This document shows, piece by piece, positions 1 through 37,954 of a stretch of 37,954 nt of DNA. How positions within the stretch are numbered: position 1 is the stretch's first letter; each line of letters begins with the position of its first letter. The stretch is from positions 1 to 37,954 of the forward strand of contig JAFPXU010000087.1 in assembly GCA_017394605.1 (NCBI GenBank). The letters run 5' to 3'. The stretch comes from Clostridia bacterium (lineage in GTDB: Bacteria; Bacillota_A; Clostridia; Christensenellales; CAG-138). The notes under the pieces are model-generated. The model was not told where the DNA came from and made no database searches. It was given only the letters and a program-made list of their open reading frames with translations. A program made the translations under genes and the position numbers.

Positions 1-1
1 C

Positions 2-127
2 AATGGCAAGGCGGCTGAGGCAGCGAGAAGAATGGGAAAAACTATATCAGTGATTTGCAGTGAATATGGTGATGGTTTACCAAAAGTAAAAGCGCATCAT
101 ATTGCATATGGGACACATACCAAATGA
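2..127 (+). CDS. C-terminal fragment of an unidentified protein (5' end outside window)
   Basis: An open frame enters from the left edge and runs 41 codons to a TGA at 125-127. The visible tail is basic and reads like a small helical, possibly DNA-binding end (it contains NGKAAEAARRMGK and ends in YGTHTK). I do not recognise the family. No start codon or ribosome site is inside the window, so this can only be the 3' end of a longer gene or a remnant. It lies at the edge of the AT-rich segment. Confidence 0.35.
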   Translation, partial: NGKAAEAARRMGKTISVICSEYGDGLPKVKAHHIAYGTHTK

Positions 128-805
128 AACTGCTTTTTCTTGAACGTCCCGACAAAAATGGTGCATCGTTCAACTGATTCGGAATAGATGTGCCGGTTGC
201 CAGTGCAAATCCGTTATGGTTATTCGTACCACTTTGAGTGTTCGTAAAGAATTTACGAGCGCTCTTTTTTTGAATCCGTTATTACTACTCGTATCAAACA
301 AGACCGGACCTTCGATCTTTTCTTTTTGGAAGTGGTCATTTGAAATAGTTGCCGGGAATTGTGGCTTGCTGTTTCTTCTGCCCATTCAATTGCTGATTTT
401 TTGCATAGCTTTTTCTCTACGGCTATATCTCTATGTTGCCATATTCTGCGAAACTGCTTAGATGGACACATCTGGAATAGAAGTATCCAATGTCACGATA
501 GAAAAAGCAGCAGAACACTTCTGCATACTTGATATCGTTTACAACAACCACCTAAATATCGCCACATAGGCTAATGAAATAAATCTACGAGGTGTAATAG
601 TTTATTATTTACAGCAGCATGAACTCTCCCGAACAAATAATAGACTATAAAACTGAGAAATTGGTATAATAATTTAAATGACCCGCTTAGAAACACGCTA
701 GAATTGATGTTAATTCTTTTTTCGTATCAAAATACGTTTTTAATCCTTAAGATAAGATAAACCAAAAAATATAAATCATTCAGTTATAGAGGAGATTTCC
801 TAGCT
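128..805. other. Gene-poor AT-rich stretch
   Basis: No convincing gene is present. The short open frames on both strands lack ribosome sites and recognisable domains. Visible structure includes an imperfect direct repeat (207-230 and 272-295, both starting around AATCCGTTAT), a promoter-like site at 641-670, and a small hairpin followed by five T at 723-741 in the presumed leader of the next gene. Confidence 0.5.
641..670 (+). promoter_or_regulatory. Sigma-A type promoter candidate for the GT-C-like gene
   Basis: TAGACT at 641-646, an 18-base spacer and TATAAT at 665-670. The -10 is extended (TGG directly before it). It would give a leader of about 130 bases before the TTG start at 806. The weak hairpin with a T-run at 723-741 lies inside that leader and might attenuate. 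Confidence 0.45.
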
Positions 806-2599
806 TTGCGAATTGTTTTATTATCACTTGCATTACTTGGTTATTACGGTGCGTTCTGTATGTATTATCCCGATCGGAAACCGTATTTCTTATTATCTTT
901 TATTGCTTTCAGTACTCTCACAGGATTGATATTTGGAATACTGGAACATTTAATTCTTGGGTTCTGGTTTGTTATCATTATTGGAATCCTACTACTAATT
1001 GTGCTGACAGCACGACATCTGTTCCATAAATCTTTTGCAGTTGATTTTCGCTGTTTATTTCAAATTTCCATTTTGTTTTGCTGTATAGCAGGAATATGGT
1101 TGTTTGCTATTACTAGAAACACGGCAATTTCCCATTGGGATGATTGTACACACTGGTATAGAATCTGCAAAATGATATTTGCAGAAAAGCGTCTACCTTC
1201 AATGCCAGATATGGATTTCCCCACCTATGTTCCCGGCACTGCAATATGGATTAACTTCATTACATATTGTATTGGATTCTCAGTCCCAAATTGTTTTTTT
1301 GCCCAAGGAATGGTCAATGTGGCTTGTTGCTCATGTCTTTTTTCTCTGATCCCAAAGAGAGAAAAACAAAATAAAAGCGTCTTCTTCATTTCCGTTCTAT
1401 TTTGTTGTGTTGTTTCAGTTGCTTTATGCGCTTTTGAGTTTAGTACTTATTCGCTCACGGTTGACACTTTAGTGGCGCTTGTTCCATTATCTTGCTTCTG
1501 TTTCATTATCACTAAAAGAAGTGATTCTTTATCTTATGTGCTATTGGCACTGATTCTCAGTTTTGCTGCTCAGATTAAAAACTCAGGATTAATTTTTATT
1601 TTCTTCATTTCAATTGCTTATTGTTTTGCAAACCAGGGAACAGAGCGATTTTCTATTGTCAAATCTATCGGGCTAGTTGTTCCCCCTGTCGTTTTTGATT
1701 TGGCATTCTGGGTCCATGTCCGTCAAGTGTTTGGAGACGTATCTAATACAGGTCATGCTGTTTCCGTATCACGCTTTTTGTCTAATTTTTCTGAAAAAAA
1801 CGGTCAGCAATTACTTCAAATCATTAAATCGTATTTCGCTGAGGTTTTTAACTTTGGAAGTAGTTACTCATCTGTCCGTTTAATTTGGGTTTGTCTTGCT
1901 CTCTCTATTTTGTTCGTAATTATCCTTAACGTTTTCAATAAAAGTGAAGTATTGCATTATATCAAGAAATGGACCATTTATTATTTCCTGATTGTTGGCC
2001 TCTATTTTTTAGGTTTGCTTGTCAGTTATTTATTTGCTTTCCAGACAACCGTACTGGCTAGTTTCAATCGATATATGGCATCTGCCGCAATATTTGTTTT
2101 TGGAGTAATTTCAGCAAATATCATGTGGGTTATAGCTCATACAGAATTCTCCGAAAAAGGACAGTTTTATTCGCTTTTAGCTTTTTTAGTTGCTTTCTCT
2201 CTCTTTATTTCACCATATTTAGATTACAGATACATTTGGGGCAGAGACTATGCCAAAGCCCAGTACACTGATCAACAGTGGAAATACTGTTCTGCATTAT
2301 TTGCAGAACAATGGAATTACAATGAAAAGCAGGTAGCTGTGTTTCAAGGATCACAAGATTTCCCTGGGGAATCTTATGGAAAAACAATGTCAATGATACA
2401 AACATATTTGCGCACAACTAATGTCGAAGTGTTTAATACCGAAGAGGTTGCTGCTCATCAATTGACGGATGCAGAAATAGATTTTATCAGGAACAGCGAT
2501 TATTATGTGTTTTTAAAAGATCATTCGGAAATATATGAACTATTATCAGAATATATTCCTAATGGAGAGTTCCATGTTGGTCTGTGTACTGTCAAATAA
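806..2599 (+). CDS. Polytopic membrane protein, GT-C glycosyltransferase-like (GT39/ArnT type)
   Basis: The 597-residue protein is strongly hydrophobic, with roughly ten or more membrane segments and a soluble C-terminal tail of about 120 residues. After the first few helices (near residue 110) comes the acidic loop motif SHWDDCTHW, which resembles the acidic first-loop catalytic motif of GT-C lipid-phosphosugar-dependent glycosyltransferases. This suggests sugar transfer to a surface glycan, lipid or protein on the outer face, but the assignment rests on topology and one motif. The TTG start is chosen because AGAGGAGA (788-795) lies about 10 bases upstream; the next in-frame ATG would remove part of the first helix. 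The gene is much more AT-rich than those from 2965 onward and has no functional partners here, which fits acquisition by transfer. Confidence 0.6.
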   Translation: MRIVLLSLALLGYYGAFCMYYPDRKPYFLLSFIAFSTLTGLIFGILEHLILGFWFVIIIGILLLIVLTARHLFHKSFAVDFRCLFQISILFCCIAGIWLFAITRNTAISHWDDCTHWYRICKMIFAEKRLPSMPDMDFPTYVPGTAIWINFITYCIGFSVPNCFFAQGMVNVACCSCLFSLIPKREKQNKSVFFISVLFCCVVSVALCAFEFSTYSLTVDTLVALVPLSCFCFIITKRSDSLSYVLLALILSFAAQIKNSGLIFIFFISIAYCFANQGTERFSIVKSIGLVVPPVVFDLAFWVHVRQVFGDVSNTGHAVSVSRFLSNFSEKNGQQLLQIIKSYFAEVFNFGSSYSSVRLIWVCLALSILFVIILNVFNKSEVLHYIKKWTIYYFLIVGLYFLGLLVSYLFAFQTTVLASFNRYMASAAIFVFGVISANIMWVIAHTEFSEKGQFYSLLAFLVAFSLFISPYLDYRYIWGRDYAKAQYTDQQWKYCSALFAEQWNYNEKQVAVFQGSQDFPGESYGKTMSMIQTYLRTTNVEVFNTEEVAAHQLTDAEIDFIRNSDYYVFLKDHSEIYELLSEYIPNGEFHVGLCTVK

Positions 2600-2964
2600 G
2601 ACATAAGTACAGTTCAACCGTTCATGTTTTTATTAAATAGAAACACTCATAATTGTAGCTAAAGTCCAAAGAAAGAAGAATGGTTTATCTTCTTAATCAA
2701 CATAGAAGTTGAAATTTTGATAGTTCATCCTTCTAGCTGCATCTATTGAAAGAGTCCCTGGTTTTGTGTTATTTGCCCTAACAGTTTTTTGTTTACTGAT
2801 ACCCATTTACATAGGCTATGCTTCATTAGCCTGTATTTTGTCACATTGATACTCTAATTTATAAAAAAGAACTGTTCGAAAAAGCGGGGAAAAAGAAGCA
2901 AAAAGGTATAAAAAGAACTGCTCTTATTCTAGCTTTTAGCTCTTCTGATTTCAAAAACCTATCT
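2600..2964. other. AT-rich intergenic stretch without a gene
   Basis: No coding region is supported. It holds a 7-bp hairpin (2673-2679 with 2688-2694) with no clear T-run, and two near-identical short repeats containing TATAAAAA-GAACTG around 2860-2876 and 2907-2922. The second repeat lies close to where base composition shifts to that of the rest of the window. Confidence 0.45.
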
Positions 2965-3681
2965 TCACGGTCGGGGAATCCGATACACGGAAACAGATCC
3001 GTTGTCCGTTTCAGGGTCCGCCGATAATCCTCTCCTGCGCCGCGTCAGATAAATCAGTCCGCTCTTTTCTGCTTTGATATGCTCATCCACGGATATGTCC
3101 AGAGAAAACCGCTCTGAAACATTGATCACGCGTGTGCTGCCTGACACCTGTTCCCTTTGAATCCCAGCCCCATAGGAAAGGTGGGTATGTCCGTGCAGAA
3201 AAAAACGCGGATGGTATTGATCAATCAAATCCCGAAACGCCTCAAAGCCCCTATGGGCGTAATCGTCAAGATCGCCAATGTCTCTCGGAGGCGCATGGGC
3301 GATTACAACGTCCACTCCCCCAGCCTTTTTTATGGCATAGCGGAGCCTTGCGATCCTCCACTGCATCTGTCTTTCAGTGTACTGATGAGGTCCTTTGTTA
3401 TATAAGAGGCAGCCGCCGAGTCCGAGTATCCGTAAGCCGTTGTAGATGACAAGATGTCCATCGATATCCTCACAGCCCTCCGGTGGCGTTATATCATATC
3501 TTCCGTCGTGATTCCCGTGAACATACAGGAGTCTCGCGTGGCTCATCGTCACGAGAAACGTAAGATACTGCGCCTTTAAGTCTCCGCAGGAGAGAATGAG
3601 ATCATATTCGTCCAGCCTTCCCCGAACGAAATAATCCCAGAGCGCCGGGCATTCCACGTCTGCAACCGCCAATATCCTCAT
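2965..3681 (-). CDS. Calcineurin-like metallophosphoesterase
   Basis: The 238-residue protein has the binuclear-metal phosphoesterase motifs in order: ADVE (residues 7-10, in place of the usual D-x-H), GDLK, GNHD, AHAPP and GHTH near residue 165. An acidic residue at the second position of motif I occurs in a subgroup of Firmicute phosphoesterases, as far as I recall, so it need not mean loss of activity. No signal peptide is seen, so it should act in the cytoplasm on an unknown phosphoester, possibly a nucleotide. The start overlaps the stop of the preceding gene as ATGA, and GGAGGAG lies just upstream of the ATG, so the two are probably translationally coupled. The partner is a nucleoside-binding-type protein, which makes nucleotide or nucleoside signalling or salvage a reasonable inference. 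Confidence 0.85.
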   Translation of the reverse strand: MRILAVADVECPALWDYFVRGRLDEYDLILSCGDLKAQYLTFLVTMSHARLLYVHGNHDGRYDITPPEGCEDIDGHLVIYNGLRILGLGGCLLYNKGPHQYTERQMQWRIARLRYAIKKAGGVDVVIAHAPPRDIGDLDDYAHRGFEAFRDLIDQYHPRFFLHGHTHLSYGAGIQREQVSGSTRVINVSERFSLDISVDEHIKAEKSGLIYLTRRRRGLSADPETDNGSVSVYRIPRP

Positions 3682-5627
3682 AACTCCTCCGCTGATTCGG
3701 GAAGAATGCGCTCTCTGTGTACACCAAGCTCGCGCACCAGTGTCCGGGACATTGGGAATATCTCATCATACTCCGGGATATGCCCTTCGACGTATTCTGC
3801 AAGGCGATCCATCTTGAGTATCTCAAGAGATGAAAGTTTGTTTTCTCCGTCCGAAATCAAGGTTCCGTCCTGTGCCGCGAGTCTCTGTCCGAAAGGATCA
3901 AGCGTGCCGTTTTTCAGCATTCCCATCAGGGTCTCCGCGAGTTTCCTGACTCCTGAGGGCACATGCTCGGAAAGCGTAACATCTATCACGCCCGAATCCA
4001 TGCCCCACCAGTAGTTGACTGCTTGGTCTCTTTTCTCCGGACTCCCGGATAGAATCGAGCGAACGATATTCTCGTACAGTTTTCCCCACATCCAGCAAGG
4101 TGAGGCAAGCGGTTTCAAACTGCCGCCGTTTTCCATGAGGAACGTACCGTATTCCCCGCGCATCAGATAATGCACATCAGGAAGAGGAATGTCCCGGTTC
4201 GAAATGACACTGACGCCCTTTGCCTTAAGAGTCCCTATGCAGTCAACGTTCGTGCAGGTCCATTCCAGCAACACTTTCGCTCTCGGATTCGTCATTCGTA
4301 CACCGAGCGCGAAAGCGTTGATCGATGCGGGCACACCAAGAATGGGGTAGGAGCCCACATAGCCAACGAGATCGTTTTCCGCAAGCGCTCCCGCAATAAC
4401 GCCGGTAATGAACTTTCCCTCATATGTTCGGCAGTAGTAACTTTTTACGCTTGATAACGGCTGGCAGGCCGAGCAGTTATAAAACCTGACTCCTGGGTGT
4501 TTCACTGCCGCTTTAAGCGTCTCGTTAAACATCGGGGGCGTCGTGGTAAAAACAAGTTCCGCTCCGTCGGATACGGCCTTTTCTATCATTTCTTCTACCG
4601 TTTCGCCGGTATCGGCATGAAAATAATGGTTTACGGCAACAGAATCAGAAAGAGCCTCCGAAAGATGCTCGGCACCCTCCACATGGCCCCTTGTCCAGGT
4701 GCTGTTATCCGGATCCCTGTCATACAGAAAGGCAACTGACAAATGTTTCGGAACAGCGGAAATGATTTTCTGGATAACACTCTTCTTTTCCTCACTTGAG
4801 GGGAGCGTTTCGACCTTTATCGCTTCCGGCTCGGAAACAGTCTTTACATCACCCCAAAGTCCGGACAGAGCTTTTTTCAGCTCCATTTGAGACATGTCGG
4901 CAAACTGATCGTAAGAATACACCTTGAGGAAGAGCAGCAGAGCGTCCTCCGGATCAATTCCTTCTTTCACACCTCCGAGAGAATTGAACGCTTCCTTAAA
5001 GAAATAGTAGTTCGAGACAAGCGTTCTCTTTTCAGTATCTGACCATCTTTCTCCGGTTTTCTTTCCGATTGCTGAAAGCAGCCGTGAGTAATCACCGGGA
5101 TTTTTAAACTGAATATCCCAAATACCGGTTTCCTTCTGAAAATCCACAAATTCACGATAAGCCTCATATGTTGGACCGGACATATCGGAATGCGTAATCC
5201 TCGAAATGTGCGCGGAAATTCTGGCCGCGCCGAAGTATTTCAATACACTCACGCGTTTGTTTCCTTCGACAACATAAAAATTGCCGAGATACTCCACGCA
5301 CTCGATAGCGTCCCGAATACCTGTATCGGAAAGATGCGCCTCGCAAAGCGACATCCACTTCATGGCAAACTCGCTGCCCGGACTCAGCAGCGGAAAAAAG
5401 GAGGCGGAAAACGCGTTTGTCCTCCCGGCGGACTTTATCCCGATAATACGGTCTATAGGAATATCCGAAACAGGCAGTTCCTGAACGGATATACTGCTGA
5501 ATTCCGATAGTATCTCGTCAAGCACGGCCGGGAACGGATCCATCCCGAGCGCTTCCCGTTCTTTCTTTTCCTTCAAACCCATACGCTGGGCTTTACTATA
5601 CTCGTCAATGATAACTGTCGAAGCCAT
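3678..5627 (-). CDS. ParB-like domain fused to BMP/PnrA-type nucleoside-binding domain
   Basis: The 649-residue protein starts with a polar segment, not a signal peptide or lipobox. Residues about 55-150 resemble a ParB/Srx-like fold, including a GRTNAF element and the stretch FYVVEGNKRVSVLKYFGA. From about residue 290 to 600 it resembles the BMP family (PnrA/TmpC) of purine nucleoside-binding ABC lipoproteins: strand FLYDRDP, then NCSACQP and GVIAGALAENDLVGYVG. BMP proteins normally sit outside the membrane with ABC genes beside them; here there is no secretion signal and no permease or ATPase. A cytoplasmic nucleoside sensor or regulator is therefore more likely than a transporter subunit. 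The ATG has AGGGA upstream, a good promoter lies at 5658-5686, and the stop overlaps the phosphoesterase start. Confidence 0.8.
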   Translation of the reverse strand: MASTVIIDEYSKAQRMGLKEKKEREALGMDPFPAVLDEILSEFSSISVQELPVSDIPIDRIIGIKSAGRTNAFSASFFPLLSPGSEFAMKWMSLCEAHLSDTGIRDAIECVEYLGNFYVVEGNKRVSVLKYFGAARISAHISRITHSDMSGPTYEAYREFVDFQKETGIWDIQFKNPGDYSRLLSAIGKKTGERWSDTEKRTLVSNYYFFKEAFNSLGGVKEGIDPEDALLLFLKVYSYDQFADMSQMELKKALSGLWGDVKTVSEPEAIKVETLPSSEEKKSVIQKIISAVPKHLSVAFLYDRDPDNSTWTRGHVEGAEHLSEALSDSVAVNHYFHADTGETVEEMIEKAVSDGAELVFTTTPPMFNETLKAAVKHPGVRFYNCSACQPLSSVKSYYCRTYEGKFITGVIAGALAENDLVGYVGSYPILGVPASINAFALGVRMTNPRAKVLLEWTCTNVDCIGTLKAKGVSVISNRDIPLPDVHYLMRGEYGTFLMENGGSLKPLASPCWMWGKLYENIVRSILSGSPEKRDQAVNYWWGMDSGVIDVTLSEHVPSGVRKLAETLMGMLKNGTLDPFGQRLAAQDGTLISDGENKLSSLEILKMDRLAEYVEGHIPEYDEIFPMSRTLVRELGVHRERILPESAEEL

Positions 5628-5646
5628 TATTCATCCCTAATCGTTT

Positions 5647-5686
5647 TTCGAATTCGAAGTATACCACCCGCAAATCGGGTAATCAA
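5647..5686 (-). promoter_or_regulatory. Promoter with two palindromic operator candidates before the ParB-BMP gene
   Basis: On the minus strand TTGATT (5686-5681), a 17-base spacer and TATACT (5663-5658) match the sigma-A consensus well. The spacer holds an inverted repeat, ACCCG-N5-CGGGT. A perfect 12-base palindrome TTCGAATTCGAA (5647-5658) covers the last base of the -10 element and the region where transcription should start. Both symmetrical sites are placed where a repressor would block the polymerase. The leader would be only about 25 bases. Confidence 0.65.
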
Positions 5687-5926
5687 GAGAAATCACTCGC
5701 GTAAACACAGTCTCTGCGATGTTTAGCGCATAAAGAGGAACCACAATCTAATCGATCATCGGATACGTTCGGATACTGAAACTGGTAATTGATGTAACAA
5801 GCTCAATCCCGGGAATTCCTGGCAGTTTTGATTTCATGCACAGAACGCCAAAAACAGTCATTGAACCTTCAGATACGAAAAAAATCACCAAATCGGTATT
5901 TGTTTTCACTGAATCTGCGGTAGAAT

Positions 5927-5954
5927 TTGCCGCACATTTATTTTACAATATAAT
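5927..5954 (+). promoter_or_regulatory. Promoter of the LysM peptide gene
   Basis: TTGCCG at 5927-5932, a 16-base spacer and a perfect TATAAT at 5949-5954. It lies about 60 bases upstream of the start codon. The rest of 5687-5926 shows no gene. Confidence 0.7.
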
Positions 5955-6013
5955 CGTAAGATGAAGATCATCTTAATATAAAAAGCAATATACGAATTAA
6001 GGAGGATCATACA

Positions 6014-6253
6014 ATGGATTTGAAGGATCTCGTAGAAGCAACTGCTGAAGACCTGAAGGGTGTCGCGGGCGGCGCGCTTGCAACCAGATATTACATCTAC
6101 ACAGTCGTAAAAGGTGACACGCTCCACAAAATCGCCACAAGGTTCGGAACAACCGTAGACGCAATCTACAACCTGAACCGTGACAAGATCAAGGACAAGA
6201 ACCTGATCAGGATCGGCTGGAAACTGATCATCCCGGTTACCGAAATCAAATAA
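6014..6253 (+). CDS. Small LysM-domain protein with a double-glycine leader-like N-terminus
   Basis: The 79-residue protein has two parts. Residues 1-20 resemble the leader of class II bacteriocins and related ABC-exported peptides: charged, helical and ending in Gly-Gly (19-20), with Leu14 and Val17 at positions -7 and -4 and Asp13 at -8 relative to the cut. Residues about 27-74 are a single LysM repeat (YTVVKGDTLHKIA at the start, IRIGWKLIIPV at the end), which binds N-acetylglucosamine polymers such as peptidoglycan. There is no Sec signal peptide. The inference is export and trimming by a peptidase-containing ABC transporter, then wall binding; no such transporter is in the window. AAGGAGG lies at ideal distance, and the gene has its own promoter and terminator, so it is expressed alone. 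A cytoplasmic LysM protein is the alternative. Confidence 0.85.
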   Translation: MDLKDLVEATAEDLKGVAGGALATRYYIYTVVKGDTLHKIATRFGTTVDAIYNLNRDKIKDKNLIRIGWKLIIPVTEIK

Positions 6254-6267
6254 TCAAAACAAACTAG

Positions 6268-6301
6268 AACAACGGTTCGATTTCTCGGACCGTTGTTTTC
6301 T
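6268..6301 (+). terminator. Intrinsic terminator of the LysM gene
   Basis: A 13-bp stem (6268-6280 with 6285-6297, all pairs canonical except one G-T wobble) closes a TTTC loop. It ends in a short T-rich tail, 15 bases after the stop codon. Confidence 0.85.
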
Positions 6302-6473
6302 GTTCTAGTTTATAAAGGCTATTTTCGCAAGCTACAGTCTTTTTTCCCACAAAAATGAATAATAATGATACAATATATATTACTGGCTTTTGTATCCCTT
6401 CTCAGTGCTATTCAGTCCTCTGTTGGGGCAGCACTGGCTATCTGTTGCAATTCCTGAGAAAGGCGGTCTTCCC

Positions 6474-6944
6474 ATGTCTCAGTTATCACTCAGCGACATT
6501 GAATATTCCAGCAGAAAAAAGAAAACGAAACGCGATTCCGTTCTTCAAACAATCGACAACCTTCTCCCATGGTCAGAATGGATCGAGTTGATTCGGCCTT
6601 TTTATCCCGAAGGAAAACGCGGACGTCCCCCGATTGCAATCGAAACGATCCTGCGGATGTACATCCTGCGTACGCTTTACAAACTGTCCGACACATCCGT
6701 TGAAGACGCGGTGTATGACAGTTATGCGATGCGCAGTTTTCTCCAGATCAATTTCTTCACCGAGCAGGTTCCCGATGCAACGACACTCAGAAGATTCCGT
6801 TATCTTTTGAGCAAGCATCGTCTTTCGGAACGAATCGCTTCAGATTTTGCAGCCGCCGTGAAACAGGCGGGGCTTGTTCTTCGTCGCGGAACGATTCTGG
6901 AAGCAACCGTCATTTCTTCAGCTCCTTCAAGAAAAAAGCAATGA
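6474..6944 (+). pseudogene. Truncated IS5-family transposase
   Basis: From the ATG at 6474 (AGAAAGGCGG upstream) the 156 codons match the N-terminal half of IS5-group DDE transposases such as InsH: a Ser/Lys-rich start, LLPWSEW, IRPFYP, GRPP, ETILRMYILRTLYKLSD, VEDAVYDSYAMR, PDATTLRRFR, and the first catalytic-region strand ending in EATVISSAPS. Full-length relatives have about 320-340 residues, so the rest of the DDE domain is missing. After the stop at 6942-6944 no frame continues the family. Open sequence extends upstream to 6390, but the family start and the ribosome site favour 6474. I found no matching terminal inverted repeats, so this is a dead remnant. Confidence 0.85.
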
Positions 6945-7314
6945 TGTTTGCCAGCCCGAATCATCTATACCATCGGAGGGATGTTTTTCATTCCTCTTTT
7001 TCTTGCGTTCTTCGACTATCATGCGACTTGTTAGAAAAGAATTACTGCGGTCAATGATCTCCTCCCTCAAAACAGAAAACCGCTTTACTGAACCGATACG
7101 GTTGACGGTGATCCGAATCCAACAAAGCAAGACCGCTCAGAGACGGAAAATCCTTACACAGGAGCCAACATTGAACCATTGGAGAAAATGAATTATAATT
7201 GAGTTCGAACGAAAAGAGAGCGTTGTTCTGCTTCTCTTTGGAAATACCACAAAAAGCCCGTCCTACGCTCGGTTTTCCCTGCGGGTACGGGCAGGAAACG
7301 GATTCACAGCCACC
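6945..7314. other. Non-coding stretch between the IS5 remnant and the amidase gene
   Basis: The short open frames here (for example 6874-7191) show no domain and no transposase continuation. The stretch holds a promoter at 7171-7199 and a hairpin at 7213-7239 in the leader of the amidase gene (nine paired bases per arm and one bulge). The leader also has a loose GCCCGT/ACGGGC inverted repeat around 7257-7290. No known riboswitch consensus was recognised; I looked for a c-di-AMP ydaO-type element and did not see one. Confidence 0.5.
7171..7199 (+). promoter_or_regulatory. Promoter of the cell-wall hydrolase lipoprotein genes
   Basis: TTGAAC (7171-7176), a 17-base spacer and TATAAT (7194-7199): a near-consensus sigma-A promoter. 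It leaves a leader of about 110 bases before the amidase start and probably serves both hydrolase genes up to the terminator at 10195. Confidence 0.75.
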
Positions 7315-8274
7315 ATGTTCTTAAGAAAATGCCGAATTACTCGGATAATCTCCGTATTCTGTGCCGGGATAGCGGTTTTATCTGCTATTTCCGGGTGTTC
7401 TCGTGTGCAAGTGCCAAGTATCGACTCTCAGGATACCGCTATCTCTCCCGCGCCGGTTGAGTCAGCAACCTCCGTTCCTGTTCTGGTCGATCTCGAAGTT
7501 GCTGAAACCCCAGTCCCCGAACCCGCGGCTACGCTTCCGCCGACACCTTCTCCGACGCCCGAGCCCGCTCTTGCAGGTTTCGTCATCGGGGTGGATCCCG
7601 GGCACCAGCTTCACTACGACCCCTCCGATGAGCCCGTCGCTCCCGGCTCAAGTACCATGAAGAAAAAAGTTGCCGGAGGATGTCAAGGCGTCAAATCCAG
7701 AATCTTCGAATACGAGGTTAACCTTGCGGTCGGTCTTTTCCTGCGTGACTATCTGGAAGCCGACGGGGCAACCGTCATCATGACCAGAACGGTTCAGGAC
7801 GTTAACATTTCCAACTCCGCAAGAGCGATTATGTTCAACGACGCGAATGTGGATCTCGGCATCCGAATCCATGCTGACAAAGCAAGCGACAGAGCCAAAC
7901 GCGGCGTCCACATGCTGATTCCGAAAGAGTACCGCACAGAATGGTATGATACAAATTTAAAGGCCGCTCAATGCATTCTGCAACACTATCACTCGGATAC
8001 CGGTCTGCCCATCGTACGGGGAACGGGTATCTCAGAACGCGGGGATCAAACGGGCTTCAACTGGTGCACCCGACCTGTCGTCTGCATAGAAATGGGTTAT
8101 CTCAGCAATCCGGAAGACGATGCGTTCCTTTCTTCCACGGAAGGTCAGCAGCTTGCGGCGAAAGGACTTTATGACGGGATTCGTGCGTTCCTGCTGGGAG
8201 AACCCGCGTCCGTTGATGCCGGGGCTGGCGTTAACGCCGATGCAGTCGAAGACTCCGAAAACGCCGACGAATAA
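7315..8274 (+). CDS. N-acetylmuramoyl-L-alanine amidase lipoprotein (Amidase_3)
   Basis: This predicted zinc amidase cuts the bond between muramic acid and the stem peptide of peptidoglycan. The 319-residue product has a basic start, a hydrophobic segment and the lipobox AISGC, so it should be anchored outside the membrane. A Pro/Thr linker (about residues 50-85, TPSPTPEP) follows, then the Amidase_3 domain. Zinc and catalytic positions can be followed: His97 in DPGHQ, Glu134 in YEVNL, His186 in IHAD and Glu259 in EMGYLSN. The C-terminus adds a short Ala/Asp-rich tail. The ATG is chosen because it gives a complete signal peptide, although only a distant AGGAAACGG precedes it. The NlpC/P60 lipoprotein gene starts 57 bases downstream and is probably cotranscribed, giving two wall hydrolases made together. 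Confidence 0.92.
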   Translation: MFLRKCRITRIISVFCAGIAVLSAISGCSRVQVPSIDSQDTAISPAPVESATSVPVLVDLEVAETPVPEPAATLPPTPSPTPEPALAGFVIGVDPGHQLHYDPSDEPVAPGSSTMKKKVAGGCQGVKSRIFEYEVNLAVGLFLRDYLEADGATVIMTRTVQDVNISNSARAIMFNDANVDLGIRIHADKASDRAKRGVHMLIPKEYRTEWYDTNLKAAQCILQHYHSDTGLPIVRGTGISERGDQTGFNWCTRPVVCIEMGYLSNPEDDAFLSSTEGQQLAAKGLYDGIRAFLLGEPASVDAGAGVNADAVEDSENADE

Positions 8275-8331
8275 TACGACCATAATAAGGAGAAAACCGT
8301 CCGGCACTCCCGGAATCGGTTCCATCATCTT

Positions 8332-10125
8332 ATGAAAAAATATCTGTGTCTGATTCTTTTTATTCTGTTGCCGCTTCTGCTCCTGACAGGATGCGAGGAT
8401 TCCCTGCCTGAGATGGTAGCCATCGTGTTCAGCACCGCTACGCCCGAACCGACCGCGGTTCCCACCGCTCCGCCAACTCCTGCTCCGACGGCGGAACCCA
8501 CGCCAGAGCCCACTGCAACGCCCGAGCCGACTCCGGAACCCACGCCGGAACCGGTCCTCACGGAATTCTGGAATATCGGCAGCGCCAGAAATGCGCTTCT
8601 TCTGGATTATGAGAACGTTAAAATCGTTACCGCGGCAAGGAATAGAGTGACACTCTATCCGGAGCCGTCTCTGAGTTCCGAACCGGAGCAGCTGCGGAAC
8701 CGGAAAACAAAATCCTGCTCGGATATACTGATTCTGGATACCGTCAAAGGTGATGACGGAACCGATTTCTACTATGTCCAATCTGCATTTTCCAGTCAAA
8801 GGGGCTACGTCCCGGTCGACAAGACTGTTGACTCCAAATTTGCGGAAGAAGGTGTTTCCGGATTTGCTCTCATGAAACGCCCCGGATGCCCTGTATTTTA
8901 TAATTTTAACGTCGAAGATAAAGTCAACGCTCAGGAGAGTTATCACGCCGTCCGTATTCTCGGCTCCTACAGGGGCTTCTACTATGTTGTCACGCAGGAA
9001 GGCAATTTCGGATATATGGAACCGGTAGTGCTGGAAAAGGTCTCTAGGGAAACGATCGAAGAGTATTTATCCCTCAGTCTGGCTGAAGATATCCGGGACG
9101 ATTTCTTGCCGGAAAAATTCGCCGAAACGCTTGAATCCATGACCGGCTCCGAGGTCGGTCCCATGGAAGAACTGCTCTATGAACAGCTTACGCAGTTCGG
9201 ATTCTTCTTCTCCCCAGGATATTACCGTTTCTTCACCAAGCCCCTGAGCGACAGGACGCTCTATCCGCAGGGCTTCTATCTGGATGAGGTATACAATTCC
9301 AGGCTCTTCAAGCTTTGGAACTCCTCCGGCAGACTGGTTTCCTATGAGGGTGAGGAAACTCAGTGGGATTATATTGACAGCTATGCTTCTCTGGAACGTG
9401 GTGATCTGATCTTCTTCTCCGAATACGGTGCGGGAGATACCGCTATCGTGCCGGGCGTTGAAGTCGTTTTCCGCGGAAAATACTCCGGATATGTGACGGA
9501 CTGCGGCGTATATCTCGGAAACGATACCGTGCTCCTTTCCGAAAACGGTGTCCTGACGGAGCTCAGCAATTTCAGTTCTCTGGGCAAGGCACAGTATTTC
9601 GACTGCGGCAGACGCATCAATACCGGCGTAACAGACGTCAGAGATCATTTTTCCGAAACGATCATCTCCACCATCTACGACCGGCTCGGAACTCCTTATG
9701 ACAACTTCACCAGAGTCGGAGACGCCAGTTACGATTGCTCCGGCATCATCTGCTGGTCTCTCCGTTCCATGGGCGTGCACCGCATGAAGACGAAAACCGT
9801 TGCGCTCATGCTGGAAACGACTGCCTCCGGCTTTGCAAATACAAAACTGTTTTATCTTGCGGACGGAACCAAGCTGGACTACGATTACATCAATCCGTAT
9901 CCGAAAACGCTTGAAGACCTGAATTCTCTGGAGCGCGGGGATTTCGTTTACCTCTACAGCACCGAAACGCATCGCATCGGTCACGTCATGGTTTACCTCG
10001 GCAATAACTATGTTATCCATTCCACGACCATCGATGAAAAGTACCGCGGCACTCTGGTCGCGGGAATCCGTCCCGAACTTCAGACCCTGTATTACGGCGC
10101 CACACGGGTCATGGGCGTCGACTGA
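8332..10125 (+). CDS. NlpC/P60 cell-wall peptidase lipoprotein
   Basis: The 597-residue lipoprotein (lipobox LLTGC, residues 17-21) has a long TPEP-repeat linker (about residues 36-75) and an SH3-like segment near 90-210. The C-terminal NlpC/P60 endopeptidase domain has Cys469 in YDCSG, His551 in GHVMVYLG and His563 in IHST as the likely triad, so it should cleave stem peptides of peptidoglycan. Residues about 355-400 repeat the second half of that fold (ERGDLIFF, then VTDCGVYLGN) without an upstream DCS motif, so a degenerate second copy is likely. The nearest good ribosome site (AAGGAG around 8286-8291) is some 40 bases from the ATG, so initiation may depend on translation of the preceding gene. 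No earlier in-frame start exists. Confidence 0.9.
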   Translation: MKKYLCLILFILLPLLLLTGCEDSLPEMVAIVFSTATPEPTAVPTAPPTPAPTAEPTPEPTATPEPTPEPTPEPVLTEFWNIGSARNALLLDYENVKIVTAARNRVTLYPEPSLSSEPEQLRNRKTKSCSDILILDTVKGDDGTDFYYVQSAFSSQRGYVPVDKTVDSKFAEEGVSGFALMKRPGCPVFYNFNVEDKVNAQESYHAVRILGSYRGFYYVVTQEGNFGYMEPVVLEKVSRETIEEYLSLSLAEDIRDDFLPEKFAETLESMTGSEVGPMEELLYEQLTQFGFFFSPGYYRFFTKPLSDRTLYPQGFYLDEVYNSRLFKLWNSSGRLVSYEGEETQWDYIDSYASLERGDLIFFSEYGAGDTAIVPGVEVVFRGKYSGYVTDCGVYLGNDTVLLSENGVLTELSNFSSLGKAQYFDCGRRINTGVTDVRDHFSETIISTIYDRLGTPYDNFTRVGDASYDCSGIICWSLRSMGVHRMKTKTVALMLETTASGFANTKLFYLADGTKLDYDYINPYPKTLEDLNSLERGDFVYLYSTETHRIGHVMVYLGNNYVIHSTTIDEKYRGTLVAGIRPELQTLYYGATRVMGVD

Positions 10126-10194
10126 ATCATGCCTGACTGCCGAGCAAATTAAGAATTACTCCGTCTGAAGCATATCTAGCATGCAACACATCGA

Positions 10195-10234
10195 ACAGAG
10201 GAGCGTCTCCATATCCGCTCCTCTGTTTCTTTTT
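10195..10234 (+). terminator. Intrinsic terminator after the NlpC/P60 gene
   Basis: A perfect 11-bp stem (10195-10205 with 10216-10226) closes a 10-base loop and is followed by TTCTTTTT. Confidence 0.88.
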
Positions 10235-10310
10235 CCGTACCTTAACGGCGCTCTGCATTTCGGATTTTCCGCACAAAAACATTTACCGAACTTCGCGTGT
10301 CAAACATATC

Positions 10311-10353
10311 AAAAAGACCGTCTCAAAACCCTGTTTTCAGGTTTGAAACGGCC
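10311..10353 (-). terminator. Intrinsic terminator of the P-type ATPase gene
   Basis: Read on the minus strand, the arms around GGCCGTTTCAAACC and GGTTTTGAGACGGTC pair with few mismatches over an inner CCTG/CAGG stem. They are followed by five T (10315-10311). It lies about 30 bases after the ATPase stop. Confidence 0.8.
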
Positions 10354-10382
10354 TAATGGTTAGCTAGGATTTTTACTGCCGG

Positions 10383-13109
10383 TTAGACAACTTCTCCGCG
10401 TTTGCGCATGTTCGCTCTCCTGATCGCTTTTCCGATCTCGAACACCGGAATTGCGGATACCGCAAGCAGGATCGAAATGGCAAGCTCTTTCGGCTGGAAG
10501 GTGCCCGGCTCGATTCCGAATACCGTGCAGAGGCCGGGGACATAAATCGCTGCAAGCGTCAGCGCAACCGTTACGATCGTCGCACCTACAAGCCACCAGT
10601 TCATATTCTTCAGTTTGTCCTTCGAAAAGATGGATCCGACCCGTGAGCGCATATTGATTGCGCACATCATCTCCGCAAAGTTTACCGTCAGGAACGCCAT
10701 AGCCATCGCGTTAACACATTCCACCCCGGTAAAGAAGATCTGGCCGGTCGGGTTCTCAAGCCTGAAGCCGATAAAATAGGATGCGAGCTCAATCAGCGCA
10801 AGGTAAATGCCCTGCCACACCATATCGAACCCGGCACCGTTGGAAAAGATTCCGTCGGTTGTAGGTCTGGGTTTGCGGAGCATCAGGTTCCCTTCCGCCT
10901 TTTCCATGCCGAGCGCAAGACCGGGCAGCGAGTCCGTGACCATGTTCACCCAAAGCAGGTGTACAGGGGAAAGGATCGTAAAATGCAGGATGGAAGCCAC
11001 AAACATGATGATGATCTCAGCCATATTCGTGGACAGCTGGAACTGGAGCACCTTCAGAACGTTATCGTAGATTTTACGGCCTTCTTCCACCGCGTTTACG
11101 ATGGTAGCAAAGTTGTCATCTGACAGAACCATGTCCGCAACGCTCTTGGTAACGTCCGTTCCGGTGATTCCCATTCCGATTCCGATATCCGCCGCTTTGA
11201 TAGACGGCGCGTCGTTAACACCGTCGCCGGTCATGGCGGTGACCATCCCGCGTGTTTTCCACGCACGGACAATGCGCGTCTTATGCTCCGGTTGAACACG
11301 CGCATATACCGAGTACTTGAGGACTTCCTCCACCATTTCCTCATCGGAGAACTTGTCAAGTTCCGCTCCGACGATTGCCTCGGATTCGTCCGTGATGATT
11401 CCGAGATCCTTTCCGATCGCAACGGCGGTATCCTTATGGTCGCCCGTGATCATGATCGGGCGGATACCGGCAAGACGGCACTCCTGGATTGCGTCATATA
11501 CTTCGGGACGGCACGGATCGATCATTCCGACCAGGCCGATAAACACAAGATCATGCTCAAGATCCTCAGGCTCAACGGAGCCCGGCATTTCGTCGTATTT
11601 CCTGTATGCAGCGCAGAGGACGCGGAGCGCACGGTCCGCAAAAGCTTTGTTTTCCTTTTCAATGGTGACACGGAATTCCTCTGTCATCGGGAGTTCCTTC
11701 CCGTCCTGCAGATAATGCGTGCAGCGGGAGATCATGACATCGGCAGCGCCCTTGGTATACTGGATGATATCGTCCCCGTCTTTATGAATGGTGGACATCA
11801 TCTTTCTCATGGAATCAAAAGGCGCTTCGCCGACACGCGGCTGTTCCGCCTCGATGACGGATTTCGGCATTCCGAGCTTGTTTGCGTAGTTTACAAGCGC
11901 GCATTCCGTAGGCTCGCCGGTCGCCTCTGTCGCCCCTTCCTGCAGTTCCGCGTCGGAGCACAGCGCCATTGCCCTGCCGAGAAGCAGTTCGTCCGAGGTG
12001 AACGCATCCACCACCGTCATCTTATTCTGGGTGAGGGTTCCGGTCTTATCCGAGCAGATGATCTGCGTACAGCCGAGCGTTTCAACGGCGGTCAGCTTGC
12101 GGATGAGCGCCTGGCGTTTGCTCATAGCGGTAACGCCAATCGACAGGATAATCGTCACGACGGCAGGGAGTCCTTCCGGAATCGCGGCAACGGCAAGCGC
12201 GATCGCAGCGATAAAGGTCTTCAGTCCTGCGTCACCCAGCATGCCCCAGGAGAAGCCTTCTTTGGAAAGCAGAACGGATTCCACCATTCCGACCACGAAT
12301 ACCAGAACGCATATTCCCAGAACCAGCTTGGTGAGGAACTTGGAAAGCTCAGCCATCTTTTTCTGAAGCGGCGTCTGCTCTTTTTCCGCCATGGAAAGAG
12401 CGTCCGCGATCTTTCCGATTTCCGTGTCCATTCCTGTTGCGGTGACAACAGCTTTTCCTCTTCCGTAGACGATCGTGGAACCGCTGAAAGCCATGTTGGA
12501 TCTGTCGCCCAGCGGAACCTCTTTCCCGGGTTCGCGGCACATCAGTACGTCGATAGCCTTATGGACCGGGACGGATTCTCCCGTCAGAGCAGCCTCTTCG
12601 GACTGCATGCTGTGTGCTTCGATGATACGGCAGTCCGCCGGCACGGCATCGCCCGCTTCCAGAACGACAACATCGCCAACCACAACATCCTCGCTTTTGA
12701 CAACCGTGATCTTCCCGTCGCGGAGAACCTTGCTGGTTGCGGCTGTCATTTCCATGAGCGCCTCCATAGCAGCCTCAGCCTTGCTCTCCTGAACCAGACT
12801 CATGACGGTATTGATAATGACAACGACCAGAATAACCAGAACATCCGCAAAATCACGGAATGTTGGTCTTCCGCCCGCTTCAATCACGGCAACCACCGCC
12901 TGGATCAGTGCGGCGGCTAAAAGCATAATAATCATCGGATCCAGAATCGAATTGATAAACTTACGGAACAGCGTTTCCTTTTCGGGTTCCTTCAGTTTGT
13001 TCTTTCCGTTCCGTTCCAGCCTTGCCGCAGCTTCGTCAGCCGACAGACCGTTCTGGTTCGTACCCAGTTCCTTCAGGATCTCTTCCGCTTCCTGATAATA
13101 ACGTTCCAT
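10383..13109 (-). CDS. P2-type cation-transporting ATPase (Ca2+/Mn2+ exporter)
   Basis: The 908-residue protein is full length for the PMCA/SERCA-like bacterial family. It pumps divalent cations out of the cytoplasm using ATP. Visible elements: an N-terminal cation-ATPase segment, actuator motif LTGES, M4 PEGLP, phosphorylation motif DKTGTLT with Asp354, hinge GDGVNDAP, M5 NMAE and M6 NMVTD. Residues equivalent to SERCA Glu309, Asn768, Glu771, Asn796, Thr799 and Asp800 all appear to be kept, so both ion sites may exist. The ATG follows GGGAGGTT at good distance. Expression appears to be controlled by a yybP-ykoY manganese riboswitch with a transcription terminator in the leader (13183-13302), which argues for Mn2+ export, with or without Ca2+. 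Confidence 0.95.
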   Translation of the reverse strand: MERYYQEAEEILKELGTNQNGLSADEAAARLERNGKNKLKEPEKETLFRKFINSILDPMIIMLLAAALIQAVVAVIEAGGRPTFRDFADVLVILVVVIINTVMSLVQESKAEAAMEALMEMTAATSKVLRDGKITVVKSEDVVVGDVVVLEAGDAVPADCRIIEAHSMQSEEAALTGESVPVHKAIDVLMCREPGKEVPLGDRSNMAFSGSTIVYGRGKAVVTATGMDTEIGKIADALSMAEKEQTPLQKKMAELSKFLTKLVLGICVLVFVVGMVESVLLSKEGFSWGMLGDAGLKTFIAAIALAVAAIPEGLPAVVTIILSIGVTAMSKRQALIRKLTAVETLGCTQIICSDKTGTLTQNKMTVVDAFTSDELLLGRAMALCSDAELQEGATEATGEPTECALVNYANKLGMPKSVIEAEQPRVGEAPFDSMRKMMSTIHKDGDDIIQYTKGAADVMISRCTHYLQDGKELPMTEEFRVTIEKENKAFADRALRVLCAAYRKYDEMPGSVEPEDLEHDLVFIGLVGMIDPCRPEVYDAIQECRLAGIRPIMITGDHKDTAVAIGKDLGIITDESEAIVGAELDKFSDEEMVEEVLKYSVYARVQPEHKTRIVRAWKTRGMVTAMTGDGVNDAPSIKAADIGIGMGITGTDVTKSVADMVLSDDNFATIVNAVEEGRKIYDNVLKVLQFQLSTNMAEIIIMFVASILHFTILSPVHLLWVNMVTDSLPGLALGMEKAEGNLMLRKPRPTTDGIFSNGAGFDMVWQGIYLALIELASYFIGFRLENPTGQIFFTGVECVNAMAMAFLTVNFAEMMCAINMRSRVGSIFSKDKLKNMNWWLVGATIVTVALTLAAIYVPGLCTVFGIEPGTFQPKELAISILLAVSAIPVFEIGKAIRRANMRKRGEVV

Positions 13110-13172
13110 TCAAACCTCCCGTATCGAATTTGGCAACAAAACTATAATAACAAATAATGCACGTGAACGCTT

Positions 13173-13213
13173 AAAAAAATAGCCTTAACATTCTCCGCCT
13201 GAAAATGTTAAGG
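13173..13213 (-). terminator. Leader terminator (riboswitch expression platform)
   Basis: On the minus strand a perfect 10-bp stem, CCTTAACATT with AATGTTAAGG (13213-13204 and 13192-13183), closes an 11-base loop and runs into CTATTTTTTTA. It lies before, not after, the ATPase gene, so it must act as an attenuator. Its first seven bases are the same bases that close the aptamer P1 helix, so the two structures exclude each other. Confidence 0.88.
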
Positions 13214-13302
13214 TCTCGTTTGCGTCTTGAAAAGAGCACCGCATACCAGCCGGGAGTCCCGGCGGATGTTGACATGCGGTCGAAAAACTACTCCCCTATA
13301 AC
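13207..13302 (-). ncRNA. yybP-ykoY manganese riboswitch aptamer
   Basis: The minus-strand leader carries the family hallmark GGGGAGTAG (13296-13288). P1 can form between GTTATAGG (13302-13295) and CCTTAAC (13213-13207) with one bulged T. A 7-bp helix (13280-13274 with 13244-13238) and a 6-bp GC hairpin with a 3-base loop (13263-13258 with 13254-13249) build the second arm, and the 3' side ends in CGAGACC before P1 closes. Members of this family bind Mn2+ and are known before P-type ATPases. Because P1 uses the 5' arm of the terminator, Mn2+ should switch transcription on. I identified it by eye; a covariance-model search was not possible. Confidence 0.88.
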
Positions 13303-13308
13303 CAAGTT

Positions 13309-13337
13309 AAAATATCATGAACATTAATAAAAGTCAA
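13309..13337 (-). promoter_or_regulatory. Promoter of the riboswitch-ATPase transcript
   Basis: On the minus strand TTGACT (13337-13332), a 17-base spacer and TATTTT (13314-13309). Transcription would start around 13302, right at the first base of the riboswitch P1 helix. Confidence 0.75.
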
Positions 13338-13422
13338 GAACAATACGGGCGAAAAGGGGGTACAATTCAAATAGCATACAATGGAAAAGATTAGGTTTTT
13401 CCGCTTTTACAAGGAGATTCTC

Positions 13423-13968
13423 ATGCGCCGGAATTCTTCCAATACTACTGTCCGATTCCACCGGATCGCGATCATATTGTTTACTGCTGTTCTATGCATG
13501 CTTCTTTCCGCATGCATGGACACCGGCGCTGCTGTCTTTGAGTCACCCGATACCCCTGCGCCGTCAGCCCCGCCCACGCCAACTCCGGAACCTTTCTATA
13601 TTTCGATGACGGCAGAACCGCTTCCTACCGATGCGCTCGGACAGATTGTGGAATCCGATGAGCACTATTTCGATTACATTTCCTACGGGGATATGCGAAT
13701 CTATGAATACGATACCGGCACGTTCCTCGACGGCATCTGTTTCAGCAGTTACCCGGAGCCACTTGATGGCACTGTCCGAATCATATACCGGGATCAGGAC
13801 GGCAAGGTATGCGGAGAGGGCACGCTTCATAACGCCCTCGGAACGACCGTCATGCAGCCCGGCGCAAACACCGTATATGCGGAGATCCTGACAGATATCA
13901 GTGTTCTTGAAATGGACTTCACGCTGGAAATCGAACGGCAGTTCGCTCCTTTGGAGCAGATAAAATGA
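13423..13968 (+). CDS. Lipoprotein of unknown function
   Basis: The ATG at 13423 is chosen because AAGGAG (13411-13416) is ideally spaced; an in-frame ATG at 13381 lacks such a site. The 181-residue product has a signal peptide with lipobox LLSAC, a short Thr/Pro linker (APSAPPTPTPEP) and then about 130 residues rich in beta-strand-type sequence and acidic or aromatic residues. I do not recognise the domain; it looks like a small extracellular sandwich fold. The stop overlaps the start of the PP2C-like gene as ATGA, so the two proteins are probably made together and may act together at the cell surface. Confidence 0.8.
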   Translation: MRRNSSNTTVRFHRIAIILFTAVLCMLLSACMDTGAAVFESPDTPAPSAPPTPTPEPFYISMTAEPLPTDALGQIVESDEHYFDYISYGDMRIYEYDTGTFLDGICFSSYPEPLDGTVRIIYRDQDGKVCGEGTLHNALGTTVMQPGANTVYAEILTDISVLEMDFTLEIERQFAPLEQIK

Positions 13969-14816
13969 AACGCTTCTCTGCTGTTATTCTGCTGGGTCTT
14001 CTCCTGTGCTGTTCCTGTTACGCGGAGCCAGACACCGGCAACCCTTTCCCGCTCTCATTTTCTCTTTCACAATCGCAAAACAACGCAGAGAGCGGGCGTC
14101 CATATGAAGACGCCTTCTACGCGCACGGAACGGCTTTCGTGGTCGCAGACGGAGTTTCGCGCACCGATAACGAATATCTGGATATGACGGAAAGCCCGGC
14201 CGCTTTCGCGGCGGAGCGCGTCGCCGCCATCGTAGGTAAAATCCTGCAGTACGCAAAAGACCCTGCCACCGCTTCGAAAACTGCTGCAAGGCGGGCATCC
14301 GCAGCGGTCGGCCGTTATAACCGTCAGACCGGACTGAGTGTTCCTGCGGCGACCTCTTATGTTTCCGCGGTAATCCGGAACGGCAAACTGTATTATTCCT
14401 ATATAGGAGACAATCATCTGATTCTTCTTCGGAACGGAGCTGCCACGGAATTCTGTGAAAAGCAGACGGATGCCGTACACAGGGCAGGCGGAGCGTACGG
14501 CCTCGGAATGAGCAGAGAAGAATACTACCGGACGGTCGTAAACAACGCCGCATATCCCGGCGGTCTCGGGTACGGCGTGATCACGGGTTCCAGCGGCGCG
14601 TATGATTTTCTCCGCACAGGCACGGCAGATCTCTTCCCCGGCGACAGGATCCTGCTCGCTTCAGACGGTCTTGATGTCTTCCTTGAAAACGCAGCATACA
14701 CCGATCTCAAATCCTTCTCCGCGGAAGAGTTGCTCTCCATGTCAGCCCCGTATGACAGTCCTCCGTTCGGATCTTACGCACACGACAAGACACTGATTGC
14801 GATCGATATCGGGTAA
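13965..14816 (+). CDS. Exported PP2C-like Ser/Thr phosphatase domain protein
   Basis: The 283-residue protein starts with a clear secretion signal (MKRF, a hydrophobic Leu-rich stretch, then CCSCYAEP), cleaved after CYA or lipidated on a nearby Cys. The rest follows the PP2C order: RPYEDAF (motif with the metal Asp), VVADGVS, GDNHLILLRNG, LASDGLD and, near the end, HDKTLIAI. The metal-binding Asp residues appear present, although the last motif has His-Asp-Lys-Thr in place of Asp-Asn-x-Thr. PP2C enzymes remove phosphate from Ser/Thr and are normally cytoplasmic, so an exported one is unusual. It overlaps the preceding lipoprotein gene by four bases. A non-catalytic surface role is possible. 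Confidence 0.82.
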   Translation: MKRFSAVILLGLLLCCSCYAEPDTGNPFPLSFSLSQSQNNAESGRPYEDAFYAHGTAFVVADGVSRTDNEYLDMTESPAAFAAERVAAIVGKILQYAKDPATASKTAARRASAAVGRYNRQTGLSVPAATSYVSAVIRNGKLYYSYIGDNHLILLRNGAATEFCEKQTDAVHRAGGAYGLGMSREEYYRTVVNNAAYPGGLGYGVITGSSGAYDFLRTGTADLFPGDRILLASDGLDVFLENAAYTDLKSFSAEELLSMSAPYDSPPFGSYAHDKTLIAIDIG

Positions 14817-14826
14817 AAAACCCGTT
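14810..14826 (+). terminator. Possible weak terminator overlapping the PP2C-like stop codon
   Basis: CGGGT and ACCCG form a 5-bp stem around five A, followed by only three T. Too weak to be sure. Confidence 0.25.
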
Positions 14827-14924
14827 TCAGCCTCCGTTAGAGTATCCCAAACTCAGTATTTGCATATTTCGCGCAACATTGCGTATATTTATTCAGAAAT
14901 CTCCTTTTTCCACTGATTCCGTTC

Positions 14925-14954
14925 TTCCATTCGCAAGATCATATATGATATAAT
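14925..14954 (+). promoter_or_regulatory. Promoter candidate of the symporter/prephenate gene pair
   Basis: A perfect TATAAT at 14949-14954 with a poor -35 (TTCCAT, 14925-14930, spacer 18). Downstream, CCGATC (14971-14976) and GATCGG (14987-14992) form a 6-bp inverted repeat in the leader, just before the ribosome site GGAGGT. It could be an operator or an RNA hairpin. Confidence 0.5.
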
Positions 14955-15015
14955 ATGCGATATTATTTTTCCGATCGGCATATCCTGATCGGTTCAGTCT
15001 GGAGGTAGGGAATTC

Positions 15016-16236
15016 ATGAAAAAACTCTTTAAGAAAGAAACACTCTTTATCAGAGTGGCCATCGGTTTTGCGCTCGGCATTATTCTCGGGCTTGTCGCTC
15101 CGCAGTTCAGCATAGCGACAAAAGTCGTCGGCGACGTCTATCTGAACCTCATAAAGCTGATGATCATCCCCATCGTTGTCTGTGCTGTATTCTGCGGCAT
15201 CGCAAACATTCAGGACGGCGCGCTTCTCAGAAAGATCGGCATCCGCACCGTTCTGCTTTACGTGCTGATGTTCTTTGCTTCCGCAGTGGTATCCCTTCTC
15301 ATTGTTTATCTGATCCGTCCCGGCAAGGGCATGACCCTCGCCTCCGATGTGGTCTTCACCGGAGATCTTGCCAATACGACCGTTTCCGGATTCCTCACCA
15401 CGATCGTGCCGACGAATATCGTTCAATCGATGGCTAACGGAGCGACGCTTCCCGTCATCCTGTTCACCGCGATCTTCGCGGTCGCTATCGTTGCACTTGG
15501 CGAAAAAGGAAAGCCTGTTACGACGTTCATGAACAGCCTCTCTGCCGCGTTCTTTAAAATGCTCGGATACTTCATGGAGCTGTCCCCGCTGGGCGTCATG
15601 TCGCTCATGGCATACAGCGTCGCAAACTACGGCTCCGGCATCTTCAGCGCTCTCGCAAAGTACATCGTGACATGCTGGATCTGCTGCATTGTCGTGTTCT
15701 TCATCTGCATGGTTCTGCCCACCTGTCTATATACGAAGGTCAGTCCGGGTAAATTCCTCAAAGCATGCGGCAAGATCGCGCTTGTCACCCTTTCCACGAC
15801 TTCTTCCGCAGCCACGCTTCCCACCACGATCAACGTCAGCATGGAAGACCTCGGCGCTCCGGAAGGAATCAGCAAGTTTACGCTCCCGCTCGGATGCACG
15901 ATCAATATGTGCGGCGGCGCCTGCTCATTCTGCTGTCTCGCCGTATTCACGGCGGACATCTACGGCCTGAACCTCAGCCTTGGAACGATCATTTTCATGG
16001 TCGTTGTCGCCACGCTGATCAACATGGCTGCCCCCGGAATCCCCGGCGGCGGTGTCATCCTCGGCGCGTCCTTCCTTTCGATCTTCGGGCTTCCGTTCGA
16101 TGTCATGGCGCTGATCAGCGGCTTCTACAGACTGCTTGATATGGCGTTCACAACGATCAACGTGGAGGGCGATGTCGCTGCCAACCTGATCATCGCGAAG
16201 AGCGTCGGCGAATACAACGGAGCTCAGGCACAATGA
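15016..16236 (+). CDS. DAACS-family cation:dicarboxylate/amino acid symporter
   Basis: The 406-residue protein is full length for this family of Na+ or H+-coupled carriers (GltP, DctA, SstT). It shows the family landmarks: LIKLMIIPIV early, the serine-rich hairpin STTSSAATLPTT, the NM-G motif of helix 7, the second hairpin PGIPGGG and the helix-8 motif. Two binding positions differ from the archetype GltPh. The NMDGT motif reads NMCGG (residues 297-301), losing the Asp that helps hold sodium. In helix 8, Asp375, Asn382 and Asp386 are kept but Phe378 replaces the Arg that binds the acidic side chain. A neutral or aromatic substrate is therefore more likely than aspartate or glutamate. GGAGGT precedes the ATG. 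The stop overlaps the next start (ATGA). Confidence 0.92.
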   Translation: MKKLFKKETLFIRVAIGFALGIILGLVAPQFSIATKVVGDVYLNLIKLMIIPIVVCAVFCGIANIQDGALLRKIGIRTVLLYVLMFFASAVVSLLIVYLIRPGKGMTLASDVVFTGDLANTTVSGFLTTIVPTNIVQSMANGATLPVILFTAIFAVAIVALGEKGKPVTTFMNSLSAAFFKMLGYFMELSPLGVMSLMAYSVANYGSGIFSALAKYIVTCWICCIVVFFICMVLPTCLYTKVSPGKFLKACGKIALVTLSTTSSAATLPTTINVSMEDLGAPEGISKFTLPLGCTINMCGGACSFCCLAVFTADIYGLNLSLGTIIFMVVVATLINMAAPGIPGGGVILGASFLSIFGLPFDVMALISGFYRLLDMAFTTINVEGDVAANLIIAKSVGEYNGAQAQ

Positions 16237-17666
16237 ACGAACCGCGTATAGGCTATCAGGGAATACCCGGAAGCAACTCGGAATATGCGGCCGTCCGGTT
16301 CGCCCGCCAGTTGGAGCTTGAGTCGTACGAACTGATTCCGCTTGTAACTTCAAAAGGCGTTGCGGACGCACTGCGCAACGGGGTCGTGCAGTACGGGGTC
16401 ATGGCGTCCCAGAATATCGTCGCAGGTTCCGTGGAAGAAACCCGCCTGGCGCTCGAAAACCTGAGCTATAAGGTGCTTTCCTCCATGTGGGTATCCATCC
16501 ATCACTGCCTTTTTGTGAAAAACGCCTTCGTTTCCGAGCCGTCCGGAATCGCCTCTCATATTCAGGCATTCCTTCAGTGCAAAAATACGCTCCAGGATCT
16601 GTATCCCGGGAAAGAGCTTCGGGAGATGGAGGATACTTCCATAGCCGCGCGCTATCTGTCCGAGGGCAGTCTTCCCCCTGATTTCGGCGTACTCTGCAGA
16701 AAAAACGCGGGCGAAATGTTCGGGCTTCATCTTCTGAGAGAAAACCTGGAAGATGACAGCAAAAACATGACCCAGTTCATTCTCATCGAGCAGCAGAAGC
16801 AGAATCCGAAAACCGTCGTGGTCGCAGGACTCGGGCTTATCGGAGGCTCGATGGCGAAAGCGCTGAAAAAGCATACAGGATATAAAGTGTACGGTTGGAA
16901 CCGGACCCAGTCCGTTGCGGAGACTGCATTGGCGGAAGGCGCCATCGACGGGATTGCGGACGACGGAATCATCGCTTCCTGCGACATCCTGATCCCGGTA
17001 CTCTTCCCCGAATCGACTCTGGCTTTTCTGAAAAGACATATCCCTTGCATGAAAAAAGGCGCCATGATTGTCGATCTGGTCGGTGTCAAAACCAGGATCT
17101 GCAATGAAATCGAACCGATCGCCGTGGAACACGGCATACGGTTCACGGGCGGCCATCCGATGGCCGGTCTATCGAAAGCAGGTTACAGCCGCTCTTTCGC
17201 GGATCTGTTCAAGGGTACGAGCATGATCCTCGTCCCGACCGACGCCACGGCGGACGGAGACCTCGAGTATCTGACGGACCTGTTCCTGTCTGTAGGATTC
17301 GGACGAATCAAGGTGTGCGACCGGAAAACGCACGACCGCATGATCGCACATACGTCGCAGCTTGCGCATGTCGTTTCCAACAGTTACGTCAAAAGTCCGG
17401 TTTCGCAGGATTATGTCGGTTATGCCGGAGGCAGTTACAAGGATATGACGCGTATCGCCTGTCTGAACGAGAAGGTATGGAAAGAACTGTTTATCTGGAA
17501 TAAGGATGCTCTTCTCCCGGAAATCGAAAACCTCCTCCATGAGATAGGCAGGATCTACGACGCCATCAAGGCGGAAGACTATGCAGGTCTTGAGGCGATT
17601 CTGCGCGCCGGGCGCGAAGCGAAGGAACTCATCGACATAGCGAACCCGTCCATGCCGTCAGACTGA
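16233..17666 (+). CDS. Prephenate dehydratase-like / prephenate dehydrogenase fusion
   Basis: The 477-residue protein joins two domains for the last steps of phenylalanine and tyrosine synthesis. Residues 1-185 follow the prephenate dehydratase fold (GIPGSNSEYAA, SQNIVAGSVEET, HIQAFLQC), but the catalytic NxTRF motif reads NMTQF (178-182): the Thr is kept and the Arg lost. Residues about 195-470 are prephenate/arogenate dehydrogenase: GLGLIGG (199-205) for NAD(P), DLVGVK, GGHPMAG and HTSQLAHVVSNS. The dehydrogenase half looks intact; the first half may be weak, inactive or regulatory. There is no C-terminal ACT domain. It overlaps the symporter gene by four bases, so transport and aromatic metabolism are linked. 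A terminator follows at 17708. Confidence 0.88.
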   Translation: MNEPRIGYQGIPGSNSEYAAVRFARQLELESYELIPLVTSKGVADALRNGVVQYGVMASQNIVAGSVEETRLALENLSYKVLSSMWVSIHHCLFVKNAFVSEPSGIASHIQAFLQCKNTLQDLYPGKELREMEDTSIAARYLSEGSLPPDFGVLCRKNAGEMFGLHLLRENLEDDSKNMTQFILIEQQKQNPKTVVVAGLGLIGGSMAKALKKHTGYKVYGWNRTQSVAETALAEGAIDGIADDGIIASCDILIPVLFPESTLAFLKRHIPCMKKGAMIVDLVGVKTRICNEIEPIAVEHGIRFTGGHPMAGLSKAGYSRSFADLFKGTSMILVPTDATADGDLEYLTDLFLSVGFGRIKVCDRKTHDRMIAHTSQLAHVVSNSYVKSPVSQDYVGYAGGSYKDMTRIACLNEKVWKELFIWNKDALLPEIENLLHEIGRIYDAIKAEDYAGLEAILRAGREAKELIDIANPSMPSD

Positions 17667-17707
17667 CACGCCTTCTTTATTTCCGAGAGACGCCCCATTA
17701 AAGCAAT

Positions 17708-17746
17708 ACCGGCAGAGCTTCAGAAGGCTCTGCCGGTTTTTTCTTT
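17708..17746 (+). terminator. Intrinsic terminator after the prephenate fusion gene
   Basis: A perfect 11-bp GC-rich stem (17708-17718 with 17727-17737) is followed by a long T-rich tail. It lies between convergent genes and may also slow transcription from the minus strand, although the T-run there is poor. Confidence 0.92.
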
Positions 17747-17767
17747 CGTTTGTTTTCGGATGTAGAT

Positions 17768-19594
17768 TTAATTGATCTTGACACAGGCAATTTTGGGCGC
17801 GTCTCCGTTCCCGCCCTTGCCGCGCGTACCGACCACCAGATAATTTCCGAATACAGCAGGCGTTGAATCGATTCTTGAGCCGAGATTAATGGAGGAAAGC
17901 TCGGAACCGCTCAGCGCGTCGTACAGCTTGACGTATCCGTCACGGTCGCACTGAAGGAGAAATCCCCGTCCGCTCTCGGAATACACCAATACCGGCGAGG
18001 ACCAGTAATCTGCCGTTTGCTCGATCGTCCAGACCGTTTCCCCGGTCCGTTTGTTGTAGGCAACGATTTTCCCACCGAGCGTATAGGTATCCTTCAGCTG
18101 CTCCTCCTGTTCCCCATCCGCGTTCTGGGCGGACGGTTCCTTCTGCACGGAAGTAATACTGCTCAGGGCGGTGAGATTCATGGAATAAAACACCAGATTC
18201 GAAACGTTTCCCCGGCCTACCTGCGGCGTTGCAAGCGTTCCGCCGCTGCTGTTCTCGTCCCCGGAAGACGCGATCCATTTCTGTTCCCATTTCAGAGCCC
18301 CGGTCAGGCCGTCTATGCATCTATGATAGGTATACCCGTATTTTTCTTCCATGGTCGGATATTTCACCTGGCTGGCGCAGTAAAGATAAATGGTGTTGTC
18401 CTGATAGCTTTCGTCGATCACGACCGTCGCGTCGGCGTCTTCGTTGACATCGGCAACGAATTCCAGGCTCATGCTGTTCAGGTTCACGCACTGAAGCCTT
18501 CCGCCGTTATCGGTAAAATAAACATATTCTCCATACCCGGCGACAGAACTTTCAATTCCGTACCATCGTTTTCCAGCCGTGTCGTTGTCACTGTATCCGT
18601 TTCCGGTATAGTTGTACTTCACAAGACGTTCCGGATTAATCGAAACAGTCCCTTCTTCCGCACTGAAAGTCGTATTCAGTTTAGATGTGTAAAGAACCCC
18701 GTTTTCACCCGCATAGACTAGCGTATCGTCCACGATGATGGGGCTGCTGTCATAAGCCTGCCACTCCCGGTAACTGAAGTAATCGTGTCCCCCGAATCTC
18801 GCAACCTCCTCGTTCGTGATCAGAGAAATCGCATGTACATACGCGACACTGAGCTTCTTGTCATTCTGGCTCTGGATGCTCTGACCGACATAAAGCATCG
18901 GCCATCCGTGCGGATCAAGACAGGGCGTGGACTTGACCACCACGCCGAGATTGATCGGTTCCCGTGTTTTGGTGCCTGTCGTCAGCTCAAAGAAATAAAT
19001 CTTCCCGTCCATGGCTGGGTAGATCACTTCGGTGAAATCCTCTTTCTCTTTAAAATCCTTCGATACGCCGAGCACGGCGCGCACCTCGTCCGACCAGCAG
19101 ATGATCAAAGGCTCTCCGGTCCATCCGGTTCCAGTCCAGCTTCCGATCCCGCCGACGCTCTGCTCCCAGGACTTTCGCAGCATTTGTTCCTGGATCTCCA
19201 CGGTTCCGTAGCTGAATGTATTCCTGTAATTGTTCCCTCCGAATGTGAGAATGCCCTTCGCGTCCGTATATTCATCCGGATGACCGAACGCGACAGGTTC
19301 TTTTCTCGTGTAACTCGACACTTCTTCCCTGGCGACTTCGATTCCGGAAGAAAACCCGAACAGGGACGGGTTCGCATCGGACGACGCATGGACCGTCAGG
19401 TTCTCCGGAAGATGCGGATCGGGAGTCGGCGTCGCTTCGGCGGGAGGCGTCGGAACGGGCGTTGCCTGAATGACCGCCGCTTCTTCCTTCCCTCTGTCTT
19501 TCAGTTTGAGCGCAAGAAATACGCCTGCGGCGATAATCATCAGAAAAACCGCAATAAACACGAAAAACTTCGGTTTTACTTTTCGTTTTGCCAT
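17768..19594 (-). CDS. Membrane-anchored PQQ-type beta-propeller protein
   Basis: The 608-residue protein has a basic N-terminus and one hydrophobic anchor (about residues 9-30), followed by a Thr/Pro linker (ATPTPDP). The large extracellular part consists of repeated beta-propeller blades of the PQQ/BamB type; blade-like strings such as GKIYFFELTTG, GGRLQCVNLN and GYVKLYDALSG recur. There are no PQQ dehydrogenase catalytic residues that I can point to, so a scaffold or binding role at the wall is more likely than an enzyme. It starts 3 bases after the stop of a longer paralogue and shares with it the motif of YTDAKGILTFGGNNYRN near residue 110. The ribosome site is weak, so translational coupling is likely. 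Confidence 0.85.
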   Translation of the reverse strand: MAKRKVKPKFFVFIAVFLMIIAAGVFLALKLKDRGKEEAAVIQATPVPTPPAEATPTPDPHLPENLTVHASSDANPSLFGFSSGIEVAREEVSSYTRKEPVAFGHPDEYTDAKGILTFGGNNYRNTFSYGTVEIQEQMLRKSWEQSVGGIGSWTGTGWTGEPLIICWSDEVRAVLGVSKDFKEKEDFTEVIYPAMDGKIYFFELTTGTKTREPINLGVVVKSTPCLDPHGWPMLYVGQSIQSQNDKKLSVAYVHAISLITNEEVARFGGHDYFSYREWQAYDSSPIIVDDTLVYAGENGVLYTSKLNTTFSAEEGTVSINPERLVKYNYTGNGYSDNDTAGKRWYGIESSVAGYGEYVYFTDNGGRLQCVNLNSMSLEFVADVNEDADATVVIDESYQDNTIYLYCASQVKYPTMEEKYGYTYHRCIDGLTGALKWEQKWIASSGDENSSGGTLATPQVGRGNVSNLVFYSMNLTALSSITSVQKEPSAQNADGEQEEQLKDTYTLGGKIVAYNKRTGETVWTIEQTADYWSSPVLVYSESGRGFLLQCDRDGYVKLYDALSGSELSSINLGSRIDSTPAVFGNYLVVGTRGKGGNGDAPKIACVKIN

Positions 19595-19597
19595 CCG

Positions 19598-21667
19598 TCA
19601 GCTGATTCTGATTCCCAGAATCTTATGATCCTTGTTTCCGATCACGAACATGTTGCCATAGGCGATTCCCGACGCCTCATAGTTCTTTGATTTTGTATCC
19701 AGAATACAGTATCTTTCTCCGGTAAGACCGTTGAACAAATAAATGTCCCCATGTGAATCGGGCTGTATGATATAGCCGTTTCCGGCATCGTCATAAATCG
19801 CGACTGGAGAGCTCCACGCAAAATTCGTCTTTTTCTCCCATACCGTTTTTCCAGTGTATTTGTTAATCGCAACCGTATAACCAAGTCCCGCGTTATCGGG
19901 ATCCGACTCAAAATACGCCTTCTCAAACGGAATCACGATCAGATCGGACATGTTTCCCTGTCCGAGAACGGCCGTCGCCTGAACGCCTCCTCTTGCGGAG
20001 CTGTTTGTGTGAACCTTTCGTTCATTCTTCCAGAGAATTTCACCGGTAACCGCGTCCAGCTTGTATACCGGAGCATATCCTGTCTCGTCCGATCCCTGCG
20101 TGAAATGGACTGTCTGAGCGGCATACAGATACGCGGTCCGGTTCGGCTCGTCTTCTTCCAGTACCAGAGAACTGTTTGAATCGTCTCCGATATCCTGGAC
20201 CCACACCGGTTTCAGAGTGTTGATATTGATGCAGTGAACAAATCCGTCGTTGGAAGCGAGATACATGTATTCGCCCCACGCCGTAACGCTTGATTCGAAC
20301 CCAAGCCAGTATTTATCGCTTTCCGCGCTGTTTGCGGAGGATCTCGAGGTGTTGTACCTGTATTTCGCCACCTCGCTGGGATTCACGGATATCTTTCCGG
20401 CCTCCTCGTCGTAAACCGTATTCAGCCGGATGGTATAAATAATACCGTTTTCACCCGGATAAATCAGCGTGTCCGTTTCCGCGCTTACGAGGGGAGAACT
20501 GTCATACGCATGCCATTTGCGGATCGCGAACGGATCATACGCTTTTCCGAATTCATAGAGTACCGTTCCGTCGATCAGGCTGATCACCATCGCGCGGGTC
20601 TGCATGTCCGGATAATCATCGTACATATCGCCGCTTCCCAGGTAAAGAAGCGGATATCCTCTCGGATCAAGCGCTCCCGCGCCCTTAAACGGCATGTTCA
20701 GACTGATCGGATCGCGTGTCGGCTCCCCGGTCTCAAGATTCAGGAAATGAATCTTCCCGCTGGCGGTCGCGTAAATGACTTCCACGAGACTCGGATTGTT
20801 TTTCGCGGAGTCGTACATGTTCATGATTCGTTTCGTGTTTTCCGGCCACTTTACGGCGAGCGGCTGCCCGCACCAGAGAGATCCGGTCCAGAAGCCGGAA
20901 TAATTGGCGCTTGTGCCGCGCATGATCTCACCCGTTTCGACCGTCCACGCTACGCTCAGATTCTTCTTTTCGACCGACGCCGTCCCATAGGAGCTGATAT
21001 TCCGGAAGTTGTTGCCGCGGAACGTGACGATTCCCTCCACGTCCGTGTATTCGTCCCCGGTTCCGAAGACGATCGGATCGGAACGCTGATAGGACGCGGT
21101 TTCTGTCCCGTTCACTTCCACTCCGGAAACATATCCCCAGTTTTCCGGTCTTGTGGCATCTACCGCATGCGGGATATCAAACTTCGGCGTAGGCGTCGGA
21201 GATGGCGTCGGTTCCGGCGTCGGGGACGGCGTCGGAGAGGCCGCCACAAACAGCGAAGAAATGGGATTCTGCAGTTGCTGTTTATCCTCTGTTCCTTGCT
21301 CCGGTGACCTGCGCAGAAGCAGAAACAGGATGGCGGCAAGGATCAGGACAAGCAGGGCAAGAAGAATATAGAACGCCGGCTTTGCGCGTCTTCTTCTCCG
21401 CCGCTTCTTACCGTTTTTTCCTCCGCGGGGCGACCCCGTCCTTCCGTACGGGTCTCCTGACGCCTGGCGGGACGGTCTTGAGTATTCGCCGCCTCCACCG
21501 TACGCCCTCCCGTCGCGGGAAGTACGGACAGGCTGGCCGGAACCCGCCGGTCTGCCCTGCCCCTGCCGCGGCATGCCGCTGCGGTTTACACTGCGTCCGC
21601 TCTGCGCGCGCATTTCTCTTCTATAGTATTCCGACGGATTGAATTCATCCGTTTGACGATTGGGCAA
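19598..21667 (-). CDS. Membrane-anchored PQQ-type beta-propeller protein with Arg-rich cytoplasmic tail
   Basis: A paralogue of the next gene downstream. About the first 95 residues are disordered, rich in Arg, Gly, Ser and Pro, and end in a run of Arg/Lys. One membrane helix follows (FYILLALLVLILAAILFLLL), then a Thr/Pro linker and a beta-propeller of PQQ/BamB-like blades (GKIHFLNLETG, GEILWKNE, GYIIQPDSHGDIYLFNG). By the positive-inside rule the tail is cytoplasmic and the propeller outside. The TTG at 21667 is chosen because GGAGGG (21675-21680) lies 7 bases upstream; an in-frame ATG at 21682 (694 residues) has no ribosome site and would contain this one. Function unknown; a wall-associated scaffold is the likely role. 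Confidence 0.85.
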   Translation of the reverse strand: MPNRQTDEFNPSEYYRREMRAQSGRSVNRSGMPRQGQGRPAGSGQPVRTSRDGRAYGGGGEYSRPSRQASGDPYGRTGSPRGGKNGKKRRRRRRAKPAFYILLALLVLILAAILFLLLRRSPEQGTEDKQQLQNPISSLFVAASPTPSPTPEPTPSPTPTPKFDIPHAVDATRPENWGYVSGVEVNGTETASYQRSDPIVFGTGDEYTDVEGIVTFRGNNFRNISSYGTASVEKKNLSVAWTVETGEIMRGTSANYSGFWTGSLWCGQPLAVKWPENTKRIMNMYDSAKNNPSLVEVIYATASGKIHFLNLETGEPTRDPISLNMPFKGAGALDPRGYPLLYLGSGDMYDDYPDMQTRAMVISLIDGTVLYEFGKAYDPFAIRKWHAYDSSPLVSAETDTLIYPGENGIIYTIRLNTVYDEEAGKISVNPSEVAKYRYNTSRSSANSAESDKYWLGFESSVTAWGEYMYLASNDGFVHCININTLKPVWVQDIGDDSNSSLVLEEDEPNRTAYLYAAQTVHFTQGSDETGYAPVYKLDAVTGEILWKNERKVHTNSSARGGVQATAVLGQGNMSDLIVIPFEKAYFESDPDNAGLGYTVAINKYTGKTVWEKKTNFAWSSPVAIYDDAGNGYIIQPDSHGDIYLFNGLTGERYCILDTKSKNYEASGIAYGNMFVIGNKDHKILGIRIS

Positions 21668-21705
21668 GCTGTTTCCCTCCATACAGTAATCTGCATTATT
21701 ACAGT

Positions 21706-21714
21706 ATTATATCA
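21706..21714 (-). promoter_or_regulatory. Extended -10 promoter candidate of the beta-propeller genes
   Basis: On the minus strand TGATATAAT (21714-21706) is a perfect extended -10. No good -35 is seen at the usual distance. Confidence 0.5.
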
Positions 21715-21749
21715 ATTGCAAAAAAACGAATTGTTGTCGATTTGTGAAC

Positions 21750-23357
21750 TTATATAGAACTCGGCCTGTATCTCCGGATAATCCGTTCAGCGGCACGCAT
21801 TCCGTCAATCGCCGCGCTTACGATGCCGCCTGCGTATCCCGCTCCTTCCCCGACCGGATAAATCCCCCCGACCGACACGGACTCCCCGTCTTCGTCGCGG
21901 AGGATACGGACAGGAGAACTGCTTCTGCTTTCTACAGCAGTCAGCACCGCATCCGCCAGATCATATCCCTTCATCTGTCTTGAAAACGCAAGTATTCCGT
22001 CCCTGATTCCTCCTGCGACATAATCAGGGAGACATCGGGACAGGTCAGCAGGACAAACACCCGGCTTATAGCTCGGGAGCACATTCCCAAACGGACCGGA
22101 TTTCCTGCCTGCAAGGAAATCATCCACCCTGCTGGCGGGCGCTCTGAAATCTCCGCCTCCCAGAAGGAACGCGTCCCGTTCCAGCCTCTCCGCATAAATC
22201 ACGCCGGACAGAGGATCCGTACCGAAATCCTCCGGACCGACCTGAACAATGATCGCCGCATTCGCGTTCTCCGCATCACGGGCGTAATCGCTCATCCCGT
22301 TTACAACGACCTGTTCCTTCCCGCTGGATGATGCCACGACCTTTCCGCCCGGGCACATGCAAAAAGTATAAACTCCGCGGTCTCCGCTCCTGCCGGTCAA
22401 TCTGTATTCCGCAGCGCCAAGCTGTTTCGCTGCCGCCGTGTTTCCGAACTGTATCCTGTTAATCATCTCCTGTGGGTGTTCGATCCTGCACCCGACCGCA
22501 AATGGCTTCGGCTGCATGCTGACACCTGCCCCAAGCAGCATTCTGTAAGTATCCCGGGCTCCCTGCCCGATTGCCAGAACAAGCGCTCCGCAGGACTCGG
22601 TTTCGATTTTCCCGTTTCTGCAGAACCGAATGCCCGTAAGCTTTCCGTCCTCGCACACAATCTGATCCAGTCTGCAGGAAAAGTGGACTTCTCCGCCCAT
22701 CCGCTCAATCGATTCACGCATGGCACTCACAATTCCCCGAAGCTTGTCCGTGCCGATATGCGGCTTGGCAAGATATTCGATCTCCTCCGGAGCGCCGTGT
22801 TCCTTAAAAATTCTCAGAACCTCCATGCCGCGGACATCTTTGCTCCGGCTGGTCAGCTTTCCGTCGGAGAACGTGCCTGCGCCGCCTTCCCCGAACATGA
22901 CGTTGCTTTCCGGGTCCAGAAGAGCCCTGTTCCAGAATCCTTCCACATCCCGCACGCGTTCATTGACTGGTCTTCCTCTTTCAATGACGAGAGGACGGTA
23001 TCCGTAACATGCCAGCATATATGCGCCGAACAGCCCTGCAGGGCCAAGCCCCACAACAACCGCCCTTCCGTGCAGCGGCTCCGTTCCGAGCTGTATCTCC
23101 TCCGCGTGAGGATGCGCATACAGCTGAAGGCGGCTGTCACCGGATCCCAGCGCGTGCTTTTCCATTTTAGGGTCCATGCTGACAGCGACGGACATCAGAT
23201 AAACGATATCCTGTTTCTTCCTCGCATCCAGCGACTTCTTCAGGATTCGCGCGGATTTCAGGTCTTCCTCCCGAACGCGGCAGATTTTCGCGGCATATTT
23301 TTTCCACTCTGTATCCGCATCCCGGTACGGGATGCGGATGTCGTTTATCTGGATCAT
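21750..23357 (-). CDS. FAD-dependent dehydrogenase-like protein (COG2509 type)
   Basis: The 535-residue protein has an N-terminal segment of about 95 residues and then an FAD-binding Rossmann motif (VVVGLGPAGLFGAYML). It also has the family strings VMFGEGGAGTFSDGKLTSR, FCMCPGGKVV and, near the C-terminus, GGIYPVGEGAGYAGGI, all typical of the widespread but poorly characterised COG2509 group of flavoproteins. It is cytoplasmic, with no signal or membrane helix. Substrate unknown. GAGGAGG precedes the ATG. It follows cdaR after an 80-base gap holding a hairpin, so it may be partly read through from the c-di-AMP genes or have its own weak promoter. Confidence 0.88.
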   Translation of the reverse strand: MIQINDIRIPYRDADTEWKKYAAKICRVREEDLKSARILKKSLDARKKQDIVYLMSVAVSMDPKMEKHALGSGDSRLQLYAHPHAEEIQLGTEPLHGRAVVVGLGPAGLFGAYMLACYGYRPLVIERGRPVNERVRDVEGFWNRALLDPESNVMFGEGGAGTFSDGKLTSRSKDVRGMEVLRIFKEHGAPEEIEYLAKPHIGTDKLRGIVSAMRESIERMGGEVHFSCRLDQIVCEDGKLTGIRFCRNGKIETESCGALVLAIGQGARDTYRMLLGAGVSMQPKPFAVGCRIEHPQEMINRIQFGNTAAAKQLGAAEYRLTGRSGDRGVYTFCMCPGGKVVASSSGKEQVVVNGMSDYARDAENANAAIIVQVGPEDFGTDPLSGVIYAERLERDAFLLGGGDFRAPASRVDDFLAGRKSGPFGNVLPSYKPGVCPADLSRCLPDYVAGGIRDGILAFSRQMKGYDLADAVLTAVESRSSSPVRILRDEDGESVSVGGIYPVGEGAGYAGGIVSAAIDGMRAAERIIRRYRPSSI

Positions 23358-23372
23358 AGGTCCTCCTCAAGC

Positions 23373-23418
23373 AAAAGGCCCGGACAATCCGGCTTCTGCC
23401 GCTGAATGCCCGGGCCTT
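23373..23418 (-). terminator. Hairpin terminator candidate after cdaR
   Basis: AAGGCCCGGG-type arms (23418-23410 with 23383-23375, 9 bp) enclose about 26 bases that can fold further. On the minus strand they end in CCTTTTGC. The short T-run suggests partial termination before the FAD gene. Confidence 0.55.
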
Positions 23419-23436
23419 ATCCCGCTTCTTTTGATT

Positions 23437-24717
23437 CTACTCTATCACAACCGTCACGGCCTGTACCGTCGGGACCGTCGTCACTTCCATTGTGGTATCG
23501 TCATTTCTCACGTATACCGTGACAGGAAGTTCATACGTTCCCGGTCCTAGATCCGTTACATCGACATCGATCTTGATATCGCTCCGTTTCAGTATGGACA
23601 GCAGGCTGACGCGTCCCGTCACCGTAAGACCAGTGACCTCCGGTTCCACCTTCGCCGAATACTCTTTGCCGAGTCCTGTAATTTGAATCGGCAGCTGCTC
23701 AAACGAGAGGGAATCCACCATTTCCGTAATGTCAAGCGTAACCTGCACGGTAGGCTCATCCAGCAGCTGGACATTGTCCGGAACGACCAGCGTTGCCTCG
23801 TAGGAAATACTCTCTTTCGCTCCGCTGATGCTGAACGGCTCCAAAGAAATCCACTCAACTTCCTTCAAAGCGGCCTCGGATCCCACGATCCGGACATAAG
23901 CCGGCGTCGTCATATAGGAAGTAAGCTCATAATTGGCCGCGAGCTTGTCCGATCCCAGTAGGGAATTCTCTACATCGATCGGAACCTCTTTGACCGGATA
24001 GATGGGAAGCCGGACTGTGGAGGACGGAACCGTTCCCACAACGATGGAAGGATCGATCTCCTGATTCTCCGCGTCATACAATACAAGATCGAATGTTCCG
24101 AAAATCGTGGAAGTACGCCCGGTCAGGTCGATTGAGCACTCGGCACGCGAGACCCGGGAAATATCCGTTTTAGGACCCTGGATGTCCAGCCTTGCTGTGC
24201 TGGAAAGATTATCCATGTCCGCCCAGTATCCTTCCTTCACCTGTCCGTTGAATTCACAGGAGACGGGAATGGTTTTGCTCACCAGAGAATCGACCTCCAC
24301 CTTGGCCGTCGAGGGCGAAACCTGCTGTATGATTCCGAGTGCGGATGAAATGTTGGCGGAGATTGGAAGCTCGTACTCCGCTGCTTCACTGATGTTCCTG
24401 AGGTTGATCGTAGCGGTAACCGCATTTGCGGAAAGTGCCGAATAGTTTCTGATCTGAGTCCTGACGGAGGCGGATACTTTTTGCAGCATCTCCTCCCTGT
24501 CTCCGCGCACGCACAGACCCTTCGCCATCAGTTCCGCCTCTCCGTCAAAACTGACGGAGATTTCCTGAAGCGTCTTGACCCGGTACGGGTTCAGATCGGC
24601 AAGAACATAGCCCCACAGCATGACGGCAAACAGCAGTGCAACGATTTTAACGCCGATATTCTTTGTAAAGATATCCTTCAGAGACTGAAGAAACCATTCC
24701 TTTGTAAATCTACGCAT
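23437..24717 (-). CDS. cdaR: YbbR-domain protein, regulator of diadenylate cyclase
   Basis: The 426-residue protein has one N-terminal membrane helix (about residues 20-42, IVALLFAVMLWGYVLA). It is followed by several YbbR repeats outside the membrane, each with patterns such as VSFDGEAELMAKGL, IDLTGRTS and LDITEMVDS. In Bacillota, CdaR (YbbR) binds the membrane cyclase CdaA and tunes c-di-AMP production. It starts one base after the cdaA stop, the usual coupled order. glmM, which commonly follows cdaA-cdaR, is absent; after a hairpin comes a COG2509 flavoprotein instead. The start was chosen by fit with the anchor and the position directly after cdaA. Confidence 0.92.
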   Translation of the reverse strand: MRRFTKEWFLQSLKDIFTKNIGVKIVALLFAVMLWGYVLADLNPYRVKTLQEISVSFDGEAELMAKGLCVRGDREEMLQKVSASVRTQIRNYSALSANAVTATINLRNISEAAEYELPISANISSALGIIQQVSPSTAKVEVDSLVSKTIPVSCEFNGQVKEGYWADMDNLSSTARLDIQGPKTDISRVSRAECSIDLTGRTSTIFGTFDLVLYDAENQEIDPSIVVGTVPSSTVRLPIYPVKEVPIDVENSLLGSDKLAANYELTSYMTTPAYVRIVGSEAALKEVEWISLEPFSISGAKESISYEATLVVPDNVQLLDEPTVQVTLDITEMVDSLSFEQLPIQITGLGKEYSAKVEPEVTGLTVTGRVSLLSILKRSDIKIDVDVTDLGPGTYELPVTVYVRNDDTTMEVTTVPTVQAVTVVIE

Positions 24718-24718
24718 C

Positions 24719-25564
24719 TTACTGTGCCCTCCGTTTTATCCAAGAGAACGGCGCGTTGGCTTTCTGAATGAATAGCTGCGTAAGCGTGTCTTTCAGCGTT
24801 CTGGAATCTATATGGCGGATCAGGTTCCCGTTTCTCGCGATTGAGATCGATCCGGTCTCCTCCGAAACCACGATCGTCACGCTGTCCGAAACGGTGGATA
24901 CACCCAGTGCGGCGCGATGCCTCGTTCCCAGTTCCTTTGCGATGGACATATCGTCCGACAGCGGAAGAAAACATCCCGCCGCCACGACTCTGTTACCCTT
25001 TACGATAACCGCCCCGTCGTGCAGCGGCGTGTTCGGCTCGAAAATATTCTCCAACAGACCGCCGGAAAGAAGACCGTCGATTCTTGTTCCCGTGGCAATC
25101 AAGTCATCCAGCCCGGTCTTCTGCTCCACGACAATCAGTGCGCCGATCCTGCGCCTTGCCATGGACTGAATCGAAGCCTGAACGCTCCTGACAAGCTCCA
25201 CGGAGTCCTGCGTTTCCTCATCAAACAGCGCCGCGCTGAGGCTCTTTCCCCCGCGTCCGAGTCTTTCAAGAACCCTGCGGAATTCAGGCTGAAACAATAC
25301 GACCAGAACGATAATAATGGAACCGGATTTCAGGAAAGCATCCAGCAGCCAGCTCACCGCATTCAACTGAAGCAGCTGACTGATAATGGAACAAACAAAA
25401 AGAATCCCGATTCCCTTCAGAACCTGATACGCGCGTGTTGGTTTCGTCCAAATAATCAATTTATATATCAAGACGCAGATAATCAGAATATCAACTGCAT
25501 CGATCCAGCTGAACTGCACGAATCCACTCGATATGGTTTTGAATAGATTTGTGAATGCTGACAT
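24719..25564 (-). CDS. cdaA: Membrane diadenylate cyclase CdaA
   Basis: CdaA makes the second messenger c-di-AMP from two ATP, controlling potassium and osmolyte balance and wall homeostasis. The 281-residue protein has the standard layout: three membrane helices in the first ~95 residues, then the DisA_N cyclase domain with DGA (residues 183-185) and RHR (215-217) in their catalytic contexts (PLHDGAVIV, GTRHRAALG). The length is typical. GAGGAGA lies well placed before the ATG, and an extended -10 promoter is found at 25614-25622. It is the first gene of the cdaA-cdaR pair. Confidence 0.97.
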   Translation of the reverse strand: MSAFTNLFKTISSGFVQFSWIDAVDILIICVLIYKLIIWTKPTRAYQVLKGIGILFVCSIISQLLQLNAVSWLLDAFLKSGSIIIVLVVLFQPEFRRVLERLGRGGKSLSAALFDEETQDSVELVRSVQASIQSMARRRIGALIVVEQKTGLDDLIATGTRIDGLLSGGLLENIFEPNTPLHDGAVIVKGNRVVAAGCFLPLSDDMSIAKELGTRHRAALGVSTVSDSVTIVVSEETGSISIARNGNLIRHIDSRTLKDTLTQLFIQKANAPFSWIKRRAQ

Positions 25565-25613
25565 CGTTTCGCTCTCCTCATCCCCGATACATCATGTACC
25601 CTTAACTTTGAAT

Positions 25614-25622
25614 ATTATACCA
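25614..25622 (-). promoter_or_regulatory. Extended -10 promoter of cdaA
   Basis: On the minus strand TGGTATAAT (25622-25614), about 50 bases before the cdaA start. No strong -35 at the usual spacing. Confidence 0.6.
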
Positions 25623-25757
25623 TATATGCCGATTCAATCCGCATATAAATATGACGAAAGAGAAACATTTTCGGGTGCGCCAGCCGAATCCCGAGCATAC
25701 TAAACCGTTTTCGCATTCGTTATCTGTTCCCGTCATGTTTCCCGGTGGGAGGCGATA

Positions 25758-25766
25758 TGCTATAAT
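25758..25766 (+). promoter_or_regulatory. Extended -10 promoter of the uridine kinase-glycerol kinase genes
   Basis: TGCTATAAT is a perfect extended -10, with a poor -35. Transcription would begin some 20-25 bases before the uridine kinase start. Confidence 0.6.
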
Positions 25767-25795
25767 CAACATGAATCTGCTTTCAGGAGGTCAAG

Positions 25796-26440
25796 ATGCT
25801 GATCCTTGGTATATGCGGCGCGAGCGGCAGCGGAAAGAGTACGCTCGCCGAGCACGTCAGAGATGCGCTTTCCTGCTCCTGCAGGATCATCGGGCTGGAT
25901 TGCTACTATCATAACTTCCCGGAGCTTTCCTATGAGGAACGGTGCAAGCTGAATTATGATGAGCCTGCGATCTTCAATTTTGAGGAGCTGTATCTTGACA
26001 TGCAGAAGCTCGTGCGCGGTGAGCGGATCACGACAAAGGGCTACGACTATGTGCAGTATCTCCGCAACGACAGCCCAGAATTGATTGCGCCGCCGGATGT
26101 GCTGATTCTGGAAGGAATACACATGTTCTATGACAAAAGGCTGTGCGAGCTGATGAACCTTAAAGTCTATCTTCAGGTGGACGCAGACATCTGCCTGCTT
26201 CGCAGAATCCAGCGCGACCTTCTTTCCCGCGGACGTACAATCGAAAGCGTATCCGACCAGTATCTGAAAACAGTCAAGCCGATGTATGAGCAATATATCG
26301 CTCACTACATCTCGGACGCCGATTTCGCCATCATGCGCGGGGGTGCAAATGAAAAAGCCTGCCGGGCAATCATCTCCTATCTGACCGCGGAACTCGCCGC
26401 CGCAAGAGCTGGCGGCCTTTCCCGTCCGGCAGCCGAATAA
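25796..26440 (+). CDS. udk: Uridine kinase family protein
   Basis: This predicted uridine/cytidine kinase of nucleoside salvage has 214 residues, the usual length. The P-loop GASGSGKST spans residues 8-16; GLDCYYHNF matches the family D-x-YY segment, NYDEPAIFNFEEL the substrate loop and LILEGIHMF the Walker B-like strand, with a basic lid (RRIQRDLLSRGRT). AGGAGG precedes the ATG closely. A related phosphoribulokinase-like specificity cannot be excluded. It is followed 42 bases later by glycerol kinase, with no terminator between, so the two are probably cotranscribed. The C-terminal Ala/Arg tail is a little longer than necessary. Confidence 0.9.
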   Translation: MLILGICGASGSGKSTLAEHVRDALSCSCRIIGLDCYYHNFPELSYEERCKLNYDEPAIFNFEELYLDMQKLVRGERITTKGYDYVQYLRNDSPELIAPPDVLILEGIHMFYDKRLCELMNLKVYLQVDADICLLRRIQRDLLSRGRTIESVSDQYLKTVKPMYEQYIAHYISDADFAIMRGGANEKACRAIISYLTAELAAARAGGLSRPAAE

Positions 26441-28611
<2,171 letters not shown>

Positions 28612-28618
28612 CCGAAAA

Positions 28619-30439
28619 TCAGTCGTCGTCATCCTGGCCGTCGTCGGAGGGATCCGGCTCCGGCGCGTTTTCCGCCATACGCCTCACATTATACGAAACC
28701 TGATCCAGCTGCCTCATTGCGGACCTGATCTCGGAGATCTGATCGGCCGAGTAATTTTCGGGCGCGGTTTTCTGCAGCAGTTTTCTGAGCGTGGCAACGG
28801 ATGTTTTGATTTCTCTCTTCTCCTCTTTCGAAATCTGCCTACGGACTTTACGAAGCGCGTATTCCGTCTGATTCGCCTGAATGTTCGCCTCGCTGTGTAC
28901 CGTGATCGCGTCGCGCCGCACTTTATCCTGCGAGGCATACTGTTCCGCGTCCCGAATCGCGTTATTGATTTCCGCATCGGACATTCTTTCGTTTGCGGTT
29001 ATGGTAATGGACTGTTCTTTCCCCGTGTCCAGATCCCGCGCGGAAACCTTAAGAATCCCGTTCGCATCGATATCAAATGTGACCTCGATCTGAGGAACGC
29101 CTGCCGGCGCCAGTTTGATTCCGTTCAGCTGGAACTTCCCGATCGTTTTATTGTCGCGCGCCATCGGGCGCTCTCCCTGCAACACGTGGATTTCCACGCT
29201 GCGCTGGAAAGACGCGGCGGTAGAGAAAACCTGGGAATAATGGATTGGCAATGTCGAATTCCGCTCCACCAGTCTGGTCGCGATACCCCCGACCGTCTCA
29301 ATAGAAAGGCTTAGCGGCGTAACATCCAGCAGAAGGATCCCGCCGCCTTTTCCGGACACCGTCTGCAGCGCATGGCCTGCCAGGGTATCCGCCTGAATCG
29401 CCGCCCCCTGTGCGACGCACTCGTCCGGATTGATGTTCTTGGACGGGATGATTCCGGTCAGCTGACGCACTTTTTCCTGAACCGCGGGGATTCTTGTTGA
29501 GCCTCCGACCAGCAGCACCTTGCTGAGTTCCGACGCGGCGATTCCCGCATCGTTCAGCGCATTTCTTACAGGTCCTTCCGTCCTTGCGACCAGCGAGGAG
29601 ATCAGTTCATTAAACTTCGCGCGCGTCAGCGTGTACTCAAAATGCGTAACATTTCCTCTGATCTGTGTCAGATACGGGAGATTGATCTGTGCCGTCTCAG
29701 AGGTTGAAAGCTCCTTCTTCGCCTGTTCGGCAGCTTCGCGGATCCTCTGCATCGCAGTTCTGTCGCCCGTGATGTCATACCGATAACGGTTCTTAAACTC
29801 TTGGGCGAGATGCTGCACGACTTTTTCGTCGAAATCATCTCCGCCGAGATGGTTATCTCCGTTCGTGGCAAGAACCTCAATCACACCATCGCCGATTTCG
29901 ATGATCGAAACGTCGAATGTCCCTCCGCCGAGGTCGTATACCATGATCTTCTGGGAAGACTCATTGTTTAGACCATACGCCAGCGCGGCGCTCGTGGGTT
30001 CGTTGATGATCCTCAGCACATTCAGTCCGGCGATCCTGCCGGCGTCCTTCGTGGCCTGCCGCTGTATATCGTTAAAATAAGCAGGAACCGTTATGACCGC
30101 GTCCTTGACCGGTTCTCCCAGATATGCCTCAGCATCCTCCCTGAGCTTGCGCAGGATCATGGCACTGATTTCCTGCGGAGAAAAGTTCCTTCCGTCCACC
30201 CGGATCGACCAGTTCGTACCCATCTGTCGTTTGATGGAACTGATCGTCCTCTCACTGTTTACTGCAGCCTGCCTGACGGCGGCCTCACCGACCAGCCTCT
30301 CTCCGCTTTTTGTAAAAGCTACAACGCTAGGCGTCGTTCTGCTTCCTTTGTCGTTCGGAATAATGACAACATGACCGCCTTCGATCACGGCCACACAACT
30401 GTTTGTCGTACCAAGGTCAATGCCGATTGCCTTACTCAT
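28619..30439 (-). CDS. dnaK: DnaK-type Hsp70 chaperone
   Basis: The 606-residue protein has the Hsp70 ATPase domain ([13 protein letters not shown] at the start, [13 protein letters not shown] near 175, [13 protein letters not shown] near 315) and the substrate domain ([29 protein letters not shown]). It ends in an acidic tail rich in Asp. It binds exposed hydrophobic segments in an ATP cycle driven by a J-protein. It is somewhat distinct in context: no hrcA, grpE or zinc-finger dnaJ is nearby, and the genes before it are a membrane-anchored J/TPR protein (22 bases away) and a zinc-ribbon membrane protein. It may be a second, specialised Hsp70 and not the housekeeping copy. AAAGGA precedes the ATG. 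Its 3' end lies only 7 bases from the convergent HAD gene. Confidence 0.93.
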
Positions 30440-30461
30440 TCGTTTCTATCCTTTCGTATCC

Positions 30462-31319
30462 TCAGAACCGCGGTCCACCGCACATAAACAGATTCGAAAT
30501 CAGCTGCAGGATCAGGAATCCAATGAACAGTCTCCAAAGGAGCGACCCGGAACATCCCGGGGCAGCCGTGTATTCGCCTCTTGTATAGGAAGTCTGATCT
30601 TCCTGACGATACTTGTTCAGCAGGATGTGATAGGTACGGTTGTTCGGATCCATCTGAACCGCTCGAAGCATGCATTCGATGGCCTGATATCTGTTCCCCG
30701 CCCCGAAAAATGCTACGCCGCAAAGATAATACCATCTTGCGTTTCTTCCCGTGCTTCTGACTTGAGACAGGATATTGACCGCTTCCTGATACCGTCCGGT
30801 ATTGATGGCCGAAACCGCGTTGCGGATCTCAAGCGTGTCTCCGGCCTGCTGGGTCGGGTTTGTGTTGACCGAGCCGCTGTTTGCATACGCTCCGCCGAAG
30901 AAATCGTTAAAATCAAATCCGCCGAAATCACTGTACCAGCCGCCCGCTCCTCTGTATCCGCCGTTGTTGCCGTACTGTCCGTAATTGGAATTCCCTCCGT
31001 ACTGGGACGAACTGTTCCCGTAAGGATTGTACGATCCGTACCGTCCCGAAGACGATCCGCTCCCATGCTGGGATTGGGATCCGTACTGGCCGGAATACTG
31101 CTGGCGATACTGTTCCTGCCTTTGCCGCGAAGCATACTTGTCGGGGTTCATAAGCATGTCGTATGCTTCGTTCACCTCGTTCATCTTTTCGCTGGCCTTC
31201 GGATCGTCCGGATGAAAGTCCGGATGGCACTCCTTCGCCTTTTTTCTGTATGCCTTTTTTATCTCATCCTGCGTCGCGCCTCTTGGCACTCCCAGAATTC
31301 TGTACGGGTCCTGAACCAT
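30462..31319 (-). CDS. Membrane-anchored J-domain protein with TPR-like region
   Basis: The 285-residue protein starts with a J domain (residues about 4-65) with the catalytic HPD at 32-34, which stimulates the ATPase of Hsp70. A Gly/Ser/Tyr/Gln-rich low-complexity stretch (about 70-155) follows, then a helical TPR-like repeat region (AVSAINTGRYQEAVNILSQV, YYLCGVAFFGAG, AIECMLRAV). The C-terminal hydrophobic helix (LLWRLFIGFLILQLISNLFM) probably anchors it in the membrane with the J domain inside. It has no zinc-finger or substrate domain of classical DnaJ. AGGGGG precedes the ATG. It sits between a zinc-ribbon membrane protein and DnaK on one strand with short gaps, so it should recruit that DnaK to the membrane. 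Confidence 0.9.
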   Translation of the reverse strand: MVQDPYRILGVPRGATQDEIKKAYRKKAKECHPDFHPDDPKASEKMNEVNEAYDMLMNPDKYASRQRQEQYRQQYSGQYGSQSQHGSGSSSGRYGSYNPYGNSSSQYGGNSNYGQYGNNGGYRGAGGWYSDFGGFDFNDFFGGAYANSGSVNTNPTQQAGDTLEIRNAVSAINTGRYQEAVNILSQVRSTGRNARWYYLCGVAFFGAGNRYQAIECMLRAVQMDPNNRTYHILLNKYRQEDQTSYTRGEYTAAPGCSGSLLWRLFIGFLILQLISNLFMCGGPRF

Positions 31320-31354
31320 TTAATCCCCCTGAAACAGCATGTTTTCTTCGCGAT

Positions 31355-31771
31355 TTAGGTCTTTTTGATGATTTCCCTGCCGCATTGCGGACATCTTACT
31401 TTCAGTGTCCCTTTGCCTCTCGGGACGCGCAGGATCTTTCCGCAGCCCGGGCATTTGAAGTATACGTGCGTTTTCCGGTCTCTCCATCTTTTTTTCAGAA
31501 GACTGAAGTACCCCGCGGCTTTTCCCTTCAACCCGAGATACCAGTTCCGTTCTGCCATCCGCTTGTCGATGTTTTTCGAATAGGTCCTGAACAGCGACCA
31601 GATCAAAAGCGCCATGGCCGGGAACCACAGGAACGAAAGCTTCCGGAAAAGGGAGAGAACGATCAGAACCGCTCCGGCTATCGTCATAAAGCGGGAAAGC
31701 TCGTCCGCTCCATATCTGCCTTGCATCCACTGGCTGGCTCTGTAACTCAAATTCTGAAAAAACCGTTTCAT
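31355..31771 (-). CDS. Two-helix membrane protein with C-terminal zinc ribbon
   Basis: The ATG at 31771 is chosen because AGGAG lies 8-9 bases upstream; an in-frame ATG at 31801 lacks a site. The 138-residue protein has a hydrophobic hairpin (about residues 29-60), a basic stretch and, near the C-terminus, two CPxCG knuckles (FKCPGCGK and RCPQCGRE), which make a treble-clef or ribbon zinc site. The ribbon should face the cytoplasm because of the basic surroundings. Function unknown. It is the first gene of a three-gene set with a membrane J-protein and DnaK, suggesting an adaptor that brings chaperones to the membrane or senses protein or metal state. Confidence 0.82.
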   Translation of the reverse strand: MKRFFQNLSYRASQWMQGRYGADELSRFMTIAGAVLIVLSLFRKLSFLWFPAMALLIWSLFRTYSKNIDKRMAERNWYLGLKGKAAGYFSLLKKRWRDRKTHVYFKCPGCGKILRVPRGKGTLKVRCPQCGREIIKKT

Positions 31772-31995
31772 AAAGAACGCTCCTGATTTTGCATATTTCA
31801 TATCATATCATACTTGGAAATTGTTAAAACATATGCAAAAGGAATTGTGTGAATTGTGACATTTTTCAATCCTGCCGTTGCCGTCACCGGGCTCGTATAT
31901 ATTGTTAAAAAAAAGAAAACTGTTCCGCGCCTGCGTGGATGATTCTTTTTCTGCATGTTACTTTTATGCTGATATTTCAGCAGGCGGATTTATAG

Positions 31996-33174
31996 ATGCG
32001 CAAAAACAGTCCATTCAGTCATGTCAAACCGCTAACGGGAAAAGCAAACGCCGCTGTCCCGTCGGTATTCCTTGCGCTTCTGTTCTTCGTTGCCGCCTGC
32101 GCTGCTCCCACGGCTGTCGCCGCTGATCCTCCGGTGCCGTCCGCTTCTCCCTCGCCTGAGCCGGTCGTTGTGGAGATCTCCGCCGTCCAGGAAGCATCCC
32201 CCGTTCCGTGTACGCCGACGCCGGAACCTACCCCCACCCCGACACCAGAGCCGACTCCCACACCGGAACCGACCGAGGAGCCGACGCCGTCGCCCAAGCC
32301 AACAAAAACACCGCGGGCAAAGAAAACGGAAGCCGCGCAGATCACTCCTGACCCGGATGCTACACCGAAACCCGCCTTCTATCTTAATCATTCCGAAACG
32401 GAAATATACGGAGGTGGCGTCTGCCAGCTGGTTTCTTACTGCTATTCGGACGACAACGAGTGCGCGACCACGACGTGGAAAAGTTCGGACAAGTCCGTTG
32501 CCATGATCGATGAATACGGTGTTGTGGTAGGACTCAAAAAAGGAACCGCAACCATTACAGCCAAGGCGAACGACGGAACGAAAAACAGGGCGGTGTGCCA
32601 GATCAGAGTCACGTCCGACCGTCCGCAGCCGAACCGGAAAATCAACATCAAAAACTGTCTCTACAGCGGAACAAAACTCACGCGTGAAAATGCGGATGAT
32701 CTTCAGAAATACATCTACTCTCTCGATGAGACTCGCCATACCGGGGAGGCCATCGTTCTGTCCGCCTTGAGATATACCGGACGCTATTACGGAACAAAAG
32801 AAGGCAATATCGACTGCAGCATGCTTCTGTTTTACACCGGTCTTGATAACCGGATCACTCTGCCGAGGAGGTCTGACTGGCAGGCGGAGGCGTTGAAGAA
32901 GTATGAGGTCAAGTATACCGAGCTGAAGCCCGGGGATTTCATGTTCTTCGCGTATAAACCCGGCATCGTATGCACCTGCAGCACCGCGCCGCACTGCAAG
33001 CGGTATATGGGTATCCACCACGCGGCTGTCTATCTGGGAAAGGTTGACGGCGTCAATTATATCGTGGAAGCGAGCAGTAAGGTCGGCCGCGTCTGTGTTC
33101 GGGAATGGGACGGCAATTCGGACCACGCTGGCATGGATATCGTGTTCTGCGGAAGACCCGGAAAACTGAAATGA
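31996..33174 (+). CDS. Big_2-NlpC/P60 cell-wall lipoprotein
   Basis: The 392-residue product has a signal peptide with lipobox FVAAC and a long linker of TPEP-type repeats (about residues 70-125) that may span the wall. A Big_2-like Ig domain follows (about 130-205; TTTWKSSDKSVAMID, GLKKGTATITAKAND). The C-terminal NlpC/P60-like peptidase domain has Cys274 in IDCSM, the GDFMFF strand and His342 in HHAAVYLG. It should cut peptide cross-links or stems of peptidoglycan, or a related amide. AGGCGG (31982-31987) is 8 bases from the ATG. A cluster of Cys/His (VCTCSTAPHCKRYMG) between strand and His is unusual and could bind metal. It stands alone between oppositely directed genes. Confidence 0.88.
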   Translation: MRKNSPFSHVKPLTGKANAAVPSVFLALLFFVAACAAPTAVAADPPVPSASPSPEPVVVEISAVQEASPVPCTPTPEPTPTPTPEPTPTPEPTEEPTPSPKPTKTPRAKKTEAAQITPDPDATPKPAFYLNHSETEIYGGGVCQLVSYCYSDDNECATTTWKSSDKSVAMIDEYGVVVGLKKGTATITAKANDGTKNRAVCQIRVTSDRPQPNRKINIKNCLYSGTKLTRENADDLQKYIYSLDETRHTGEAIVLSALRYTGRYYGTKEGNIDCSMLLFYTGLDNRITLPRRSDWQAEALKKYEVKYTELKPGDFMFFAYKPGIVCTCSTAPHCKRYMGIHHAAVYLGKVDGVNYIVEASSKVGRVCVREWDGNSDHAGMDIVFCGRPGKLK

Positions 33175-33263
33175 TATGCGTCTGGTCTCTGGGGCTTCCT
33201 TTCCGCCCCTGCGTTTTCCGCTGACAGCGCTGTGATCCCGCCGCGTCAGTTCCCCATTATCGT

Positions 33264-33300
33264 CAAAAAAAGACTGCCCCGATTATTTCGGAGCAGTCTT
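33264..33300 (-). terminator. Intrinsic terminator between convergent genes
   Basis: A 13-bp stem with one mismatch (33270-33282 with 33288-33300) and a 5-base loop. On the minus strand it runs into seven T, so it mainly ends the 33326-34102 transcript. On the plus strand GTTTTATT follows, so it may also stop the Big_2-NlpC transcript. Confidence 0.88.
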
Positions 33301-33325
33301 GTTTTATTGATTCCGTAAAATACAA

Positions 33326-34102
33326 TCAGCCGACTTTTTCGACAGAGGTGATATGCGGATTCGCGCCGTTGTACCAGTACAGGAAGCCTTCCAGGTTTAC
33401 CTTGTCGCCGATCTTCAGACCTTCGACCGTCTTGTAAACATCTGTATCCATTCCGCACTCGTCGGATTCAACGCAAAGATTGTAGGTAAGACCGTTCACG
33501 GATACGTTGAAATACAGATCCGCATTTTCCCCGGGCTGTGCGGTATTCTCCCAGCCATACCAGAACACGTACTCCGTATCGTCTCCTTCGATCGGAGAAG
33601 CAACGACTTCCGCTTCTTTAATCGCGATAAGCTGATTCATTTTCTGGATCAGAACATCGTCCGCGTCCATATCGTCGGTAACATCAACCGCAGGCGCAAT
33701 GTAGTTTCCTTCCAGAAGTTCGTATTTTGCCGTTCCTTCCGCGACTTCCAGCTCGCCGGACCAGGAACCCTTCTGACCTGTGACCTTAATCTTGACGCCC
33801 GGGGTCAGCTTGGCCGCATCTGCGTCCGTGCAGGGCATTCTGTACACATAATATGCGCCGTCCTTGTCCGCGAGGAACAGAGACGCGTTCCCGTAGGTCG
33901 CGTTGTAGGCGATCGCCTGCACGAATGCCTCGATCGTAATATCAGATCCGTCTTCCGCCGCAACATAATCCGCATAGGACATCACTCCCTCGGATTTGGC
34001 GAAAATATCCTTTTCCGCAGCCGGCGCTTCCGCCTTCTTGGCACAGCCGGCCGCTGCAAAAGCCATCATCAAAACAAGCAAGCATGCAACTAACTTTTTC
34101 AT
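33326..34102 (-). CDS. Lipoprotein with OB-fold-like domains
   Basis: The ATG at 34102 is chosen for GGAAGGA about 10 bases upstream and because it opens a textbook lipoprotein signal (MKKLVACLLVLMMAFAAAGC). The 258-residue product continues with two beta-rich segments of OB-fold type: one around residues 50-125 (ITIEAFVQA, ASLFLADKDG, GVKIKVTGQKG) and another at the C-terminus (GDKVNLEGFLYWYNG). OB-like domains of this kind occur in secreted proteins that bind sugars or act as adaptors. No catalytic residues are visible. It has its own promoter (34149-34176) and terminator (33264-33300), so it is expressed alone. Ligand unknown. Confidence 0.85.
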   Translation of the reverse strand: MKKLVACLLVLMMAFAAAGCAKKAEAPAAEKDIFAKSEGVMSYADYVAAEDGSDITIEAFVQAIAYNATYGNASLFLADKDGAYYVYRMPCTDADAAKLTPGVKIKVTGQKGSWSGELEVAEGTAKYELLEGNYIAPAVDVTDDMDADDVLIQKMNQLIAIKEAEVVASPIEGDDTEYVFWYGWENTAQPGENADLYFNVSVNGLTYNLCVESDECGMDTDVYKTVEGLKIGDKVNLEGFLYWYNGANPHITSVEKVG

Positions 34103-34148
34103 TTTTCTGATTCCTTCCTTCTTGTTATATCGTTCATCGAACAGTTTC

Positions 34149-34176
34149 ATTATACTGAAAAGATTCGACAAATCAA
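34149..34176 (-). promoter_or_regulatory. Promoter of the OB-fold lipoprotein gene
   Basis: On the minus strand TTGATT (34176-34171), a 16-base spacer and a perfect TATAAT (34154-34149), about 45 bases before the start codon. Confidence 0.75.
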
Positions 34177-34228
34177 CAATTGTCACATGAAATTCAGCAT
34201 TATTTCGCATTTTGGCAAGGTTGGACCG

Positions 34229-34852
34229 CTATGCCAGGCTCCCGCAGTCCACGCCGATTTCTCTGAGCTTTTCCCTGAGTTCCCCGGCATCCTCATGAAA
34301 TACGATTCCATGCATCCCCCAGCGTGTAGCGGCTTCCACATTCAGCGGGAGATCGTCGATAAACACACATTCCTCCGGGACAAGGGAAAAACGGTCGATC
34401 AGGAGCTTGTAGATCTCCCGTTCCGGCTTGATGCATCCGACTTCCGCCGAGATCAGCAGTCCGTCAAACAGCTCGTTTCCCGGGACTCTCGGCCAGTATT
34501 CGCTGTGATTGGTCCCGGCGTTGCTGAGCAGATATACGCCGTAACCGGATGCTTTCAGCTCGCCGATCAGCGCTTCCATGCCCGGCATGGGCAGGATCTG
34601 TTCCGCCCAGCCGCAGACCAGCCTATCCACATATGGTCCGAGCCGTTCCGGAACGCGGCGCCGCATGATCGACGCGGCCTCTTCCGGGGTAAGCGACCCT
34701 CGGTCGGTCATCGCCCATTCGATGGAGAAGAAAACCTCCCTGTCCATCCATTTCCTATCTGAAGGATCTGTCAGTCCGATGCGGTCCATAAAGCAGTTCC
34801 GATCGAACCGCAGGAGCACGTTCCCCATGTCAAAAACGATATTTCTGATCAT
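34229..34852 (-). CDS. HAD-IA family phosphatase (YihX-like)
   Basis: The 207-residue protein opens with FDMGNVL (nucleophile Asp8; Gly at the usual second Asp, as in the YihX/HAD-IA-v3 subgroup). It continues with a small helical cap, LLSNAG, Lys of CIKPERE and FIDDLPLN. YihX of E. coli removes phosphate from alpha-glucose-1-phosphate, so a sugar phosphate is the likely substrate. GGAAGGGA precedes the ATG. The gene follows the binding-protein gene of a sugar ABC importer by 36 bases on the same strand, which supports a role in processing the imported sugar. No clear terminator follows. Confidence 0.9.
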   Translation of the reverse strand: MIRNIVFDMGNVLLRFDRNCFMDRIGLTDPSDRKWMDREVFFSIEWAMTDRGSLTPEEAASIMRRRVPERLGPYVDRLVCGWAEQILPMPGMEALIGELKASGYGVYLLSNAGTNHSEYWPRVPGNELFDGLLISAEVGCIKPEREIYKLLIDRFSLVPEECVFIDDLPLNVEAATRWGMHGIVFHEDAGELREKLREIGVDCGSLA

Positions 34853-34888
34853 TTCATCCCTTCCGGCATCCTGTTTCTGCCAGGCATG

Positions 34889-36496
34889 TCAATGCTTCCC
34901 CTTTTTCGATCTCAGACGTGTGACGACAACATACGCTCCGATCAGAACCCATGCCGCGCACAGCGCCGTAAGAAGCGTGACCGACGTCTTCGGAAGCGGT
35001 CCGAGATCCTTGCGCCCTGCCACGCTGGCGGTCGAAAGCTGATTGAGTCTGTAAAGCGCCGTCACATCGTCAAACAGTTTCTCGAGATACGCGTCGTCAA
35101 TCTTCTCTTTCCTTCTGACAGATTTTGCAACGTTTTCGATCATCTGCCCCGCCGCGTCCCTCAGAGAGGTCGAACCGTTGAAGACGGGCGTCACGAATGT
35201 GTTCGAAGTGTTTTCCATCAGAAGTTTTGACGCGCGGATCTTCACGTCGTAATGCGCGTTGTTGTCTTCGCCCTCTCTCGAAAGATAATCCTGATACTCC
35301 TCCGAATTCTGCGCGCGCAGTGTCACGGGCACGTAGCCTTCCGTCTCGGAATACGCGCTCTGCACGCCGTCCGTAAGGAGAAACTGGGCAAAAAGCCATG
35401 AAGCGAGTACTTCCTGCGGATCTTTCTTGTTGAAAACACAGATCGAAGGGCCCTGTGAAATCATCTTCGGATGTTCCGGATCGAACTGCGGGATCATCCT
35501 GACTTCCGTCTCAAACGGAACGACCTTGTCCGCGCTTATATCCATCAGCGGTGCGTTCGAACCCATCCACGTCGCACCGGCAGTGGAGTCGACCGCAAAG
35601 ATACACTGTCCCGCGTTTAGGAAGTTTCCGGGATAGCTCGAAATCTTAAACGTGGAAAATGCACCTTTCCCGGCATGCTCTCCCACCGCGTACAGGATCT
35701 CTTTCGTCGTGTCGTTAAAAATCTGGATCCCGCCTTCCGAATCGGAGTAACCCGCATCGCGCTGCTTCAGCATCTGAATCATCATGTTGTCCGTCGACTT
35801 ATAGATAAACGGGATCATGACCTTCTGTCCGTTTACATTGTATACGCCTTCGGAATCCTTTTCCGTCGCTGCGTCCGCCACTTCCCAGACATAATCCCAG
35901 GTCAGCACATCTGGAACATCGTATCCGAGCTTTTCCACATAGGTCTTGTTGATGTACAGCGCCTCCGTGGAACGCATGAAAGGAATCGCGTAATAATGCT
36001 CTCCGATCCGGCATTCGTTCAAGAACTCCGGTACAAGCTCTTCCATCCGGGGAGACTCAAACCGGACCTCGCTTCCGCCGAGACCGTATCTTCCGTCCGC
36101 AAACAGTTCCTCAAGAGGCACGACCGTGTTGATTCCGGTCAGATAAGTCGCGATATGATCCGGATATGTGATGCATACATTCGGGGTGGTATCCGTGGCG
36201 ATGTTGCTGATGACATCGTTATAGATCTTCCCGTAGTCGGTATACAGTCTGAGATTCACCGTGATGTTCGGGTAGAGTTCCTGAAAATCCGCGATCGCCT
36301 TTCTGTAGATTGCGACCTGCGTCCGGTTCGTGTCGTTCTTCGCCCAGAACGTTACGGTATGCTGCCCCTGCGTGTCGAATTCCTCCGGGATGGCAAACGC
36401 ATCCGCACCGACCGATCCATGACGGCCGGCGAAAACGCCGCACAGAACGGCAAGGGCAAGAACCAGAGCGGATGTCTTCCTTATCCAGCTTCTCAT
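34889..36496 (-). CDS. Sugar ABC transporter substrate-binding protein with C-terminal LPKTS/membrane anchor
   Basis: This family 1 extracellular solute-binding protein captures a sugar or oligosaccharide and delivers it to the two permeases encoded upstream. The 535-residue protein has a Sec signal (about residues 1-31) without a lipobox; HTVTFWAKND, PFMRSTEALYINK and LTWDYVWEVADAA are typical of the family. The usual lipid anchor is replaced by a C-terminal tail: LPKTS (501-505), a 21-residue hydrophobic helix and a basic end (RLRSKKGKH). This resembles a sortase sorting signal, or may simply be a membrane anchor. The start overlaps the stop of the permease gene (ATGA). A HAD phosphatase gene follows. 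Confidence 0.92.
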   Translation of the reverse strand: MRSWIRKTSALVLALAVLCGVFAGRHGSVGADAFAIPEEFDTQGQHTVTFWAKNDTNRTQVAIYRKAIADFQELYPNITVNLRLYTDYGKIYNDVISNIATDTTPNVCITYPDHIATYLTGINTVVPLEELFADGRYGLGGSEVRFESPRMEELVPEFLNECRIGEHYYAIPFMRSTEALYINKTYVEKLGYDVPDVLTWDYVWEVADAATEKDSEGVYNVNGQKVMIPFIYKSTDNMMIQMLKQRDAGYSDSEGGIQIFNDTTKEILYAVGEHAGKGAFSTFKISSYPGNFLNAGQCIFAVDSTAGATWMGSNAPLMDISADKVVPFETEVRMIPQFDPEHPKMISQGPSICVFNKKDPQEVLASWLFAQFLLTDGVQSAYSETEGYVPVTLRAQNSEEYQDYLSREGEDNNAHYDVKIRASKLLMENTSNTFVTPVFNGSTSLRDAAGQMIENVAKSVRRKEKIDDAYLEKLFDDVTALYRLNQLSTASVAGRKDLGPLPKTSVTLLTALCAAWVLIGAYVVVTRLRSKKGKH

Positions 36497-37368
36497 CCTT
36501 TCGTACCCCCTCTCGAAACGCCCGCCATGATCTTCTTATGGAAGATCAGGAACAGAACGATCAGCGGCACGGAAATGACCACGACCGCAGCCATCATGGC
36601 CGGGATGTTTTCGCGTCCGAACCCGTTTTCCCGGATTTCCTGGATCCCGTTAGAAACCAGGAAATAAGCCTCATCGTCTGTAATCAAGCGGGGCCACACG
36701 TAGGAATTCCAGCATTCGATCACTTTCAGGATCACGATCGTAACGATCGTGGGCTGGCAGATCGGGATCATGACCTTGAAAAGATATTTAAGATCCGAAG
36801 TACCGTCCACTTTGGCGGCCTTGTACAGTTCCTCCGGGACTTGCTCGAAGTTCTCCTTCAGAAGATAAATATAAAAGACTGACGTCACGGACGGGAGGAT
36901 TAACCCCCAGAACGTGTTCCGCATTCCAAGATTCGTGATCGTCTGGAAATTGGTAATGATCACCAATTCGTTCGGGATCATCATGAGCGCAAGGAACGCC
37001 GTAAACACGAGGTTCTTCCCCTTGAAATCCAGCCGCGCGAACGCGAAGGCGGAAAACACGATCACGATCAGCATCAGCAGTGTTGTCGCGACCGTGAAGA
37101 TCAGCGTGTTGGTAAAGTATCTCGCGAGGGGTACCGTTGTAAACGCGTCGACATAATTCTGTATCGTCGGAGAAAGCGTAAAGAAGCTCGGAACATATTC
37201 TCCGTTGTACGCGCTGTAGCTTTTGAGGGAGCTCAGCACCATCCAGTAGAAGGGGAATAGTACCATGACCGCCCAGAATGTCAGCAGCGTGTAGGTTACG
37301 GTGTTTCCAACCCGCTTCCTTGTTTTGGCTTTTCTTTCGATTCTGTCGTATTCTGTCTGTCTTTCCAT
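36493..37368 (-). CDS. Sugar ABC transporter permease (MalG/UgpE type)
   Basis: The 291-residue inner-membrane protein has six predicted helices and the cytoplasmic EAA loop that docks the ATPase (EELYKAAKVDGTSDLKYLF). LFPFYWMVLSSLK near the N-terminus is typical of the MalG half. GAGGAAA is well placed before the ATG. It starts 10 bases after the stop of the partner permease and overlaps the binding-protein gene by four bases, so it is part of one operon. No ATP-binding gene is visible; such CUT1 systems often share a general MsmX-like ATPase encoded elsewhere. Confidence 0.95.
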   Translation of the reverse strand: MERQTEYDRIERKAKTRKRVGNTVTYTLLTFWAVMVLFPFYWMVLSSLKSYSAYNGEYVPSFFTLSPTIQNYVDAFTTVPLARYFTNTLIFTVATTLLMLIVIVFSAFAFARLDFKGKNLVFTAFLALMMIPNELVIITNFQTITNLGMRNTFWGLILPSVTSVFYIYLLKENFEQVPEELYKAAKVDGTSDLKYLFKVMIPICQPTIVTIVILKVIECWNSYVWPRLITDDEAYFLVSNGIQEIRENGFGRENIPAMMAAVVVISVPLIVLFLIFHKKIMAGVSRGGTKG

Positions 37369-37378
37369 GGCCGTTTCC

Positions 37379-37954
37379 TCAATACTGAACGTTTTTTCTG
37401 CTGACCAAAAGATTGATGCAGGTAATGGTCAGCACGATGGCAAACAGGATCAGCGCCGCCGCGGACGCATAGGACGGATATCCGCCGCTGTTTCCGTACA
37501 GCATGTCGTATACATATCCGACGATCGTGTTCATTCCGGCCGCATTTAGGTCCGTTCCGAACAGTGCGACCGCGTCGCTGTACGCCTTGAACGCCCCGAT
37601 GAATCCGGTGATCACAAGATAGAAGATCATGGGGGAAATCATCGGCAGCGTGATTTTGGTAAAGATCCGCCACTTCGATGTTCCATCCACCTTCGCCGCG
37701 TTGTAATAAACCTGATCGACCGATGCCAGAGCGCTCGTCAGGATCAGAATCTTAAACGGGAGAACGACCCAGACAGTATAGAAACACATGACGAACATCT
37801 TCGCCCAGTAGGGACCGTCTATAAAGTCGACCGACGCCCCTCCAAAAAGATTGATCAGAAGATTCACCATGCCGTCCGTATACGCCGTCTTCTTGAAGAG
37901 AATCATGAAGACAAGTCCCACGGCAAGCGTGTTCGTAACATAAGGAAGAAAGAA
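37379..37954 (-). CDS. Sugar ABC transporter permease (MalF/UgpA type), 5' end beyond window
   Basis: The frame is open to the window edge (it begins FFLPYVTNTLAVG). A GTG at 37921 could be read as a start but lies inside a conserved membrane segment, so the gene clearly continues upstream. The visible 191 residues hold several helices and the EAA loop (YYNAAKVDGTSKWRIFTKI), matching the MalF half of CUT1 importers. It is the first visible gene of the operon with the second permease, the binding protein and the HAD phosphatase. Confidence 0.92.
   Translation of the reverse strand, partial: FFLPYVTNTLAVGLVFMILFKKTAYTDGMVNLLINLFGGASVDFIDGPYWAKMFVMCFYTVWVVLPFKILILTSALASVDQVYYNAAKVDGTSKWRIFTKITLPMISPMIFYLVITGFIGAFKAYSDAVALFGTDLNAAGMNTIVGYVYDMLYGNSGGYPSYASAAALILFAIVLTITCINLLVSRKNVQY

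Follow-up and report, generated by a model that had tools for sequence, protein, structure and literature searches.

A small gene in a 37,954-nucleotide stretch of Clostridia DNA (the window) very probably gives rise to a tiny protein in which a single cell-wall-binding domain, a LysM repeat, sits behind a bacteriocin-type export tag. Rumen bacteria have a family of genes for mini-proteins of this kind, this gene among them, and a common, switch-like promoter precedes several of the members. As the best overall explanation, we consider it probable that the product is a secreted, cationic single-LysM mini-protein that is trimmed and exported by an NHLM system, partly linked to LytTR-like regulation and active in modulating the wall. 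The gene and its immediate features are as follows.

6014–6253, + strand: double-glycine (GG)-LysM precursor gene, 79 amino acids plus stop, backed by its family
6014–6073, + strand: double-glycine leader, residues 1–20, read from the sequence and, across 71 relatives, from the pattern of −4, −7, −12 and GG
6074–6250, + strand: predicted mature peptide, 59 amino acids from Ala21, given a putative cut after Gly20
6098–6235, + strand: LysM domain, residues 29–74, matched by PF01476 and β-α-α-β in the structure model
6000–6005, + strand: Shine–Dalgarno site AGGAGG, read from the sequence
6261–6311, + strand: terminator-like hairpin, −24.2 kcal/mol, z = −6.05

A sequence-only reading of this DNA had described a 20-residue double-glycine leader followed by one LysM domain in the 79-residue ORF at 6014–6253 (+), and this was borne out. 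The leader (MDLKDLVEATAEDLKGVAGG, residues 1–20) has Leu at −7, Val at −4 and Gly-Gly at −2/−1, with a net charge of −3; the 59-residue mature part has a computed net charge of +6 and pI of 9.9. No Sec signal was seen by eye in the protein, and the window gave no match in Rfam. Residues 29–74 matched PF01476 with 58.4 bits (gathering cut-off of 20.9, E = 7 × 10−16), and the same family matched all 18 members of set A1. No killing domain was found in the Pfam scan of the window protein. LysM and SH3b domains are wall-binding in known proteins. The AlphaFold2 model (17 sequences, mean pLDDT of 71.9) was better defined at residues 31–70 (~79–84) than in the leader (~57), and its LysM part showed a β-α-α-β fold. 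Foldseek returned zero matches at E ≤ 0.001, the top ones being LysM proteins at E = 5.6 × 10−3, and a profile search of solved structures gave Ecp6 and LytE as the best matches. The ribosome site claimed for the gene is present as AGGAGG. The claimed terminator is supported by the stable hairpin at 6261–6311, although a simple terminator scan did not pick it up.

Loss of the Gly-Gly motif in homologues, which the sequence-only reading had counted against its own proposal, proved to be the exception. Among the matches listed in a first search, 16 of 17 relatives kept GG, with P0018 as the outlier. The wider set comprised 121 proteins (P0002–P0122, with P0002 identical to the window protein), for which a 17-member profile gave 1,242 matches, 120 of them listed; here, 72 of the 78 LysM relatives of up to 100 amino acids had a GG leader among the matches listed, a proportion biased toward GG members as the query profiles include the leader. 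The six short relatives lacking GG were the double-LysM pieces P0048, P0055, P0069 and P0116, together with P0018 and P0104. The last of these has a LysM domain close to those of the GG-LysM proteins and a lipoprotein-like start in place of the leader, which is also a predicted path out of the cytoplasm.

ComA-like C39 peptidases read GG leaders at positions −4, −7, −12 and −15. The window leader has GG at −2/−1 and hydrophobic residues at −4, −7 and −12. The leaders of 71 relatives, very divergent in overall sequence, carried V/A/I/T at −4 (71 of 71), Leu at −7 (67) and L/A/I/V/M at −12 (70), and position −15 was often hydrophobic. The LysM pattern is complete across the relatives, and Cys is present in only 20 of 72 mature parts. 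Models of NHLP/Nif11 leaders were absent among the families listed (25 of 26) for the 18 A1 members at E up to 1. A phage origin was considered and rejected: seven phage records were matched, six over just 56–65% of the query and the seventh over 81% at 47% identity, within a cell-wall hydrolase, and the matches in three viral contigs start at residue 29 or 31.

The nearest genome found was the MAG RGIG2640 from goat omasum, rumen (G001). Window positions 3098–5606 correspond to contig C38 of G001 at 75% nucleotide identity, with a GG-LysM orthologue alongside in the same place. The orthologous protein is 95% identical (4 of 79 residues differ), and the two genes are separated by 25 nucleotide changes in synonymous codons and seven in amino-acid-changing codons. 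The other flank of the window gene holds a frame with a transposase domain and, besides, a lipoprotein-like amidase (PF01520) and a protein of the NlpC/P60 type; frames similar in appearance to the latter two were seen by eye at the orthologous locus, and the wall theme among these neighbours may be chance. Just 3′ of the GG-LysM gene, the frame at 6474–6944 (156 amino acids tested) contains only a DUF772 transposase domain and is apparently a shortened transposase. Window positions 1–231 are 100% identical to G001:C38:10631–10861, though the adjoining 2.5 kb is only 75% identical, and a 49-bp part of them recurs in G001:C39 at 88%; this segment is perhaps mobile or recently exchanged DNA. A further GG-LysM gene (L002, G002:C195) was found in a MAG that carries the label Lentisphaeria; its contig, 4.8 kb long, is possibly mis-binned Clostridia DNA. 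In a search for further GG-LysM genomes, some match was present in 34 of 61 related genomes and, at the level of the class, in 106 of 391; among the matches listed, only those of G001 begin at the leader start (positions 1–3), save one G001 match beginning at position 13.

The cargo behind GG leaders in G001 extends beyond the orthologue. Its GG genes comprise seven GG-LysM genes (the orthologue and six paralogues, of the kind that the sequence-only reading had proposed to look for) and three GG-SH3b genes. A small-ORF scan of 44 G001 stretches (844,135 nt, ~40% of G001), eight of them picked around GG genes or the exporter, found 12 Shine–Dalgarno-preceded small ORFs with an acidic GG leader versus 0–7 for 19 control dipeptides; with the acidity filter off, GG gave 18 versus 4–31 for the controls and so was not in excess. 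The 12 ORFs were seven LysM, three SH3b-like and two unrelated frames, with the start of the GG-LysM gene at L134 being a chosen one where a longer start is possible. One SH3b protein was tested and matched PF08239 with 39.7 bits (cut-off of 27), a genome-wide profile of G001 again returned the same three full-length GG-SH3b genes and every one of the 13 proteins related to the SH3b ones in the database had a GG leader. No small, same-strand, membrane-spanning-like frame was found within 600 bp of 10 of the 11 GG genes, the window gene included. At the remaining one, a 129-amino-acid frame on the same strand (L158:16871–17260) that contains a strongly hydrophobic segment begins 226 bp after the GG-SH3b gene and may be either chance or a membrane partner.

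The sequence-only reading had also called for a C39-peptidase ABC transporter, and one of NHLP/NHLM type was located in the relative. Peptidase_C39 occurs in exactly one place in G001, in a C39-ABC transporter of 728 amino acids that scores over the TIGR03796 (NHLM_micro_ABC1) cut-off (906.7 versus 853.3), and the next gene (821 amino acids) scores over that of TIGR03797 (715 versus 709.4). This adjacent pair is present in G001 and absent from the window. The HlyD-like model TIGR03794 found a short upstream frame in G001, matched at model positions 1–54 only and below the cut-off (35.7 versus 156.2 bits); it was over the cut-off in none of the five NHLM genomes, the other four giving the same partial picture. 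Across the 61 related genomes, C39 was over the cut-off in ten and NHLM ABC1 in five. The G001 exporter operon lies apart from the GG genes and carries none of the repeat sites described below (best score of 10/18), and no modification enzyme was noticed next to the ABC pair among the frames seen. Haft et al. (2010, PMC2887384) tied the NHLM exporter to GG-leader precursors by phylogenetic profiling.

Small GG-leader genes adjoin the ABC pair in the other four NHLM genomes (L173–L176 in G013, G034, G036 and G035, respectively), many of them with CxxC pairs, and about ten stand in a row at L176. CxxC is common to 11 aligned GG genes from these genomes, where some other GG genes lack it. A Pfam scan of seven of these 11 gave zinc-ribbon matches that were all under the cut-off, so that 'zinc-ribbon-like' is used here as a description only. 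The proposal that a wall-binding peptide is exported by a peptidase-ABC transporter thus gains support at the level of sequence, through the family-wide leader, the NHLP/NHLM exporter of the relative and the GG-SH3b genes with the same leader type and promoter.

Upstream of the window gene, the following elements were identified.

5886–5894, + strand: direct repeat 1, CACCAAATC, with the same layout at five G001 sites
5907–5915, + strand: direct repeat 2, CACTGAATC, 12 bp after repeat 1, from aligned upstream regions
5944–5949, + strand: −10-like box TACAAT, 28 bp past repeat 2, common to the orthologue and paralogues
5927–5954, + strand: alternative σ70-like promoter TTGCCG-16-TATAAT, which the orthologue does not conserve
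5958–5974, + strand: inverted repeat AAGATGA-AGA-TCATCTT, 5′ of the gene, found by eye and also in the upstream regions of L128 and L129

The strong promoter of its own that had been ascribed to the gene stood only in part. The TTGCCG-16-TATAAT element scores 10/12, but four such sites were found in the scan versus 2.1 expected, and neither the orthologue nor the paralogues conserve TTGCCG, so this element was rejected as the chief means of control. Given this lack of conservation, and with the upstream repeats and TACAAT shared, the region is better read as a probably activator-dependent promoter. Direct repeats in a 9-12-9 arrangement, 28–29 bp before a −10-like box, occur at the window gene and at five G001 sites, each just 5′ of a GG gene. 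Four upstream regions (window, L129, L128 and L131) were inspected by eye to derive the repeat motif. Scanning the window and the 44 G001 stretches with it gave six matches of at least 19/24, every one upstream of GG genes; four of these are training data, as the motif was derived from them, and two are new, at the SH3b genes L131:13029 and L158:16373. Below the six came one place at 18 and seven at 17, and ten shuffled motifs never scored above 18. A degenerate pattern, written once all six sites were known, found five exact sites across all of G001, plus a single two-mismatch place (the reversed control found one), and its new information is that the rest of G001 has no further exact site. 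A second SH3b gene (L131:13338) begins 45 bp past the end of the first, and for this reason six of the ten G001 GG genes are counted as covered. The site is absent at the other four, all among the seven GG-LysM genes (L130, L132, L133 and L134). In paralogue L128, both arms of the inverted repeat have changed together (AAGGTGA-AGA-TCACCTT), as if pairing counted.

A candidate regulator of these promoters adjoins one of the GG genes. A Response_reg–LytTR gene (L131:10225–10950; LytTR with 25.4 versus 22.6 bits) starts 85 bp after the L131 GG-LysM gene; G001 has two LytTR genes, the other being far away, and only this one adjoins a GG gene. No partner sensor was found beside it, and the PF14501 kinase search gave one match, apparently an ordinary sensor kinase. 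According to a study of LytTR bacteriocin promoters (PMC6193735), 9-bp direct repeats lie mostly 12 bp apart shortly 5′ of the promoter, and in S. mutans the repeats stand 4–11 bp before the −35. The sites described here likewise have paired 9-bp repeats 12 bp apart, shortly 5′ of the promoter, that retain the published ACC, but the letters after ACC differ and CTT is not kept; the putative targets here are wall-binding mini-proteins.

We propose that a signal would act through a LytTR-type regulator to turn on the GG-LysM and GG-SH3b genes, with the regulator probably activating the paired-repeat promoter of the window gene and of six of the ten family members in G001. The acidic leader would dock on the C39 domain of the NHLP/NHLM-type ABC exporter, whose peptidase domain would cut after Gly19-Gly20, and the exporter would move the mature 59-residue domain out of the cell. 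Once exported, the LysM domain may sit non-covalently on peptidoglycan. Its likeliest use would be wall modulation, in which glycan sites of the producer or of its neighbours are occupied; by analogy with fungal LysM effectors, it might shield against wall hydrolases or act as a decoy for them. The weakest link in this proposal is function. A coating, shielding or decoy role is favored over killing because the protein lacks any catalytic or toxin part and because, at 10 of the 11 GG genes, no small membrane frame of the immunity type lies close by on the same strand.

The wall-targeted toxin suggested by the sequence-only reading found no support for the same two reasons, and a bacteriocin in which the LysM domain docks on the peptidoglycan of rivals and the peptide inhibits them is unlikely in our judgment. 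Such a peptide would share with class II bacteriocins the leader pattern, the small cationic mature part and the LytTR-like promoter layout, and the exporter is itself named for bacteriocins. Against this, a single LysM domain makes up the mature part apart from a short stretch at the N terminus and a tail, the genes are scattered and the sole membrane-like frame close to a GG gene on the same strand, that at L158, is maybe there by chance. An antibacterial LysM protein has been reported in the 'high-mass bacteriocin' EHM (PMC12466687), but that protein has 473 amino acids, two LysM domains and, as its catalytic part, an NlpC/P60 domain, and the words 'leader' and 'double-glycine' do not occur in the text of the paper. 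The product could instead link cells or anchor partners on the wall as an adhesion or biofilm factor, not a shield. LysM/YG surface proteins add to biofilm in Lactobacillus reuteri (PMC3873254), and the promoter type is the same for SH3b and LysM paralogues; the L. reuteri proteins, however, have a second (YG) part and the GG-LysM product is single-domain, and we consider adhesion improbable.

Lower still is the probability that we assign to a peptide pheromone or to a RiPP precursor modified before export. GG leaders and LytTR regulators are known in peptide signalling, and modified peptides have been linked to NHLM exporters (PMC2887384), but the complete LysM pattern kept in relatives is unlike a variable core, Cys is scarce in the mature parts and the frames seen by the G001 ABC pair include no apparent modification enzyme. 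The Gly-Gly could also be incidental to a protein that remains cytoplasmic, and the dipeptide control, which favors GG only with the acidity filter, lends this some weight. Yet very different leaders all keep −7, −4 and GG, and the SH3b relatives, whose domain like LysM is wall-binding, uniformly carry GG as well. Chance GG as the whole story was rejected on this family conservation, and we give a cytoplasmic protein very little credence.

The favored secreted, wall-modulating mini-protein resembles several known systems in part. With the NHLP/NHLM system (TIGR03796, TIGR03797 and TIGR03794; PMC2887384), it shares the two-gene ABC pair of G001 and GG-leader cargo. The leaders here, in contrast, are short (~15–25 residues) and not nitrile-hydratase-like or Nif11-like among the families listed, the LysM or SH3b domain that serves as cargo looks unmodified and the HlyD-like gene of G001 is truncated. 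Fungal LysM effectors (Ecp6, 4b8v; Zymoseptoria 6q40) are likewise small, secreted and LysM-built; Ecp6 was the top PDB profile match, both Ecp6 and 6q40 were among the fold matches and the title of 6q40 refers to the protection of hyphae against chitinase. These proteins are fungal, chitin-binding and secreted by another route, and the likeness would lie in possible function only, not in kinship. A GG-leader LysM/SH3b family of this kind was not found described in the open-access literature searched, and a term search of the main text of a Hungate1000 bacteriocin survey (PMC13289728) gave no mention of LysM, SH3 or NHLP. Each part is known; as far as could be seen, the combination of a bacteriocin leader and exporter with wall-binding cargo and a LytTR-like promoter is undescribed.

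A bacteriocin-type leader or a peptidase-ABC exporter is usually taken as a sign of an antimicrobial or a pheromone. Conserved wall-binding cargo, partly behind a common LytTR-like promoter, would uncouple the export route from antimicrobial function and would point to overlooked secreted wall-modulating proteins of rumen Clostridia. More tentatively, and with less than even confidence, we suggest that some gut Clostridia may have an inducible wall coat, in which a LytTR-type switch turns on dispersed LysM-only and SH3b-only genes whose NHLM-trimmed, secreted products occupy peptidoglycan. If true, this coat would be a bacterial counterpart to fungal LysM effectors. The same exporter branch in related genomes would then carry other mini-domains, some of them zinc-ribbon-like, and bacteriocin export machinery would offer small folded-domain proteins in general a way out of the cell.
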